DNA from: Nitrospira sp.
GTDB taxonomy: Bacteria > Nitrospirota > Nitrospiria > Nitrospirales > Nitrospiraceae
Reading direction: 5' to 3'
DNA: 64,000 nt
Assembly: GCA_029194675.1 (NCBI GenBank)
Contig: JARFXP010000001.1
Span: 1,418,501-1,482,500, forward strand
Position numbers and translations under genes: made by a program. Shown here piece after piece: positions 1 to 64,000 of the stretch. The notes below the pieces were generated by a model. It worked only from the letters and a program-made list of their open reading frames with translations. It did no database searches and was not told the origin of the DNA. The stretch's first letter is position 1. Each line of letters opens with the position of its first letter.

Positions 1-690
1 CAGGCTATTCAGGGAGTTTCTCGAATAGGTGACGCTGAGTTCCGGCCATAGGGGCTTGCTAAGAAACAGGCCAACTCGCCCATACGTCTGCCCCAATCGG
101 GACCGCGTCACTTCTCCTTCGACATTGTTCCATGTTTGACCAACGGCATGCCGGAATGTGATCCATCCGGTTTTCCACTCGCTCCAAATTTCGCGGCTGG
201 CTCGGTCAGGGGAGAGTAGGAAACCTTGTCCTGCATGGCGAAATGTCACTCCGTATCGAAGACTTCCCTCCACGCCGGTGAGCCCAATCCTGAACATGCG
301 TGCCGACGCATCGGTTTGTGTATTTCCGATGATCGACGGGATCGTCCCACTCTCGCCGGTCGGACTGTATGCGACCTCCGTCTCGGTCCCTAACTTTCCG
401 CTGAACCATGTCGTTGTCGCCAGCAGCTGTTCGATCCGCGGACGCGTGGTCTCCGGAGTCAGGTCCCGGAAGCGAGGAGTTACAACGGAGGGGTACTGAA
501 CATGTGATGTGAAGATGGTCCGCACTCCTTCGGCTTGAGCAGACATGAGGTCACCAGCTTGCGGAGTCGGAAATTCGATGGACCGATGCGAGAGTGGTGG
601 GTTCAGAAAGAAGCCATCGCTGCACCAGGTCTGAGAGACGATGCCCAAGAACAACGCCACTAGGCTCGCGACCAATAGAGGATGCTTCAT
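1..690 (-). CDS. Secreted, probably outer-membrane protein (C-terminus cut by window edge)
   Basis: The minus strand is open from an ATG at 688-690 to the left edge, giving 230 codons without a stop, so the gene is partial at its 3' end. The N-terminus (MKHPLLVASLVALFLGIVSQ) is a typical Sec signal peptide ending near Trp-Cys-Ser. The rest alternates short polar and aromatic stretches (for example LRYGVTFRHAGQGF and GRVGLFLSKPLWPELSVTYS), which resembles beta-barrel strands, so an outer-membrane location is inferred. I recognise no named family. It is transcribed away from the methyltransferase gene on its right. Confidence 0.6.
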   Translation of the reverse strand, partial: MKHPLLVASLVALFLGIVSQTWCSDGFFLNPPLSHRSIEFPTPQAGDLMSAQAEGVRTIFTSHVQYPSVVTPRFRDLTPETTRPRIEQLLATTTWFSGKLGTETEVAYSPTGESGTIPSIIGNTQTDASARMFRIGLTGVEGSLRYGVTFRHAGQGFLLSPDRASREIWSEWKTGWITFRHAVGQTWNNVEGEVTRSRLGQTYGRVGLFLSKPLWPELSVTYSRNSLNSL

Positions 691-951
691 GTATGATTTC
701 AGCCATTAACCAGTCTTTCTGAAGTGTAGCAGCCAGGATTGGGGTCTTAAGTCGTGGATTATATTGACAGGATTCGCCATCCCAGAAACCATGAAAAACA
801 ACAAGGGACGCTGCGTCGCCAAATCACGGCTCAGCGGCACAGACCGTGCGTTGGTACTCAAGCCGGTTCTAAAGACCGATTCGGGCCTTTGCCATCAAGT
901 CATTTCACGCAAGATTGACAGGGCCGTTGGTGGCGGATTACGGTAACAGGC

Positions 952-1809
952 GTGGCGCAACAGCGAGATGGAACGAACGGTGAGCGTATCCATACATCCG
1001 AACCACGGTATCGCCTGTCTGCAACGGGACGCCATGAGACTGAAGATGAGCGGCTCGGTCTCCTCGAAGACATCTTCGATCCCCTTTCGCGTCAACGACG
1101 TGCCTTGGTCCAACCCGGCTGGCGCTGTCTCGAAGTGGGCGCAGGCCGAGGATCTATGGCTGTGTGGCTTGCCCAGCAAGTCGGGGCCGACGGTCGAGTC
1201 GTGGCGACCGATGTCGATACCACTTACCTCCATCGACTTGACCTCCCGAATCTCGAAGTCCACCGGCACAACATCCTCAGCGATTCATTGGATGCGCTAA
1301 GTCCCGGGTCATTCGATCTTGTCTGTGCACGGCTCCTGTTATTTTGGCTTGCGGGCAAACAGGAGATCGCCATCCACCGCATGGTGGAATGCCTGCGACC
1401 GGGGGGATGGCTGATCGACGAGGATGGTGACTGGGGCATGGTCGCCCCGATCGATCCTTCTCATTCACACTACGCCCCCTACCATCGCGTCTGGAAGAAC
1501 GGCGGATGGTGGTTGTCTCGCGGATACGACCCTACGTTTGGACGAAAGCTGCCGCTGTTGTTCGAACGCTGCGGCTTGGTGAATATCCATCACGAAGCGA
1601 GTGCAACGGTGGTCCGTGGAGGCAGCCCATGGGGGCGGTGGTGGTTGCAAAGCCTGGAAGCAATACGTGATTCTGAACAGACCGATGGGAGCCTGACTGA
1701 GAAACGAGACAAAGAGTACGGAGTGCTCACTGCCCCTTTGACCGACCCATCTTTTTGGTTTCTCAATGCGCTCATCCATGCCTGTTGGGGCCAACGAGGA
1801 GTCTCCTGA
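952..1809 (+). CDS. Class I SAM-dependent methyltransferase
   Basis: This encodes about 285 aa from a GTG start. The SAM-binding motif I is clear (CLEVGAGRGSMAVWLAQQVG, about residues 60-78), followed by the acidic end of strand 2 (VVATDVD) and a motif IV-like LVCARLLLFWL. The fold is that of small-molecule methyltransferases of the UbiE/Methyltransf_11 type. The substrate cannot be read from the sequence. It stands alone between a divergent envelope gene and the remnant thioesterase fragment. The start is uncertain because there is no strong ribosome binding site; a later start would still keep the whole SAM fold. Confidence 0.8.
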   Translation: MAQQRDGTNGERIHTSEPRYRLSATGRHETEDERLGLLEDIFDPLSRQRRALVQPGWRCLEVGAGRGSMAVWLAQQVGADGRVVATDVDTTYLHRLDLPNLEVHRHNILSDSLDALSPGSFDLVCARLLLFWLAGKQEIAIHRMVECLRPGGWLIDEDGDWGMVAPIDPSHSHYAPYHRVWKNGGWWLSRGYDPTFGRKLPLLFERCGLVNIHHEASATVVRGGSPWGRWWLQSLEAIRDSEQTDGSLTEKRDKEYGVLTAPLTDPSFWFLNALIHACWGQRGVS

Positions 1810-1817
1810 GTCTCGCC

Positions 1818-1949
1818 TTAGGATCGAGGCAGTTCAGAAGGGTGATCCGCTGACTGGAGCGCGGTGATCATGACTCCGTCCAGACGTTTGACTTTTCCGT
1901 TCCCGTCCGTTGCCGCCAAGCTGGCCTGCAGCCTGACTCCCAGGGTCAG
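1818..1949 (-). pseudogene. 3' remnant of a YbgC-type thioesterase gene
   Basis: The minus strand encodes about 43 codons ending at TAA (1818-1820), with the segment LAATDGNGKVKRLDGVMITAL. This matches the last 25 or so residues of the intact thioesterase at 3747-4175 (LAATDGNGKITRLDGVMITAL). At DNA level 1861-1919 and 3772-3830 align over 59 bases with four differences. An in-frame stop at 1950-1952 closes the fragment upstream, and nothing of the N-terminal hotdog fold is present. It is therefore a duplicated gene end, in the same orientation as the intact copy, on the far side of the RES/155-aa insert. Confidence 0.8.
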
Positions 1950-2230
1950 TTAAGAAAAGCCTCATCCCGCCCGAACGAACACACTCACGAGCGAGTTCCG
2001 GCTGACCGTTACCGAAAATTCAGTTTCTCCCCCGATTCTGACCTTCCTGCGGAAGTCGCAGTCTATCCCGAAGTGTGAAGCAAAGTGACTCATTGAATCA
2101 ATGTTGGATTTGTCAGTAGACTGCGCTTCCCTGGAGTCGTGAGTCTACCGTGATATGCAGCAAAGGTAGGCCGCAGCAGACTTATTTCTTATGCGCCAAG
2201 ATCAAAAGACGAGAAAGAGGGGCTCACACG

Positions 2231-2968
2231 ATGGTCGTACGTAAGATTCATCTGCCCTTCGGAGATATTTTTTCGTTCGAGTCTCTCATTAAGGACATCA
2301 GGTCTCGAAATCGATTCACTCCGTCAAAATCTTCGCAATATCTGGTGAGTCAACTCATCGAGTATGCGCGGCTGCGACGGCACTGTGTTCTCGCTGAAGG
2401 CCAAGTATTCCATCGGGCTCGAATTCATCCCTTCAATCCAGAGGAACTCTCCTCTTATCCGCTTCCGCCCGAAGAAATGAATGCTCCACCGGCCGAAAAA
2501 ACTAAGGGAGGCCGACTGAATCCGGAAGGCATACCGTACTTGTACATCGCCACAAACGAGGCAACAGCGATTGCTGAAGTGCGCCCCTGGCAGCGAGCTG
2601 CTGTGTCGGTGGCCACCTTGTACCTCGTTCGAGACGTGAACGTCGTAGATTTCTGTCGGCCAACATTGGAGTTGCCTCCCGCTACTGAGCCAGAAGACTG
2701 GGAAAAGGGCCAAGAATTCACATGGGGTATGGTGGGGGATAGCTTTTCAATACCGCATCACCAGGAAGATAGCCTGCGTTATCTACCCACCCAATTTCTT
2801 GCAGAGGCTTTCAAAGCTGCATCCTTTGACGGCATTCGCTACGAAAGCGCCCTGTCTCCTTCAGGTCAGAACATTGCTTTATTTGATTGCGCGCTTGCCA
2901 AAGTTCAAATCGTGCGGCGTGCAAAGGTAATGGGAGTTAACTACAAGCATGAGTGGAACGGCTCATAA
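2231..2968 (+). CDS. RES-domain protein (probable NAD+-degrading toxin family)
   Basis: From the ATG at 2231 (AGAGGGG ribosome site nine bases upstream) this gives 245 aa. The C-terminal two thirds carries the RES hallmarks: an early Arg in VFHRARI, the central GRLNPEGIPYLYIATNEATA with the Glu of AIAEVRPW, and the late Ser region YESALSPSGQNIALFD. RES proteins are NAD+ phosphorylase toxins, usually paired with an Xre/MbcA-type antitoxin. No such antitoxin gene is adjacent here, so the toxin role is uncertain. Its stop codon lies inside the attC-like site that follows, as is common for integron cassette genes. An alternative in-frame GTG at 2150 exists but lacks a good ribosome site. Confidence 0.8.
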   Translation: MVVRKIHLPFGDIFSFESLIKDIRSRNRFTPSKSSQYLVSQLIEYARLRRHCVLAEGQVFHRARIHPFNPEELSSYPLPPEEMNAPPAEKTKGGRLNPEGIPYLYIATNEATAIAEVRPWQRAAVSVATLYLVRDVNVVDFCRPTLELPPATEPEDWEKGQEFTWGMVGDSFSIPHHQEDSLRYLPTQFLAEAFKAASFDGIRYESALSPSGQNIALFDCALAKVQIVRRAKVMGVNYKHEWNGS

Positions 2969-3043
2969 CAACGCCATCAACGCGGACATGCAAAAGCTCC
3001 GCATCGCTCTGCTTTTGCACGCCAGTTACGGCGAATGTTAGAC
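2963..3043 (+). repeat. attC-like recombination site
   Basis: The segment is an imperfect palindrome. It begins TAACA at 2966 and ends GTTAGAC at 3037-3043, which fits the GTTRRRY core. Its centre is a perfect hairpin, TGCAAAAGC (2989-2997) with GCTTTTGCA (3011-3019). It overlaps the stop codon of the RES gene, and the next gene starts about 30 bases later, which is the usual arrangement of integron gene cassettes. The left simple site (CATAAC) departs from the RYYYAAC consensus. No integrase gene is visible in the window. Confidence 0.6.
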
Positions 3044-3074
3044 CTTCCAACCGATCCTGTGAGAGGTCACATAG

Positions 3075-3542
3075 ATGGCGGCACCCTACCGTGAACAATA
3101 CGACCGGATGAAGCGTTGGTACGACAGGTTTGCTGCGCTCGATCAGGGACGACCGCATAATGTGCCCTCTGACAATTACCTGGACGAGATCTATGCTTTC
3201 TTCATGAACTGCTATCACCTTAAGGATTGGATCAAGCATGATGCCACGGTTACCGTTGCAACCAAGCAGGTGGTCGAGGCGCACATCAACTCAAGCCGCG
3301 CGCTGAAGCTGTGCGCAGATATCTGTAACTCTCTAAAGCATCTACATCTCACGTCCAGCCGTAGCGGCGAAAACCCGGCTTTCGGCCGGAAGCAGTTCGG
3401 TCTTGCGTTGGGGACAGGACCGACCACCATCAATCTCAAATACGAGATCGACACGACTGGTGGAGCAATCGACGCGTTCCAATTGGCAACGGATTGCATC
3501 GAGGCTTGGAACACTTTCTTCAGCGCGAACAGACTCACATAG
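3075..3542 (+). CDS. Conserved hypothetical protein, 155 aa
   Basis: This is a cytosolic, signal-less protein. The N-terminal half is aromatic- and His-rich (FFMNCYHLKDWIKHD), followed by LCADICNSLKHL at about residues 87-98, then a more polar C-terminal half. I recall similar sequences annotated only as hypothetical; the alpha-helical CN-x-x-KH block is the recognisable signature, and I assign no function. The ATG at 3075 follows a GAGAGG ribosome site. The position just after an attC-like site suggests it arrived as a gene cassette. No second attC is visible after its stop. Confidence 0.65.
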   Translation: MAAPYREQYDRMKRWYDRFAALDQGRPHNVPSDNYLDEIYAFFMNCYHLKDWIKHDATVTVATKQVVEAHINSSRALKLCADICNSLKHLHLTSSRSGENPAFGRKQFGLALGTGPTTINLKYEIDTTGGAIDAFQLATDCIEAWNTFFSANRLT

Positions 3543-3746
3543 CAGCACCTGAACACGGGGTCGGATCTTGAACTGTGTGTTATCGGGCTGCTGATCTTGC
3601 CAGCCGCCCGGAGCCCTGGCACCAGTCATGGAAGACCCCGCCGTCAGAATTGGGGAGCAGGCGTAAATAGGGACTTTGTTCAGGGCGGCAGGGAGGCAGA
3701 AAGGAAAAGGGAGTTCCCGCCGGCGACTCAGCGCATCGGATTTCCG

Positions 3747-4175
3747 TCAAGCAGGCGAGCCCGCTTTCAAGGCAGTGATCATGACTCCGTCCAGTCGTGT
3801 GATTTTTCCGTTCCCGTCCGTTGCCGCCAACCGAGCCGAGCCTTTCACCACTACGCGGCCACTCACTTTTTCGCGCACGACATGGGAAAATGTCAGAGCA
3901 GCCCTCGTCACGTCGCCTACGTCCGTTTCGACGACCAGCGTTTCTCCGTAGCGGCCGGGCGAGCAATAGTCCAGTTCGGCATGCACGACCACGAAGAAGA
4001 CGCCCTGCTTCATCAAGGCAGCAACCGAATATCCTCGCATTTCAAGGTATGCGGTACGAGCCCGCTCAAAATACTTCAGATAATTGGCGTAATAGACGAC
4101 CCCACCACAATCGGTATCTTCGTAGTAGATTTTAACTTCGATCGTATCTCGTCGTTCGTGAAGCGTATCTCGCAT
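3747..4175 (-). CDS. ybgC: YbgC-type acyl-CoA thioesterase (hotdog fold)
   Basis: This is a 142-aa protein with the 4-hydroxybenzoyl-CoA thioesterase/YbgC signature: the YYEDTDCGGVVYYANYLKYF block at about residues 17-36, containing the catalytic Asp of DTD, then the strand LDYCSPGRYGETLVVET. Length and motif placement are normal for the family, which hydrolyses acyl-CoA thioesters and is often linked to the Tol-Pal envelope system. The C-terminal end is the parent of the remnant at 1818-1949. The start is taken at the ATG at 4175; a shorter start inside RRDTIEVKIYYED cannot be excluded. Confidence 0.85.
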   Translation of the reverse strand: MRDTLHERRDTIEVKIYYEDTDCGGVVYYANYLKYFERARTAYLEMRGYSVAALMKQGVFFVVVHAELDYCSPGRYGETLVVETDVGDVTRAALTFSHVVREKVSGRVVVKGSARLAATDGNGKITRLDGVMITALKAGSPA

Positions 4176-4261
4176 GTGTCGGAACTCGTATCCCGAGAAC
4201 CAGTACTGTTCAGAGTCGTTTGGTGAGATTGCTCAACATCGCACTTCACGAACGACGGCAC

Positions 4262-4415
4262 CTAGCCCACATTATTCATGACGGTTCGTGACGAAACCGC
4301 CAAGACGCCACGCGGGGCGAGCCCGTCCGCCTGGTCGCGCAAAGCTCGCGTCCAGGCTAGTCGCAGCGGCGTATCGGTGGTTGCAGTAGAAGCGCTCATG
4401 AATAATGTGGGCTAG
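4262..4415. mobile_element. MITE-like element with perfect 20-bp terminal inverted repeats
   Basis: The left end CTAGCCCACATTATTCATGA (4262-4281) is repeated exactly inverted at 4396-4415. The 114 bases between have no coding capacity. The outermost CTAG of the right repeat supplies the TAG stop codon of the CARF-HEPN gene (4412-4414). The size and structure fit a non-autonomous transposon derivative. No transposase for it is present in the window, and no target-site duplication was established. Confidence 0.7.
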
Positions 4416-5668
4416 AGATGCAACGCAGGAAACTTCGGCAGTGACGGCTCATTGACGCCCGACAGTTTGACGACCACCTCATAGAGCTGCTGCACTCGCT
4501 CTGCCTTGATCGGCTCGAAGCCGTGCCCCAAGACCGCGCGGTTCGCTGCGTCCAGCAACGGCTTCATCTTCTGCCATTCTCTGAGGAAGGCTTGGCCCAA
4601 CTGATCGCCCAACCCGGCCAGCACACGAAATTGTGCTTGAAGCGGCAGTTTGTACTTGCCGTCTATATCTTCAAGATAACAAGCGCGGCAAGTCTCTTGA
4701 AGCGCGTGCGGAAGCTGTCCCGGCGACACATCCCAGCTTTTGATCTTGTGCAACTTATAGAGCCGGACTTGCGCGAACGCCTCCAGCGCGCGAACAAGTG
4801 CGGTCATGGCCGCTTCAGGATCATGTCCCGCTCGGAGCCTTCTCTCTGCATGGGCGAGCAAATCCAAGGATACAAATTCTTTGATCTCAGCGGGATCGAG
4901 CACGAGTTTCTCAAGGAATCCCGCGTTTGCCTTGATGGGTGGTAGTACCGCCTTCAACCCAGATGGTCCGCCCCACAGCGAAGCCATCTCAAGGGCCTTG
5001 ATGGCGGTCTTCAATTTATCCCAGGCTTGGCGGTAATGAAACCGTTCCCACAGTTCATAGCCCTCGGCTAAATCCTTCAACGCCCGATACAACGGCTTCT
5101 GTCCACCACTTACTAACAGTTCTATGTCGTGAAACATTTTGGCGGCGCCGTGAAACAGACCTCTGTTGAACAACTCACATCCTTCCCGACGCGACACCGT
5201 CCCCTGTTCATCCCATGGATTCGTCTGAGTCCAGACCAGCGTCTTGGAGCCCAACTCCACACGATCACCCTCCAGACCTTCTCGCGCCTGAACCAGCTCG
5301 ACCACCCGAGAGGTCAGAGGGAACGCCGCCAATGTGAGCGCGCCCGCCATCGCCGCCGTCGCTCCACTGAGATCCACAACCAGCTCTCCCGGCTGTACCT
5401 CCCATGTCCGCAAGAGATCCGGCAAGGACCGTGCAATGGTCTGGTAAGTGGATGGAAACTCCGAAGCGCCCGCCAACACGATCCAATCCCACCGCCTCGG
5501 CATCTGTTGGATCTTCGGTTGGACGTCCGACTCCACCAAGGCCTTGCTCCCTTCAGGCAACACGAAACACAAGATATCCGGGTTGAGCCGGTTGATTGAG
5601 TAGACCGCCGACGCCGCGTCATCGACCAATGCGATTACGAGTGTCTTGATAGGTTGATCTTGTGCCAT
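4412..5668 (-). CDS. CARF-HEPN protein of the Cas02710 (TIGR02710) type
   Basis: This encodes 418 aa. Residues 1 to about 150 form a Rossmann-like CARF domain: a first hydrophobic strand (TLVIALVDDAASAVYSI), then ELVVDLSGATAAMAGALTLA at about 93-112, the usual Asp-x-(S/T)-G-(A/T) ligand loop. The middle and C-terminal parts are helical, and the C-terminus carries RAVLGH, a Rx4H motif of HEPN ribonucleases. The long helical stretch AEGYELWERFHYRQAWDKL also fits the Cas02710 family. Such proteins are RNases activated by cyclic oligoadenylates in type III CRISPR systems, but no array or cas genes lie nearby, so the activator here is unknown. The stop codon comes from the adjacent inverted-repeat element, so the native C-terminus may differ. 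Confidence 0.8.
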   Translation of the reverse strand: MAQDQPIKTLVIALVDDAASAVYSINRLNPDILCFVLPEGSKALVESDVQPKIQQMPRRWDWIVLAGASEFPSTYQTIARSLPDLLRTWEVQPGELVVDLSGATAAMAGALTLAAFPLTSRVVELVQAREGLEGDRVELGSKTLVWTQTNPWDEQGTVSRREGCELFNRGLFHGAAKMFHDIELLVSGGQKPLYRALKDLAEGYELWERFHYRQAWDKLKTAIKALEMASLWGGPSGLKAVLPPIKANAGFLEKLVLDPAEIKEFVSLDLLAHAERRLRAGHDPEAAMTALVRALEAFAQVRLYKLHKIKSWDVSPGQLPHALQETCRACYLEDIDGKYKLPLQAQFRVLAGLGDQLGQAFLREWQKMKPLLDAANRAVLGHGFEPIKAERVQQLYEVVVKLSGVNEPSLPKFPALHL

Positions 5669-5814
5669 AGCGGGACGACTATATCATCGCGTTCAGGCCC
5701 ATTCAATTCGCTGCCGTTCAACCGTACTCCTCTTGACGGTTGTTCGAATGATCCCTAGACTTCGCAAGGGCTCTCGATATCCCATCGGTGTCTCTCGCAC
5801 AACGAGGTTTTTCA

Positions 5815-6243
5815 ATGACCTGGTCGTACTGGTTGTTCATGGGATTAGTCCTTGCCGGCGCAGAAATGATTGCGCCGGGGGGATTCTATCTCCTGTTCTT
5901 CGGCATTGCGGCGCTGATCGTTGGCGCACTGGCCGGTCTTGGTATCGTGCAGACTACATGGCTGGAATGGCTGCTGTTCTCCATTCTGGCTGTCGTTTCG
6001 CTCCTGCTTTTCCGTAGCCCTCTGCTGCGAATGACCAGAAGTACTCCGACTCATGTGGTGGACAGCATGGTTGGAGAATCCGCCGTTCTACTTGACGATC
6101 TTCCTTCGGGGCACACAGGCAAAGCAGAATTGCGCGGCACTACGTGGACTACCCGCAACGACGGACCCTCTCCGCTGGCCAAAGGCCAGCGCGCAATAGT
6201 GACAAGCGTGGACGGGTTAATGCTCTTGGTCAGATCAGAATAA
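5815..6243 (+). CDS. NfeD-like membrane protein
   Basis: The protein is 142 aa from the ATG at 5815 (AACGAGG ribosome site); an in-frame GTG at 5788 would add nine residues. It has three hydrophobic segments (SYWLFMGLVLAG, FGIAALIVGALAGLGI and LLFSILAVVSLLLF), then a soluble C-terminal domain of about 75 aa (GESAVLLDDL ... GQRAIVTSVDG) that fits the OB-fold of NfeD proteins. The next gene encodes an SPFH protein, the standard partner of short NfeD proteins, with which it is thought to form a membrane microdomain complex. Confidence 0.85.
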   Translation: MTWSYWLFMGLVLAGAEMIAPGGFYLLFFGIAALIVGALAGLGIVQTTWLEWLLFSILAVVSLLLFRSPLLRMTRSTPTHVVDSMVGESAVLLDDLPSGHTGKAELRGTTWTTRNDGPSPLAKGQRAIVTSVDGLMLLVRSE

Positions 6244-6269
6244 CAAATGCTATCAAACGAGGTGTGGGC

Positions 6270-7208
6270 ATGGAAGCTGGAACGTTTGTTCTCATCGTGC
6301 TGGCCCTGATCGTGTTAATCGCACTCGCGAAAACTGCCATCGTCGTCCCTCAGCAGAATGCCTACGTCGTGGAACGTTTGGGGAAATACAGTTCCACGCT
6401 TGATGCGGGACTGCACATTCTTGTGCCCTTTGTCGACGCAATACGATATAGGCACGTGCTGAAGGAAAATGCCGTGGATATTCCCGAACAAGTGTGCATT
6501 ACGCGCGACAATGTCCAGGTCCACGTCGACGGAGTCCTGTACATGCGGGTTCTTAATCCTGAGCGTGCGTCTTATGGGATCAACGACTACCAGTTTGCGC
6601 TCACACAATTGGCCCAGACGTCGCTGCGAAGCGAGATCGGCAAGATCGAGCTGGACAAGACCTTTGAGGCCAGAACCACCATCAACGCCCAGATAGTCAA
6701 TGAATTAGACAAGGCGTCGGAACCCTGGGGTGTGAAAGTCCTTCGATACGAGATCAAGAACATCACTCCACCGAAAGATGTACTCAACGCAATGGAAAAA
6801 CAGATGCGAGCCGAACGGGAAAAACGCGCACTGATTCTGACGTCGGAAGGAGAGCGCGACGCCGCGATCAATCAGGCCGAAGGTGAAAAACAACAAGTGA
6901 TTAAGGCGTCTGAAGCCAAGAAACAGCAGCAGATCAACGAGGCGGAAGGAGCTGCGGCTGCCATACTCGCCATTGCGCAGGCCACCGCCGACGGAATCCG
7001 CAAGGTGGCAGAATCCGTCAAAGTTCCCGGAGGCCAAGAAGCCGTGCAACTTCGTGTCGCTGAGCAGTACATTACCAAGTTCGGCGAACTTGCAAAATCG
7101 AGCAACACGCTTGTGCTTCCGGCAAGTGTCTCCGATGTGGGATCGATGATCGCGCTGGCGATGAATGCCATGAGACAGCCCGGAATTTCACCTCCAGTGA
7201 AGTCATGA
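6270..7208 (+). CDS. SPFH/stomatin-family protein (paraslipin, QmcA-like)
   Basis: The protein is 312 aa from the ATG at 6270, 26 bases after the NfeD stop. It has one N-terminal membrane segment (TFVLIVLALIVLIALAKTA), the SPFH core beginning VVPQQNAYVVERLGKYSSTL, and a coiled coil rich in Glu, Ala and Lys (EGEKQQVIKASEAKKQQQIN at about 205-225). The C-terminal tail ends near GSMIALAMNAM. Length and architecture match paraslipins, which oligomerise at the inner membrane and guide proteases or organise membrane domains. It appears co-transcribed with the NfeD gene. Nothing in the sequence ties it to the neighbouring defence genes. Confidence 0.9.
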   Translation: MEAGTFVLIVLALIVLIALAKTAIVVPQQNAYVVERLGKYSSTLDAGLHILVPFVDAIRYRHVLKENAVDIPEQVCITRDNVQVHVDGVLYMRVLNPERASYGINDYQFALTQLAQTSLRSEIGKIELDKTFEARTTINAQIVNELDKASEPWGVKVLRYEIKNITPPKDVLNAMEKQMRAEREKRALILTSEGERDAAINQAEGEKQQVIKASEAKKQQQINEAEGAAAAILAIAQATADGIRKVAESVKVPGGQEAVQLRVAEQYITKFGELAKSSNTLVLPASVSDVGSMIALAMNAMRQPGISPPVKS

Positions 7209-7387
7209 TGATAACCCGCGTTATTCCGGATTCCGCAATTGTACGAGTTTGATGGAGAGTAGGCGACCAAATTCTCTTGGAGCTCTTTCCCTCCTAAGTT
7301 CTGGTGATTTTTCATGATGGAAGAGAGTATTCTTCAGCGGCAAGTTCTCCCAGTCAGATAGCTGATTCCCTCAGGATTTCTGAGTAG

Positions 7388-8968
7388 ATGAACATCCTCC
7401 TGACATTCACGGGGTTCAACGACCCCTACTCTTTAGGACTCGTAGGCGAAGAGGAGGTTCCTGGCCCAATCCTATCTCTCACCATGTCTAGTGAGTTCGA
7501 CCGTGTGATTCTTTTCTCCACGCCAAACACAGAAAAACACACCTCTGCCACCCAGTCCGCCCTGAAGAAAACGTGTCCCTCTTCGTTAGTGGAAACACAA
7601 CATCTCTCTCTGTCAGATCCCACTGACTACCATGGGATTTTGGGAGGACTACGACCACATCTCAAAAACATCATGGAATCATTCCCTGGAGCGAAATTTT
7701 TTATCTCGGTGGCATCCGGCACCCCACAAATGCATGCTTGTTGGCTCTTGCTCGCAGCCTCAGGTGAAATTCCCGCGCGAGTGCTTCAGGTACGGCCACG
7801 CAAATTCGTTACTACTGCCGCCCCTTTAGTATCTGAGATAGACTTCACATCTCGTGAATTCCCCATAGTACGTTCTCAAATGCCCTTGATGGGAACTGTC
7901 GTAGAGGGAAACCCGGTAGCCGCTGTGGTTGCACAACAACTAGGTATTGTTGGTGAACACCCAAGAACCCGCAAAGTTCTTGAAATCGCCGAGGCTCTAG
8001 CTCCTTCAGCCGCACCGGTTCTTATTCTGGGAGAAACGGGAACCGGGAAGGAATTGTTCGCCAGATTCGTGCATTTGCTCAGCGGTCGCCCCGCTGAACG
8101 ATTTGTTCCGGTAAATGGCGCAGCCCTCCCAAAAGAACTGGTGGAGAGCATCTTGTTTGGGCACAAAAAGGGATCGTTTACGGGAGCAACTGCCGATCAA
8201 ATTGGGAAGTTTGACCAAGCAAACGGCGGCACGCTGTTTCTCGATGAACTAGGAGAAATACCGCTACCCACGCAAGCCAAGCTACTTCGAGTTCTCCAGG
8301 ATGGTCAGGTTGAGCCGATTGGAGCGAAGCAGTCGCACAAAGTTGACGCGCGCATTGTGGCAGCAACAAATGCCGATGTCCTTAAGGCAATCCGAGAAGG
8401 CCAGTTCAGGGGAGACCTCTACTATCGTTTAAATGTCGGCGAGATTCGCTTGCCAGCTCTCCGGGAACGGCGATCCGATATTCCCAAGATCGCTCTGCAT
8501 ATCTTGGATCGAATCAATGCAGGACTGAAGAAACCAAAGCGACTCTCTCCCGACGCATTGTCCCGTCTACAAGGTCATTCTTGGCCTGGAAACGTTCGGG
8601 ACCTGGAGAATTGTCTGGAACGCTCGGCCCGACTTGCCAAGCAAGATGTCTTGGAGGCCGATGATCTGCTGATCTCTGAACCAATTGCCTACGCCGACCC
8701 TCTGTCAGGACTACCAGAGCCATCCGATGATTTTTCCATAGAAGAGTTTCTTGCCAGCGCGCGGAAACAGCTGATGCTCAAGGCCATAGACATGGCTGAA
8801 GGTAATCAGAGCGAGGCAGCACGTCTGCTGGGAGTGTCGCCTCAAGCTGTCCACAAGTTTCTCCGGGCCACACGCGTCGACCTTCAACCTGGTTTGAAAA
8901 GAACTTCAACTTCGGTTAAAGATAGCCGTCGAGCGAGGAAGACAAACGAAACTCGCAAGTCTCGGTGA
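7388..8968 (+). CDS. CARF-domain sigma-54 activator (RtcR-like enhancer-binding protein)
   Basis: This encodes 526 aa. Residues 1 to about 165 resemble a CARF sensor domain: [20 protein letters not shown] at the start, [12 protein letters not shown], and [20 protein letters not shown] with the GTxxM ligand-loop signature. Then comes a complete AAA+ sigma-54 activator domain: Walker [10 protein letters not shown] (about 216), the sigma-54 contact loop as GSFTGA instead of GAFTGA, Walker [13 protein letters not shown], and the arginine-finger region [11 protein letters not shown] Fis-type helix-turn-helix ([20 protein letters not shown]) ends the protein. RtcR itself uses this architecture to control RNA repair genes. 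Here a consensus sigma-54 promoter starts 30 bases after the stop and leads into a restriction-modification operon, so that operon is the inferred target. Confidence 0.9.
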
Positions 8969-8997
8969 AATAGAACTTTTCTACGGTTTAAATCATT

Positions 8998-9012
8998 TGG
9001 CACATCGCTTGC
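8998..9012 (+). promoter_or_regulatory. Sigma-54 (-24/-12) promoter of the SNase-hsd operon
   Basis: The sequence TGGCACATCGCTTGC matches the sigma-54 consensus TGGCAC-N5-TTGC exactly. The GG of the -24 element is at 8999-9000 and the GC of the -12 element at 9011-9012, with the required ten bases between. It lies 30 bases after the sigma-54 activator gene and about 50 bases before the SNase-like start codon. A short inverted repeat, TTCAA-N6-TTGAA (8883-8898), about 115 bases upstream, is a weak candidate for an activator site. Confidence 0.85.
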
Positions 9013-9064
9013 CGTTCCCCATAGGCAAAGAGTCTTCCACCGCCCATGAGAAAGGAGCTAAGCG

Positions 9065-9346
9065 ATGGCATTGTTCACAGTGAAGCAAATCATCGATGGC
9101 GATACGTTCGAGGTAAATCCCGGCTGGAAATGGCAGCAGCTCACGGGGGACAGAGTGCGGCCAACTGGCTATGACACGCCAGAAATGAACACACTGGCGG
9201 GTCAGATGGCCAAAGGCAGGCTGGCGAAACTAATTCTTGGGAAACAGATCGAATTGGGTTCGGCCTACAGAGTCGATCGAGACCGCCTGGTGTGTGACGT
9301 GTATTTCAACGGCAAGAAACTGGAGAACTACTTCTCCAGATATTAG
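9065..9346 (+). CDS. Small SNase-like (thermonuclease family) nuclease
   Basis: This encodes 93 aa, the size of a minimal SNase OB-fold. The family active-site residues are all present: the Asp pair in VKQIIDGDTFEV, the block RPTGYDTPE equivalent to Arg35, Asp40, Thr41 and Glu43 of staphylococcal nuclease, and Arg in DRDRLVCDVY equivalent to Arg87. No signal peptide is visible, so it should act in the cytoplasm on DNA or RNA. The ATG follows an AAAGGAG ribosome site. It is the first gene after the sigma-54 promoter and sits 15 bases before hsdR, so it is very likely translated from the same mRNA. Confidence 0.85.
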   Translation: MALFTVKQIIDGDTFEVNPGWKWQQLTGDRVRPTGYDTPEMNTLAGQMAKGRLAKLILGKQIELGSAYRVDRDRLVCDVYFNGKKLENYFSRY

Positions 9347-9361
9347 CAAGATGGGGCGTCT

Positions 9362-11632
9362 TTGAAGGATTTCTCGAAAGAAACTGATGCCCGCATTGTC
9401 ATTGATGACCTGCTGCGCCAAGCTGGGTGGGATCCGGCCGACAAATCTATGGTCCTCACCGAAGTACATACTTTGATGGTGGATGTGGCAACCTTTGCTG
9501 GAGAAGTCAGTGGATTGGCCGGAGCTTCACTTGCGAGCGATCAGAATCTTGCTGGCCGTGCAGACTATGTACTGTTGGGTCAGAATGGGCGTCCACTTGC
9601 CGTCATCGAGGCGAAGCGTAGAGCGACTGAGCCATACACGGCTAAGCAGCAAGTCCTCCCATACGCAAAGCGGTTGGATGCTCCGTTCATTTTCCTGACC
9701 AATGGGGAGCTTATCTACTTTTGGGACTACAGAAATGACGATGCCCGAATCATCAATTCATTTTATTCCCGCCGGGATCTCGAACGCTTGGTTGAAATAC
9801 GTTCGACTCGGAAGGCGTTAGCCACCGTTGCCATTCCCGAGTACTACCTCAGACAAGGGGAACAGCGAAAAGTACGCCCGTACCAGAAGGAAGCGATGCA
9901 GGCCTTCGACCAAGCGGTTGAGCTGGGGAAGCGCCGCTTCCTGGTAGAGCTTCCTACGGGAACTGGCAAGACAGATCTCATCTGCCTCTATCTTCGGCGG
10001 CTCATCAAGGCTGGTCGTACCGAACGAATCCTCTTTCTTGTAGACCGTGAACAGTTAGCCAAACAAGCGCTTGAAGCGTTGCAAGACATCCTAAATCAAC
10101 ACGGGAGCTATTGGCTCAAACCAGGCATGGATCGGCAGGAGCAGCAGATTACGGTCTGTCTCCTCCAGACGATGATCGGTCGGTATGAGGACTTCACAAG
10201 CGGGTACTTTGACGTTGTGGTCGCCGACGAATGTCATCGCTCGATCTATGGAGCCTGGCAAACGGCGCTGACGCACTTTGATGCGCTGCATATCGGATTG
10301 ACGGCAACCCCCGCGACATACATCGAACGGAACACCTTTCAGTTCTATCAATGCAAGGAGGACCAGCCTGATTTTTCCTATTCCATTCAGAAGGCCTTTG
10401 AAGAAGGCTTCCTAGTCCCTTATCGGTTCGCGACCGGGATTACTGTCCTTCTTGCTGAGGGCGCAGACTTACACGACGAGCACTATGACCCAGCGGAGTT
10501 TGAGCGCAAGTGGACGAATGAAGATACCAATAGAAAAATGATGCAGGAGTTCGATCGTCTGGCTTGGCAGAGCTACAAAGACCTAGCGCCTGGTCAGAAG
10601 ATTGGTCCCGGCAAGACGATTGTGTTTGCCATTACCAAACATCACGCGGCTCGGCTTGCTTATTATCTCAACGAGTTACATCCGGAATGCAAAGGCCGGT
10701 ATGCCGAGATCATTACCAGTGATGTGCCGAACGCCGATGGTCTGATCCGCAAGTTCAAACGCGAAGACTATCCCCAAATTGCCGTCAGCGTCGGCATGTT
10801 GGACACAGGGTTTGATTGCCGAGAAGTCCTCCATTTGGTGATGTGTCGGCGGGTGAGAAGCCCAATTCTGTACCAGCAGATGCGCGGACGAGGGACAAGG
10901 ACTGCACCCCATATGAACAAGACAAAGTTTGTGATCTATGACTTTTTCGGCAATCACGACTATTTCAACGACAGCGACACTGACATCTTCACCGGAACCG
11001 GTGGAGGCCATGCCGCTTCAGGCCAAAGAAAGTTGCCCAAGCCGTCCCGCGACCTCATTGAGCTTGGCCTAGAGGATGAATGGCTTCAGGCTGTTACATA
11101 CGTCGAAGTGGGGCCAGAAGGTGAGCGAGTCGATAAACGGGACTATGTCACGAATTGGGAAAGAACTATTCGCTCGAGCGTTCCAGATGATGGGACGCTG
11201 CAGAAGATTCGAGACGGAAAGACCTTGACAAGTGATGAGGAATCGGCCCTCGCGTCGAAGCTGAACAATCCCAAGTTCTATTTCAATGAGGACAATTTGC
11301 GACGGGCATATCGGCGGCCTGGCGGAAGCCTGATCGACTTTATTAAGGCCGCACTGGGAAGCATAAAGATTAAGAGTCGTGATGAAGAGCTCACCGAAAA
11401 TTTCCATGCTTGGCTTGTCACGAAATCGCTCACACCCCAGCAAGCACAATATCTCTCATTGCTCAAGAATAGAGGGATCGCGAGTGGAAAAATCGAACTC
11501 GATGACTTGTTCCGACCCCCACTCTCCATTCTGAATGCAGCCGGCCTTGGTGTCGAACTCTTTGGCGAGCAGGGATTGAAAGACATCCTTCAAGACCTCA
11601 ACACATCTGTCTTTCGAAGAAAGGCCGGGTAA
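9362..11632 (+). CDS. hsdR: Type I restriction endonuclease, HsdR subunit
   Basis: This encodes 756 aa from a TTG start preceded by GGGG. The N-terminal nuclease domain has the PD-(D/E)xK pattern (GRADYVLLGQNGRPLAVIEA followed by Lys-Arg, about residues 66-86). The superfamily 2 translocase motifs follow: Walker A LPTGTGKTDL (about 197), the box VVADECHRS, LTATP, and motif VI QQMRGRGTR. The C-terminal part fits the EcoEI_R-like helical domain. The subunit cleaves DNA after ATP-driven translocation when bound to HsdM2S. Only nine bases separate it from hsdM. No frameshift or missing motif is seen, so it looks functional. Confidence 0.95.
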   Translation: MKDFSKETDARIVIDDLLRQAGWDPADKSMVLTEVHTLMVDVATFAGEVSGLAGASLASDQNLAGRADYVLLGQNGRPLAVIEAKRRATEPYTAKQQVLPYAKRLDAPFIFLTNGELIYFWDYRNDDARIINSFYSRRDLERLVEIRSTRKALATVAIPEYYLRQGEQRKVRPYQKEAMQAFDQAVELGKRRFLVELPTGTGKTDLICLYLRRLIKAGRTERILFLVDREQLAKQALEALQDILNQHGSYWLKPGMDRQEQQITVCLLQTMIGRYEDFTSGYFDVVVADECHRSIYGAWQTALTHFDALHIGLTATPATYIERNTFQFYQCKEDQPDFSYSIQKAFEEGFLVPYRFATGITVLLAEGADLHDEHYDPAEFERKWTNEDTNRKMMQEFDRLAWQSYKDLAPGQKIGPGKTIVFAITKHHAARLAYYLNELHPECKGRYAEIITSDVPNADGLIRKFKREDYPQIAVSVGMLDTGFDCREVLHLVMCRRVRSPILYQQMRGRGTRTAPHMNKTKFVIYDFFGNHDYFNDSDTDIFTGTGGGHAASGQRKLPKPSRDLIELGLEDEWLQAVTYVEVGPEGERVDKRDYVTNWERTIRSSVPDDGTLQKIRDGKTLTSDEESALASKLNNPKFYFNEDNLRRAYRRPGGSLIDFIKAALGSIKIKSRDEELTENFHAWLVTKSLTPQQAQYLSLLKNRGIASGKIELDDLFRPPLSILNAAGLGVELFGEQGLKDILQDLNTSVFRRKAG

Positions 11633-11641
11633 GCCTCAAGT

Positions 11642-13285
11642 ATGAATCAGGATCTTCGGCGAAAACTCGATCGCATTACGGACATTCTCTGGGCAGGAGG
11701 TGTGACCAATCCGGTCACCTACATCGAGCAGATTTCCTATCTCATCTACCTCAAACTGCTGGACGAAGAAGAAACTGATCGTGAATTAAGAGCAAGACTG
11801 ATAAGTGGGAAAGGAAACGGGAACGACAAGCTGCTATTCCCCAAGCAGTCAGAGCGCTATCGCTGGTCAAAGTGGCGGTTCAAGAGCGGCACAGACCTGC
11901 GCGACTTTCTCCGCGATGAGGTCTTTCCGTACATGTCTTCGCTCGTCAAGGAAGAACCACAGATCGCTGAGTACTTCCGTGATGCGGTCTTAGAAATCGT
12001 CGATCCTAATGTGCTGAAACATGTAATGGACGAACTTGATGGTATCGACTTCCGCAAGCTCGGCACCGATGTAAAAGGCGACATTTTTGAATATCTCCTC
12101 ACCCATCTCGGGCAGTCCGCGCTGAACGGTCAGTTTCGAACGCCACGTCAAATTCGCGCCATGATGACTGAGATGGTCGATCCTGATTTGGGTGACACTA
12201 TCTTCGATCCAGCGTGTGGCACGGGCGGCTTTCTGATCGACGCTGTAGAGTACATCTTGGCCAAGTATTCGACGGAGCCGAAGCAGGTACCGATTTATGG
12301 CGAAGAATGGCTTGAAAAAGCTTCGGATGAACAGAAACGCTTGCCCACGCTGCAACAATACAAGAAAGGAGCCGGCGAGAAGGTCCCTGATTGGGAATTG
12401 CTAGAACGTTCCATCTTTGGCTTCGACGTCAGTCGCCAGATGATGCGCATCGCCATGATGAACCTGGTGTTGCACGGCATCCGAAAAGCTCATGTGAAGC
12501 GCGCCAATGCTCTTTCCGAAATGGGAGGATTGACCGAAGAGGATCTTCGTCGGAAATATAAAGTGATTCTCTCAAATCCTCCATTCTCGGGAGTCCTTCC
12601 TCAGGAATCAGTCCGCAAAGATTTGCCGACGAACTCAAAAAAGAGTGAGCTGCTCTTTCTTGGGGTGATGATGGAGGCGCTAGCGCCAGGAGGCCGATGC
12701 GCCGTTGTAGTCCCCGAAGGGCTACTGTTCGGTTCAACAAGCGCTCACGTCGAGCTTCGGCGGAAATTAGTCGAAGATTACGAACTGCTTGCCGTCGTGT
12801 CGTTGCCGGCCGGTGTCTTTAAGCCGTATGCAGGGGTGAAGACTGGTGTGGTGGTCTTCAGACGGCCGACTGATGCAAAGGCAAAGAAAACCGAGAAGAT
12901 TTGGTTTTACGACATACGTGCTGATGGATATGATCCAGACAAGATCACCGGAGGGGGGCGCCCGGAATCTCCGGAGCGGAACGACATTCCTGATCTACTC
13001 ACCCAGTGGAAAAACTATAAAAAATCAAGTTTCAAGAAAGCTCCCGGTGTTGAAGCGGAGACGCTCCTCGATCCTGGCAGCGAAGAGCCCCGCTGTTGGT
13101 GGGCGCCATTCAAGACTATTGCGGAGAACGACTACAACCTCGCCGCTGGACGGTACAAGCCGCAGCTGGCCGAGAAGCCCCCGGATGAAGACCCTACCCA
13201 CCTTATCCGGCAAATGATTACCATTGAGCGAGACATCACTGATGGTCTAGAGAAGTTACTGAAGGACGTGGAGTCTGCAGGATGA
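11642..13285 (+). CDS. hsdM: Type I DNA methyltransferase, HsdM subunit
   Basis: This encodes 547 aa. The N-terminal helical HsdM_N domain begins LRRKLDRITDILWAGGVTNP and includes the family's TYIEQISYLIYLKLLD. The N6-adenine methyltransferase core has motif I DPACGTGGFLID (about 190-201) and catalytic motif IV NPPF (in ILSNPPFSG, about 313). It transfers a methyl group from SAM to adenine in the sequence chosen by HsdS. Its stop overlaps the hsdS start by four bases (ATGA), indicating translational coupling. Length and motifs are complete. Confidence 0.95.
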   Translation: MNQDLRRKLDRITDILWAGGVTNPVTYIEQISYLIYLKLLDEEETDRELRARLISGKGNGNDKLLFPKQSERYRWSKWRFKSGTDLRDFLRDEVFPYMSSLVKEEPQIAEYFRDAVLEIVDPNVLKHVMDELDGIDFRKLGTDVKGDIFEYLLTHLGQSALNGQFRTPRQIRAMMTEMVDPDLGDTIFDPACGTGGFLIDAVEYILAKYSTEPKQVPIYGEEWLEKASDEQKRLPTLQQYKKGAGEKVPDWELLERSIFGFDVSRQMMRIAMMNLVLHGIRKAHVKRANALSEMGGLTEEDLRRKYKVILSNPPFSGVLPQESVRKDLPTNSKKSELLFLGVMMEALAPGGRCAVVVPEGLLFGSTSAHVELRRKLVEDYELLAVVSLPAGVFKPYAGVKTGVVVFRRPTDAKAKKTEKIWFYDIRADGYDPDKITGGGRPESPERNDIPDLLTQWKNYKKSSFKKAPGVEAETLLDPGSEEPRCWWAPFKTIAENDYNLAAGRYKPQLAEKPPDEDPTHLIRQMITIERDITDGLEKLLKDVESAG

Positions 13286-14535
13286 AATGGTCTGAAGTTG
13301 AGATTGGACAGCTATGCCTCACTATTGATCACGCTGATCCTCGCGACAATCCGGGCAAGCTTTTTGAGTACATCGATATTTCGTCCGTCGACAAGGATTT
13401 CAAAGTAATAAGTCAGACTCAAACAATACTTGGTTCCGAAGCACCGAGCCGGGCTAGGAAGATTATTTGCAAAGGCGATGTCTTAGTTTCAACGGTACGC
13501 CCAAACCTGAATACGGTGGCGGTTGTCCCTGAAAGCCTTGATCAGCAGATAGCCTCGACAGGATTTTGCGTTTTGAGACCTAATGCCAAATACGTTGTCG
13601 GAAAGTACCTCTTCTATCGTACCCTGACCCCTGACTTCATCAGCTACTTAACAGCAAGAATGCGAGGTGCAAACTATCCTGCAGTGACAGACGCTATAGT
13701 TCGACAAGCTTCGATCCCATGGCCTCCCATTCAAGAACAGCATCGCATCGTGGAGATCCTCGACCAAGCCGACGCTATTCGAAGGAAGCGGGCCGAGGCG
13801 GACGCCAAAGCTGATCGCATCCTCCCCACCCTCTTCTACAAAATGTTCGGCGATCCACTAACGAACTCGCGAGGGTGGGATATGCATGAGCTTGGTGACC
13901 TTTGTTCGGTCATAACCAGCGGATCTAGAGGCTGGGCGATATACGCCGGTAATGGAAATTCTTTGTTCGTTCGGACTCAAGACGTGCTTGATGGAGAAAT
14001 CTCTTCAACTCTGCTACCGATTGATCCTCCTTCTGGAGCTGAAGCGAATAGGACCAGACTGCAGGATGGTGATGTTGTTATCACAATAACAGGAGTGGTG
14101 GGAAAAGCCGCTGTCTATAAGGATTGCGGGCGACAAGCATACGTTAGTCAGCACGTTGCACTTTTAAGAACAAAATCATCGTTGGAGCCCGAATACCTTA
14201 CTGCCCTTGCAAATCTTCCCGCTGGAGGGACCTCGATCCTAGCTCGTCTCCAGTATGGACAGATCAAACCAGGTCTTGGATTTCGAGAGCTTCGTGGTGT
14301 GCGAATTCCGCTACCTTCGATTGAAGTTCAGCGCAAATTCGCTTCTATCATCAACAAAATACGCGCCACGAAACAGAGCACAAAGACCTTACGGGAACGA
14401 TTAGAGAGGCTTTGGAGTGGCTTACTTCACCGGGCCTTCTCTGGCGAACTCACCGCCAAATGGCGCGAGGCTCATATGAAAGGATTATTAGCTGAGATGG
14501 AAGAGCAAACGAGAGCTTTGAGCAAAGCATGCTAA
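13282..14535 (+). CDS. hsdS: Type I specificity subunit HsdS
   Basis: This encodes 417 aa with the classic two-repeat HsdS plan. A first target-recognition domain covers about residues 1-150, then a central conserved helix (QEQHRIVEILDQADAIRRKR, about 153-172) ending LPTLFYKMFGDP. A second target-recognition domain starts GWDMHELGDLCSVITSGSRG, and the C-terminal helix ends RLWSGLLHRAFSGELTAKW. It sets the DNA sequence recognised by the methylase and nuclease. The start overlaps hsdM, and its last codons overlap the start of the ATPase gene. There are no nearby inverted repeats or recombinase to suggest phase-variable shuffling. Confidence 0.93.
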   Translation: MKWSEVEIGQLCLTIDHADPRDNPGKLFEYIDISSVDKDFKVISQTQTILGSEAPSRARKIICKGDVLVSTVRPNLNTVAVVPESLDQQIASTGFCVLRPNAKYVVGKYLFYRTLTPDFISYLTARMRGANYPAVTDAIVRQASIPWPPIQEQHRIVEILDQADAIRRKRAEADAKADRILPTLFYKMFGDPLTNSRGWDMHELGDLCSVITSGSRGWAIYAGNGNSLFVRTQDVLDGEISSTLLPIDPPSGAEANRTRLQDGDVVITITGVVGKAAVYKDCGRQAYVSQHVALLRTKSSLEPEYLTALANLPAGGTSILARLQYGQIKPGLGFRELRGVRIPLPSIEVQRKFASIINKIRATKQSTKTLRERLERLWSGLLHRAFSGELTAKWREAHMKGLLAEMEEQTRALSKAC

Positions 14536-16241
14536 CTGGTCTTCGCCTCGGTAACTTCAAAGCCTTTGCCGACACTCAATACATTCCCATCCGTCCACTA
14601 ACTCTCATCTTCGGCGCGAACAGCGCCGGCAAGTCGAGCGTGATCCATAGTCTCCTACTGGCTTGCCATGCTTCGGAAACAGGGGAATTGGATATTCACC
14701 GTACGCGAGTCGGCGGAGAATCCGTCGATCTAGGCGGATTTCGGCAATACATTCATCGCAGGAACTACGGCCGCAGCGTTGAGTATTCTACTGAGATCGA
14801 TATTAGTCCGCTTCGAGGAAGAATTGTCGAAATCCTCGCTCCGGCTCGACGTGTGGCAGTGACCGTGACGATTGGGATTGAACAGGATGACATGGGGGTC
14901 CCGAAGGTGGGCGTGATCCCCCAAGTCCAAACCTATGAAATACTGGTCGATGGAGCAAGCCTACTCCGTATGAGTCATCGTCCAGACGGGACGCTTCAGC
15001 TTGATCGGTTGGCGCAAGACCATCCCGTTCTGCGCATTCTCATCAAAGCCATCCTAGAAACGACCACAACAGCCGAAAACATTGGGCCTGCTGATCAAGA
15101 GGGCATAAACCGAGCCATTTCCGAATTAGTCCCTCACATTCTGACGCGCGTCGATGGGTTGCTGCCACGTGGGCTACTGCGGTTTGGTGTGCGTGAGTAT
15201 GCCGGACAAGGACAAATCGAAATAAAACAGTTCCTCCAACGTGAGCTATTTGAGAAGTCTCCTTTAGACCTTCCGACCGCATCAGAAGAATCAATGCTCT
15301 TTCCCATCAGCCAAGGACGGAGGGAAGAGGACCTTGCAAACGCGATCCGATTCTTCCTGCCTCGTACGATCGATGAGCTAATTCGTGGGCTGCGGGATGT
15401 GATCGGAAATGAGCTTGGAAGACTACAGTATCTGGGTCCTCTTCGCTCGTACCCGCCCAGACACATCGCGTTTGCCCAACACCACGATCAGAATTGGTTT
15501 GCTGGCGGAGGATACGCCTGGGATGTCGTTCGAAAGAATAGGCAGGTTCGGGCGGCTGTGAATGCATGGCTGAATTCTCCTGAGCGCTTGCAGACTCCCT
15601 ACTTGCTGGCCATTCGTGAACTTGTTGGAGCAGAGGATCTCCAAACCCCGCTGACCGACATGTTGCAGCAAGCGGCTGAGCTCGTGAGCGAGGAAGGTGT
15701 TATCCCCATATTCGATGATCCTGAATCTGCCGCAACTGCTTTCGTGAAGAAAGTCAGCTCAGGCGAGATCGACAAGATCAATGAATTGATCCTGATGGAT
15801 AACCGTACGAGGACGCAGGTGAGCCATCGCGACGTTGGTATCGGGATCAGCCAGGTTCTCCCCGTGCTAGTCACGGCTTATGCTTCGAGGAACAAAATCC
15901 TCGCGATGGAGCAGCCAGAGATCCACCTGCACCCCGCGCTCCAGGCCGAGCTCGGGGATGTCTTTATAGAATCTGCTCTTGGTGAACGAAAGAACACAAT
16001 GATCCTCGAAACCCATAGCGAACATCTGATGCTCCGTATTCTTCGGCGTATCAGAGAGACTACTGAAAATGAATTGCCGAGCAATGCCATTCCTATCAAA
16101 CCCGATGATGTGGCAGTCCTATTTATCGATGCGACGAGTAGTGGCTCACGGGTAATCGAAATTCCAATCCTCCCAGAAGGGGAATTTGCCAAGCAATGGC
16201 CCCACGGTTTCTTTGACGATCGCGCAAAGGAGCTGTTCTGA
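14529..16241 (+). CDS. SMC/RecF-like AAA ATPase (AAA_15/DUF3696-type)
   Basis: This encodes 570 aa. It starts LTGLRLGNFKAF with Walker A FGANSAGKSSVIHSLL (about 30-45). The distal half has a signature-like region (VSHRDVGIGISQVLPVLVTA), Walker B ILAMEQPEIHLHPALQAEL, and the H-loop segment LETHSEHLMLRILRRI. This matches the single-chain ABC-type ATPases found in many anti-phage systems, where they pair with a nuclease or other effector. Its start lies inside the end of hsdS, and its stop is three bases before the next gene. It is therefore tied to both the restriction operon and the PLD-like gene. The effector partnership is inferred. Confidence 0.85.
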   Translation: MLTGLRLGNFKAFADTQYIPIRPLTLIFGANSAGKSSVIHSLLLACHASETGELDIHRTRVGGESVDLGGFRQYIHRRNYGRSVEYSTEIDISPLRGRIVEILAPARRVAVTVTIGIEQDDMGVPKVGVIPQVQTYEILVDGASLLRMSHRPDGTLQLDRLAQDHPVLRILIKAILETTTTAENIGPADQEGINRAISELVPHILTRVDGLLPRGLLRFGVREYAGQGQIEIKQFLQRELFEKSPLDLPTASEESMLFPISQGRREEDLANAIRFFLPRTIDELIRGLRDVIGNELGRLQYLGPLRSYPPRHIAFAQHHDQNWFAGGGYAWDVVRKNRQVRAAVNAWLNSPERLQTPYLLAIRELVGAEDLQTPLTDMLQQAAELVSEEGVIPIFDDPESAATAFVKKVSSGEIDKINELILMDNRTRTQVSHRDVGIGISQVLPVLVTAYASRNKILAMEQPEIHLHPALQAELGDVFIESALGERKNTMILETHSEHLMLRILRRIRETTENELPSNAIPIKPDDVAVLFIDATSSGSRVIEIPILPEGEFAKQWPHGFFDDRAKELF

Positions 16242-16244
16242 GCT

Positions 16245-17147
16245 GTGATCTACGAGTACGCCGTCGAACCAGAACTCTTGAGCAACTGGACTAACTTTCG
16301 ATATTTCTCAGGACAATTTGGCGTTTCGCGAGGCCGACTCATCTCTCGTTATCCCAAACGCTGGGAGAGGATGGTGTATGAGTCCTTGACTGCGTGTCCG
16401 CCTGTAGAGAAAGCAAAGATTGTGGAAAGGCTTTCACGCCTTAAAGACAGGATGATCACTCGCCAAAATACATGGGACAAGCATAAGGAATGGTTGCTAA
16501 ATGCAGAAACAGAACATGGGCTGCGACCTTTTCGGGCAATCTTGGCGCATCACAACCCACGTTCGCAACCATTTGTCCTTGAGGGCAATGATGTTGAAGA
16601 GAATCATCCGCTCTGGAAAGTTGAGGTGTCTCAACCTGTTGCCCGCACACCACAGCAAATCTGTGCGTGCGTCGGTCCACTATTAAGAATATCCAAACAG
16701 ATTCTTTTTGTAGACCCCTATTTTCGTCCCAGCCAACACAATTATCGCATGCTCTTTGCTGAACTTTTTGAGCTGTTTCTACAGGATAGAAGCTTCGGCC
16801 TGGCTTCTGTGGGAATTTTTGTATCAGACAAGATCAGTTGTACCGGACAACACTTCTTTGACGAATGCCAGAAATATATTCCGGCCCTCATTCCAGTCGG
16901 AATGCAAGTCACGATCGGATTGTGGAGTCAACGAGTGGATGGCGAGGAAATCCATAATCGGTATGTTTTAACCGATAGGGGTGGCGTGAAGTTCGGCAAC
17001 AGTCTCCGTGAAGGAGATACTGGCACATCCGATGACGTTAATTTATTGAGTGACGAACAGCATAAACTGCGGCTTGCTCAATATGCGGGTCCAAACCATG
17101 CGTTCGACCAAGTGAGCACCATTACCATCATAGGTACAAAGCGATAA
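16245..17147 (+). CDS. PLD-like protein, putative effector partner of the ATPase
   Basis: This encodes 300 aa from a GTG three bases after the ATPase stop. The C-terminal half resembles phospholipase D-like nucleases: strand ILFVDPYFRPS at about residues 151-161, and the motif HNRYVLTD followed by GGVKFGNSL. The latter is an HxRxxxxD variant of the HxKxxxxD motif, with Arg in place of Lys. The N-terminal half is helical and unrecognised. There is one clear motif copy, so a dimer would be needed for a full active site. PLD-like nuclease or phosphodiesterase activity is inferred; loss of catalysis through the Arg variant is possible. Confidence 0.6.
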   Translation: MIYEYAVEPELLSNWTNFRYFSGQFGVSRGRLISRYPKRWERMVYESLTACPPVEKAKIVERLSRLKDRMITRQNTWDKHKEWLLNAETEHGLRPFRAILAHHNPRSQPFVLEGNDVEENHPLWKVEVSQPVARTPQQICACVGPLLRISKQILFVDPYFRPSQHNYRMLFAELFELFLQDRSFGLASVGIFVSDKISCTGQHFFDECQKYIPALIPVGMQVTIGLWSQRVDGEEIHNRYVLTDRGGVKFGNSLREGDTGTSDDVNLLSDEQHKLRLAQYAGPNHAFDQVSTITIIGTKR

Positions 17148-17349
17148 ACGAGTTCGATTTGAAAGGTAGTTATCCCCTGAGGCGGCAGGCTCACCGTATG
17201 CACCTCAGTGAACAAGTTAATAGCCTTCCCCTGGCCTCGGCCATTTACATAGCGAGCATCCATGAGCCGCTCAGGAAACGAAGCATTTGCCCAGCCGACA
17301 GATTGCGCCTGTGTTTGACACGCCGGACTACCTCGCCTAGAATCGCGTC

Positions 17350-17928
17350 ATGCAAACAATTGTTTTGACGGCTTTTGCAGAAAGTGCCCGGGTCAAACAG
17401 CAGTTTGCGCATGATCACGCCGATCGTATCGTACAGGTCGCGACGCTCATTGCGAAAGCCTTCCAGAACGGTAATAAAGTTCTCCTGTTCGGTAATGGGG
17501 GAAGCTCGACCGACGCGGCACATATCGCAGCAGAGTTCGTTGGCCGATACCAACGCGAGCGGATACCTTTGCCTGCAATCGCCCTCGCGACGGACATTGC
17601 CGCCATTACTTGCATCGCCAATGATTATGGATATGAGGAATTGTTTGCCCGCCAAGTGCGGGCGCACGGCCGACAAGGCGACATCGCCATCGGCATCAGC
17701 ACGAGTGGGAATTCTCTCAACGTACTGAAAGGTGTCGAGGCCGCCCGCGACTGTGGCTTGACCACGATTGCCTGGACCGGCTCCAACGGCGGAAAGCTGG
17801 CCGGGTTGGTCGATTATCCCTTCATCGTCCCCTCTACGGTCACGTCTCGGATTCAAGAAAGTCACATCACGCTCGGCCACGTCTTGTGCGAACTGGTAGA
17901 GGATCATCTCCTTGGGAAAGCGTCCTGA
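17350..17928 (+). CDS. gmhA: Phosphoheptose isomerase GmhA
   Basis: This encodes 192 aa with the SIS-domain signature of GmhA: VLLFGNGGSSTDAAHIAAEF (about 45-64), LATDIAAITCIANDYGYEELF and ISTSGNSLNVL. The enzyme converts sedoheptulose 7-phosphate to D-glycero-D-manno-heptose 7-phosphate, the first step of ADP-heptose synthesis for lipopolysaccharide core. The rfaE2 gene at 22613 encodes a later step of the same pathway. Its last 17 bases overlap the start of the next gene, suggesting an operon. Confidence 0.93.
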   Translation: MQTIVLTAFAESARVKQQFAHDHADRIVQVATLIAKAFQNGNKVLLFGNGGSSTDAAHIAAEFVGRYQRERIPLPAIALATDIAAITCIANDYGYEELFARQVRAHGRQGDIAIGISTSGNSLNVLKGVEAARDCGLTTIAWTGSNGGKLAGLVDYPFIVPSTVTSRIQESHITLGHVLCELVEDHLLGKAS

Positions 17929-18904
17929 TCGAACTCCTCCGCGTCGGCCTGCGCCTCAACTGATTCAGCCGATCGATGTCTCGGCCCTTAAGACCTATCC
18001 ACTGAAGAAACGCCGAAGCCTGGTGCAACTCTCGAACTTCGCCGCCCCCTGGAAGCCCGGCGGATCGTTCACAAGGTTCTATGAAACGCTTCCCGATATT
18101 TTAGCGGTCAAGACCTTGCGGGCCGTCACCCACGCCATCGTGAAGGCTCATCGGAAACGCCGCCCCGTCATTGTCGGAATCGGCGCCCATGTGATCAAGG
18201 TGGGGCTGGCTCCGATTATTACGGACTTGATGGAACGACGCATCATCACGGCAGTCGCCATGAACGGGGCAGGGATTATTCATGATTTCGAATTGGCCTT
18301 CATGGGCCATACCTCCGAAGAAGTTGATGCCGAGATCGACGAGGGTCGGTTCGGCATGGCGGAGGAAACGGGACGGATGCTGAATGAAGCCATCACGCGG
18401 GGCGCGAAAGACGGCCATGGGTTGGGTGAGGCCATTGGCCGCTACATAAACCAAACTGCCGATCAATTCCCGAATCACGCCGTTAGTATTCTGTCGACTG
18501 GTGCCCGACTCGGTATTCCGGTAACCGTGCATGTCGCGGTGGGGACCGACATCATCCATATGCACCCCTCGGCGGATGGCGCCGCCATCGGAGCCACTTC
18601 TCTCCTGGACTTCAGGCGTCTGACCGCCGTCGTCGCCGGGATGGAAGGCGGCGTCTATCTAAACGTCGGCTCGGCTGTGATTCTTCCGGAGGTCTTTCTA
18701 AAAACACTGTCGTTGGGGAGAAACCTAGGCCATCCGATCGCCGACATTACGACCGTGAACATGGACTTTCTTTCCCAATACAGGCCGCAGACCAACGTCA
18801 TACGGCGCCCAACGCAAAAAGGTGGACAAGGCTATTCCTTGACCGGTCACCACGAAATCATGCTGCCGCTGCTCGCGGCGGCTGTGCTGGAGAAACTGGC
18901 ATGA
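17912..18904 (+). CDS. Conserved protein of unknown function, 330 aa
   Basis: The reading frame starts at a TTG inside the end of gmhA and ends four bases into the SprT-like gene, so it is embedded in a tight operon. The N-terminal 35 residues are basic and Pro-rich. The body has glycine-rich loops typical of a Rossmann-like alpha/beta enzyme: PVIVGIGAHVIKVGLAPIIT, VAMNGAGIIHDFELAFMG, VHVAVGTDIIHMHPSADG and GGVYLNVGSAVILPEVFLK. The conserved His-rich GTDIIHMHP could bind metal or a phosphate-containing ligand. I do not recognise a characterised family. Its position next to gmhA suggests a link to sugar-phosphate or heptose metabolism, which is inference. Confidence 0.75.
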   Translation: MGKRPDRTPPRRPAPQLIQPIDVSALKTYPLKKRRSLVQLSNFAAPWKPGGSFTRFYETLPDILAVKTLRAVTHAIVKAHRKRRPVIVGIGAHVIKVGLAPIITDLMERRIITAVAMNGAGIIHDFELAFMGHTSEEVDAEIDEGRFGMAEETGRMLNEAITRGAKDGHGLGEAIGRYINQTADQFPNHAVSILSTGARLGIPVTVHVAVGTDIIHMHPSADGAAIGATSLLDFRRLTAVVAGMEGGVYLNVGSAVILPEVFLKTLSLGRNLGHPIADITTVNMDFLSQYRPQTNVIRRPTQKGGQGYSLTGHHEIMLPLLAAAVLEKLA

Positions 18905-19596
18905 TCCCGACTTCCACGGACCCGGGCCTTTCGATACCCCTCCCTACCGAAGGGTTACAGGCTCGGTGGCAGCACCTGAACGCACGGTACTTTGCCGGCT
19001 CACTCAGGCCGATCGAGATCGTCTGGAGTCAGCGGCTGACCGCGTCGGTTGGGATGTTTGCCTGTCGTCAGGGTCCAAAGACATTCTCCCCGCTCACCAT
19101 GACCAACAGTCTTCGTGAAATTCGCCTTTCTCTCCCGTTGTTTGAACAGCTCGCCGCAGGGACGCCGTACGCGGAACAGGAACTGCTCAACACCTTGGCT
19201 CATGAAATGATCCATCAATGGCAGTTCGATGTGCTGAAGCGTCGGCCTGATCACGGCTTGGAGTTCTTGCGGAAGATGACCCAGATCAATCGAACCGGAG
19301 AAGTGGCCATTACGACGTACCATTCGCTGGAGAAGGAAGTCATTGCCTTGTCGAAATTCGCCTGGCGATGCCAAGATTGCGGGCGTCTCTATCGACGGCA
19401 CCGAAGAACGATCCAACCCAAGCGTCACCACTGCGGTGCCTGTCAAGGCCCGTTGCAAGAGCTCGCGTCGCCGACCCAACTGATCGAGGATCGTCCCAAG
19501 TCCTACCTGACTCCTGCCTTAGATTCATCACCCCGATCAGTCGGACCGATTGAGCCCGGCAGGACGCCGGAGCAATTGAAGCTTAAATTGACATGA
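18901..19596 (+). CDS. SprT-like zinc metalloprotease-fold protein
   Basis: This encodes 231 aa. The SprT domain is shown by an N-terminal helix-strand unit (ARWQHLNARYFAGSLRPIEI), the zinc site HEMIHQWQFD at about residue 101, and a C-terminal zinc ribbon (WRCQDCGRLY ... HHCGACQGPLQ). SprT/Spartan relatives degrade DNA-protein crosslinks in eukaryotes; the bacterial versions are poorly characterised. It follows the 330-aa gene with a four-base ATGA overlap, so it belongs to the gmhA operon. All predicted zinc ligands are present. Confidence 0.85.
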   Translation: MIPTSTDPGLSIPLPTEGLQARWQHLNARYFAGSLRPIEIVWSQRLTASVGMFACRQGPKTFSPLTMTNSLREIRLSLPLFEQLAAGTPYAEQELLNTLAHEMIHQWQFDVLKRRPDHGLEFLRKMTQINRTGEVAITTYHSLEKEVIALSKFAWRCQDCGRLYRRHRRTIQPKRHHCGACQGPLQELASPTQLIEDRPKSYLTPALDSSPRSVGPIEPGRTPEQLKLKLT

Positions 19597-19630
19597 TGGG
19601 GGAAAGCGGGCTCTAAGGAGGGAATGCGAG

Positions 19631-22399
19631 CTATGCGGCCTCCTGGTTTTCGTCCCGACGAGAACGTTCGTGATCCTGATTGACTCGGTCCAAGACTGCG
19701 GCCAGCGCGTCTACCGAAATAGGTTTTGAGAGATAGTCGTCCATTCCCGCAGCAAGACAGCGTTCACGGTCTCCCTGCATGGCATTCGCCGTCATGGCAA
19801 TGATCAACACACGATGGCAAATTCCGGAGGCCTCTTGTTCCCGAATGCGGCTTGTCGCTTCGAAGCCGTCCATGTCCGGCATCTGGCAATCCATGAACAC
19901 CACGTCATAGCGAATACGAGACACCGCCTCGACCACCTCACGCCCGTTGGCCACGACGTCAATTCGATACCCTAACCGCTGGCAGAGACGAACGGCCACT
20001 TTTTGATTAATGATGTTATCCTCGGCCAGGAGAATGCGGAGATCCATCTTAGCCTTGGTTTCTGCAAGGGTGTGCCGTGTGACGAGTGGGAGCGACTTCC
20101 TCGGGGGCGGCATACCTGAAGCACCAGGGCCTGGCGTGATGACCGCGACGAGACCATCGTACAACTGTCGCTCACGAATCGGCTTGGTCAGATAGGCTGC
20201 TAATCCCGCTTCTTTGGCTGTCTTCGCATCTCCCCGTCGACCGAACGACGTAAGCAACACGAGTTTGATATCGCCTCCTTCAGCTCGTGCCCTTATCGCA
20301 CGGGCCAATTCGATCCCGTCTGTCGGACTCATATCCACATCCAACAGCCCAAGATCGAACCGCGGTTGCCCCTGCTGCCCTCTCAGGACATCCAACGCCT
20401 CGGAGCCGCTGTCGGCCACCGTCGGTTGCATCCCCCATCCCTTCGTCATCAGCTCCAACATCCTTCGATTGACGGCCTTATCATCCACGATCAAGATGCG
20501 GAGACCTGCCAACAGGGCGGCGGAGGTATCGGCACCGCAAGCATCATCAGCTTGCTTATGCAGATTCATGGTAAACCAGAAACAGCTTCCCTCTTCAACC
20601 CGGCTCATCATCCCAATCGTTCCTCCCATCATGTCGACAAGACGTTTGCAAATCGCAAGACCGAGGCCGGTCCCACCATATTTTCTCGTCGTGGATCCAT
20701 CGGCCTGACTGAACGACTGAAACAACCGTTCACGGGATGCCTCGGAGATGCCGATCCCTGTGTCCGTAACCGCGACCCGAATCGTCGCTTCCTCCTTCGA
20801 TTGAGCCTCAACCGTCACCTCCACCACCACATCTCCGCTATCGGTAAATTTGATGGCGTTCGCCGTCAAGTTCATCACAATCTGCCGGAGGCGACTCGGA
20901 TCACCACGGAGATTTCGTGGCACATCGGCGTGAAAGAGACAGGCCAAATTGAGCCCCTTGGATGACGCGCGTTCCGCCACGAGGTCCAAGGACTCCTCGA
21001 TGGCAAGCCGAAGATCGAACTCAATCACCTCCAAATCCAGTTTTCCCGCTTCAATCTTGGAAAAATCTAGAATGTCGTTGATGAGCGTTAACAGGTGATT
21101 GCCGCAGGTCCGAACTGTTTCAGCGTATTCACGCTGTTCATCCGTCAGTGTGGTCTCCAGCAAAAGACCGGTCATCCCGATCACACCATTCATCGGTGTC
21201 CGGATTTCGTGACTCATGGTCGAGAGGAACGACGACTTGGCCTCGGTGGCGGCTTTGGCTTCCTTTAATGCGGCATCCAGCTGCTGATTGATATGTTCCA
21301 ATTGCTGGGCATAATCTTTCAGCGCCTGCTCCGCTTCTTTCCGGCTCGTAATGTCTCGGATAAATGCGCTGAAGATGACGGACCCCTCGACGACTAACGA
21401 CGTCATGGCGACTTCAATGCGGAATTCACTGCCGTCGCGCTTGAGGCCGATCATTTCGACCAGCCTGTTCGAAAGCGGCGCGTCCCGGCGTTCAAGGAGT
21501 CGCTGAACATACTCGCGATAGTTGAGCCGATGGGGCGGCGGAAAGATGGTGTCGGCTGCATCGCGCCCGATCACCTCATGCGCAGACCAGCCAAACACCT
21601 GTTCCGCCTGAGCATTCCACTCGGTAATTCGACCTGTATGATCCATCGTCATCACAGCGTCGAGGGCTGTGTCAATGATCATGCTGATGCGTGCTTCGTT
21701 CTCATGTAACGCCGCTTCCACTTCAGTTCGTTCGACGAACAGCCCGATCTGTCTTCCGACTGTGCCCAAGGCTCTCAGTAAATCCTCATCCTCGGCCTGA
21801 GGTTCGCCGCTGAAGAGCTCCATGACACCGTAGACGCTCGCCCTCAACCAAATCGGAAAGGCGCAGGCTGCGTGCAGCATTCCCGTCGCTTCGACAGGCC
21901 CACGTGTACACATGGGGGTTCTTGCCGCATCCTCCACCCACAGCGGCTCGCCGCGAGCCCAACAATGCCCCGCCAGATCGGACCCGACAGTGTGGGAATC
22001 CTGCCGACTGCTTCTCAGCAACTCGTGCGCCGCCGTTGTACCGACCGACCAGCCCTGCGTACAGATGATGGTCCGGCGGTCGTCCTGGACCCTCCAGAAC
22101 AAACCGACATGCCAATCGAGATTCACGACAACCGCCTGGAGGAGGTCTGGGACCGCTTGCTCGACCGTGGAGGCACCTGCGAGCACTTTGGCCACAGCAT
22201 GCTGGAGCGCTTGCCGACGATCCAAAAGACTCCGAAGCCTCTGCTCATTTTCCTGGAATCGGACTCTCTCGGCCTCGGCGAGGATCCTTTCGGTTCGTGC
22301 TCGTCGGGATGCCTGTACAAGGAAGAAAACCAAGGGAGCGACCAGCAGAACATTGGCCGCTGCAATGAACCAGAATATGCCCATCCCATCCCCAATCAT
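19631..22399 (-). CDS. Membrane-anchored hybrid sensor histidine kinase (GAF-PAS-HisKA-HATPase-REC-REC)
   Basis: The ATG near 22399 places a single membrane anchor (GIFWFIAAANVLLVAPLVFF) at the N-terminus; the frame is open 41 codons further upstream from a GTG. Order after the anchor: short coiled coil, GAF domain (about 75-240), PAS domain (EARISMIIDTALDAVMTMDH onward), HisKA with the H-box FLSTMSHEIRTPMNGVIGM, HATPase with DTGIGIS and GGTGLGLAI, then two receiver domains. The receivers start RILIVDDKAVNRR and RILLAEDNIINQK, with phosphoacceptor Asp in LLDVDMS and FMDCQMPDMDG. It is a phosphorelay kinase. No output regulator is adjacent, and the GAF ligand is unknown. Confidence 0.93.
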   Translation of the reverse strand: MIGDGMGIFWFIAAANVLLVAPLVFFLVQASRRARTERILAEAERVRFQENEQRLRSLLDRRQALQHAVAKVLAGASTVEQAVPDLLQAVVVNLDWHVGLFWRVQDDRRTIICTQGWSVGTTAAHELLRSSRQDSHTVGSDLAGHCWARGEPLWVEDAARTPMCTRGPVEATGMLHAACAFPIWLRASVYGVMELFSGEPQAEDEDLLRALGTVGRQIGLFVERTEVEAALHENEARISMIIDTALDAVMTMDHTGRITEWNAQAEQVFGWSAHEVIGRDAADTIFPPPHRLNYREYVQRLLERRDAPLSNRLVEMIGLKRDGSEFRIEVAMTSLVVEGSVIFSAFIRDITSRKEAEQALKDYAQQLEHINQQLDAALKEAKAATEAKSSFLSTMSHEIRTPMNGVIGMTGLLLETTLTDEQREYAETVRTCGNHLLTLINDILDFSKIEAGKLDLEVIEFDLRLAIEESLDLVAERASSKGLNLACLFHADVPRNLRGDPSRLRQIVMNLTANAIKFTDSGDVVVEVTVEAQSKEEATIRVAVTDTGIGISEASRERLFQSFSQADGSTTRKYGGTGLGLAICKRLVDMMGGTIGMMSRVEEGSCFWFTMNLHKQADDACGADTSAALLAGLRILIVDDKAVNRRMLELMTKGWGMQPTVADSGSEALDVLRGQQGQPRFDLGLLDVDMSPTDGIELARAIRARAEGGDIKLVLLTSFGRRGDAKTAKEAGLAAYLTKPIRERQLYDGLVAVITPGPGASGMPPPRKSLPLVTRHTLAETKAKMDLRILLAEDNIINQKVAVRLCQRLGYRIDVVANGREVVEAVSRIRYDVVFMDCQMPDMDGFEATSRIREQEASGICHRVLIIAMTANAMQGDRERCLAAGMDDYLSKPISVDALAAVLDRVNQDHERSRRDENQEAA

Positions 22400-22612
22400 C
22401 GTCCACGTCCTCGAGCATACGATAGGCCAGATCCCTTCTCGGGCCTTCGAGTCCGTTATGTGCTCTATCGGTCCATGAGCTGATGACTTGAGAGCAACAA
22501 CAGGTAACACTGTTTGTTTCACGGAATAGCGTCAGGAAGAGATGACGGGCACCGTCCAGTTCGGCGCTCTTTCCATGTAGCCGACAGCACGGCATGCACG
22601 GTATGATGAGCC

Positions 22613-23095
22613 ATGGCGACAAAGGTGTTGCCCCGCGAGCAACTAGTTTCCTCACTTGCCGATGAACGGGCAAAGGGGAAGCGAATCGTGTTCACAAACG
22701 GCTGTTTCGACCTGATGCATATCGGACATACCCGCTATCTGCAGGCAGCCAGGGCCCTCGGCGACATTCTGGTTGTTGGTGTCAATAGTGACGCCTCGGT
22801 CCGTACGCTGGACAAGGCGCCCGACCGACCGATTGTGCCTCAGGCACAACGGGCGGAGGTGCTGGGAGCCTTAGGCTGTGTGGACTTTGTGGTCATTTTC
22901 GACGAATCGGACCCTCTTCAGCTCATCAGCGCCGTGCAACCGGACGTCCTGGTCAAGGGTGGGGATTGGGTGATCGACCGGATCGTCGGCCGCGACATTG
23001 TCGAAGCTCGTGGAGGTGTCGTCAAGACGATCCCGCTGGTTCCCGGCATGTCGACCACTGGACTGCTTCAACGTATCCGATCAACCGCGAAGTAA
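22613..23095 (+). CDS. rfaE2: D-glycero-beta-D-manno-heptose 1-phosphate adenylyltransferase (RfaE2/HldE C-domain)
   Basis: This encodes 160 aa, matching the stand-alone adenylyltransferase half of HldE. Nucleotidyltransferase motifs are the start IVFTNGCFDLMHIGHTRYLQ (HxGH), then VGVNSDASVR, and the C-terminal GMSTTGLLQRI (the ISTT-like motif). It makes ADP-heptose from heptose 1-phosphate for lipopolysaccharide core. The kinase half (HldE1) and GmhB are not in this window. Mfd begins four bases after its stop. Confidence 0.93.
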   Translation: MATKVLPREQLVSSLADERAKGKRIVFTNGCFDLMHIGHTRYLQAARALGDILVVGVNSDASVRTLDKAPDRPIVPQAQRAEVLGALGCVDFVVIFDESDPLQLISAVQPDVLVKGGDWVIDRIVGRDIVEARGGVVKTIPLVPGMSTTGLLQRIRSTAK

Positions 23096-23098
23096 TGC

Positions 23099-26000
23099 GT
23101 GTCTGAAACCAATCCCCAAACTCCATCCTGGCTTGCTCCGTTTCGTTCGGCACTTAAGCAAGAACAAGCTCGTATCTGCCTGCTTGGGTCCCATGGCTCG
23201 ACTGCTGCCTGCGCCCTGACCCTGCTGAGCGACACAGGCCATTGCACTCCAGACCGCGCTCATCCATGGGTTGTTGTGACTTCGAACGACGAGTCCGCCG
23301 AAAGAATGTTCAATGACTTGTGCTTCTTCCACGAACTCATGGGTCATCCGGTCGAGGACCTCGCCTGGTTCCCGGAATGGGAAACGCTTCCCTATGAAGC
23401 GACGGCGCCGCATGTCGGGTTAATTGCACACCGGATGACCACGCTCCATCGCCTGTTGGTCAACCCGCCCACCATTCTCGTCACCTCCGTCGCCGCTGCC
23501 ATGCATCTTGTGATCCCACGCTCGACATTCGCGCAGGCGATCATTCAATTCAAGACGACGGAGGCCTTCGAACGGGACTCGCTCATCACCAACCTCCTTC
23601 GCCTGGGATACCGACGAGTGTCCGTCGTGGAAATTCCCGGTGAATTCAGCATCCGCGGCGGCATCGTGGATATCTTCTCGACTGCTTATGCCAACCCGGT
23701 TCGTGTGGAATTCCTGGGTGATCAAGTTGAATCGATTCGGTTGTTTGACCCGGCGACCCAAACGTCGATTAAGAAATTGAACGACGGCTTGGTCTTGCCT
23801 GCACGAGAGTTCGTTCGGCCTCCACACACCCCGGATGCGATCGTGCCGATACAAGCGGATGCTGAATGGCGAAGCCCTGACCTCTACGATTCAATGGACA
23901 CGCTCTTCGACTATCTTACAGCAATCCCTTTCCTCGCCCTCGATCAACCGGATGCACTAAAAAAAGCCTGCGAGGCGGCCTGGGAGAGGATCGACGACGG
24001 ATATCTCCGTCATGTGGACCGTGATGCCACGCAGCCGTATCCCTCCCCCGAGCGACTCTTTCTGACCTGGCAAGGCCTCCAACAGCGGATCGCGACGTGG
24101 CCCATGGTGGCTCTTGAGCCGCTGGCGGCGCCGGACTCAACGTGGAAGGAGACTTTTTCGTTTTCTACCCAAGCACCGGGGAGTATCGGACTCGGTATCA
24201 GGGGTACCGCCTTCAGCCAAACACTGACCCTGTTAGATGGACTCCGGAACGACCATCGGGTCGTCTTGGTGGCGCGAAGCCGCGGGCAGGTCGACCGCTT
24301 GCTCGCGCTGTTCCGAGAGCACGATTTGCCCGCCGACCCATGGAATCCGACAGCCTGGTCCGGCCACAGGACCGGCAAGCTGCCGTTCTATGTCCTGCAC
24401 GGCGACCTTTCGGCTGGATTTCTCTCCGCAGAGCTTCGAGTCGCGCTCCTGACGGAAGAAGAGCTATTCGCGAAGGGAGCGCGCCACAAACCACAGCCGA
24501 AAAGCAGAACGGCGACCTTCCTCTCCTCCTTGGAGGACCTGAGCGTTGGCGCCTACGTCGTGCATGTGCAACACGGCATCGCCAAATATCGAGGGCTCAA
24601 GCGCCTCTCGGTTCAAGATTTCGAGAGCGACTTCCTGATTCTCGAGTTCTCCGGCGGAGATACTCTTTATGTTCCTCTCGATCGGTTGAACCAGGTCCAG
24701 CGATACAGCGGAGCCGAAAGCCATGTCCCTCGGCTCGATCGCCTGGGCGGCACCAGTTGGGCCAGGACCACCGCGCGCGTGAAGAAGGACATCGAAGAGA
24801 TGGCCCAAGAATTGATCGACCTCTACGCAAACCGTGAGCTGGTGAAACGAAATGCGTACGGCGCGACCACGACTCTCTATCACGAATTCGAAGCGGCCTT
24901 CGAATACGAGGAAACACCGGATCAGCTCAAAGCCATCGAAGATATCGGTAAGGACATGGAATCCACCAAGCCCATGGACCGACTCGTCTGCGGCGACGTG
25001 GGATACGGGAAGACGGAGGTCGCCATGCGCGCCGCTTTCAAAGCCGTCGAGCATGATCGACAAGTTGCGGTACTGGTACCGACCACCCTGCTGGCCCACC
25101 AGCATTATGAGAACTTCGCCGAACGATTCGCCCCGTTTCCCATGCGGGTGGCGCTGCTCTCACGATTTCAATCGACCAAAGAAACGAGAACCATCCTCAA
25201 AGATGTCGCGACAGGAATTGTCGATATCGTAATCGGCACTCACCGGCTCTTGCAGCAGGATGTGATGTTCCGCCATCTCGGCCTCGTCATCATCGACGAG
25301 GAGCAATGGTTCGGCGTCAAACATAAGGAGCGGCTCAAGCAACTTCGCACGCAGGTCGATGTGGTGACGCTTACCGCCACCCCCATTCCACGTACCCTTC
25401 AGATGGCCATGTCGAGCGTCCGCGATCTCTCCATCATCGATACCCCGCCGGCTGGACGCTTGGCGATCAAGACGGAGGTCATCCGGTTCAGTGACAAGGC
25501 CGTACGAGACGCCATCCTGCGTGAACTCGGGCGTGGGGGACAAGTCTATTTTGTTCACAATCGTGTCGAAACCATGGAGCGGATCGGAGCATGGCTGCAC
25601 CAGTTGGTTCCCGAAGCGCGTATGGTCATGGCGCACGGCCAGATGGATGCCAGACCGCTGGAAGCCGTGATGCTGAAATTCGTGAAACGCGAGGCGGACG
25701 TCTTAATCGCCTCAGCCATCATTCAGTCCGGACTCGACGTTCCCAACGCCAACACCATCATCGTCAATCGAGCGGATCTCTTCGGCCTCGCGCAACTCTA
25801 CCAGTTGCGTGGACGGGTCGGACGCGGCGGAGAGCAGGCCTACGCCTACTTCCTCATCCCCGATGAAGGCACGCTCACCGGCGATGCTCAGAAACGATTG
25901 ATCGCGATTCAGCAATTCACGGAGCTCGGATCGGGCTTCCGTATCGCTGCGGCAGACCTTGAGATTCGAGGAGCAGGAAATCTTTTGGGCAAACAACAGT

Positions 26001-26569
26001 CGGGCCATATCGCCGCGATCGGCTTGGATCTCTACATGCAAATGGTGGAGCAGGCTATCCAGCGGTTGAAGGGACATGTGATGGAGGATGATCCGGACCC
26101 GACCTTGCAACTCCCCGTTTCGGCGTTTATTCCTGAGCAGTATGTGGCCGATCCCCACCACCGTCTGTCCCTCTATAAACGACTGACGGCTTGTGGCCAA
26201 ATCGGCGAGCTGGCCCTGTTGCATGGGGAGATTCAGGACCGTTACGGTCATCCTCCGGAGCCTGTCGAACGACTGCTTGAAGTGATGCAACTCCGGACTC
26301 ACGCCAAACGACTGCGTCTGGCCTCGATCGAGGTACACGGTCAGACGGCCAAGGTGGTGTTCCACCAGAAGTCGATCATCCCTGAGACCTCCATCCACCG
26401 ATTGATGGACCAGCTCAAGAAGCGGCTACGGTTCCTGAGCCCGGTCTCATTCGAGGTCCAAATGCGTGATAGCGATTGGTCGGCGCTTTTTTCAGAACTC
26501 AACGCAATCTTGCAAAGCCTCGATCTCTGTGATACCAAGACCATCCAGGAGGGAACGACTACCTCTTAA
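23099..26569 (+). CDS. mfd: Transcription-repair coupling factor Mfd
   Basis: This encodes 1156 aa, full family length, from a GTG start. Domain order is standard. A UvrB-homology module ([16 protein letters not shown], then [20 protein letters not shown]) comes first, then the CarD-like RNA polymerase-interacting domain ([20 protein letters not shown], about 479-498). Next is the RecG-like translocase with Walker [15 protein letters not shown] (about 638), the IIDEEQWFG box and LRGRGRVGR-type motif VI (QLRGRVGR), and finally the C-terminal TRCF domain. Mfd removes stalled RNA polymerase and recruits UvrA to transcribed-strand lesions. It is probably in one operon with rfaE2. Confidence 0.97.
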
Positions 26570-26594
26570 TCGCGATCCACCTGTGCCACGGCTT

Positions 26595-27491
26595 ATGATG
26601 CCCTTCCGGTTTCTGATCTTCCACAGAACATATTGTCTACCTGGGCTGCTTGTCGGCATGTTGGTCGGTTTGGGGCCGGTGGTTTCGGGATGCACCGAGC
26701 GACAGGAAGAACCGGTCGTCGCCTTGGTGAATGGTCGAGCCATTACTCAAACCGAATTCGACCTTCGCTGGGATGAGCTCTCCAAGGCCACACGCTCCCG
26801 CTATGAGAAGGAGGGTGGGAAGCGACGATTCCTGGACGAACTCATCACCCGAGAGTTGCTGATGCAGGAGGCCCGTCGCCAGGGCCTTGATCAGGACGAT
26901 ACGATTCGGGACAAGACCCAGCGGTATAAAGAGCAGCTGATCCTCGACGAACTGTTGAAAGACAAGCTCCAATCCAAGGTCGAGGTCACCCAGGCAGAAC
27001 TCGATGCCTACTACGAAAAGCACGCCAACCAACTATTGGATCCCTTGAAAGCCAATGTCTCGGTAATGCTCCTCTCCAATGTGTATGCCGCCAGAGACCT
27101 TGAAGCGCAGATGCATCGAGGCGGGAGTTTTGCCAAGTTTGCGCAGCGCTACTCAATCGATGAAAAAACGAAATCCAAGGGCGGTGAGCTCGGACCCTAC
27201 CGAAAAGGACTGGTCCCCCCCGAAGTCGATGCCATCATCCACACCCTCAAGATTGGGATGGTCAGTGCACCGATTAAGACCGACAACGGCTATTACTTGA
27301 TCATGCTGAGCCCGCTTGATGAAGCCATTCTCCAAGTTGATTTGGCGACGCACGAACGGCTCCGACAAGAATTACTGTCCGATAAGCGCCGCAAACGATT
27401 CGACGAGGTCATCGCCGATATTCGGGCAAATGCCGTGATTCGCTTCGCCGGGGCCTCTCGCCATATCACCGAGGACACCGGTAAACGCTAG
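26595..27491 (+). CDS. PpiC-type peptidyl-prolyl isomerase lipoprotein
   Basis: The protein is 298 aa from tandem ATGs at 26595/26598. The signal peptide ends at a lipobox (PVVSGC, Cys about 33), so it is predicted to be a lipoprotein facing the periplasm. A SurA-like N-terminal helical region (VVALVNGRAITQTEFDLRWD) precedes a rotamase domain (VSVMLLSNVYAARDLEA ... GGELGPYRKGLVPPEVDAII). This is the PrsA/PpiC parvulin arrangement that assists folding of exported proteins. It starts 25 bases after mfd and is followed by a second chaperone of the same class. Confidence 0.88.
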   Translation: MMPFRFLIFHRTYCLPGLLVGMLVGLGPVVSGCTERQEEPVVALVNGRAITQTEFDLRWDELSKATRSRYEKEGGKRRFLDELITRELLMQEARRQGLDQDDTIRDKTQRYKEQLILDELLKDKLQSKVEVTQAELDAYYEKHANQLLDPLKANVSVMLLSNVYAARDLEAQMHRGGSFAKFAQRYSIDEKTKSKGGELGPYRKGLVPPEVDAIIHTLKIGMVSAPIKTDNGYYLIMLSPLDEAILQVDLATHERLRQELLSDKRRKRFDEVIADIRANAVIRFAGASRHITEDTGKR

Positions 27492-27563
27492 CCTGGCTCG
27501 ATTCCACAGACGTATCGATTTCGTGTAGAATTGTCGATTCTAGCGCTATCAGGTGGAAGGATC

Positions 27564-28568
27564 ATGAAACGCGTTTCGCTCCGATCGGACAGGCTGGTCC
27601 GATTCAAGTTGCCGTTAGTCTTGCTGGTAATCTGGTCCTGGCCTCCAGCCTTTTCAGCTGCTCATCTGCAGGATCGCATCGTCGCCATCGTCAATTCCGA
27701 ATTGATCATGTTGTCTGATGTGAAGCGCGAGTTTGAAATGGAGCAAGAACGGCTTTCCCGCGAGCACCGTGGGAACGACCTCCCCCTGCGGTTGAAAACA
27801 GCGGAGTACATGGCCTTGACCAAGCTCATCGAGCGGCGGTTGCAACTGCAGGAAGCCAAGGCCAAAAAAGTTGAGGTCTCAGACCTGGAAGTGAAACAAG
27901 CCCTTGAACAGATGCAGCGGCAAGGCAGTCCCTTCAACATCACCAATGCGAATCATGTGCAGAACGTGCGCGATCAGCTCCTCCTCATGAGAGTCGTGGA
28001 CATGCATATTCGCGGCAACATTAGCGTCGGTGACTCCGAGATCAAGCGGTTCTACCAAGAGCATCGTGACCGATTCGCCGTTCCAGAAGAGTACCAACTG
28101 AGCCAGATCATCATTCATCCGCGTTCCTCCGACGGATTGGCCGAGGCCTTGACCAAAGCGCGCCGAGCCATGGACGACTTGAAGCGAGGAGAGAAATTTG
28201 AGGATGTTGCCATGCAGCATTCCGACGGCGCCAATGCCTTGCAAGGCGGACGACTCGGATGGGTCCGACAGGGGGAACTCCTACCCGTCATCGAACAAGC
28301 AGTCGCCCACCTCGTGCTGGGAGGAATCTCCGAAATCATCGAAAGCCCTGAGGGAATCCAGATTATCCGCATGGATGACAGAAAACCGAAACAGTTTCGT
28401 CGATACGAGGACGCACGTCGGGAGATTCAGGAACTGGTCTATCAGCAGAAGAGCGATGCCATGTATCAATCCTGGCTCATTGATCTCAAGAACAAAGCCT
28501 ACATCGAGATTAAGTTCGATCAAGCTGCCGAAAAAGAGCAGCCACAGTCTGTGCGGTCGACACCATGA
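27564..28568 (+). CDS. surA: SurA-like periplasmic chaperone/peptidyl-prolyl isomerase
   Basis: The protein is 334 aa from the ATG at 27564, preceded by GGTGGAAGG. A Sec signal peptide (PLVLLVIWSWPPAFSAAH) is followed by the SurA N-domain signature (DRIVAIVNSELIMLSDVKRE), a helical chaperone region, and one parvulin domain (YQLSQIIIHPRSSDG ... LQGGRLGWVRQGELLPVIEQ). E. coli SurA has two rotamase domains; this shorter form has one. It should assist outer-membrane protein assembly. Its tandem position after another PpiC-type gene suggests a small periplasmic folding operon. Confidence 0.88.
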   Translation: MKRVSLRSDRLVRFKLPLVLLVIWSWPPAFSAAHLQDRIVAIVNSELIMLSDVKREFEMEQERLSREHRGNDLPLRLKTAEYMALTKLIERRLQLQEAKAKKVEVSDLEVKQALEQMQRQGSPFNITNANHVQNVRDQLLLMRVVDMHIRGNISVGDSEIKRFYQEHRDRFAVPEEYQLSQIIIHPRSSDGLAEALTKARRAMDDLKRGEKFEDVAMQHSDGANALQGGRLGWVRQGELLPVIEQAVAHLVLGGISEIIESPEGIQIIRMDDRKPKQFRRYEDARREIQELVYQQKSDAMYQSWLIDLKNKAYIEIKFDQAAEKEQPQSVRSTP

Positions 28569-28575
28569 GTAGCGA

Positions 28576-29196
28576 TCAAGAAATGTCTGCGGGACGTCTT
28601 CCGACCACCTCGCGTAGAACTCCCCACACCCGGTCCCGTCCGTCCCCGGTCTCCGACGAATAGGGAATCAACAGTTCGCCGTCGGCGAGTCCTAAGGCCC
28701 GATGTGTCTGCCTCAGAGTACGCACCCGTTCGCTCGCCTTCACTTTGTCGACCTTGGTCGCCACAACCAGGGGATTCCGACGGATTGAACGGAGCCACGC
28801 AATGGTCTGACAATCCTGGTCGGTCACGATCCGACTGTCTACCAATAACACGACTCCGCACAGCAAGGCTCGACCGACGAGATAGTCTTCGATCAACGGT
28901 CCCCACTGGGTGCGGACGGATCTCGACACTTTGGCGAATCCGTAGCCGGGTAGATCCACGAGGTGGAATTGTGAAAGACCTGGGTCGGAAGTCGAGACCA
29001 GAAACACGTTCACGGCTCTCGTCTTTCCAGGCGTCCGGCTGACTTTTGCCAGGTCTCGCCGATTCAGCAACGAATTGATCAACGATGATTTGCCCACGTT
29101 GGAGCGTCCCACAAAGGCAATTTCTCGAAGCTGGCCGGACGGAAATTGTTCTGGAGTGACGCAACTTTTGATAAACTCAGCTCCGAAGATTTTCAT
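28576..29196 (-). CDS. engB: Ribosome-biogenesis GTPase EngB/YihA
   Basis: This encodes 206 aa of the TrmE-Era-EngA-YihA-Septin class. GTPase motifs: G1 GRSNVGKSSLIN (about 30-41), the G2 Thr in SRTPGKTRAVN, G3 DLPGYGFAK, G4 TKVDK and G5-like YSSETGDG. EngB assists large ribosomal subunit assembly. The gene ends seven bases from surA (convergent) and its start codon overlaps the upstream region of mtgA (divergent). Confidence 0.95.
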   Translation of the reverse strand: MKIFGAEFIKSCVTPEQFPSGQLREIAFVGRSNVGKSSLINSLLNRRDLAKVSRTPGKTRAVNVFLVSTSDPGLSQFHLVDLPGYGFAKVSRSVRTQWGPLIEDYLVGRALLCGVVLLVDSRIVTDQDCQTIAWLRSIRRNPLVVATKVDKVKASERVRTLRQTHRALGLADGELLIPYSSETGDGRDRVWGVLREVVGRRPADIS

Positions 29197-29212
29197 GCCA
29201 TCAGGCCGATCG

Positions 29213-30019
29213 ATGGATGCAAGACGGAAGGCACATCACAGTCCGACCTTTCTGCGCCACTACACATACGATCCTCCCTCGCCCAAGTCAACCGGCCGAC
29301 GCAGAGCGACCCCTGTTCTTCTCTGGAGCACCCTGCTCATTCTACTTCCGTTAGGCATCCTTGCGCTGAGCTGGCTCAGCACTCTTCCCGACACAGACCT
29401 CCTTGTAAGGACCAACCCGACATCGACGGCGCTCATGGACCATCGGCTGGCAAGAGCGGCCGAGCAGGGACGCACCGACAAGCGACAATGGATCTGGACA
29501 CCTTTGAGCCGAATCGCACCGGAATTGCAACGTGCCGTGATCGCAGCAGAGGACGCTTCGTTCTTTGTCCATGAAGGATTCGATTGGGAAGGCATCCGCG
29601 ACGCCGCGCTGTACAATCTGGAAGCGGGGGAACTAAAACGAGGCGGGAGCACTATCACGCAGCAGCTGGCGAAGAATCTGTATCTGTCATCAGAACGTTC
29701 GCTGTTCCGCAAGGTCCGTGAAGCCTTGATCACCCGCTCGCTTGAACACCGGCTGACCAAGACACGTATCCTCGAACTGTACCTCAATGTCGCAGAATGG
29801 GGGCGCGGCGTGTATGGGGCGGAAGCCGCAGCTCGTCATCACTTTGGGAAATCTGCCTCTGACCTGACCGCGGACGAATCTGCCTGGCTGGCCGCTATTC
29901 TACCCAGTCCCCAACGTTACGATCCTATCCGGAAAACTGCTTTCCTCACCCGCCGGCACCAACGTATCCTTGGTTGGATGGAGAAGGTCGCCGTGTCATC
30001 CCACAAACGCCTTCAATAA
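29213..30019 (+). CDS. mtgA: Monofunctional peptidoglycan glycosyltransferase MtgA
   Basis: This encodes 268 aa, with the start taken at ATG 29213; an alternative in-frame ATG at 29195 overlaps the engB start codon. One membrane anchor (VLLWSTLLILLPLGILALSW) precedes the GT51 domain. Catalytic motif 1 is AVIAAEDASFFVHEGFDWEG with the conserved Glu; motif 2 is RGGSTITQQLAKNL; then RILELYLNVAEWGRGVYGAE. There is no transpeptidase domain. It polymerises lipid II into glycan strands at the inner membrane. Confidence 0.92.
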   Translation: MDARRKAHHSPTFLRHYTYDPPSPKSTGRRRATPVLLWSTLLILLPLGILALSWLSTLPDTDLLVRTNPTSTALMDHRLARAAEQGRTDKRQWIWTPLSRIAPELQRAVIAAEDASFFVHEGFDWEGIRDAALYNLEAGELKRGGSTITQQLAKNLYLSSERSLFRKVREALITRSLEHRLTKTRILELYLNVAEWGRGVYGAEAAARHHFGKSASDLTADESAWLAAILPSPQRYDPIRKTAFLTRRHQRILGWMEKVAVSSHKRLQ

Positions 30020-30026
30020 GGCTCGA

Positions 30027-30464
30027 CTAGATTTCCTCGGCGTCGCCAACCTGGCCGTGATCTGCTTCTCCGAAGATGGCCGATTCGTGGGTGTAGTGTT
30101 TGAATTCAAGCAAGTTGTGGGACAGGTCTTCTAGAAAGAAGGTACGGTGTTCGATGCGTGTGCCTGGAAAACGCACGCGTGGCTGCTGATAGAAGGAAAG
30201 GCCTTTCGCCTTGGCTCGATCTGCCAGCGTTTGCCACTCCTCGTGCGAGAGAAATACCAGTCCGAAATGACGGGGATAGATTCCCTGCTGCTTCGAGGGT
30301 TGATTCGGCACGACATGCGCAACGAGCTGATGACCAGCCAGACCAAGCGTGACCGCCTGCTTTGTGCGACGTCCGATAGTACAGCCGAGACCATCTACGT
30401 AGAACCGAAGCGTGGCTTCCACGTCGTGAATCGGAAAGGCGAGGTGAAAGATACTATTATTCAT
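30027..30464 (-). CDS. VOC-superfamily (glyoxalase/dioxygenase-like) protein
   Basis: This encodes 145 aa. The vicinal-oxygen-chelate fold is indicated by FHLAFPIHDVEATLRFYVDG at the N-terminus (metal His of HLAF) and by the second module HFGLVFLSHEEW ... RTFFLEDLSHNLLEFKHY, where the FLEDLSHNLLEF block supplies the usual Glu ligand. Substrate is unknown. The start overlaps the stop of the upstream asparaginase-family gene by four bases, so the two are translationally coupled. Confidence 0.85.
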   Translation of the reverse strand: MNNSIFHLAFPIHDVEATLRFYVDGLGCTIGRRTKQAVTLGLAGHQLVAHVVPNQPSKQQGIYPRHFGLVFLSHEEWQTLADRAKAKGLSFYQQPRVRFPGTRIEHRTFFLEDLSHNLLEFKHYTHESAIFGEADHGQVGDAEEI

Positions 30465-31345
30465 CGAAATCTGTCCCTCACTGTCGGTTCTTGCTTACCG
30501 TCCCACCATCCTGCAGTCATATGTGGTGTGACATGCTCAATGACAAATCGACCATTCGGAGCAAGAACTAACGCCCCGGCAGCCCCCTGTACTCTTGTGA
30601 CCAACCGCTTCAGAACCGCTCGCACAACGGTTGCCGGTGTCGTTCCGCAAGCTAAACGATCGCAGATTTCCTTTGCCACGGCAATCCGTATAATCCCCTC
30701 GCCCCATCCCGTCATCGACACTGCGCCTGTCTCATTATCCGCATACACCCCACAGCCGATGATCGGCGTGTCCCCGACTCGCCCAGGCAACATGCGATCG
30801 ATCCCACCGGTCGAGGCACCGGCTGCGACCGTCCCGGTTCGATCGAGAGCGACGGCTCCAACTGTCCCATGCCGATCCCGCGCCGATCTCTTCCGCTTAA
30901 GCATCGCCCCATAGGACAACTGTCGAGGTATTGTCCCAAGCCGGTGGTGCTCCATCCTGTAATACCTGGCGAACTTCGTCGCCAAAGGCCCCACGAGCAA
31001 CACATGATCTGTTTCTTCCATCACGAGGCGCGCTGCAGTGATCGGATGTACAATTCCTTCGATAGAAGCCACCGCCCCGGCTTGCAGGCTATCCCCTTCC
31101 ATGATGGATGCATCCATCCGCTGCACGCCATCTAACTGGAGTCGCGATCCTTTCCCGGCATTGAAGAGGCCGCTGCCCTCCAGGACACGAATGGTGTGTT
31201 CAACGGCAATAAGCGACGAGCTGCCGCGATCCAGGAGATGATAGCCGACTTGCAAGGCGGCATGCAGGCAGGCGGCTTGTGGTGAGGTCATTGCGCGAGA
31301 GCCTGCGCCCCCGTGCGCGAGAATGATGGGACGGACAGTTTTCAA
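30461..31345 (-). CDS. iaaA: Isoaspartyl peptidase / L-asparaginase (N-terminal nucleophile hydrolase)
   Basis: This encodes 294 aa. Family signatures: start PIILAHGGAGSR, the substrate-loop FNAGKGSRLQLDGVQRMDAS, and the autoprocessing site RHGTVGAVALD, with Thr161 as the new N-terminal nucleophile. The following TGGIDRMLPGRVGDTPIIGC is typical of the beta subunit. The enzyme removes isoaspartyl residues from dipeptides or hydrolyses asparagine. It overlaps the VOC gene and the upstream unknown gene by four bases each, forming a three-gene unit. Confidence 0.93.
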   Translation of the reverse strand: MKTVRPIILAHGGAGSRAMTSPQAACLHAALQVGYHLLDRGSSSLIAVEHTIRVLEGSGLFNAGKGSRLQLDGVQRMDASIMEGDSLQAGAVASIEGIVHPITAARLVMEETDHVLLVGPLATKFARYYRMEHHRLGTIPRQLSYGAMLKRKRSARDRHGTVGAVALDRTGTVAAGASTGGIDRMLPGRVGDTPIIGCGVYADNETGAVSMTGWGEGIIRIAVAKEICDRLACGTTPATVVRAVLKRLVTRVQGAAGALVLAPNGRFVIEHVTPHMTAGWWDGKQEPTVRDRFR

Positions 31346-31908
31346 TTCAAGAGCAGATCCCGGGTCTTCTGATAGACAGGATTTTGCATGCGTTCCAGAT
31401 CGGACCGCACAAATCCAAGACCTGTCACGCAGAGTTCGAAGTTCTCGGATAATTTTTGAAACAAGGGCAAATTGGTTTCGGCATCATCGCGGCCTATTTG
31501 CGCCACGATCCCGTAGGACCGTTTGCCCGTTTTCACATAGTCCACAAGGAAGTCCTTGTGATAAATCGGGCCGGCCGTCTTGAGCCGACGAAGATACTCT
31601 GGAAAGAGTCCGGCCATGAACAGAGTGAAATCCCCAATGTGACGATGGACATCCCGTTCACGGTCCAGCGACTGGGCTTCGAGCATCACTTCCGATTCAA
31701 AAAGCAAATCGACGACGTTATCGACCGGCTGGTTCTGCCGATTTCTGATCTTATAGAGCTGATCCGTATGAGTGAAATCGACCAAGAGATTGGAGACGTA
31801 CGATGTGACCTTGGCGTCAGGCCATCCAAGGTGTTCCGTGAAGCTCTTTTCGGTTAATGCGCCGAAGAGTTGCCGGAGCGGGTGTCGTGGTGGAACTTGA
31901 GTGCCCAT
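31342..31908 (-). CDS. Conserved hypothetical protein, about 188 aa
   Basis: The start is set at the ATG at 31908 because a strong AGGAGG sits seven bases upstream; the frame is open 18 codons further. The protein has no signal peptide or membrane helix. It is mostly helical, with conserved-looking blocks PDAKVTSYVSNLLVDFTHTD and HIGDFTLFMAGLFPEYLRRL and a C-terminal helix ending VYQKTRDLLLN. I recognise no domain. It overlaps iaaA by four bases, so it is probably co-expressed with iaaA and the VOC gene. Confidence 0.75.
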   Translation of the reverse strand: MGTQVPPRHPLRQLFGALTEKSFTEHLGWPDAKVTSYVSNLLVDFTHTDQLYKIRNRQNQPVDNVVDLLFESEVMLEAQSLDRERDVHRHIGDFTLFMAGLFPEYLRRLKTAGPIYHKDFLVDYVKTGKRSYGIVAQIGRDDAETNLPLFQKLSENFELCVTGLGFVRSDLERMQNPVYQKTRDLLLN

Positions 31909-32026
31909 CTCCACCTCCTGCGAAGGCCCGATGAGGCTTGAGCTCAGTATACCAGATCTCACCTACGAACCGGTTTCCATTCTTGTTGATCCTATCGGAC
32001 CTCCGACAGCCGACCTTGAGTCCAAA

Positions 32027-32488
32027 CTAGCGCCCTTCCCTGCTGTCTACCACGAACGTTACCGGCCCGTCGTTCACCAAGGTCAGTTGCATATGCGCAG
32101 CAAAGATACCGGTTTCAACCGACGTTCCGCCTGCCTGCAGATCAGCCGCCACCTGTTCATAGAGGCGCTTGGCTAGGTCAGGAGGAGCAGCGTCATCAAA
32201 GCTGGGGCGACGTCCGTTGTCAGTCCTGCCTAACAGAGTGAATTGAGAGACCAACAGGACAGCGCCACCTACATCCGTCAGCGATCGATTCATTTTCCCT
32301 TGTTCATCGGCGAAGATCCGGAGGCTCCGAATCTTCTCGACCACATATACTGTATCCGACTCATTATCTCCTTTCGCAACGCCCAACAAGACCATCAAAC
32401 CATGGTGGATCCGGCCTACGACTTTACCATCAACCTCGACGGAAGCACGAGTGACGCGCTGAAGGACCACTCTCATCGCTTTGGTCAT
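32027..32488 (-). CDS. dtd: D-aminoacyl-tRNA deacylase
   Basis: This encodes 153 aa with the two cross-subunit motifs of [20 protein letters not shown] (SQFT, about 82-98) and [11 protein letters not shown] (the NxPxT-type motif). The N-terminus contains [20 protein letters not shown], so a start four codons later (32476) is equally possible. The chosen ATG overlaps the ogt stop as ATGA. DTD removes D-amino acids and glycine mischarged on tRNAs. Confidence 0.93.
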
Positions 32489-33003
32489 CCTCGCTGCAAT
32501 TGAGACAATGTCCCTTCAAGAGCCAGCAATTTTCGTTTCATGGACAGCCCACCGGAGAACCCACCGAGCGATGCGTCGTGAGCCACGATCCGGTGACAGG
32601 GGATGACGATCGGAATTGGATTCGCACCAACCGCGTTGCCGACCGCTCGGGCGTAGTGCCTGCCTCCGACCCGTGAGGCAATCCATTGATATGAACGGAG
32701 TTTGCCGTAAGGCACCCGCAGTAACGTCCGCCATACTTGTCGTTGGAACGATGTTCCTTCCGAGAAATCGAGCGGCACATCAAAGGTATTCCGTTTCCCG
32801 GAAAGATAAGCGAGAAGCTGGTGGCGCGCCGTTTCCAGTCGCGCGGACTCTCCTTGTTGCAACGGTTCATCCGACTGTGCTCTGAGATCAAACTCGACAG
32901 CCCGCTTCGAGCGTTTCGGCAATACAATCGCTTGAATCCCTTTCCGGGACTCCACGATTCCCATCCAACCCCATGGCGAATGAAAGATCATTGCTCGCTG
33001 CAT
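32485..33003 (-). CDS. ogt: Methylated-DNA--protein-cysteine methyltransferase (Ogt-type)
   Basis: This encodes 172 aa. The active-site block [20 protein letters not shown] carries the acceptor Cys of PCHR and the following helix-turn-helix glycine loop. The upstream DNA-binding segment [20 protein letters not shown] is also typical. The protein repairs O6-alkylguanine by irreversible alkyl transfer to itself. It lies between murJ and dtd, coupled to dtd by ATGA overlap. Confidence 0.94.
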
Positions 33004-33016
33004 AGCTCGCTCCTTA

Positions 33017-34630
33017 TTATCCCGTCAATCGATTCAACTTTCTACGCACCATCCCCCACACCACGCCGAGTTCCTCGGATCGAAACAACGTATGGACCGC
33101 GAGATATCCACCGACACTCAACCCGATAGCGGCGACAAGCATCGCGGATTTCGTGACCCATTCGGCAGGATGCCTCCATACCTGTGCCCCAGATGTCCAC
33201 CAGCATGCGATCACCAGCGGAATACATGCGACCAGGACTCGAAGGGAAGACCGTCCCACCGCTCTCCAGTCAACTCCGCCTAGTCTACGGTTCAATACCG
33301 CCACCAGAATGATTCCGTTTACCATGGACGCCAGTGCCGTGGCGAGTGCCAACCCCGCCGTACCCAGAAAAGACATCAACGCCAGCGAGAAGAGGATATT
33401 CGCACCCAACGCGACCGCCGCCGAGATGGCTGGCGTCTTGGTATCTTGCAGTGAATAGAACGCCGTGACGATGATACGAACCCCTCCGAATGCCCACAAG
33501 CCGACGGCGTAGCAGAGGACCGCCAGCGCCGTTTCAGCAGTATCTTGAGCAGTGAATGTGCCATGCTCGAAAAAGAGATGCACGATCGGAGTGCGTAACA
33601 AGATTAACCCCACCATCGCCGGCACGATGATGAAGAGGATCATTCGCAGACCGAACCCGAGCGTGGTGCGCAGTTCCTCCAACGCGCCTCTGGCCGCTTG
33701 TGACGATAACGTCGGCAGAATCGCCGTCGCCAACGCGACCCCGAAGATGCCCAGTGGAAATTGGATCAGCCGCATGCCGTAAAACAGATAGGTCGGTCCG
33801 CCGGCGAAGAACGACGCCAACACCGTGCTTACCGTCAGATTGATCTGAGTCACGGACAGGCCGAGCAGCGTGGGTACCATCAGCATGCCGATCCGCCGCA
33901 GGCCCGGATGGCCAGGCTCGAATCGGAAGCCGAACAGCAATCCCCGCAGTTTCAGGCTGGGAAGCTGCATGGCGAACTGGGCCGCGCCTCCCGCCACCAC
34001 GCCGATCGCCACCCCAATGATCGGTTCTTGCAGAAGCGGAGCCAGCCACACGGCGCCGACGATGATGAAGACATTCAGGAAAAGCGGCGAGAAGGCCGGT
34101 GCTGCAAAAGCTCGTACCGAGTTCAGAATGCCCATGGCTAACGCCGCCAAGCTGATGAACAGAAGGTAGGGAAACATGACGCGGGCGAGCAGCGTCGTGA
34201 GCGCGAGTTTTTCGGGATTGTCCTGAAATCCTGGCGCGAGCAACTGGACGAGCCAGGGAGCGGCCAAAATCCCGACCATCGTCACCAGCGTGACGATGGT
34301 CAAGAGCGTCGTGAAGACCGCACTGGCCAGTTCCCAGGCATCCTGGTTGCTCCGCGTCGTCCGATATTCCGTGTACACGGGAATGAAGGCCGACGACATC
34401 GACCCCTCGGCAAACAGCTCGCGGAGGAGGCTGGGGATGCGGAACGCGATGAAAAAGGCGTCCGCCGCCGGTGTCGCGCCGAACAATCTGGCCAACACCA
34501 TGTCGCGGATGAAGCCGAGGATACGACTGGAAAACGTGGCGACGCCGATCACCCCAGCCGCTTTGACGACTGATTGATTCTCGTCCTGCAGCTTGGTTGG
34601 AGCACCGGCCGAGACGGTGGGCTCTGACAT
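33017..34630 (-). CDS. murJ: Lipid II flippase MurJ (MviN)
   Basis: This encodes 537 aa with about 14 membrane segments and the MurJ N-terminal signature (AGVIGVATFSSRILGFIRDM, then LARLFGATPAADAFFIAFRI). The segment FAEGSMSSAFIPVYTEY is strongly conserved in the family. It moves lipid II across the inner membrane for peptidoglycan synthesis. Together with mtgA nearby it adds to a cell-wall theme, although the two are not in one operon. Ogt follows 13 bases downstream. Confidence 0.96.
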   Translation of the reverse strand: MSEPTVSAGAPTKLQDENQSVVKAAGVIGVATFSSRILGFIRDMVLARLFGATPAADAFFIAFRIPSLLRELFAEGSMSSAFIPVYTEYRTTRSNQDAWELASAVFTTLLTIVTLVTMVGILAAPWLVQLLAPGFQDNPEKLALTTLLARVMFPYLLFISLAALAMGILNSVRAFAAPAFSPLFLNVFIIVGAVWLAPLLQEPIIGVAIGVVAGGAAQFAMQLPSLKLRGLLFGFRFEPGHPGLRRIGMLMVPTLLGLSVTQINLTVSTVLASFFAGGPTYLFYGMRLIQFPLGIFGVALATAILPTLSSQAARGALEELRTTLGFGLRMILFIIVPAMVGLILLRTPIVHLFFEHGTFTAQDTAETALAVLCYAVGLWAFGGVRIIVTAFYSLQDTKTPAISAAVALGANILFSLALMSFLGTAGLALATALASMVNGIILVAVLNRRLGGVDWRAVGRSSLRVLVACIPLVIACWWTSGAQVWRHPAEWVTKSAMLVAAIGLSVGGYLAVHTLFRSEELGVVWGMVRRKLNRLTG

Positions 34631-34769
34631 GGACCGGATTCTAGCGGAACGATCGCAGGCCGTCTATCGATGCGGCGATTTCATTGCGCTACTCTGCTAG
34701 GCACAAAAGGCATTTGTCGTAACGGGCTTCGGCTTCTCTTGACCGGAACCCTCGAAATAGACGCCCATA

Positions 34770-35132
34770 TCAAATTCCATTGCGATCCTGATCGAGGTCA
34801 AGGACTTCGATAAGGACCTCGTGAATCCGTACCATGAGTGTGGCTGAGAGTTTGGTCAAAGGGCCTTCGACCAAGCGGCGATTGTCGATTGCGCGTAGTT
34901 GATCGATCAGTAAATCGGAGGTGCGGCGAAGACGTCCGGCGGCGGGGACACGAATACGCAAAGGTTCAGCACCCTCAATCAGCACAGTCGTCAACGGAAC
35001 GACGAGTGTGGAGGGATGTTGCGCGTCAAGCAATGCTTGGGCCTGGACGATCAGAACCGGTCGTGTCTTGCCCGGCTCAGTCCCACGTTTCGGATCAAGA
35101 TCAGCCAGCCACACTTCTCCTCGGTTAAGCAT
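34770..35132 (-). CDS. MazF/PemK-family toxin
   Basis: The protein is about 120 aa from the ATG at 35132. MazF features: LNRGEVWLADLDPKRGTEPG at the N-terminus, KTRPVLIVQ, and the hydrophobic core strand STLVVPLTTVL. MazF proteins are sequence-specific endoribonucleases. The start overlaps the last codons of the upstream ribbon-helix-helix gene by eight bases, the normal antitoxin-toxin order. The frame extends eight codons further upstream, but that would run deeper into the antitoxin. Confidence 0.9.
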   Translation of the reverse strand: MLNRGEVWLADLDPKRGTEPGKTRPVLIVQAQALLDAQHPSTLVVPLTTVLIEGAEPLRIRVPAAGRLRRTSDLLIDQLRAIDNRRLVEGPLTKLSATLMVRIHEVLIEVLDLDQDRNGI

Positions 35133-35361
35133 CGGGGGTCTGTTCGACGGCGGCAAACTCGCGATTGACGCGGAGGCTTTCCTTGCGCACTTTCTTTGAG
35201 GCTTCGGCCAAACGTCGCGCCCGGAGTATTGTCTGCGTCTGTCGATTCATGCGCTCGATCGCTCGGCGGATATAGGCGGCTCGGGATAGATGAAGGGTAT
35301 CCGCGCAACGACGACTGGCCTCCAAAACGTCTTCCGGTAGTTTTAGCAAGATGGCTCCCAT
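35125..35361 (-). CDS. Ribbon-helix-helix antitoxin of the MazF pair
   Basis: The protein is 78 aa from the ATG at 35361, preceded by a GGAGG ribosome site. The N-terminal strand-helix-helix (GAILLKLPEDVLEASRRCAD, then SRAAYIRRAIERM) is a CopG/MetJ-type DNA-binding fold. The C-terminal tail is basic and helical and would wrap the toxin. It probably represses its own promoter, which should lie in the AT-rich stretch at 35380-35420. Confidence 0.88.
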   Translation of the reverse strand: MGAILLKLPEDVLEASRRCADTLHLSRAAYIRRAIERMNRQTQTILRARRLAEASKKVRKESLRVNREFAAVEQTPDA

Positions 35362-35487
35362 CGGTTCCTCCGTGCATATCTTATTGTGATATGCGTACAT
35401 GATATCTCAATACAGCACACCAACGCAAACGCATAGGTGTTACAAAGGTAATGCTATTCATCCATACTTTAACGGAGGACAAAGGCA

Positions 35488-36582
35488 ATGGAACCACAGC
35501 AGAACATCGAGATGTTCGAATTGGAATCAGACGAACCAAAGCTTTTGCTGATTGGAGATCCAAACAGTGGAGCTGAGTCTGACGAGATCGATGTCGTTTT
35601 TGTGCACGGATGGTTGGGAAGCGTGAACGGCACCTGGACTTGGGAAGGCAAGGATAACAAGGAGGAGTTCTATTGGCCACTCGAGCTTTGGAATGACTTG
35701 AACACTAAAGTATGTGCAGCACGAGTGTGGGTCCTTGGTTACAACGTTCATCTTAGGTAAAATAACTTGCCAAAGTTTGCTCGGAGGTTTCTCAACCGAT
35801 TCCTGCCAAAGGTCGAGGAGGCATTGCGTGGCGAACAAACTGATATTCAGTTGAGTTTGAAACAACGAGCAGAATTCCTGTGCCAAGGTCTCCTCGAAGG
35901 GGATGATCGTCTTGGAGATCGCCCGATTGTATTTGTGGCCCACAGCCTGGGTGGCCTAATGGTCAAGGCGATGCTGGAACGCGAGTGGATAAGCCGAGGT
36001 GACAAGAGCAGGATCTTGAGCCAGACCAAAGCGGTGGTCTTCCTCGGTACTCCCCATAGTGGATCGTCACTTGCAAACCTGGCGGAAACGTTAGCCCAGG
36101 GCGCAATAAGTGGAACGGGGATGCTTGGCATGGCGCTGGCAAATTCCCTTGGATCTCCAATGTCGATTCCTGGTGACTCAGTAGGTAATAAATTGGCCAA
36201 GTGGATTTTGGGGCCGAGCGCAACGACGGAATCACTTAAAGACGACAACCCTGAGCTGTTCGATCTCATGAAATCTTACCGAGCTATTTCTCGTGAACGG
36301 TCAATAGAGACCCTATCCTACTTCGAAACCATGAACTACATGGGCGTCGCGATTGTCGTGAGCCAATCTAGCGCCGATCCGGGTCTTGTGGATGCAGCGC
36401 TGTATTCTCAGTTCGATATCGACAAGCTGGTCCTCATCGCATGGCGGAAATATCGCTTGGAACAGGCACTTCTGGATGACGACGGCATTACACGTGGCCG
36501 CATTGACGATCTGGTCGCAAAGATTCGGACGATGGCGGAAGTTTCCTTACTGGCAGGATTATCATCCAATCGTCGGCAATGA
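35488..36582 (+). pseudogene. Alpha/beta hydrolase (SERAC1/DUF676-like) gene interrupted by a stop codon
   Basis: Two open segments, 35488-35757 and 35761-36582, are in the same frame and separated by one TAA (35758-35760). The first part holds the oxyanion-hole motif DVVFVHGWLGSVNGTW; the second holds the nucleophile elbow VAHSLGGLMVKAML and VFLGTPHSGSS. Together they make one serine hydrolase of about 364 aa of the type acting on lipids. The second part alone has only a TTG and no good ribosome site. The gene is either a recent nonsense pseudogene or carries a sequencing error. It lies next to a toxin-antitoxin pair. Confidence 0.75.
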
Positions 36583-36775
36583 GCCTAGGGTATTTCTATC
36601 CTCCGAATCATTGGATGTGCGAGCTCGGCGCCTTGACGTGACGAGGCAGTCCCTCATCACAATGTGGATTGCCGAGCGATTAAAAGAGAGGTAAAGAAAG
36701 CAAGTTGACTTCTTGTGGAGCCAGGCCCCTAGCGCGTGTTGGAGTTTCGCGCCAGGAGACCCGTTGTTCGATCGA

Positions 36776-37303
36776 TCACGCCGCAAGTCGAACAGGCGGC
36801 CGGTTGGTCATGGTTCCGACGTTCGGTCCCACGTCACGTAATACCTCAACTTTGGCCTGAGGCTTCATCTCCAACGTCCCATTGAACACCACTCCTTCTT
36901 CCATCGAAAGCACCGGTGTGGTCAGGCTGCCTTGAACAACGGCCGGAGCACGGAGGATAATTTGGTTCTTTGCTAGGATATCGCCTGTGATCGTTCCGTG
37001 GCATACCACAGTTCCAGCAGAGACCTTGGCCTTGAGCACCGCATCAGGGCCGACGAGTAGGCCGCCATCGGTATAGATTTCGCCGTCCAGGGATCCATCA
37101 ATCCGTACTGTGCCGGAATAGGTGATGATCCCCTTGAACTCGACATCTTTGCCGACGAAGGCGACCTCGTCCGGAAGGGTCGAGCCGTTCTTTGATGGAC
37201 TGCGCCTGTCCTCCACCCATCGCTCCCGTGCCCGTTCTCCTGCCGTCTGTTCTCCTTCTCCCCGTTCTCCCTCTCCTCCTTCCCCATCTTCCTGCTTCCA
37301 CAT
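36776..37303 (-). CDS. Bactofilin
   Basis: This encodes 175 aa. The C-terminal 120 residues form the bactofilin (DUF583) beta-helix with its repeated short strands: VEFKGIITYSGTVRIDGSLD, GEIYTDGGLLVGPDAVLKAK, then VSAGTVVCHGTITGDILAKN. The N-terminal 30 residues are a low-complexity Glu/Gly/Arg tail encoded by an imperfect CT-rich repeat on the plus strand (37240-37295). Bactofilins polymerise without nucleotide into cytoskeletal filaments that organise the envelope or cell-wall synthesis. The variable acidic tail may control localisation. Confidence 0.9.
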   Translation of the reverse strand: MWKQEDGEGGEGERGEGEQTAGERARERWVEDRRSPSKNGSTLPDEVAFVGKDVEFKGIITYSGTVRIDGSLDGEIYTDGGLLVGPDAVLKAKVSAGTVVCHGTITGDILAKNQIILRAPAVVQGSLTTPVLSMEEGVVFNGTLEMKPQAKVEVLRDVGPNVGTMTNRPPVRLAA

Positions 37304-37434
37304 AATGACGCTCCCTCCTTGTCCGTATTATCTCGCCATACAAAGATCGACCCTGCCGATCAGTCCCGCCCGACCTCTTATCTATCGGTCGGAAACGATA
37401 TTTTATTGAGCGCTCAAGATATGAAGGGGATTCC

Positions 37435-38097
37435 TCAGGGTTCCTGTACCAGGACATTCGGCAATTCATCGGGATTGTCGCCAGGACGACCAGGACAAAC
37501 CTCCGCAAGGAGCATGCCGCACGTATCGATGCTCTGGCACAACCCGCCGACGATATCACCCGTTTTCAATCGGTCGAAAGCAGCTTGGGCGACCTGGGAC
37601 CACCGTTCTATCGAGACCCGTCGAAACAAACATTGATCCGGAAGCACGTAGATCTGATGCTCTAAGAGGGACACCATGATCAGCACACCGGTACGCTCAC
37701 GAGTCTGGGAGACGGCATGCTGTGTGAAAGCACGTTCAGCCTTGAGCTTCACCTTGCCCTGCATCCGATCGGTCGATGTGAGCAGGCGAATAATAGGGAC
37801 AAAGGTGCCAAGCCAGACTCCTCCACCATAAGCCAGGATTGTCGCCAGTACCAGCCAAGCCGCATTGGAGGCATGCCAGCCCCATGGCAGCCACAGAAGT
37901 TCAGTGGTCAGGAAGATCGTAAGTATCGACAGCGCGAGGGCTAATCCGGCGCGATGTTGCGCATCGCGATAGAGACCGGATCGGCTGACGATCATTGGGA
38001 CGATCTCCGCATTCGTGCGTTGTTCCGCGGCATGCACAGCCAGCCTGATTCGCTCCCGTTCCTCGGCTGTGAGTCGCAGCCCTTTACCAGTTTCCAC
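37435..38097 (-). CDS. TPM-domain membrane protein
   Basis: The protein is about 220 aa from the GTG at 38097, preceded by GGAGGTGG. It begins ETGKGLRLTAEERERIRLAV and contains AEQRTNAEIVPMIVSRSGLY, characteristic of TPM domains, then two membrane segments (ALALSILTIFLTTELLWLPW and AWLVLATILAYGGGVWLGTF) and a C-terminal cytoplasmic part. It overlaps the preceding TPM gene by 14 bases. This TPM-TPM-LemA arrangement is widespread; function is unclear but relates to the envelope. Confidence 0.82.
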   Translation of the reverse strand: METGKGLRLTAEERERIRLAVHAAEQRTNAEIVPMIVSRSGLYRDAQHRAGLALALSILTIFLTTELLWLPWGWHASNAAWLVLATILAYGGGVWLGTFVPIIRLLTSTDRMQGKVKLKAERAFTQHAVSQTRERTGVLIMVSLLEHQIYVLPDQCLFRRVSIERWSQVAQAAFDRLKTGDIVGGLCQSIDTCGMLLAEVCPGRPGDNPDELPNVLVQEP

Positions 38098-38968
38098 TGG
38101 CCCCACCTCCTCCGAAATCGCCTCCGCCACCACTGAACCCAGCTCCACCACCAAATGAACCTCCGCCCCACCCTCCGCCGCGGCTACTGTACCAAAGCCA
38201 ATCATCCATACCGCTGGACCGACTTCTCCTTCCCCCGGTACCAGAGGCGCTAATCGCCAGCAGGAGAAGCAAGGTGATACCGCTTGCCACGAGTGCCGGG
38301 GCTACCCAGGGTGCCAGCAGGGTGGTGATCCCTGCCCCAGCGACCGGCCCGATGAATCGATGGAGGTTCATGAACAGGAGTCCAACGAGTAGTCCGACAA
38401 TGACGGCGACTACGACCTGCCCAATAATATCGCTTTCCTCCTGAGGCACTGCCTTCTCGGACGCCTGATAGGTTCCTTCAATGGTTTTTACGATTGCGTT
38501 GATGCCTCCAGTCACCCCACCGGGCATATCACCGGCACGAAACCGAGGAACAATTTCATTCCTGATGATTTGAGCCGAGCGAATGTCGGTCAGGACTCCT
38601 TCTAATCCGTATCCGACTTCGATGCGAACTTTTCGCTCCTTAATCGCCACAAGCAACAGAATGCCATTGTCAGTACCTTTTTGACCGAGTTTCCAGGTCG
38701 TCGCAACACGATGAGAGAATTCTTCGAGGGGTTCGCCTTCGAGGGAGGGAACTATCAGGACAGCCACCTGATTGCTCGACTGAGTTTCGTGCGCCGCCAG
38801 TTGCGCCGTCAGCGACTCAGCCGTGGAATTCGGCAAGACATGGGCGAGATCGACGATCTGCCCTATCAACGGCGGAACATCAAGTGCCGCGGCAGATGTG
38901 GTGAGGAAGAGGGTTGCGGCTGCCAGACAGCAGCAGAACGCGAGGCGGCTTATTCCGAATACTTCCAA
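38084..38968 (-). CDS. Secreted TPM-domain protein with glycine-rich tail (YgcG-like)
   Basis: This encodes 294 aa. A signal peptide (CCCLAAATLFLTTSAAA) leads to the TPM domain (GQIVDLAHVLPNSTAESLTA ... GTDNGILLLVAIKERKVRIE, then VGYGLEGVLTD). Two membrane segments follow (VVVAVIVGLLVGLLFM and the stretch around ALVASGITLLLLLAIS). The C-terminal tail is almost pure Gly/Ser with Trp and Phe. It lies between lemA and the second TPM gene in one transcription unit. Confidence 0.88.
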   Translation of the reverse strand: MEVFGISRLAFCCCLAAATLFLTTSAAALDVPPLIGQIVDLAHVLPNSTAESLTAQLAAHETQSSNQVAVLIVPSLEGEPLEEFSHRVATTWKLGQKGTDNGILLLVAIKERKVRIEVGYGLEGVLTDIRSAQIIRNEIVPRFRAGDMPGGVTGGINAIVKTIEGTYQASEKAVPQEESDIIGQVVVAVIVGLLVGLLFMNLHRFIGPVAGAGITTLLAPWVAPALVASGITLLLLLAISASGTGGRRSRSSGMDDWLWYSSRGGGWGGGSFGGGAGFSGGGGDFGGGGASGNW

Positions 38969-38987
38969 CCTTCACCTCAACCTCGAT

Positions 38988-39590
38988 TCAGAACTTCACT
39001 TCGGGTGGCTTCGCCACGGCTTTCTCATCGGCGACCGTAAAGTTGGGGCGCTCTTCCAGGTGCAGCAGCAGCTTCGCTGTGAGGTTGGTCGGGAAAAATC
39101 GGACCATCTTGTTATATTCCGCCACTCGGTCGATATACCGTTTACGCGCTACGGTGATCCGGTTCTCTGTCCCCTCCAGCTGGCTTTGGAGGTCCCTGAA
39201 ATTTTGATCGGCTTTCAGGTTGGGGTAATTTTCGGCAATGGCGATCAGCCGGCCTAGCGCCGATGTCAGACCGGCTTGGGCCTTTTGAAATGTCTCGAAT
39301 GCGGCTGCATCTTTGAGTACCTCAGGCGTCATCTGCATCCCCGTCGCCTTGGCTCTGGCGTTCACAACACCTTCAAGGGTCTCTTTTTCGTGAGCTGCGT
39401 ACCCCTTGACCGTCGCAACAAGGTTCGGAATGAGATCGGCACGGCGCTGGTATTGATTGATCACTTCGCTCCACGCAGCCTTCGTATCTTCGTCCAAGCC
39501 TTGAAGATCGTTGTAACCACAACCGGACACAGACAATACACCGGTCATCGCTATGGTGATCACCGTCTTTTGCCGCCAAGTACGCCCCAT
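38988..39590 (-). CDS. lemA: LemA family lipoprotein
   Basis: This encodes 200 aa. The signal peptide ends in a lipobox (VLSVSGC). The LemA core is recognisable by AWSEVINQYQRRADLIPNLV, TVKGYAAHEKETLEGVVNAR and AENYPNLKADQNFRDLQSQL. It is predicted to be an all-helical periplasmic lipoprotein of unknown biochemical role. It is the first gene of the lemA-TPM-TPM unit. Confidence 0.93.
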   Translation of the reverse strand: MGRTWRQKTVITIAMTGVLSVSGCGYNDLQGLDEDTKAAWSEVINQYQRRADLIPNLVATVKGYAAHEKETLEGVVNARAKATGMQMTPEVLKDAAAFETFQKAQAGLTSALGRLIAIAENYPNLKADQNFRDLQSQLEGTENRITVARKRYIDRVAEYNKMVRFFPTNLTAKLLLHLEERPNFTVADEKAVAKPPEVKF

Positions 39591-39690
39591 CAGTTCCTCC
39601 TTCAGCAGTCGAGCAGAACGCAGTGTCCCAAGATCTCACGATCATGCTACCATGGGCATAATCATTAAGATATGTCGGTCAAGAGGGCCT

Positions 39691-39996
39691 ATGCCACGGG
39701 AGCAGTCGATTCATAAACCTGGTGGGTTTCAAGTACGACACCGCACACTCGGCATCTATCAAGGCAGTGCGATCGATCTCGCGTTCTGGCACCCGTCGTC
39801 AGGCATGCCCGAACATGGGCTCTGTCGGTTTTCGACAAGAGACAAGGCACAAGCGTTGATCGATGTGCTCTCCTCTTCCGCCTGCAGGGAACCGATGGAT
39901 CGCAACGATCTGACGATCGAGCCGTTCGATGTCACCGAACATGACCGTTTGATCACTGAACATCCGCTTCCGTCTGCCTGGGAGACACCTACCTAG
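39691..39996 (+). CDS. Small conserved hypothetical protein, about 101 aa
   Basis: The ATG at 39691 has an AAGAGGG ribosome site at a suitable distance. The protein is soluble, with no signal. The segment HRTLGIYQGSAIDLAFWHPS may form strands; the C-terminal half is acidic (TIEPFDVTEHDRLITEHPLP). I recognise no family. It is divergent from lemA and convergent with the PilZ gene, so it stands alone. Confidence 0.55.
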   Translation: MPREQSIHKPGGFQVRHRTLGIYQGSAIDLAFWHPSSGMPEHGLCRFSTRDKAQALIDVLSSSACREPMDRNDLTIEPFDVTEHDRLITEHPLPSAWETPT

Positions 39997-40011
39997 GCTG
40001 AGAGATCATGA

Positions 40012-40536
40012 CTAGCCGGTGACTGTCGGCTCGGCGGCCTTGGAGAGGACGCTGGAGGTGGATCCCGAATGGGATTGGATGAAAGTCAGAAGGCGTTTGT
40101 TCTCTTGGGCCTTGCGGAGAAACTTAAAGGCGATACCTCGCGCACTCACTGACCGCACCATGGCTGCTACTTCGACGGGAGCTTCATCTTCGGCGATAAC
40201 GATCTCCAGGTAAAAAATATCGTCAACACGCACCTGAGTCTCGCTCTTGATGATGCACCCGCCCAACGAGAGGTCCAGCACCGTGCCCTCGCCCCTCACT
40301 TTTCCCCCGGAGAACGACAGGCACAGACGAACAGGGATACGGAGGTGTTCCCGGCGCTCGATTGGGTGAGAGGATCCCGCCGCGCTCACGCGACGCGCGA
40401 GGAAACGATGGCAACAATGTCGGCACTGGAACGGAACAATCCGAATCAGCGCCGCAACCAGTTCACGTGGAGTCTGCGGCCATGCCTGCAATGCACCGTG
40501 CTTGTGACACCGCGGACAAGCCACCTGGCGGCTCAT
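40012..40536 (-). CDS. PilZ-domain protein with N-terminal zinc ribbon
   Basis: This encodes 174 aa. The N-terminal 45 residues contain two cysteine pairs (CPRCHKHG and CRHCCHRF) that look like a zinc ribbon. The PilZ domain carries both c-di-GMP-binding signatures: RREHLRIPV (RxxxR) at about residue 62 and DLSLGG (D/N-x-S-x-x-G) at about 91. It should therefore bind cyclic di-GMP. The partner it regulates is unknown, and no diguanylate cyclase is adjacent. Confidence 0.88.
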   Translation of the reverse strand: MSRQVACPRCHKHGALQAWPQTPRELVAALIRIVPFQCRHCCHRFLARRVSAAGSSHPIERREHLRIPVRLCLSFSGGKVRGEGTVLDLSLGGCIIKSETQVRVDDIFYLEIVIAEDEAPVEVAAMVRSVSARGIAFKFLRKAQENKRLLTFIQSHSGSTSSVLSKAAEPTVTG

Positions 40537-40742
40537 TCGACGTGAATCTCCCCCATATCCAGCCTCACAACCAATCTATGACCGCACTATAAAGGCCTTT
40601 CCCCCACAGTCAAGATGATTGCCATCCGGCGCAGATCAGCCTCCACCAACCTTTTACACCAGGGAGAGGTCGGGGGCTGACGCTCGGCATCGCGCTTGGT
40701 TACGAATCAAAAGGAGAGAAGACCGCGCCGTCACCCTGTCCG

Positions 40743-41482
40743 CTAAGTGGACTCTGCATGAGGAGATTCCGGCTCAGCGGGAAGACCCGATTCGACGACT
40801 CCGGCTCGGAGATATTCGCGATTGAGAGTGGCGATGAAACGGACGCTGATGCGTTTCGGACAGACGGCTTCACACTCATTTTGATTGCTGCAAGCCCCGA
40901 ATCCTTCACGATCTACGGCTTCCAACATCGCTTTCACCCGATGGGTACGCTCGGGCTTCCCTTGCGGCAAGAGCGCCAAATGAGACACCTTGGCCCCCAC
41001 AAACAACGCGGGCGAGGCATTCTTGCAAGCTGCCACACAGGCTCCACAACCGATGCAAGACGCGGCATCCACCGCTCCACCGGTATGGACGGAGATGTAC
41101 CCCCCGGCTTGCATGATTCGATCCAACGCTCGGCGATCCACCACCAGATCCTTAATGATGGGAAACGCTCGTGCGCGCCACGGCTCGATGGTGATGACGG
41201 CTCCGTCGGGCAACCGCCGCATGTACAACTGACAGGTGGTCATGCCGCGGTCCGGGCCATGCGGATGCCATTGATCACCAGCGAGCAACTTCCACAAATA
41301 CCTTCGCGGCAATCCTGCTCGAAGGCCACCGGCTCTTCACCCTTGGCAATCAATCCCTGATTCACGCTGTCGAGCATTTCCAAGAACGACATGCCGGAGC
41401 TCACGTCGCAAGCCTCATACGTCACAAACCAGCCCCGCTCGTCCGGCCCCTTCTGCCGCCAAATGTTCAACGTGAATTTCAT
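40743..41482 (-). pseudogene. sdhB: Succinate dehydrogenase/fumarate reductase iron-sulfur subunit, frameshifted
   Basis: The N-terminal part (41240-41482) has the 2Fe-2S site [19 protein letters not shown] and then runs out of frame to a stop. The continuation [20 protein letters not shown] is in another frame and carries the second cluster region [20 protein letters not shown] and [14 protein letters not shown] single missing base in the CATCCGCATGG stretch near 41260 explains the break. With that base restored the protein would be about 245 aa, normal for the family. As it stands no complete SdhB can be made, unless this is a sequencing error. Confidence 0.85.
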
Positions 41483-41497
41483 GATGTGGATTGCTGA

Positions 41498-43006
41498 TCA
41501 CTGATAACTTCTCGTTGTCGGATGTACAAACTCGAAAGCCAGGGACTCCTTGTGGAGGACGGGCGATGTGCTCTCTCGGTACTCCCATGCTGCCACGTGC
41601 GAGAAGCGGCTGTCGTCACGTTGCGGCTCGCCATCGTCCGTCTGATACTCCTCTCGGAAGTGCGCTCCGCATGCCTCTTCCCGATGCAATGCATCGTGAC
41701 AAAGCAGCTCGGCGAATTTGAGATAGTCCGCCACTCGCCCCGCATACTCCAACTCTTGGTTGAAGGCCTCTCCTGATCCCGGAACCATCACATCCCGCCA
41801 AAATTCTTCCCGTAGTGCAGGAATCGACGTCAGTGCCAATTTGAGCCCTTCTTCATTGCGAGACATGCCGCAGTGATCCCACAACAGTTTGCCGACTTCA
41901 CGGTGGAATGATGCAGCCGTTTGACTTCCCCTGACATTCAGCAGGCGACTGATCCGATTCGTCACGCGCTGAAGTGCCGCGCGAGATTCCTTGTGATCTT
42001 GCCCAATCAACGAGAGCTTCGCCCTCGCCAAATAATGACCGATCGTATAAGGCAGGATGAAATAGCCATCGGCAAGCCCTTGCATGAGAGAGCTGGCTCC
42101 GAGCCGGTTGGCCCCGTGATCCACGAAATTCGCTTCGCCGACGACGAAGAGTCCCGAGATGGCACTCATGAGATTGTAATCCACCCAGAGCCCTCCCATC
42201 GTATAGTGCGGCGCCGGGTAAATTCGCATGGGTGCGTGGTAGGCATCTTCCCCCGTGATCCGCTGATAGATGTCGAAGAGATTTCCGTAACGTTCGCGAA
42301 CCACCTCGATCCCCTGCTGTTCAATCACATCGGCAAAATCCAGGTACACGCCATAACCGCCTGGCCCGACGCCACGGCCTTCGTCGCACACGGCCTTCAC
42401 GGCGCGGGATGCGATATCTCGTGGTGCGAGATTGCCGAAACGTGGGTATCGGCGCTCTAGAAAGTAGTCGCGTTCTGCAGCCGGAATGTCACCCGGAGAG
42501 CGGTGATCCGCCGACATCTTCGGTACCCACAGCCGCCCGTCGTTCCGAAGCGATTCGGACATCAGGGTCAACTTGGCCTGATGAGCGTCCCCCGGGGGAA
42601 TCGCCGTGGGGTGGATCTGCGTAAAGCAAGGATTCGCGAATGCAGCCCCCTGACCTGAGCGAGCCGATACACATTGGCCTCGCGAGAACGGAAGTCTCCA
42701 CCTTTGATCATGTCATAAAACAGTCGGCCTACACTGTCTCCGTCGTCTTGGTAATTTTTTGCCGCGTTGATCCCCCCTGTGCCGCAATACTGTGGGCGCG
42801 GCGCGACTATCGTGAAAACAAAAACACTCGACCTGATAACCGAGTTGCCCCAATGTCGAAGCCGCGCTGGCTCTCGCAAGGCCGGCGACGGCGATGACCG
42901 TGATTTTCCCTTTGTTATTCGGACTCACCAATTTTTCGCTGAACCGTCGCCGGTCCCATTTGGTTTCCAGTGAGCCGGGAGGAATTTTCGGATCAAGTTT
43001 CATCAT
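41498..43006 (-). pseudogene. sdhA: Succinate dehydrogenase/fumarate reductase flavoprotein, degraded
   Basis: The N-terminus [20 protein letters not shown] is normal for the Bacteroidetes/Bacillus-type SdhA. Lesions follow. The FAD loop reads VAGLARAS where VGSGLAGAS is expected. A base is missing after the codons for HDS (about 42805), another in the C run at 42772-42777. After VYRLAQV a deletion of roughly 130-140 codons joins to [20 protein letters not shown] (junction about 42650). The C-terminal 357 codons are intact, including [20 protein letters not shown]. No functional flavoprotein can result. Confidence 0.88.
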
Positions 43007-43632
43007 CCGCGTACGATCCCCAAGAAGATGGCTAGAATGATGGCGACGTTGCCGAGAACGACCAACAGCGCAACCGTGGGACCAGCGGCCTTGAAGAGTC
43101 GGTTGAATGCGGCATGTTCCAGCCCCAATGTCTGTAAACTGCTGGTGACGGCATGGTTCAGATGCAAGCCCAGCCCCAGCTGACCCGCCCAGTAGAGCGC
43201 CACGATGGATGGATTCTGAAAGGCATGGACGATCTTCCCATAAACATCACGATGTCCTTCGGCGTCGAGGCGATCGGCAGAAGAGGGATCGATGACGTCG
43301 GCCGTCAGATGCAACAGGTGGAAGATGATGAAGAGCAAGAGCACAATGCCGGAGGCGGCCATTGTGCGGGACGCAAAAGAGGCTTGGCGATACTCGCGGA
43401 CCGCATACGCGACCGGGCGAGCACGACGATTTCGCAAGGTCAACCGGATCGCCAGTACGATATGGAGAACCGCAAGGCTCAGTAACCCGATCCGGGCTGT
43501 CCAGAGGAGGATCGGCATGTCTCGGAGAAGCGCCGCATAGGCATTGAGCGCAAGGGGTCCTTCGAATACCTGAAGATTTCCCGACATGTGAAAAATAACA
43601 TAGATCACGAGCCCCAGCCCGCTCAGAGCCAT
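43003..43632 (-). CDS. sdhC: Succinate dehydrogenase cytochrome b subunit (SdhC-like), N-terminally short
   Basis: This encodes 209 aa with five hydrophobic segments and the family pattern [32 protein letters not shown] and [15 protein letters not shown], which supply heme-ligand His residues. The usual 15-20 residues before the first helix are missing: an in-frame stop lies just upstream of the ATG. It overlaps the degraded sdhA by four bases in the normal C-A-B order. Because both partners are broken, this gene is probably on the way to loss. Confidence 0.75.
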
Positions 43633-44052
43633 CAGGTCGAACGCCGTGACACAGTTCCGCCCACCCGTTTACCCGATGGGCAACATCCTGTTAAAATAGT
43701 TATTTGTACTTAATATTATGCTTACGTATAAGATCACAAGGCTGCGATGGCTTGGGTCGGGGCCGATCGCTTCCACTATTTTCCCACGGTGTTGACACCG
43801 TTCGCCCGGTACCCGGTGTCACGTCCCTGACTCTGGTGCAACTCAAGTCACGAGAACCTACATTCATCTTGCTGAGCCTTTTCTTGAAGAACACAGTTGT
43901 GCTTTTTAGGATACAGGTATATTTTTACCTATTCATTGTATTTAATAGCAATATCAAATAGTTACGATTGTCACGTTTAGGCACACTGATTGCTTTGATA
44001 AAATGCGGCTGGCTGTGTTTAAGCATTTGATCGGATATATGAGGGAGGGTTT
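43633..44052. other. AT-rich intergenic stretch between sdhC and lpxC
   Basis: No gene is visible in 420 bases. The stretch is clearly richer in A+T than its surroundings, especially 43685-43740 and 43900-44000. It contains a short palindrome ACGGTGTTGACACCGT (43786-43801). It probably holds the lpxC promoter, but I could not single out convincing -35/-10 boxes. Confidence 0.5.
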
Positions 44053-44982
44053 GTGCGCAATCAACAAACTTTGGCATCTGCGGTAACCTGTTCTGGCGTG
44101 GGACTCCATTCCGGTCAGTCGGCATCGATTACGCTGCGGCCGGCTCCTCCTGACACCGGTGTGGTTTTCGTCAATCGCAAAACGGACGTTGATACGTATC
44201 TTTCCGCCTCTATTGAACATCGCCTCCCGACCGAATTATGCACGGCCCTCAGCGGCAATGGCTTCCAGGTTCAGACCATCGAGCATCTGCTATCGGCGCT
44301 GTCCGGCCTTCATATCGATAATGCTTTCATCGATGTAACGGCAAGCGAAGTTCCGGTCATGGATGGAAGCGCCGCACCGTTTGTCCGAATGATTCAATCC
44401 GTCGGTATCGTCTCCCAAGAGCGGAAGCAGCCATTTCTTAAAATCATGGCCCCGATTGAAGTGCGCGAAGGAGCGAAGTGTGTTCGGATCGAACCGTCCT
44501 CCACCTCGAAAATCACCTACTCCATCCATTATGAGCATCCTCTGATCAAGACACAGACCTATGCGTATGATTGCTCCGCCAGCGCGTTTGAGAATGAGAT
44601 TGCCGAGGCCAGGACATTTGGGTTTCTGTACGAAGTCCAAGCATTATGGGCTCGAGGGCTCGGCAAAGGAGGAACACTCGACAACACGGTTGTGCTGTCG
44701 AGTGATGGGGTCATCAATGATTCCGGTCTCCGATTCGATGACGAGTTTGTCCGTCACAAGATTCTTGATCTGATCGGTGACTTTTCCCTTATGGGAATGC
44801 CCTTCATCGGCCACATTGTCGCAGACCGGTCAGGGCATGCACTCCACACTCGGTTGGTTCAACAAATCCTGACGCAGCCGGAGAAGTGGGTGATTTTGAA
44901 TGCGGACTCTTCAGGAGAAAGCAAGCGGTCGGTCACGCACGCGCTTCATCTTCAGCCGGCCGTTGCGCTTCAGGCCTCTTAG
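44053..44982 (+). CDS. lpxC: UDP-3-O-acyl-N-acetylglucosamine deacetylase LpxC
   Basis: This encodes 309 aa from a GTG preceded by GAGGGAGGG. Family motifs: TCSGVGLHSGQSASITLRPA at the N-terminus, the zinc His in TIEHLLSALSGLHIDNAFID, SEVPVMDGSAAPFV, ARTFGFLYEVQALWARGLGK, and the second zinc site DEFVRHKILDLIGDFSLMG. It performs the committed step of lipid A synthesis. It is monocistronic, followed by a strong hairpin. Confidence 0.96.
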   Translation: MRNQQTLASAVTCSGVGLHSGQSASITLRPAPPDTGVVFVNRKTDVDTYLSASIEHRLPTELCTALSGNGFQVQTIEHLLSALSGLHIDNAFIDVTASEVPVMDGSAAPFVRMIQSVGIVSQERKQPFLKIMAPIEVREGAKCVRIEPSSTSKITYSIHYEHPLIKTQTYAYDCSASAFENEIAEARTFGFLYEVQALWARGLGKGGTLDNTVVLSSDGVINDSGLRFDDEFVRHKILDLIGDFSLMGMPFIGHIVADRSGHALHTRLVQQILTQPEKWVILNADSSGESKRSVTHALHLQPAVALQAS

Positions 44983-45060
44983 TTTATAACGGGTTCTCTG
45001 TCTCCTGCTGTGGTCGTTCTAGGTGGGACGGTCTTCTAATTCCAGAACATCGCAGTATGG

Positions 45061-45094
45061 TACGCCGGGGGTAAGTGGCCTTACCCCCGGCGTA
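45061..45094. terminator. Strong hairpin downstream of lpxC
   Basis: TACGCCGGGGGTAAG (45061-45075) is repeated exactly inverted at 45080-45094 with a four-base loop, a 15-bp perfect stem. There is no long T run immediately after it on either strand. It sits between converging lpxC and the Lys-rich mini-ORF/HARE-HTH gene and probably terminates both. Confidence 0.7.
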
Positions 45095-45110
45095 TCAATC
45101 ATAGCGGGGA

Positions 45111-45149
45111 TTACTTCTTCTTCTTCTTCGCTGCCTTTTTCGTTGCCAA
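45111..45149 (-). CDS. Possible lysine-rich micro-peptide
   Basis: From a TTG at 45147-45149 the frame reads MATKKAAKKKKK and stops at 45111-45113; an AGGGGGGTGAG ribosome-like sequence precedes it. A GTG three codons earlier is an alternative. The composition is like the basic tails of histone H1-like proteins. It could equally be the remnant tail of a lost gene. Confidence 0.25.
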   Translation of the reverse strand: MATKKAAKKKKK

Positions 45150-45197
45150 GATTCTCACCCCCCTTCGCACTGTCGAGTTAAGCCCGTTGACTCACCG

Positions 45198-45713
45198 CTA
45201 CACGGCTTGAATCAGCATATCGTCCAAGGCTTCGAACGTATTTGGACCGACCTTTCTGAACCGCTTGTCACGCTTGAGCGACGTCGCGATCGACGTGAGC
45301 GGCGTTTTCCCTTTGATCTGCAACCCGCCTTCGATCAAACGCTGCACCAGCTCTTTTGCGTGCATCGCACGATTCGATTCTCGGAGAATTTCATAGGCTG
45401 CTTGAGGGACGCTTTTCCCCACATACTTACTCCGTCCAAGAAGAATCTCCCGCGATTGATCGGTAACGTCCATAACCGGCGCAGGCCGGATCCCCTTGGG
45501 ATCATCCGTTGTAATGATCTGGTTGGAGAGACTGGCCAGCTTGGCCTTGTCGGCTTCGACACGATAGAGGGTTTCAGCAAGCTCCAGATATTTCTTAATG
45601 GTGGCGATTTCGTCATCGAGTCGGCGACGCTTCTTCTCTAGTTCATGGAACCGACTCTTATACGCGTTAATCCGTTGCTCCAGACCAACGAGAATGTCTG
45701 TTAATTCCTCCAC
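45198..45713 (-). CDS. Coiled-coil plus HARE-HTH domain protein
   Basis: This encodes 171 aa from a GTG. The first 70 residues are a charged coiled coil (ELEKKRRRLDDEIATIKKYL). The C-terminal 75 residues (PQAAYEILRESNRAMHAKEL ... GGLQIKGKTPLTSIATSLKR, then FRKVGPNTFEA) match the HARE-HTH winged helix found in RNA polymerase delta, ASXL proteins and some restriction systems. That domain is predicted to contact DNA and possibly read modified bases. A near-perfect sigma-70 promoter lies directly upstream. It is not part of an operon with lpxC. Confidence 0.82.
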   Translation of the reverse strand: MEELTDILVGLEQRINAYKSRFHELEKKRRRLDDEIATIKKYLELAETLYRVEADKAKLASLSNQIITTDDPKGIRPAPVMDVTDQSREILLGRSKYVGKSVPQAAYEILRESNRAMHAKELVQRLIEGGLQIKGKTPLTSIATSLKRDKRFRKVGPNTFEALDDMLIQAV

Positions 45714-45739
45714 AATGCCCTCACATAAAGCATGCTTGC

Positions 45740-45768
45740 TTTATAGCATTGCTTATAGACTCTGTCAA
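45740..45768 (-). promoter_or_regulatory. Sigma-70 promoter of the HARE-HTH gene
   Basis: On the minus strand TTGACA (45763-45768) and TATAAA (45740-45745) are separated by exactly 17 bases, matching the housekeeping consensus with one mismatch. The transcript would start about 20 bases before the GTG start codon. Confidence 0.75.
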
Positions 45769-45915
45769 GATATATTATTCTAATCATACATTTGGTCTGG
45801 TATTTGACATGTTGCAGGCAAGTAATCCTTTTCTAGGCCATGTTGATAAGCCTTGTACCGGTACAAGACTCATGATTTTCTCAATTTGACCTGTCGGTCA
45901 TGCTACATTCAGACG

Positions 45916-46725
45916 GTGCCGATTCCTCACGAACCAATCTCGTATGAGACTCTCCTCGAAGCAGCGGTCGCCGCCAGCCAAGAAGCTGGAGCCCTGCTGC
46001 TTGAATATGCCGCAGCCGGTTTTCACATCGAGTATAAGAACCCGATCAATCTAGTCACTGACGCAGACCATGCTGCCGAGCAGTGCGTCATCGACCGCCT
46101 CAAGGCCCTTTTCCCTGCCCATCGGTTCTTGGCCGAAGAGCAGGGTCGTCTTGAGGAGACACAGTCGCCCTATTTGTGGATCATCGATCCGCTGGATGGG
46201 ACAACCAATTTTGCGCATGGCTATCCAGCCTACTGCGTTTCCATCGGCCTCGAGTACGAGGGGCGCTGTGTGCTTGGCGCGATCTTCGATCCCTCACGGA
46301 ATGAACTGTTCACGGCCATTGAGCATCGAGGTGCGCGGTTGAACGGTCGCCCCATCCATGTGTCACGCACGATGACCCTCGACCGCAGCCTATTGGTGAC
46401 GGGCTTTGCTTACGACATCAGAGAAACACCGCGCAATAACCTCGATCATTTTTCCAGTTTTGCCCTCAAGGCGCAGGGACTCAGGCGAACGGGATCCGCA
46501 GCATTGGACCTCTGTTATGTGGCGGCAGGACGCTTCGATGGGTTCTGGGAAGTCCGGCTCAATCCATGGGATATGGCGGCTGGGTCGGTGATCGTGCGGG
46601 AGGCCGGCGGACGGCTGAGCAATTTCAGCGGAAAAGACCTTTCAATTTATGGTCAGGAACTCGTGGCAACCAACGGACAGATTCACGAGGCAATGCTCGC
46701 AGTCCTCAACCAAGAGAACCCTTGA
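45916..46725 (+). CDS. suhB: Inositol-1-monophosphatase family protein
   Basis: The protein is about 269 aa from a GTG at 45916; the frame is open further upstream but without similarity to the family. Metal-site motifs are complete: the Glu of FLAEEQG, WIIDPLDGTTNFAHGYPAYC (about 85-104) and LNPWDMAAGSVIVREAGG. The family hydrolyses inositol or related sugar phosphates, and SuhB also acts in ribosomal RNA antitermination. It lies upstream of two small genes in the same direction. Confidence 0.92.
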   Translation: MPIPHEPISYETLLEAAVAASQEAGALLLEYAAAGFHIEYKNPINLVTDADHAAEQCVIDRLKALFPAHRFLAEEQGRLEETQSPYLWIIDPLDGTTNFAHGYPAYCVSIGLEYEGRCVLGAIFDPSRNELFTAIEHRGARLNGRPIHVSRTMTLDRSLLVTGFAYDIRETPRNNLDHFSSFALKAQGLRRTGSAALDLCYVAAGRFDGFWEVRLNPWDMAAGSVIVREAGGRLSNFSGKDLSIYGQELVATNGQIHEAMLAVLNQENP

Positions 46726-46784
46726 TATATACGATGGCTCCGAATACAGTATGCTGCATGAACGATTTGCCCTGAGGGTTGCCT

Positions 46785-47066
46785 ATGGCACGCACGGTCC
46801 CTCCTTCTGAACAAGCAGACAAGACTGCTTCCGGCGACAACACTCCCGATCCGACCTGGGACGTGGAACTGCTCCGCGTGCTGGTCAGCCGCAAAGGAAC
46901 ACAGGTCGAGGCCCAATGGGCGATCCATCCACAGTTGAAGCAAGACTTGCTGCCCAATGAATGGCAAGAAGTGATGGACCTCATGGCGAAAGCCACCGAC
47001 ATCGTCGGTGATCGCTTTTCCAAAGCCCTGGCTGAAGCCGACCCCATGCCTCTCGGCAATGCCTGA
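46785..47066 (+). CDS. Small conserved hypothetical protein, 93 aa
   Basis: From the ATG at 46785 the protein is acidic and soluble, with a disordered N-terminus (about 25 residues, polar) and a helical remainder (WDVELLRVLVSRKGTQVEAQ, then LLPNEWQEVMDLMAKATDIV). I recognise no domain. It is 60 bases after suhB and 60 bases before the carboxymuconolactone decarboxylase-like gene, so a shared transcript is plausible. Confidence 0.6.
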   Translation: MARTVPPSEQADKTASGDNTPDPTWDVELLRVLVSRKGTQVEAQWAIHPQLKQDLLPNEWQEVMDLMAKATDIVGDRFSKALAEADPMPLGNA

Positions 47067-47125
47067 TTGCTCCACCGCTCTATCCTTTTTTTCTCAACAT
47101 CATTGAATCGATAGGGGAGGTTCCG

Positions 47126-47458
47126 ATGGACTCGTATTATCACACGCATGATCTCGAAAAATTTTCCGATATCGGGAAAGGCAACAAGGCACTGTGGGAA
47201 AAGTTTGCGGCATATTACAATGCGGTCTTCGCGGAAGGAGCGTTGACCGAGCGAGAGAAGGCGCTCATTGCGCTCGCCGTCGCTCATACCGTGCAATGCC
47301 CCTACTGCATCGATGCCTACACCCAGGCGTCTCTGGAAAAAGGATCGAATGTCGAAGAGATGACCGAAGCGGTCCATGTCGCCTGTGCCATCCGCGGCGG
47401 AGCCTCACTCATCCATGGCGTGCAGATGCGAAACGTGGCAGAGAAGCTATCAATGTAG
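47126..47458 (+). CDS. Carboxymuconolactone decarboxylase-family (AhpD-like) protein
   Basis: This encodes 110 aa. The AhpD-like redox motif is HTVQCPYCIDAYTQASLEKG (CxxC plus downstream acidic residue), preceded by LTEREKALIALAVAH and followed by EEMTEAVHVACAIRGGASLI. It is therefore likely a peroxidase-type thiol protein. The overall sequence resembles the group described as arsenosugar-biosynthesis-associated peroxidase-like proteins, but no arsenic genes are adjacent. A GGGGAGG ribosome site precedes the ATG. Confidence 0.88.
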   Translation: MDSYYHTHDLEKFSDIGKGNKALWEKFAAYYNAVFAEGALTEREKALIALAVAHTVQCPYCIDAYTQASLEKGSNVEEMTEAVHVACAIRGGASLIHGVQMRNVAEKLSM

Positions 47459-47508
47459 GCGAACATCCGAAGTTCGTTCGTGGTGAGATCGTGAGGCGTT
47501 CCCCAAAT

Positions 47509-47547
47509 CCGTTCATGGTAAGCCCTTGATTGACTCAGGGCGAACGG
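47509..47547. repeat. REP-like hairpin
   Basis: The segment begins CCGTTCATGG and ends GGGCGAACGG, folding on outer arms CCGTTC/GAACGG and inner arms CCCTTGA/TCAGGG. A related hairpin with the same outer arms is at 52370-52402. Both lie in gaps beside FGE-domain genes. Confidence 0.55.
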
Positions 47548-47649
47548 AGTAATGCAGGGGATTAGGGGACGCAACATCGGGTTTCGTTGATCTCGCGGCC
47601 TGAACTACACCAAGACCAGGCGAAAAGGGAAAAAGCTCACGTGTAAAGG

Positions 47650-48732
47650 CTACTTCGGAGCGTCCTGGGCACAGCGAAACCCGATATTGTCGTGCCGAAA
47701 CGTGGGGGAGAGCTTGAGCCGGTCCCCGGAGCGAACGTAGACCGGAGTAGAGTCCCAGGCCCCACCGCGGAGCACGCGTTTTTCACCACTCGAAGGGCCT
47801 GTCGGATTGCTCTCCGGGCTCTTGCTGTAGTAACTTTCGTCGTACCAGTCCGCCACCCATTCCCACACGCTACCGGCCATATCGTAGACATCGTAGGGAC
47901 TTTTCCCTCCTTCAAACGACCCGACGTCGGTCAGTACCTCATAGATGTTAAAATCACAACAGTGGTCGAAATTTGCCCGTTGTTGACTGGGTTCCGTATT
48001 CCCCCATGGATACAGACGTTGGTCCGTCCCTCGTGCAGCCTTCTCCCACTCAGCTTCGGTGGGTAGACGTCTCCCAGCCCAGACACAGTAGGCAGTTGCA
48101 TCATTCCAGTCCACCCCAATCACAGGCTTGTTTCCATACCTCTGTGGAATCTGGTCCGACCAGTACTTTGGCGCTGGTCGTTTGGTCTCCTGAAGGAATC
48201 TGGCGTAGCGGGCGGTGGTGACCTCATATTGGTCGATATAGAAGGCATCCAGATGCACCGTATGGGCCATCCGCTCATCCTTGGCTGCCATCTGGTCATC
48301 CTGGCGCGCCCCCATCATGAACTCCCCAGACGGCACCAGGACCATCGGCGCGGGCGCAAGGTCCGGCGTAATCCCCTCGCTCTGGGTTGATGAATTCCTC
48401 GGGATAATAGGGGAAGAGACAGGTGACAAGATCCATTGCCCCACAAACGCTCCCACGACCACAAGCAAGCCCGCTCCGATAATGAGGTAGGGTGGTGACT
48501 GCTTTGATTGTGCCGCCCTAGTCGATGCACCAGGCTGGTCCTCATCTGATTCCGACCGTGGATCGGCTTCTGGACCTTCTGTTGTGTTCTCAGGAGAGAA
48601 GGGCACTTCCGGCTCGCCTACGTTATCCAGCGACTGCTGCGTATCAGTACTGGCGCCTGTGGGGGGTGGCTGGCCGTTCACGAAAGAAGGTTGTTGACCC
48701 TCAGCATTCCTGATGCCCCCTCGTTCGTTCAT
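47650..48732 (-). CDS. Membrane-anchored FGE/SUMF1-domain protein
   Basis: This encodes 360 aa. The first 75 residues are polar and disordered and presumably cytoplasmic, then comes one membrane segment (PYLIIGAGLLVVVGAFVGQW, about 81-100). The rest is an FGE-sulfatase (C-type-lectin-like) domain: LVPSGEFMMGARQDDQM, YIDQYEVTTARYARFLQET, GRRLPTEAEWEKAARGTDQR, MAGSVWEWVADWYDESYYS, and a C-terminal IGFRCAQD. The cysteine pair that makes formylglycine in true FGE (in the segment after RVLRGGAW) is absent. A ligand-binding or sensor role outside the membrane is more likely than catalysis. Confidence 0.85.
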   Translation of the reverse strand: MNERGGIRNAEGQQPSFVNGQPPPTGASTDTQQSLDNVGEPEVPFSPENTTEGPEADPRSESDEDQPGASTRAAQSKQSPPYLIIGAGLLVVVGAFVGQWILSPVSSPIIPRNSSTQSEGITPDLAPAPMVLVPSGEFMMGARQDDQMAAKDERMAHTVHLDAFYIDQYEVTTARYARFLQETKRPAPKYWSDQIPQRYGNKPVIGVDWNDATAYCVWAGRRLPTEAEWEKAARGTDQRLYPWGNTEPSQQRANFDHCCDFNIYEVLTDVGSFEGGKSPYDVYDMAGSVWEWVADWYDESYYSKSPESNPTGPSSGEKRVLRGGAWDSTPVYVRSGDRLKLSPTFRHDNIGFRCAQDAPK

Positions 48733-48753
48733 GGCAGGAAGTTATGTTGCCGG

Positions 48754-49104
48754 CTAACCGGCAGCGGATCGGAACGGTTCGAATTCCCGATCGGCTTTGG
48801 CCGCCAGGTAGAAGTCGCTCTCGGTCAGGCCATTGATCTTATGTGTCCAGATCTCTACCTTGGTTTTTCCCCAGGCCAGATAGAGATCAGGATGATGGCC
48901 CTCTGCCTCTGCCACCGCGCCAACCTTGTTCACGAAGGCCAGGGCCTGCGCGAAATCCTTGAACGTATACAACCGCTCAAGGTGTCCTTGCCCGTTTAGA
49001 GACCAGCCTGCGCCAAGTTCCTTCAAGAAAGCCTGAGTTCGATCATTCGATAGCGGCGGCACCCCGCCACGACAGGGAATACATTTATTATCGGCAAGAC
49101 CCAT
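48754..49104 (-). CDS. phhB: Pterin-4a-carbinolamine dehydratase (PhhB/DCoH family)
   Basis: This encodes 116 aa with the family core LERLYTFKDFAQALAFVNKV, AEAEGHHPDLYLAWGKTKVE (the HHP active site) and IWTHKINGLTESDFYLAAKA. It recycles tetrahydrobiopterin cofactor in hydroxylase systems, and some members serve other roles. It lies between two FGE-domain genes on the same strand without an obvious link. The N-terminal CIPCRGG may be a metal site. Confidence 0.92.
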   Translation of the reverse strand: MGLADNKCIPCRGGVPPLSNDRTQAFLKELGAGWSLNGQGHLERLYTFKDFAQALAFVNKVGAVAEAEGHHPDLYLAWGKTKVEIWTHKINGLTESDFYLAAKADREFEPFRSAAG

Positions 49105-49178
49105 AACGACCTCCTTGTCTCCGAAGTCAAAAAGATATTCTAAAGGGGCCTTGAGAGGAAGGGCAAGGTGGAGAAAGC

Positions 49179-50474
49179 TTATCGTTCCTTCGCGAGATCT
49201 TGTACACAGCGAAAGCCTCTGCCGGGCGCTCCCTCGTCCGCGCTTGCGTACATGCGCACCTGATAGTCAACGTCTCCGAAGACTTTCTGAATATTGAGTG
49301 CCCGAAGGCTGCCTCGTACGACCTTGCGCGTCGGGTCCTGCGGTTCACCGGAGCTGAATCTGGATTCTTGATACGTATTGGCCGTCCATTCGTATACCCG
49401 ATCGTTGAGGATTCGGCCCTGCGTGTCACGCGCCGCCTTTTCCCACTCGTCCTCGGTCGGTAGCCGCTTGTCGGCCCATTGGCAAAACGCGACCGCGTCG
49501 TGCCACGAGACATCTTCCACCGGCTCCTCGGGTTTGAGCGATGCCGCGTGCTCCTCCAGCCCAGCAAGGGGAATCACACCTGTGGTCTCTACGAACCGGA
49601 GATAGCGCGCATTGCTGACTAACGTTGCCTCGACATAGAGATTGTCCCGAAGGTACACGGATCGCGCAGGGCCTTGAACTTCTTCCACAGTTCCCCCGCC
49701 ATACACGCCTACAATCTTGGTCGGGATGCGCCCAGACCGAATCAGCACCATTGGGACGCCATCTGCCCCGATTATTTCTTGCGCCACCATCGATTCGCTC
49801 GCACGCGCCTCAATCCGCCATCCACGGAGAGCAACAGCAAGAATCGACGCAGGCACGGCATACCCCTGCCGACCTCTGGTATCGCTCACGACGCCGATCA
49901 CCTGCCCGTTCAGCAAGAGCGGGCCACCGGAGTGGCCTTCCTCAACCAAAGCCTGAAACGCGAGGGTCGGCCCGTTCATCCCACTCAGAGTCCCCGTCGA
50001 GACAGTCCAAGGCGGTAACGTTCGGGGAAAGCCGATAAATGTGAGCGCCTCGCCACCGACCATCTTCGTAGTTATGTCGAGCGGTAAGGCCAGCACGCCA
50101 TCGGGAATCGGCCCGACCACTCGCAACGCCGCAAGCCCGTGCTGATCTCCACCTTGAATCCCGACGACCTGGGCCACGAGCGGTTGCTGAGGGTTATGGA
50201 AAAACGTCACGATGGGCTTGGGGTCTCCCTCAATCACGTGTGCCGCTGTGACGATGTAGGTAACATCCTTATCCACTCGTACAACAACCCCTGTCCCAAC
50301 CTTGGGCTGTTGCCCCTCGCCCTGTGCGGTGATCTTCACCACGCCACGTTTGAGGTGTTCACTACCTTGCGCCCAGAGATCATGCGGAACGAATAAAGTG
50401 GAGAACAGACAGAAAGCTGTCGTGAGGAAGACAACTCTTGCGACAAGAACGCCGCTGGCGGACTTTTTCAACAT
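49179..50474 (-). CDS. Secreted trypsin-fold protein fused to an FGE-like domain
   Basis: The protein is about 431 aa from the ATG at 50474, five bases after the upstream stop. Signal peptide (VVFLTTAFCLFSTLFVP), then a trypsin-like domain (LKRGVVKITAQGEG ... YIVTAAHVIEGD ... VEEGHSGGPLLLNGQVIGVV) with catalytic His and Ser. The Asp position reads HGLAALRV instead of DLAxL. From about residue 235 an FGE-like domain follows (PMVLIRSG, YLRFVETTGVIP, DKRLPTEDEWEKAARDTQGR, GRGFRCVQD), shortened relative to its paralogues and without the FGE cysteines. It probably acts in the periplasm as a degenerate protease or sensor. Confidence 0.83.
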   Translation of the reverse strand: MLKKSASGVLVARVVFLTTAFCLFSTLFVPHDLWAQGSEHLKRGVVKITAQGEGQQPKVGTGVVVRVDKDVTYIVTAAHVIEGDPKPIVTFFHNPQQPLVAQVVGIQGGDQHGLAALRVVGPIPDGVLALPLDITTKMVGGEALTFIGFPRTLPPWTVSTGTLSGMNGPTLAFQALVEEGHSGGPLLLNGQVIGVVSDTRGRQGYAVPASILAVALRGWRIEARASESMVAQEIIGADGVPMVLIRSGRIPTKIVGVYGGGTVEEVQGPARSVYLRDNLYVEATLVSNARYLRFVETTGVIPLAGLEEHAASLKPEEPVEDVSWHDAVAFCQWADKRLPTEDEWEKAARDTQGRILNDRVYEWTANTYQESRFSSGEPQDPTRKVVRGSLRALNIQKVFGDVDYQVRMYASADEGAPGRGFRCVQDLAKER

Positions 50475-50478
50475 CCTG

Positions 50479-51549
50479 CTACTGTCGTTCCAGCGCAAAA
50501 GACCCGGCGTTGCCATTGTTGCAAGTCACCGTACCCTGGATGGTTTTCCCGCCAGCGGCGACCTCCGAGGTAAAATCGCAAGCCATGCCCTGGTAGACCT
50601 GCGACGCCAGGCGTCCGGCGAAGATATTCCCTTGCACCTGGCCTTGCATCACGCCGGCATCGCCCTGATTGTCGGCATAGGTGCCGTTGACCTGGTCGCC
50701 GGTTTGTTGATAGGTCGTCTGAATGACGGATGTGCCTCCCAAGAGGGTCATCGTAAGGCCCTGATACGTTCCAGACACCAGACTTCTCGCCATCGGCTGG
50801 TCCACGACCGGCGCCGGTTGTTCTTCACTTGATCGTGTCGGCGGCTGCCTCGCTTCCTCCGTGAGCCGCACGCCCCACCCATCCAAGGCAAAGCGTGCCA
50901 CCAGGGCTGGTACGGCGGTGTTAAATTTGGCGCCCACCTCCGTCACAATGCCCACCACTTTGTTCTGGAACAAGACCGGCCCGCCTGAATTGCCGTCATC
51001 AGCCGTGCCGGAAAAGGAGAGCGCGGTGCCCCGTCGGCCGGAAAGGGTTCCCGTCGTCACCGTCCACATGGACCCTTCCGCGCGCGGGAAGCCGATCAAG
51101 GTGATGGGTTCGCCGCCGCTGAGAGTCGCCGTTTGGTCGAGATGCAGAGCCGCGAGATCGGAGGGAACCTTTCCTTCGACCAAGAGGGCAGCCAGTCCAG
51201 ACGGGTTTCCTCCTTCTAGCCCAAGCACGCGAGCGCGGTACGAGCGGTGCGGGGCGGCGTAGAAAAACACATTCGGGTGTTGGTCGCCTTCGATGACATG
51301 TGAAGCCGTCACGATATAGACATGGTCTTCATCCAGCTTCACGACGACTCCGGAGCCGACTCGATTCTTGCCTTCCACTTGCGCCGTGATTTTCACCACG
51401 CCTTTCTTGACCTGTGCAATGTCCTGGGCCTGGAGCGAACCGGGGGATAGGATTGCCAGGGGCAGCAGCAACAGAAGCAAGAAGAGGGCAATCCACAGCC
51501 ACGGTGGATCAAGAAAGATTGAGGACTGCTTTTTCCTAAGAACGTTCAC
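50479..51549 (-). CDS. Secreted trypsin-fold protein with C-terminal beta domain
   Basis: This encodes 356 aa. An N-terminal membrane anchor or signal (LWIALFLLLLLLPLAILSPG) leads into a trypsin-like domain closely related to the neighbour (VKKGVVKITAQVEGKNRVGS, YIVTASHVIEGD, ADDGNSGGPVLFQNKVVGIV). His and Ser are present; the Asp site is SGLAALLV. The last 100 residues (SGTYQGLTMTLLGGTSVIQT ... GMACDFTSEVAAGG) are strand-rich and not FGE-like. It stands five bases upstream of the trypsin-FGE gene and probably arose with it by tandem duplication. Confidence 0.83.
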   Translation of the reverse strand: MNVLRKKQSSIFLDPPWLWIALFLLLLLLPLAILSPGSLQAQDIAQVKKGVVKITAQVEGKNRVGSGVVVKLDEDHVYIVTASHVIEGDQHPNVFFYAAPHRSYRARVLGLEGGNPSGLAALLVEGKVPSDLAALHLDQTATLSGGEPITLIGFPRAEGSMWTVTTGTLSGRRGTALSFSGTADDGNSGGPVLFQNKVVGIVTEVGAKFNTAVPALVARFALDGWGVRLTEEARQPPTRSSEEQPAPVVDQPMARSLVSGTYQGLTMTLLGGTSVIQTTYQQTGDQVNGTYADNQGDAGVMQGQVQGNIFAGRLASQVYQGMACDFTSEVAAGGKTIQGTVTCNNGNAGSFALERQ

Positions 51550-51630
51550 GGGCAGGGTTTCCGCCTTACTATCACGATATGACAGGTGGCCATTTTCATG
51601 TTACCCTTGGTCCCGTATTTGGAGGAAGCC

Positions 51631-51951
51631 ATGGTGTCGCAGCAACAAATTGACCAAGCAGTCCGCATTCTCACACAGGCGGCCCGGCCGGTGAAAATCA
51701 TTCTGTTCGGTTCCCACGCACGCGGTGACGCGGGGCACGATTCAGATGTCGATTTCCTTGTGGTGGAGTCAGCCCTCCCAAATAGGCGTTCCGAAATGGT
51801 CCGATTGCGCAACATCCTGCGGCCATTGCGAATTCCAGTGGATGTCATCGTCGCATCCGAAGCCGAGCTGAAAGAGTGGGGCCATTTGCCGGGCCATATT
51901 CTGTACTGGGCGCTGAAAGAAGGCAAAGCGTTGCATGAAGCGACCGCGTGA
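51631..51951 (+). CDS. MNT-type minimal nucleotidyltransferase (antitoxin of HEPN pair)
   Basis: The protein is about 106 aa from the ATG at 51631 (GAGGA ribosome site). The polymerase-beta-like active site is FGSHARGDAGHDSDVDFLVV: GS, then the DxD metal ligands. MNT proteins AMPylate and neutralise their HEPN partner. The HEPN gene begins inside its last codons. The pair is on the opposite strand to the surrounding trypsin/FGE genes, so it may be a later insertion. Confidence 0.88.
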   Translation: MVSQQQIDQAVRILTQAARPVKIILFGSHARGDAGHDSDVDFLVVESALPNRRSEMVRLRNILRPLRIPVDVIVASEAELKEWGHLPGHILYWALKEGKALHEATA

Positions 51952-52318
51952 TCTGGCCCTTCGTTTTCTTGCTCTCGCCGATCGCGACATGAAAACGTGC
52001 CGCCAGCTTTCCGAACTTCCCGATAGCGATGACGAAGCCATCGGATTTCACGCGCAACAGGCGATTGAAAAATGTCTCAAAGCCGTTCTTGCCGGAAAAG
52101 CGATCCCTTTCAGAAAGACCCACGATTTGGTGGAACTCGTCGATCTCTTACAGGACCGCCTGCAACTCACGCCCCCTCATGTCGAGATGCTCGATCAGCT
52201 CAATCCGTTTGCCGTGACGTTTCGGTATGACCTCCTCGATCTCGAACCCGTGAACCGTACCCAGCTTCGTTCAGGAGTTGAAGCGATTCGGCGCTGGGCG
52301 GAGCAGCAGATCGACTGA
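51935..52318 (+). CDS. HEPN-domain protein of the MNT-HEPN pair
   Basis: This encodes 127 aa, all-helical, with the HEPN pattern FHAQQAIEKCLKAVLAGKAI (about 39-58), RKTHDLVELVDLL and the C-terminal FAVTFRYD. The strict Rx4-6H ribonuclease motif is not evident, only RKTHD, so this is the class of HEPN proteins that may lack RNase activity. It overlaps the MNT gene by 17 bases. The toxin role is by analogy with MNT-HEPN systems. Confidence 0.85.
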   Translation: MKRPRDLALRFLALADRDMKTCRQLSELPDSDDEAIGFHAQQAIEKCLKAVLAGKAIPFRKTHDLVELVDLLQDRLQLTPPHVEMLDQLNPFAVTFRYDLLDLEPVNRTQLRSGVEAIRRWAEQQID

Positions 52319-52369
52319 CCTTACGTGTAAGAACTCCTTCTCCCTGAGCGAGTGCTACACTCCCAAAAT

Positions 52370-52402
52370 CCGTTCGTCGTGAGCTCGTCGAACCATGAAC
52401 GG
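52370..52402. repeat. REP-like hairpin
   Basis: The segment starts CCGTTCGTCG and ends ATGAACGG, with outer arms CCGTTC/GAACGG enclosing GAGCTCGTCGAACC. It belongs with the hairpin at 47509-47547 and lies between converging HEPN and trypsin-FGE genes. Confidence 0.5.
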
Positions 52403-52508
52403 AATACCAACGGAACGCAAGAAACACCACGCAAGATCCCAGAGGCCTCGTGGCAAAAAGCAACGTGCCAAAACCCGGAGAAAAGGAAACAGGGTCAAAG
52501 CGAAAAGG

Positions 52509-53885
52509 TTACTTCGGAACGTCCTGGGCACAACGGAACCCCACATCGTCGTTCCGATTCGTGGATAGGTTCCTATTCCGGAACGCAGACCGGATACCGT
52601 ACGGTCTATTGCCCCAGGACCCACCGCGGACCACTCCAAAAACTTCGGTTGGAGGCCCCTTTGGATTGCGCACTGGACTCTTGCTGTAATAATTCTCGTC
52701 ATACCCATCTGCGACCCATTCCCCCACGTTCCCGGCCATATCGTAGACACTGGAGGAACTCTTCCCTTCTTCGAACGACCCCACGTCGGTGAGCACCCCA
52801 TAGTTCTGAAACTCGGTCTTATGAAAGTTCGCTCGTTGCTCACTCGGTGGCTCATTCCCCCAGGGATACCGACGCTCGTCGGTTCCTCGCGAGGCCTTCT
52901 CCCATTCGGCTTCCGTGGGTAAGCGTTTTCCTGCCCAGGCGCAGTAATCTGTGGCATCACCCCAGTGAACCCCAACGACAGGCTTGTGCGCATGTTGCTT
53001 GGGCACTCGGTCGGACCAATACTTTGGCGCATCTTGGTTCGTCTCTTGGAAGAATCTGGCGTAGCGAGCGGTCGTCACCTCGTATTGGTCGATATAGAAG
53101 GCATCAACATGAACGCGGTGCCGAGGATGTTCGTCTTTATTGCCTTCGCCATCCGGTGTACCCATCCAGAATTCCCCCGCTGGAACCAGCACCATCGGCG
53201 CACCATCCTTGCCGGCGATCTCATCCTTATTTTTGAGTCCTACTTTAACGAGATACTTTCTGAAAACTTCAGCTGGCACAGCGAAACCATACCGAGTTGA
53301 CTCCGCCATGAGCCCAACTATAGAACCGTTTAGAATCAGCGGTCCCCCTGAACTGCCTTCATCGATATTGATATCAATCACGAGATTACTCCCTTTCCGC
53401 GAACCGATGGCCCCTTTGAGGATGGTCCAAGGTCCTGCGCCAGCCGGGAATCCAATGGTGACGATGTCTTCACCTCCTGATAAAGGAGTCCCGTAGTCAA
53501 TTGCGAGCTGATTGAGACCCGATGGCAGGTGCTCCTTTCCCTGAACCACCAGCACAGCTAGACTGGTTGCCTCCTCTCCTTCCTTGTCTATCACTGTTGC
53601 TCGCACAGGAACGTTTCGATTCGTGAAGAATTCCACTTGGGGGTGCGGATCGAGCCCTACCACATGGGCAGCCGTTAGAATATATGCCTGTTCATTTCCG
53701 AGGTTTACGATGAACCCGGCACCTACCGTCGTCTTGCCTTGCTCTTTTGCCGTAATTCTCACCACACCCTTCTTGAGATCTTCAATACTCTTCGCGTAAC
53801 TGGGCATGGCAACCGGTAAGAAATGGAGAAGCAGGAAACCGGCAAGAAGCGAGATGAGTACTTTCCTATTCATCGGCGTCCTCAT
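52509..53885 (-). CDS. Secreted trypsin-fold protein fused to a full FGE-like domain
   Basis: The protein is about 458 aa from the ATG at 53885, which overlaps the TIR-gene stop (ATGA). Signal peptide (LISLLAGFLLLHFLPVA); trypsin-like domain (LKKGVVRITAKEQGKTTVGA, YILTAAHVVGLD, DEGSSGGPLILNGSIVGLMA) with the Asp site as ATSLAVLV; then an FGE-like domain from about residue 225 (GAPMVLVPAGEFWMGTPDGE, YIDQYEVTTARYARFFQET, GKRLPTEAEWEKASRGTDER, MAGNVGEWVADGYDE, FRCAQD). The cysteines of catalytic FGE are missing in VVRGGSWGNRPYG. Translational coupling to a TIR protein suggests the two work together. Confidence 0.87.
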   Translation of the reverse strand: MRTPMNRKVLISLLAGFLLLHFLPVAMPSYAKSIEDLKKGVVRITAKEQGKTTVGAGFIVNLGNEQAYILTAAHVVGLDPHPQVEFFTNRNVPVRATVIDKEGEEATSLAVLVVQGKEHLPSGLNQLAIDYGTPLSGGEDIVTIGFPAGAGPWTILKGAIGSRKGSNLVIDINIDEGSSGGPLILNGSIVGLMAESTRYGFAVPAEVFRKYLVKVGLKNKDEIAGKDGAPMVLVPAGEFWMGTPDGEGNKDEHPRHRVHVDAFYIDQYEVTTARYARFFQETNQDAPKYWSDRVPKQHAHKPVVGVHWGDATDYCAWAGKRLPTEAEWEKASRGTDERRYPWGNEPPSEQRANFHKTEFQNYGVLTDVGSFEEGKSSSSVYDMAGNVGEWVADGYDENYYSKSPVRNPKGPPTEVFGVVRGGSWGNRPYGIRSAFRNRNLSTNRNDDVGFRCAQDVPK

Positions 53886-55510
53886 CGCTTGAACTCCTTC
53901 AACAGCCGATATGCTCCGAGACCATACATAAAGATTGCTGAGACAATTGCTGCAAACATCTCGAGTCGTGCATTGTGCCACAAGGCATCCAACGCGGTCA
54001 GGCCACGACTCTGGGTCGGGATCTGGCCGGACTTCGTGCGGATGTCCTTGGCCATGCCTTCACCCCTGAGGTGTATGCCGGTCCGATTAGCCGTCAGGCT
54101 GAGCTCCTGAATCGTGAATCCGTCGAGATGCTCCAATCCAACGGCTTCGTCCTGCTTAATCGAGACCGTACCAAGGAGATGTTCGTAACCTGGAAATGTA
54201 ATTGTCCCATCGCTGGTCAACGCGCTGATCCGCGCGCCACCTTTGACGAGAGTTTGCCTACCACCGTCGGCCTCGCTGGCCTGTCGGGTGAAATCGACCG
54301 TGGTAACAGGGACACCTCCAAACACCTGGTGCGCCGATTGCCCTAACGCGAATGTCGGTAATAAGACCAGTTCATCTGACCTTGCCTTGACCATGACGCG
54401 AGATGGCTGGTCCAGCAACGTGATACGATAGGTCAACTCATCATCTTGATTAAAGGGCAAGCCTTTAAGTCCGTGTATCTCCACATGATCTGCGATGAAG
54501 GTGAACTGTCGGCCTGGACGCAGGATGGACTCGTTCTGCCCAGCGACTTTGATCGTGACACCCTCTCTCTTCTCAGTCTTCACCTTCGTATCCTTTTTGT
54601 CTCTCTCCTCTTTTTTCTGTCTCTTTTCCTTCTCTCGCGTTTCGAGTGAGACGCGCGCTCCTGGCTTCGCCACGATAGAATCCAGCTTGATCGGCTCCCC
54701 ATCACCTTCCAGAACAACTTTTGAACGGTGTTTCAGATGATTCGCAACCACGGTGAGTTCGGATTCGGCCAGGGCCAGCTTTCGCCATGCCTTGTCCGGA
54801 TATCTATCCTCTTTCAATTGATAGAGCGACGGGTCCGCCACTTCAATTGTGGAAGGCGCAAACGTGATCGCCTCGAAGTTCTCGATCCCGACTGAGTCCG
54901 CAACCATCCCACTCAGCGTGAAGGCATCCTGCGATTGCTTGGCACCGAGCACGAATTCCACACGCTCGGTGGTCAGCTCCACCTGGACCCGTGCCGGAAT
55001 CGACCACAGCATGAGGCCGACCACCACAACGGACCCCATGAGGACTGGGGCAGTGACGAGCCAAATGGGATGAACTCGTTTCCACCAAGGGATGGGGCCG
55101 AACTCAACTCGCTTCGGCGGACGCTTGGCGAGCCGTTCGATGTCCTTGAGCAACTGGGAGAAACCTGCATGATCGACGCCTGCCTCCCAATCCACCAGGG
55201 ATTGAAAGGTCCGTTGGGTAAAGCCAAGTGGAATATCACTCTCATTGATCTTGATGGGGAGATACTTGTCTTGCTTCTTGGCTTCGGCGGCTTCAGCTTG
55301 GACCCACTCGGATTCGACGGATTGTTCAGACCACACGACAATTGCGCATTTGGCCGCTGAAAGTTCCTGTCTTATTACTGCATTGAACGACCCGCCGGTG
55401 GGAATGTTGCGGTCCCACCAGACCGACCAGCCGTGCGTCTCTAATGTCTTCGCGAAACGTTCAACCCAAGGACGGTCTTTGCTGGAATAGCTGATGAAGA
55501 TGTCGCTCAT
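53882..55510 (-). CDS. Membrane-bound TIR-domain protein
   Basis: The protein is about 542 aa from the ATG at 55510; a GTG three codons earlier is possible. The N-terminal TIR domain (SDIFISYSSKDRPWVERFAK ... HGWSVWWDRNIPTGGSFNAV) keeps the catalytic Glu of the SEWVQAE segment (about residue 75), so NAD+ hydrolysis is plausible. One membrane helix (IWLVTAPVLMGSVVVVGLML, about 150-169) leads to a large domain of about 330 aa with a Lys/Glu-rich stretch (REKEKRQKKEERDKKDTKVK). A second helix (MFAAIVSAIFMYGLGAYRLL) lies at the C-terminus. The TIR would face the cytoplasm and the large domain the periplasm, next to the secreted trypsin-FGE partner. Confidence 0.87.
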   Translation of the reverse strand: MSDIFISYSSKDRPWVERFAKTLETHGWSVWWDRNIPTGGSFNAVIRQELSAAKCAIVVWSEQSVESEWVQAEAAEAKKQDKYLPIKINESDIPLGFTQRTFQSLVDWEAGVDHAGFSQLLKDIERLAKRPPKRVEFGPIPWWKRVHPIWLVTAPVLMGSVVVVGLMLWSIPARVQVELTTERVEFVLGAKQSQDAFTLSGMVADSVGIENFEAITFAPSTIEVADPSLYQLKEDRYPDKAWRKLALAESELTVVANHLKHRSKVVLEGDGEPIKLDSIVAKPGARVSLETREKEKRQKKEERDKKDTKVKTEKREGVTIKVAGQNESILRPGRQFTFIADHVEIHGLKGLPFNQDDELTYRITLLDQPSRVMVKARSDELVLLPTFALGQSAHQVFGGVPVTTVDFTRQASEADGGRQTLVKGGARISALTSDGTITFPGYEHLLGTVSIKQDEAVGLEHLDGFTIQELSLTANRTGIHLRGEGMAKDIRTKSGQIPTQSRGLTALDALWHNARLEMFAAIVSAIFMYGLGAYRLLKEFKR

Positions 55511-55523
55511 GGCCGGCACCTAA

Positions 55524-55725
55524 CAGGATGTTGAAAAAGTCATCCAGCTTTGTTCTCGCATCGCTCAGAGGGCTCAACGTACCGAAGCGTACGCCTCGCC
55601 TCTTCGCTCGCTGCGGCCTTGCCGGAATGCCTTTTTGAACATCCTGTGGGATATTGAGATGGCATCTGTGATCGTTCGACAACGCCTTTGCCGGAAATGC
55701 GAAAATAGTTTTTCAACAGCCTGCT
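55524..55725. repeat. Structured intergenic repeat with inverted arms
   Basis: CAGGATGTTGAAAAAG (55524-55539) is found inverted with one mismatch at 55631-55646, and a third related arm, AGTTTTTCAACAGCCTGCT, occurs at 55707-55725. The segment has no coding capacity. It looks like a dispersed non-coding repeat of the REP or MITE kind. Confidence 0.6.
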
Positions 55726-55741
55726 ATGCCTGGATCTTCCG

Positions 55742-56488
55742 CTACCGTGCTGTCGGGCGGTGAAAGAACAGCACAGTCTGATGGAGAGGCTGGTTGGTAT
55801 CGAGAAAATAGCCGTTGCAGACCAGGGCATACTGTCCTTCTTGCGCACTCCCCGCCTCCCATCGCACGGTGAACGGCCGGCCCCCCGGAATTCGGCGGAA
55901 CACTTGCGTCATGAGTTCGCTCGATTCTTTGCCTCGAAAGACCTTGCAGGAAAGCCGCGCATCCCCGTTGGTTTTCATGGTGAACAGGTAGCCGTTGATC
56001 TTGTCGGGAGGCCGGGCGTGATAAAGGATCGCCGGCGCGATCTCTTCGTTTTCGGCCGGTGTTTCTTTTCCCAGGCGAATCAGCACCCCCAACTCATATG
56101 GGTTGAGTTTCTGATCCAACTGTCGTAGCACGGCGCCTGTCGGCCAGGTGTATTCGTTTACGGACTTGGCTTGCCAGCCCTTCGCCGGTTTCACCTTGTC
56201 GAGCCAATAGTACAGCCGGTAATCCTGCTCTCGAACGGTGAGATGAACGGGAGTCTGGCTCTGGAGGTAAAACCAAACCCGGAGTTGATCGGGCAGTTGC
56301 GTAGCGGGTTCCTGATAGTCGGCCAGGACGGAGATGACTTCAATATCGTAACCGGAGACCGGTTTCGGTTTGACTCCTTCGAAGCGATCGCCACGATTTT
56401 GGTAATCCAGATTCGGATCGGCCCAAAGAGGCAGGGGCAAAATGAGCCACACAAGGAGGAGGAAATTTCGCGTGAGTGTGCGACCCAT
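55742..56488 (-). CDS. Periplasmic protein of unknown function
   Basis: The protein is about 248 aa from the ATG at 56488 (MGRTLTRNFLLLVWLILPLP); the frame is open 16 codons further upstream. A signal peptide ends near LWADPN. The mature part is strand-rich with many aromatic residues: PVSGYDIEVISVLADYQEPA, REQDYRLYYWLDKVKPAKGW, then FTVRWEAGSAQEGQYALVCN. I do not recognise a domain. It lies upstream of the TIR gene on the same strand, separated by the repeat, so co-transcription is uncertain. Confidence 0.7.
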   Translation of the reverse strand: MGRTLTRNFLLLVWLILPLPLWADPNLDYQNRGDRFEGVKPKPVSGYDIEVISVLADYQEPATQLPDQLRVWFYLQSQTPVHLTVREQDYRLYYWLDKVKPAKGWQAKSVNEYTWPTGAVLRQLDQKLNPYELGVLIRLGKETPAENEEIAPAILYHARPPDKINGYLFTMKTNGDARLSCKVFRGKESSELMTQVFRRIPGGRPFTVRWEAGSAQEGQYALVCNGYFLDTNQPLHQTVLFFHRPTAR

Positions 56489-56656
56489 GTCGGCACCAAA
56501 GGGAATGGTTGCGAATCGATTGTGTGACGATTTCAAATTCGCCGGCAGTATAATCCAGCTACGTAAGTGAGTCTAGCGAGGAGGCAAGCCCTGAACCGAG
56601 CGTATTGGAGGAGACGAAATCTGTACCTGGACCTTTGTGGCAGACACCGGCTGCGC

Positions 56657-56684
56657 TATGTATGTATGTATGTATGTATGTATG
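56657..56684 (+). repeat. Tetranucleotide microsatellite (TATG)7
   Basis: Seven uninterrupted TATG units. Such runs change length by slippage. This one is in a non-coding gap between two minus-strand genes, or within a doubtful 29-codon plus-strand frame. Confidence 0.95.
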
Positions 56685-56765
56685 ATGGACGAGATTGACA
56701 GCGCTCCACCCTCTGGAGCCGACAAGAAAATAGTTGGATTTGGTTAAAAAGAGGGTAAAAACACT

Positions 56766-56794
56766 GAGGCCAGCTCCTTTCGGAAACTGGCCTC
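56766..56794 (-). terminator. Rho-independent terminator of the ParB-like gene
   Basis: Read on the minus strand, GAGGCCAG and CTGGCCTC form an 8-bp stem (56766-56773 with 56787-56794), with further TCC/GGA pairing inside. A GTTTTTA run follows on that strand (56755-56762). It lies about 110 bases after the ParB-like stop. Confidence 0.7.
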
Positions 56795-56905
56795 GTACCC
56801 TGGCCCGAAGGCATAGGGGGGATAATTGTTATAAACTATAGCGCGGCAGACCTTTCTGTCAATCTGGTTATATGCTGTGGGAACAAGGGTTTTTGATCGG
56901 TCGTC

Positions 56906-57928
56906 CTACTCGCTCTCATCCGGCGGGCCACCTGACTTCGCAAGATCGTCCATCTTGATCTTGTCCGGATTGAACTTCTGCGCGGCCTGCGTCATGCGAT
57001 CGAGGGCTTCATCGAACGACAAGGGCGGCGCATCTTTGGGACGAAAGCGAATGGGATTCACGCGGGCGACGACGAAGTTTTTGAGATAGGGACTGGTCAG
57101 CCCCTTGGCTTTGAGCGCTTCGACTTGTTTAACGATGAGATCATCCAGAGCCAGGACGGTCTTGGCGCGCTGCTGACGAATGGTCAACGCTCCCTGCATC
57201 GGTTCCTTCAGAAATTCATCCACCCGCCTCAGCACCGGATGGTAGGCTCCGCCGCTGAATCTCGGTCGCTCCTCGTAACAGAGGCCCAGCGTGATCAGCG
57301 CCGGTTCCTCGAACTCCAGCGCGTACGTGTCTTCCATTGCATGATCGAGTTGTGCCAACTCCCGGTACATCCGGATCACTTCCAACGCCTTTTCACGAAG
57401 ATTGTGTGCCTTCTCCGTATTCAGCGCGAGAATCTGATAAGCGGCAGCAGCTTCTGGAACCACGATCGCGATAATGCTCTTCGCCCCCAGGGTCCGCATG
57501 GCGGACAGGCGATGGTTGCCGTTCGGCGTCCAGTACTTCGCCGCATGGTCGGGTTTTGCGATTCGCACGGTGATGATGGGATCGAGAAAGCGACCGATTT
57601 TCCCGATGACCGCTTCCAACTTCCGGACATGCGTATCAGAGATATTGCGTTGATAGGGTGTCGGCTCCACCAGCTCGATCGGCAAAGCGGCTAGGACCAA
57701 CCAATGTCCGCCGTAGGGTTCGCGATAGATCGAGAGGACTTTCCCGCGATCCTGTTCGATCGCCTGATGTAACTCGGCCACGACACCCGGCGGTGCGGCA
57801 GCCTGCAACTCATCCGCAGCGAGGCCGGCGGAGGCTCCGACTGGTTTCCGACGCCGCCTCGCTCCTTTGGGTAGCGGCGGTTTTTTCGCTTTCTGTTGGG
57901 CCACCGCGATATGGTAGGACAGAGCCAT
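56906..57928 (-). CDS. ParB/Srx-like nuclease-domain protein
   Basis: The protein is about 340 aa from the ATG at 57928, whose codon overlaps the divergent GDPD start (CCATGG). The ParB N-terminal-like domain is shown by ALPIELVEPTPYQRNISDTH, IGRFLDPIITVRIAK and the phosphate-loop region YWTPNGNHRLSAMRTLGAKS (GNHR, about residues 130-150). A helical C-terminal half follows. There is no parA neighbour and no clear helix-turn-helix, so this is not a chromosome partition protein; related proteins act as CTP- or ATP-binding switches or nucleases. Function unknown. Confidence 0.8.
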   Translation of the reverse strand: MALSYHIAVAQQKAKKPPLPKGARRRRKPVGASAGLAADELQAAAPPGVVAELHQAIEQDRGKVLSIYREPYGGHWLVLAALPIELVEPTPYQRNISDTHVRKLEAVIGKIGRFLDPIITVRIAKPDHAAKYWTPNGNHRLSAMRTLGAKSIIAIVVPEAAAAYQILALNTEKAHNLREKALEVIRMYRELAQLDHAMEDTYALEFEEPALITLGLCYEERPRFSGGAYHPVLRRVDEFLKEPMQGALTIRQQRAKTVLALDDLIVKQVEALKAKGLTSPYLKNFVVARVNPIRFRPKDAPPLSFDEALDRMTQAAQKFNPDKIKMDDLAKSGGPPDESE

Positions 57929-58616
57929 GGAAAAGGAAAGTCCCAACCAACGGATGCTTCGCATCGGCCATCGCGGCGCCTGCGGGTACGCACCGGAAAA
58001 TACCCTGGCCTCCATCGAGCGCGCGATCGAACTCCGATGCGCCTTCACGGAAGTGGATATCCAACGAACTTCCGACGATGAACTGGTCCTCCTGCATGAC
58101 GAGCGGGTAGACCGCACAACGAACGGTCACGGGCTTGTTTCTGACTTGACTCTTTCAGATATTCGAAAGCTGGATGCCGGTGACGGTCAGAGGGTTCCGA
58201 CGCTGGAGGAGGCTCTCAGGGCCGCCAAGGGACGAATTGGATTGATTCTGGAGCTGAAGACCAAAGGGTTAGCCCATGATGTCTGCACGATTGTCGGCGC
58301 TGGCGGCCTGGACCGGTCGGTTATCTATGCCTCGTTTCTGCACGAAGAACTTCAGCATATACGAAGAATTGATCCGCACGCCGACACGTTGGCCCTCTTC
58401 AAGTGGTTTTCCAAGGTCCCTGTCGCCGCAGCCCTCAAACTGCAAGCCACGCACGTGGGCCTCCGTTTCAATACCGCTACAAAACGTCGGGTGAAGGCAC
58501 TCCACAAGGCGGAGCTGACCGTGTTCGTCTATACCGTTAACAATCCTGCCGAGATCAAGGAGATGAAAACGCTCGGTGTGGATGGGATTATTTCGAACTT
58601 CCCGGATCGCATTTGA
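57927..58616 (+). CDS. Glycerophosphodiester phosphodiesterase
   Basis: This encodes 229 aa. GDPD motifs: IGHRGACGYAPENTLASIER with catalytic His-Arg and Glu (about 13-32), FTEVDIQRTSDDELVLLHDE with metal ligands and second catalytic His, and LILELKT. The C-terminal VYTVNNPAEIKEMKTLGVDG is also typical. No signal peptide, so it is a cytoplasmic UgpQ-type enzyme releasing glycerol 3-phosphate. It diverges from the ParB-like gene with overlapping start codons. Confidence 0.93.
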   Translation: MEKESPNQRMLRIGHRGACGYAPENTLASIERAIELRCAFTEVDIQRTSDDELVLLHDERVDRTTNGHGLVSDLTLSDIRKLDAGDGQRVPTLEEALRAAKGRIGLILELKTKGLAHDVCTIVGAGGLDRSVIYASFLHEELQHIRRIDPHADTLALFKWFSKVPVAAALKLQATHVGLRFNTATKRRVKALHKAELTVFVYTVNNPAEIKEMKTLGVDGIISNFPDRI

Positions 58617-58650
58617 TCAGCGCACGAAGAAGGGATGGTTCAGAAACAGC

Positions 58651-58686
58651 GCGGGCGACCTTGCACTACGGTGGGAGGTCGCCCGC
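58651..58686 (+). terminator. Terminator hairpin of the GDPD gene
   Basis: GCGGGCGACCT (58651-58661) pairs with AGGTCGCCCGC (58676-58686), an 11-bp perfect stem with a 14-base loop, starting 35 bases after the stop codon. The following GATTTGG is a weak T tract. Confidence 0.65.
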
Positions 58687-58909
58687 GATTTGGCGCTTAG
58701 GACGCCGAAAATATTATGTTGAGCTCTGTTGTCGCGGCCCTCAAGACCCACACGATACTGCTGGTGATCCAAGGTTCCCAGTCGGGGGAGACCTCGTCAA
58801 TCCCGGGTGCCTGTGTTCCTCATGCTACCAAAGATCTCTCCACTCATGAATGGCTTTCACCCTGATGAGGGCTCTATGTGCCGATCCGGCACAGCCGGCG
58901 GAGAACTGG

Positions 58910-58981
58910 TCAGCATGACCGACAAGAAACCCACCCTTGCACCGGTGGGCCTAAAGGGCCAGGTGGCGTCGTGTCGTTCAT
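58910..58981 (-). CDS. Possible 23-aa peptide
   Basis: A short frame begins at an ATG at 58979-58981 with a strong GGAGGGTGG ribosome site seven to eight bases upstream. It encodes a Pro/Gly-rich peptide ending CRSC and stops at 58910. I know no homologue, and the only support is the ribosome site and a following small hairpin. Confidence 0.2.
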   Translation of the reverse strand: MNDTTPPGPLGPPVQGWVSCRSC

Positions 58982-59171
58982 CTCCACCCTCCTCTCGCGA
59001 TGAAGTCACCGAGAGACCTGGATGGCAGCCGCGCGTACTACCCGATCTCTCGACCTTCGATTGATAGATGGGCCGCAAGCCTCTCACTACGCCCATTAGG
59101 AGATCTTGTCAAGAGTCACGTTGCGTCTCTGGGAACCGATGCATAAGGCATAGCAGAAGCCGACCAGCATG

Positions 59172-60152
59172 CTACGGCTGCTTCTGAACATCCTGGGCAC
59201 AGCGGAAGCCCACATTCGGATCCTGCTCGGTCGGATCACTCTTCGTGCGAAACGACGACCGCAGCCGATACGGGGTATTGAGGTACGATCCACCCCGCTG
59301 AACCTTTACCGTCCCCTCTCCGGGACCACGCGGATTGATGGCCGGGCCGTTGATAAAGCTGGAATAAAAGTCCTCGGCGTACCAGTCCATCACCCATTCG
59401 TAGAGATTCCCCGCCAGATCCTGCACACCGTACGGACTTTGTCCCATGTGGTGATCGCCGATGACCGACACGGTCTCCGCGCCGCCTTCCTTTAACCCAT
59501 AGACCGCATGCACCGGAGTCGGTGGATCATTGCCCCATGGATAGACCCGTTCGTCAGTTCCACGCGCAGCCTTTTCCCATTCGGCTTCTGTGGGAAGCCG
59601 CTTGCCTATCCAGAGGCAGTACCCCATCGCATCCATCCAGTTCACCCAGCGGACAGGATGTTCGGCATGGATCAGGGGCGTTTCCTTGTCCGTGAATCCC
59701 CAAGGAGGTTCGCTCTGGATGGCCTCCACGTACTTGGCGAATCGCCGGTTCGTCACTTCGAATTTGTCCATGTAGAACGCATTGAGATACACGCGGTGCA
59801 CAGGGGCTTCGTCTTCATCACCCTTATCGCTTCCCATCACAAACTCACCGGCCGGCACCAGCACCATCGGCGCACCATCTTTCCCCATGACTTCCGGAGA
59901 GGCCGCAGTCAGCACAGTCAGCTGATACGCAGCGCCACCGTTGGTCGGTGACTTGCTCCTCTCTCCAGCCTTGTGATCGCCGTTGGAACCAGGCGGTTTC
60001 GCCGGCACGGGAAGAGGATCGGATCTTAGCGAGGTTGGTGGAACGGACTCGGGCTTAGCTGTCCGGTTTTCGGTCGCCGCTGCAGACCCTGCCTGTAGAG
60101 AGAGGGTCACGACACCAGCAATACATACAGTAAAAATTCGTCGGACATCCAT
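59172..60152 (-). CDS. Secreted FGE/SUMF1-domain protein
   Basis: The protein is about 326 aa from the ATG at 60152 (AAGG ribosome site). Signal peptide (IFTVCIAGVVTLSLQAGSAA), a Pro/Ser-rich linker of about 60 residues, then an FGE-like domain: GAPMVLVPAGEFVMGSDKGD, YMDKFEVTNRRFAKYVEAIQ, GKRLPTEAEWEKAARGTDER, LAGNLYEWVMDWYAEDFYSS and FRCAQD. The FGE cysteines are absent (VQRGGSYLNTPYRLRSS). It is a paralogue of the domains at 47650, 49179 and 52509 but has no protease part. Confidence 0.85.
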   Translation of the reverse strand: MDVRRIFTVCIAGVVTLSLQAGSAAATENRTAKPESVPPTSLRSDPLPVPAKPPGSNGDHKAGERSKSPTNGGAAYQLTVLTAASPEVMGKDGAPMVLVPAGEFVMGSDKGDEDEAPVHRVYLNAFYMDKFEVTNRRFAKYVEAIQSEPPWGFTDKETPLIHAEHPVRWVNWMDAMGYCLWIGKRLPTEAEWEKAARGTDERVYPWGNDPPTPVHAVYGLKEGGAETVSVIGDHHMGQSPYGVQDLAGNLYEWVMDWYAEDFYSSFINGPAINPRGPGEGTVKVQRGGSYLNTPYRLRSSFRTKSDPTEQDPNVGFRCAQDVQKQP

Positions 60153-60318
60153 ACCTTGGCCTCGCCCGATAATAAGGTACCGAAAACGTATGGCCAAATC
60201 CAGCCCACCTCGACCCAACCCCGCTGCGGCTCGACGACGGCAGTCCGTCGAACATGATGGCGGGTGATTGTGTCTAGAGTTGCACTTACCGGTCGTCCGG
60301 TGTAGCGTAGTCGTCAGG

Positions 60319-60765
60319 ATGTCGGTCTCGATTTTTTCCTCCATCCATAAGCGCCTTCCTCTTGTTGCCGGTGCCCTTCTTGCCGCTCTGGCCATCGGCT
60401 TTTCCGGCTGTGGCGCTCCCTGGCGAGATACCTATTTCAAGGAAGGGGTTGGTCGGCTGACACAGGAGGATATTCGGGAGCGACTGGGTCCCCCACACAC
60501 GGCGAAGACCCCGGCTCTCGGCGGGGATAGTCTCTGGACCTATCGGTTCGCGCTCGGCGACCAGGACCTCACCCCGTGGAATACCTCGGTCATCGCCGAC
60601 GCTTCCAACTCGGTCACCAGCTTGATGGGCAAGGGAGGAGAGAGCGCCAAACGTACGTTGTATTGCTATCGGTACACATTGACGTTCTCCGAGGACAAAA
60701 TCCTCAAGACCTGGAAACGTGAGGAATGCGTTCCTGGTACCCGCGATACACTGACCGTCAACTAG
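60319..60765 (+). CDS. BamE/SmpA-like lipoprotein
   Basis: The protein is about 148 aa from the ATG at 60319. The signal peptide ends in a lipobox (AIGFSGC). The mature part has the BamE-like unit LTQEDIRERLGPPHTAKTPA followed by SLWTYRFALGDQDL, and a second strand pair (LYCYRYTLTFSEDKILKTWK). BamE-type folds stabilise outer-membrane assembly complexes, but several lipoprotein families share the fold. The MscS gene starts three bases after its stop. Confidence 0.7.
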   Translation: MSVSIFSSIHKRLPLVAGALLAALAIGFSGCGAPWRDTYFKEGVGRLTQEDIRERLGPPHTAKTPALGGDSLWTYRFALGDQDLTPWNTSVIADASNSVTSLMGKGGESAKRTLYCYRYTLTFSEDKILKTWKREECVPGTRDTLTVN

Positions 60766-60768
60766 AGA

Positions 60769-61608
60769 ATGATCGTGTCCCAAATCGAGTGGTTTGGAAT
60801 CGACAGTTCCGTCGCGTTGGACGGATTGAAGTCGTTGATCCTCTTGCTGACGTTGGTCGTCGTCAGGTCGTTGATCGTGCGTTGGATCGCTCACAATCCG
60901 ACGCTCTCGATGGAATCGAAACGCCGCTGGGTCGTCACGACCCGGAACTCGGTCGTCTTCGCATTTCTCATCGGTCTCGCGATCATCTGGGCTCACGAAC
61001 TGCAAGTCTTTGCCGTTTCGCTCGTCGCATTGGCGGCGGCGTTCGTCTTGGCGACGAAAGAGCTGCTCCTCTGCTGGAGCGGCGCGGCGCTTCGAGTGGG
61101 TGGTAAAGTCTATGCCGTCGGTGATCGAATCCAAATCGCAGGCCATCGTGGAATCGTGCTGGATCACGATGTCTTTGCGACGAAGCTATTGGAGATCGGT
61201 CCCGGCCAATCCGCTCATCTCTATACCGGCCGTGTGACGGTTTTTCCCAACAGCCTGTTGTTCACGAACCCATTGATCAAAGAAAACCCTGAGCAGGAAT
61301 ACGGGCTCTACACAGTCGTGGTGCCCATCAAGAATGACGAGCATTGGCAACGAGAGGAGCGGAATCTGCTGGAGGCGGCGAAAACCGAATGCGCGCCGTT
61401 CATGGAAGAAGCTGTGCGGCAGATGAAGCTGCTCGAGAAGACCAATTTACTGGAAGCGCCTTCTCCGGAACCACGCATCACGATCCAACTGCCCGAATCC
61501 GGAAAGATCCATCTGGTGCTCCGATTCCCGGCTCCAGATCGGGGACGTTCCCGTATCGAGCAAGCAATCCTGCGTCGGTATCTCATCGGATCGACCACAG
61601 TCAACTGA
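60769..61608 (+). CDS. Small MscS-family mechanosensitive channel
   Basis: This encodes 279 aa. Three hydrophobic segments (LKSLILLLTLVVVRSLIVRW, NSVVFAFLIGLAIIWAHELQ and VFAVSLVALAAAFVLATKEL), the last being the pore-lining type helix with alternating Ala/Gly. Then the MscS beta domain (VYAVGDRIQIAGHRGIVLDH ... GRVTVFPNSLLFTNPLIKEN) and a cytoplasmic alpha/beta end. The channel would release solutes on hypo-osmotic shock. It is coupled to the lipoprotein gene upstream. Confidence 0.88.
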   Translation: MIVSQIEWFGIDSSVALDGLKSLILLLTLVVVRSLIVRWIAHNPTLSMESKRRWVVTTRNSVVFAFLIGLAIIWAHELQVFAVSLVALAAAFVLATKELLLCWSGAALRVGGKVYAVGDRIQIAGHRGIVLDHDVFATKLLEIGPGQSAHLYTGRVTVFPNSLLFTNPLIKENPEQEYGLYTVVVPIKNDEHWQREERNLLEAAKTECAPFMEEAVRQMKLLEKTNLLEAPSPEPRITIQLPESGKIHLVLRFPAPDRGRSRIEQAILRRYLIGSTTVN

Positions 61609-61640
61609 CCAGCTCATAGAGTTTCAACCCGACAAAGGCC

Positions 61641-61672
61641 GAGGGCTCCCTTCGTTGACGAAGGAAGCCCTC
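61641..61672. terminator. Convergent terminator between MscS and cytochrome c peroxidase genes
   Basis: GAGGGCTCCCTTCGT pairs with the inverted ACGAAGGAAGCCCTC, with one mismatch and a short loop. It sits 33 bases after the MscS stop and 30 bases after the end of the minus-strand peroxidase gene, so it can serve both. Confidence 0.75.
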
Positions 61673-61701
61673 TGATGACCTTGTGCGATCAAATTAGTGT
61701 C

Positions 61702-62754
61702 TTACTTCGGAAACGACTTCGGCGCGGAGACATGTTGCCACCCTTCGCCGTTGAGCGTATGGAGAAACTCCACCAGGTCATGCTTTTCCTGATCCGTCAG
61801 CTCCAGCGGAATAATGAGATTGTCCTGGTGGGGATTCTTGACACCACCCTTGTTGTAGAAATCGACGACTGCTTCAAGAGTCTTGAATCGCCCGTCGTGC
61901 ATGTATGGAGCGCTTCGAGCGATCTCCCGCAAGGTCGGGGTCTTAAATGCACCGAGTTCCTCAGGGTTCTGAGTGACCATGTAACGGCCAAGATCTACTT
62001 TATTGTCGTCCCAGCCGATGCCGAGGTTGTGAAACTTTTCGTCGGTGAAATTGAACCCGGAATGGCACTTGGTGCAACGTGCCTTATCACGGAACAGGAG
62101 AAGGCCCCTCTGAGCGGCTTCCGGAATGGCCCCTGTTTCCCCTCCCTGATCGAACCGGTCCGCCGGGCTGTTGCCGGATAGAACGGTGCGCTGGAAGCTG
62201 GCAATGGCCAGGCCCACCCTCTCCGTCGTGATGGTGTCATCGCCGAAGACTTGCTTGAAGAGCTTCCGGTAGCCTGGAATTTTCATCATCTTCGCATTCA
62301 TCACATCATAGTTGGCAAAGCCGTGCTCGATCGGATTCGTGAACGGACCGACCGATTGAGCTTCCAATGTCGCGGCCCGGCCGTCCCAAAATTGTGCGCT
62401 GCTGAACAGCCGGTTGAACGATACTGGCGCGCTGCGACCGCCCTTCTGGCCTCGGATGCCGGTGGAGACCGGCCTGCCGTCCGTGAACGCGAATTTCGCG
62501 ATATGACAATTCGCGCAGGCGATGGTGTTGTCCTGCGACAACCGCTTGTCAAAAAACAGCACCCGGCCTAACTCGACCTTCTCCTTCGTCAAGGGATTAT
62601 CGGCTGGAATGACCACAGCGGTCTCTTCGAGCCCGAAAGGAATCTTGAGCTTGTACTCCTCCGCTTGTGCCGCGCCGAAAGAGAATCCCAACAGCAGTCC
62701 CAACGCCATACACGCACGCGCAGGCATCGAATTCATCAGCTTCCGCCTCTTCAT
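61702..62754 (-). CDS. Di-heme cytochrome c peroxidase (CcpA/MauG family)
   Basis: The protein is about 350 aa. The second of two close ATGs (62754) is chosen because GGAGG lies seven bases upstream of it. Signal peptide (ACMALGLLLGFSFGAAQAEE), then two c-type heme sites: NTIACANCHIAKFAFTDGRP and KARCTKCHSGFNFTDEKFHN. The C-terminal TPTLREIARSAPYMHDGRFK is the conserved Met/His-containing heme-pocket segment. It should reduce hydrogen peroxide in the periplasm. The next gene on the strand, a catalase, has a related role. Confidence 0.93.
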   Translation of the reverse strand: MKRRKLMNSMPARACMALGLLLGFSFGAAQAEEYKLKIPFGLEETAVVIPADNPLTKEKVELGRVLFFDKRLSQDNTIACANCHIAKFAFTDGRPVSTGIRGQKGGRSAPVSFNRLFSSAQFWDGRAATLEAQSVGPFTNPIEHGFANYDVMNAKMMKIPGYRKLFKQVFGDDTITTERVGLAIASFQRTVLSGNSPADRFDQGGETGAIPEAAQRGLLLFRDKARCTKCHSGFNFTDEKFHNLGIGWDDNKVDLGRYMVTQNPEELGAFKTPTLREIARSAPYMHDGRFKTLEAVVDFYNKGGVKNPHQDNLIIPLELTDQEKHDLVEFLHTLNGEGWQHVSAPKSFPK

Positions 62755-63101
62755 CTTCATCTCCTCCCTTCTACAGGCTATATCTGTGCCTTTTGATTCC
62801 CTCTGCGAACTCGCCGCTTCATCGTTCATGACCTCTGGATCCTTCTCAAGTGGATCGACCGTGCGCGGAAACCACCAGCTCTCTCAGATTATTCCAGCAG
62901 GCTGCGGAGCATCTACCGGTCCGGCCCACGTCCGGGCTTGTCATATCATGACTCATGCTATGGACTCAATTGTCGAGATGAGGTTATCACGCCCTGATCC
63001 ACAGGACATGCAAGGATATCCAGATCCTCCAGACCCCATGCTCTCGATGACATTCACACTTACTCGCTCGCATCGATCCCCAACGAATTAGTCATGCCCT
63101 C
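62755..63101. other. Intergenic region between the peroxidase and catalase genes
   Basis: No gene is supported in 347 bases. The peroxidase ribosome site (GGAGG, minus strand) lies at its left end. I see no clear promoter, OxyR-like site or hairpin. Confidence 0.5.
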
Positions 63102-64000
63102 CTAGGCCGACACATCGGTCAGCGCAATACCCAAAGCATCGGCGATGCCCCTGCCGTAGGCCGGATCGGCTCTCAGGCAGTTGCGGATGTGTCGAATTTG
63201 GATTTCCCGCGGCGCCGCACCGATTGAACGGGCCGTGTTTTCGAACAACAGTTTCTGTTGTGCCGTCGTCATTAAACGGAACAGCGCGCCGGGTTGCGAG
63301 TAATAGTCCTGGTCTTCTCGGTGGTTCCAGTGGTCGGCAGCGCCTTCGAGCGACAGGGGCGGCTCGCGGAAATCCGGTTGCTCCTTCCATTCGCCGGAGC
63401 TGTTGGGCTCGTAGCCGAGCGTGCTTCCATGGTTGCCGTCTACACGCATGGCACCGTCGCGGTGGTAGCTGTGCGCCGGGCAGCGTGGAGCGTTTACCGG
63501 TATGAGGTGGTGATTGACGCCGAGACGATAGCGTTGAGCGTCGCCATAACTGAACAGGCGCCCCTGCAGCATTTTGTCCGGTGAAAAGCCGATGCCTGGC
63601 ACGACATTCGCCGGGTTGAACGCTGATTGTTCGACCTCGGCGAAGAAGTTCTCCGGGTTACGGTTGAGTTCCATCACGCCGACCTCGATCAAAGGATAGT
63701 CCTTGTGTGGCCAAACCTTAGTCAGATCGAACGGATGGTAGGGAACTTTCGCGGCGTCTTTCTCCGGCATGATTTGCACCTTGAGGGTCCACTTGGGAAA
63801 GGCACCCTTCTCAATGCTCTCGTAGAGGTCTCGCTGGTGGCTCTCGCGATCCTTGCCGATCACCGCCTCAGCTTCAGCATCGGTCAGATTCTTGATGCCC
63901 TGCCGGCACTTAAAGTGGAACTTGACCCAGTGGCGCTCGCGCTTCGCGTTGATGAAGCTGAATGTGTGACTGCCGAACCCGTGCATGTGGCGGTAAGTCG
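63102..64000 (-). CDS. Heme catalase (N-terminus beyond window edge)
   Basis: The minus strand is open from the right edge to the stop at 63102, giving the C-terminal 298 residues or so of a clade-3-like monofunctional catalase. The first visible codons are [15 protein letters not shown], normal for the middle of the enzyme. The heme ligand Tyr is in [20 protein letters not shown]. The C-terminal part [20 protein letters not shown] ends as in small-subunit catalases. It decomposes hydrogen peroxide. The catalytic His and Asn lie outside the window. Confidence 0.95.

Follow-up and report, generated by a model that had tools for sequence, protein, structure and literature searches.

The 15-base element TGGCACATCGCTTGC, which lies between an activator gene and a restriction operon in Nitrospira sp., is very probably a real sigma-54 promoter. 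It would drive an operon of an SNase-like gene, hsdR-hsdM-hsdS and an AAA/PLD-like pair, and would be switched by the adjacent CARF-AAA+-HTH activator. Our reading of the window, by which we mean the whole stretch of 64,000 nucleotides that was analyzed, draws on the promoter and its conservation, a pair of palindromes at fixed spacing, the domains of the activator, the presence of rpoN, the operon and the island in which all of these lie (Table 1).

Table 1. Features of the locus, with positions in the window
Feature	Position	Strand	Details
Defence island, ~10 kb	7209-17349		between SPFH gene (ends 7208) and gmhA (starts 17350)
Activator gene, 526 aa, RtcR_PspF2 family	7388-8968	+	CARF, AAA+ and HTH domain matches
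Candidate upstream activator site 1, palindrome TTCAACCTGGTTTGAA	8883-8898		13/14 fixed positions of TTYAACC-N2-GGTTRAA; offset -107 as in relatives
Candidate upstream activator site 2, palindrome TTCAACTTCGGTTAAA	8905-8920		13/14 fixed positions; offset -85 conserved
Probable sigma-54 promoter TGGCACATCGCTTGC	8998-9012	+	-24 box TGGCAC 8998-9003; -12 box TTGC 9009-9012
Ribosome binding site AAAGGAG	9051-9057	+	direct reading; 8 nt ahead of ATG 9065
First operon gene, 93 aa, SNase-like by motif	9065-9346	+	DGDT, R..G.D.PE, DRGRL
hsdR, type I restriction subunit, EcoAI/EcoEI-like	9362-11632	+	PF04313, PF04851, PF08463
hsdM, adenine methyltransferase	11642-13285	+	PF02384 8.6e-51, PF12161; PADLOC MTase_I 1.4e-138
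hsdS, specificity subunit	13282-14535	+	PF01420, two stretches
AAA ATPase with DUF3696 tail, accessory defence gene	14529-16241	+	PF13175, PF13304, PF12476
AAA ATPase partner, 300 aa	16245-17147	+	C-terminal half probably PLD-like, HNRYVLTD motif

The promoter, the activator and the operon

The first-pass annotation had described a perfect match to TGGCAC-N5-TTGC with GG-N10-GC spacing, and re-reading the letters bore this out: there are no mismatches, and it is the sole zero-mismatch match in the window. Taken alone the 15-mer is weak evidence for a promoter. The 5.2-Mb genome contains 11 perfect matches compared to 17 for a reversed control pattern, and the 68 window matches at up to 2 mismatches, against 62 expected, are at chance level. 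What raises the box above chance is its position, after the activator and before the operon, together with its conservation in relatives. It starts 29 bp past the activator stop codon and ends 53 bp ahead of the first ATG of the operon, and from the position of the box transcription is predicted to start at about 9023-9025, 11-13 nt past the -12 GC. The same type of ribosome binding site precedes the ATG in relatives. A search of the coding strand from 7150 to 9400, which includes the gap between the two genes, found no sigma-70-like promoter. The sigma factor itself is encoded in the Nitrospira sp. genome (rpoN, PF04552 E 2.6e-58) and was detected in 29 of 30 host genomes tested, the exception being the MAG that hosts locus L102, which gave no match.

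A sigma-54 promoter implies an ATP-driven activator, and the gene that the first-pass annotation implied but missed turns out to be the adjacent one upstream, with its likely binding sites visible. The protein has a CARF domain at about aa 1-160, a sigma-54 AAA+ domain at aa 187-353, a lid and a Fis-type HTH at about aa 460-490, and its translation carries a GSFTGA loop of the GAFTGA type in the AAA+ domain. Its Sigma54_activat AAA+ domain, GAFTGA-type loop and HTH are those of a bacterial enhancer-binding protein. Pfam matches are PF00158 (E 2.5e-64), PF06956 RtcR (5.9e-10), PF22208 Csm6 CARF (3.8e-7) and PF02954, HTH_8 (5e-6), while the PADLOC profile PDLC01995 RtcR_PspF2 CARF_AAA_HTH matches nearly full length (E 3.3e-132, aa 2-495 of 526). 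We rejected an assignment to RtcR proper, as the protein scores 323.8 bits with NF038308 against a cut-off of 650 and is followed by the SNase-like and HsdRMS genes, with no rtcB or rtcA. The CARF domain, modelled with a pLDDT of 88.7, has its best PDB match in the cA6-type Csm6 structure 6tug (profile E 7.3e-11, Foldseek E 1.2e-9). Its SGTPQMH loop is nearly invariant among 35 relatives, with G111, T112, P113 and H116 strictly so. From sequence it is a CARF domain of the Csm6 type with an SGTxxM ligand loop, and it is predicted to bind a ligand.

That the promoter stands before a type I restriction operon, as had been claimed, is supported by its position and conservation, with the correction that the first gene of the operon is the 93-aa SNase-like ORF and only then come hsdR, hsdM and hsdS. 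The 93-aa protein is conserved in about 30 loci, with D11, G12, D13, T14, R32, E40, D71 and R74 invariant. It has no Pfam or PDB profile match to SNase or any other family, so that its assignment is drawn from motif resemblance. The hsdR product scores below the cut-off of NF046051. Genes hsdR, hsdM and hsdS occur together, as in a type I system, and restriction and methylation are the activities that their products would have. The last gene of the operon has no family match in Pfam and PADLOC profile searches. A low-confidence model of its product (pLDDT 61) gives weak matches to phospholipase D folds and an H-x-R motif is conserved in relatives, which makes a PLD-like C-terminal half probable. 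All genes of the operon overlap or are 3-15 bp apart, hsdM starting 9 bp past hsdR, and this leaves no intergenic room for a promoter of hsdM's own.

In most congeners examined the SPFH gene and gmhA are adjacent, about 60 bp apart, and there is no island there; of 396 genomes from the phylum, just 7 contain the activator's CARF domain. Less than 2 kb from the island lies a second CARF protein, a CARF-HEPN ribonuclease (TIGR02710; 4412-5668, minus strand), whose gene adjoins gmhA in several congeners without SPFH there. It was considered as a member of the system and rejected, being resident in the genus beside gmhA and absent from the other loci. Further away, the plus strand at 2225-2968 encodes a protein with a RES domain (PF08808), which may be a RES/Xre-type toxin; next to it is a 155-aa ORF (3075-3542) with no assignment.

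Conservation of the control region and its cargo

Searches with the full-length activator were swamped by other enhancer-binding proteins and the CARF domain alone was used as query. Scanning 84,980 species genomes with CARF peptide motifs gave 75 loci, with the promoter ignored in the selection; conservation of the promoter is thus not an ascertainment effect. The test set consisted of those of the 75 loci, plus the window, in which the activator was complete and followed by 200 nt or more of sequence (n=63). Boxes were scored out of 10, with GG and GC obligatory, and searched for up to 200 nt past the activator stop. A box of 9-10/10 was found in 39 of the 63 loci compared to 0.24 expected from dinucleotide shuffles, and in 25 of 47 representatives at 80% identity compared to 0.18 expected. 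The opposite strand, mid-gene sequence and the region upstream of the activator gene all gave 0, and one reversed-sequence control reached 9. A logo of 31 representatives reads TGGCAY-N5-TTGC, with GG and GC invariant, information close to zero at most positions of the N5, and mostly low information in the flanks. In relatives most boxes lie 95-119 bp past the activator stop; the window ORF is longer, and counted from the equivalent codon its box is at about the same distance.

A check proposed in the first-pass annotation, whether relatives with the same gene order conserve both boxes, had a favorable outcome. Among 42 loci with SNase-like, HsdR or HsdM genes downstream, a box scoring 8/10 or more is present within 200 nt in 38, and GG-N10-GC precedes the first cargo gene in 41. 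The box of L069 is farther downstream, immediately ahead of hsdR, those of L054 and L096 are weaker with GG-N10-GC retained, and the single exception, L103, has lost the GC of the -12 box. No recognizable box was found near the activator in the distant relatives L078, L090, L101, L108, L114, L115 and L116. The arrangement of activator, box and sites is found in many bacterial phyla. The activator tree intermingles phyla, which is compatible with horizontal transfer, a reading to be taken with caution as most of the loci come from MAGs; none of the phages or viral contigs searched contained a relative, and the plasmid search returned weak matches only.

The palindromes were spotted by reading aligned regions of the relatives and have the consensus TTCAACC-N2-GGTTGAA. 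Their centres lie 107 and 85 bp ahead of the -24 box, within the range of about 80-150 bp upstream seen for activator sites in sigma-54 systems, and the two are usually 21-22 bp apart, or two helical turns (22 bp start to start in the window). Two palindromes are present in 39 of the 63 loci compared to 0.9 expected from shuffles. The window has just these 2 sites (0.15 expected) and no second such pair occurs in the 5.2-Mb genome, with 0 for the reversed control, which suggests that the pair is probably a dedicated local switch. Both are contained in the 3'-terminal part of the activator ORF, and the activator's stop codon is part of the first palindrome in many relatives. The spacer between palindromes and promoter has an AT content of 58% compared to 47% in the gene and is the higher of the two in 44 of 46 cases. 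In the Verrucomicrobiota relatives the palindromes and the region of the recognition helix both differ, which would be compatible with direct binding. The palindromes are likely the binding sites of the adjacent activator.

Type I R-M is the cargo of most loci and takes one of two forms, with a short hsdR and the SNase or with a long hsdR, and the HsdS proteins downstream of the box are diverse (mostly 28-47% identity). The promoter, usually with the palindromes, is also kept ahead of non-standard cargo in L094, L079, L087 and L055. This cargo is Hma without R-M in L094 and a dynamin-PLD plus R-M in L087. In L079 it is a VWA protein with a CARF-PD-DEXK nuclease (Card1-like, L079:6364-8118) whose N-terminal part resembles the CARF domain of the activator (PADLOC 6.8e-15, hhalign probability 91%), which suggests that activator and effector nuclease may share one signal, possibly a common ligand. 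In L055 an AAA (DUF3696) and PLD-like pair (~9.8-12.4 kb) directly follows activator, palindromes and box, without R-M, and the AAA-PLD pair is probably a stand-alone defence module. L050 and L048 have a 9/10 box farther downstream, just ahead of the first cargo gene; in L050 this is 800 nt past the activator stop and shortly ahead of a Fic-family gene. Another 9/10 box lies 990 nt past the activator stop in L111, shortly ahead of a radical-SAM gene.

Proposed mechanism and alternative explanations

We infer from these elements how the switch could work, including the binding of the palindromes, the inducibility of the operon, the identity of the signal and the consequence for self-methylation. 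Dimers of the activator would bind the two palindromes, and a ligand, or the loss of an inhibitor, would act at the Csm6-like CARF domain to release the AAA+ domain. The GSFTGA loops would then remodel the RNA polymerase-sigma-54 complex across the AT-rich, loopable spacer and turn the operon on. When there is no signal the polymerase would be held as a closed complex, leaving the operon silent or nearly so. As this combination of a signal-sensing activator, its candidate sites and a sigma-54 promoter recurs across phyla, the defence would probably await an infection signal instead of being permanently active. The Nitrospira sp. genome contained no Cas10 palm domain and no SMODS (CD-NTase) domain in our searches, so a local source of cyclic oligoadenylate is not evident; among 30 host genomes, 14 have a palm-domain match over the cut-off. 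Candidates for the signal are a CARF ligand of nucleotide type or the ends of RNA, and not cyclic oligoadenylate made by a Cas10 of the cell's own. The RtcR model, with RNA ends and RtcAB binding, offers an alternative by analogy (PMC9650030, PMC11090510).

Other readings of the locus have to be weighed against this one. The chance-level counts in genome and window would fit a box that matches by accident, with an ordinary sigma-70 promoter driving the operon. We consider this highly improbable given that the box is conserved at this position across phyla while its N5 drifts, and given the sigma-54 activator next door, the paired palindromes and the lack of a sigma-70-like site in the gap. Even less credible is the idea that the conserved bipartite sequence is the type I enzyme's own recognition site, used for methylation or autoregulation and no promoter at all. 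Type I sites do have two parts with a fixed spacer, and an hsdS gene lies downstream. However, the box is constant while HsdS is not, it is retained with cargo free of R-M (the AAA-PLD pair of L055 and the Hma of L094), and what stays constant in it is the sigma-54 consensus, at a fixed distance from the palindromes.

Two further readings accept the promoter and deserve more weight, though we find both unlikely. The promoter could be a booster only, with the R-M operon constitutive at a useful basal level. It would be dangerous to induce HsdR and HsdM together while the cell's DNA is unmethylated, and with hsdM so close behind hsdR the cell may require a basal degree of modification. Against this stand the absence of a sigma-70-like promoter from the coding strand searched and the established silence of sigma-54 closed complexes without their activator. 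The strict dependence on the activator that the first-pass annotation had asserted is what we infer as well, allowing for a possible weak basal promoter. Somewhat less probable is that products of the operon itself control the activator by protein titration, in place of a small ligand. A precedent exists in RtcR, whose CARF domain is bound by RtcA and RtcB, both of them needed for activation (PMC9650030), but here the cargo varies while the SGTPQMH loop hardly does, which a common small ligand would fit better. Returning to the sigma-54 switch, the activator, two-palindrome enhancer and promoter might form a portable ligand-gated cassette that crosses phyla and renders entire defence modules inducible. 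With hsdR and hsdM sharing a silent promoter, induction may then yield the restriction enzyme while the cell's own DNA is unmethylated, and R-M would serve as infection-triggered suicide or a last resort and not as standing immunity. We put this forward as speculation, more likely wrong than right.

Relation to known systems and significance

Among the closest known systems is RtcR/rtcBA of E. coli and Salmonella, which likewise has a CARF-AAA+-HTH activator, a sigma-54 promoter and an upstream activation sequence (PMC9650030). Here, unlike there, the cargo is R-M, activator and operon are in tandem and the CARF domain is more like that of Csm6. With Csm6/Csx1 of type III CRISPR systems the activator shares the CARF fold and the SGTPQM loop, its best matches being cA6-binding Csm6 proteins. 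The output of those proteins is RNA cleavage, whereas that of the activator would be transcription, in a genome without Cas10. The association of the proteins is already known from Makarova et al. 2014, extended by Bell et al. 2024. In its treatment of RtcR-like CARF-AAA-HTH proteins, the former notes that those without a link to Rtc frequently accompany R-M systems and predicts them as likely sigma-54 activators of downstream genes (PMC4012209). The RtcR_PspF2 group of Makarova and PADLOC, as described there, is the same protein family and type of neighbourhood as ours. That treatment argues from domain architecture and neighbourhood, while the present work adds promoter, palindromes, conservation and cargo reuse at the level of sequence. 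Bell et al. describe an RtcR-like gene at the 5' end of CoCoNuT/type I R-M superoperons including HsdRMS, and propose UAS binding and 2',3'-cyclic-phosphate RNA ends as the signal (PMC11090510). These are long operons, in Pseudomonas among others, which we liken by description to our locus, where no CoCoNuT genes occur. A -24/-12 site, TGGCACAGTGCCAGCA, was also predicted in silico ahead of the Xylella XF2724 type I R-M operon; the part of that paper concerned with it gives a single prediction in a whole-genome list and mentions no activator or conservation (PMC3224663).

In the open-access literature searched, sigma-54 promoters of R-M genes appear only in the 2014 and 2024 predictions and the in silico Xylella list, and no prior report was found of the promoter, the two-site enhancer, their conservation or the reuse with other cargo. 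The locus is a real and well supported member of a predicted class, and what is apparently new is the promoter, the cis code of two palindromes, the deep conservation and the portability to other defence cargo.

Restriction-modification is usually regarded as constitutive immunity. The conserved sigma-54 switch and CARF sensor imply a widespread group of type I systems that would be induced when needed, and how such cells protect self-DNA then becomes a question. The palindromes and the -24/-12 box could also provide a simple reporter for what CARF domains outside of CRISPR systems sense, a question that the 2014 work left open, and this short cis code can be used to locate further defence modules under identical control.
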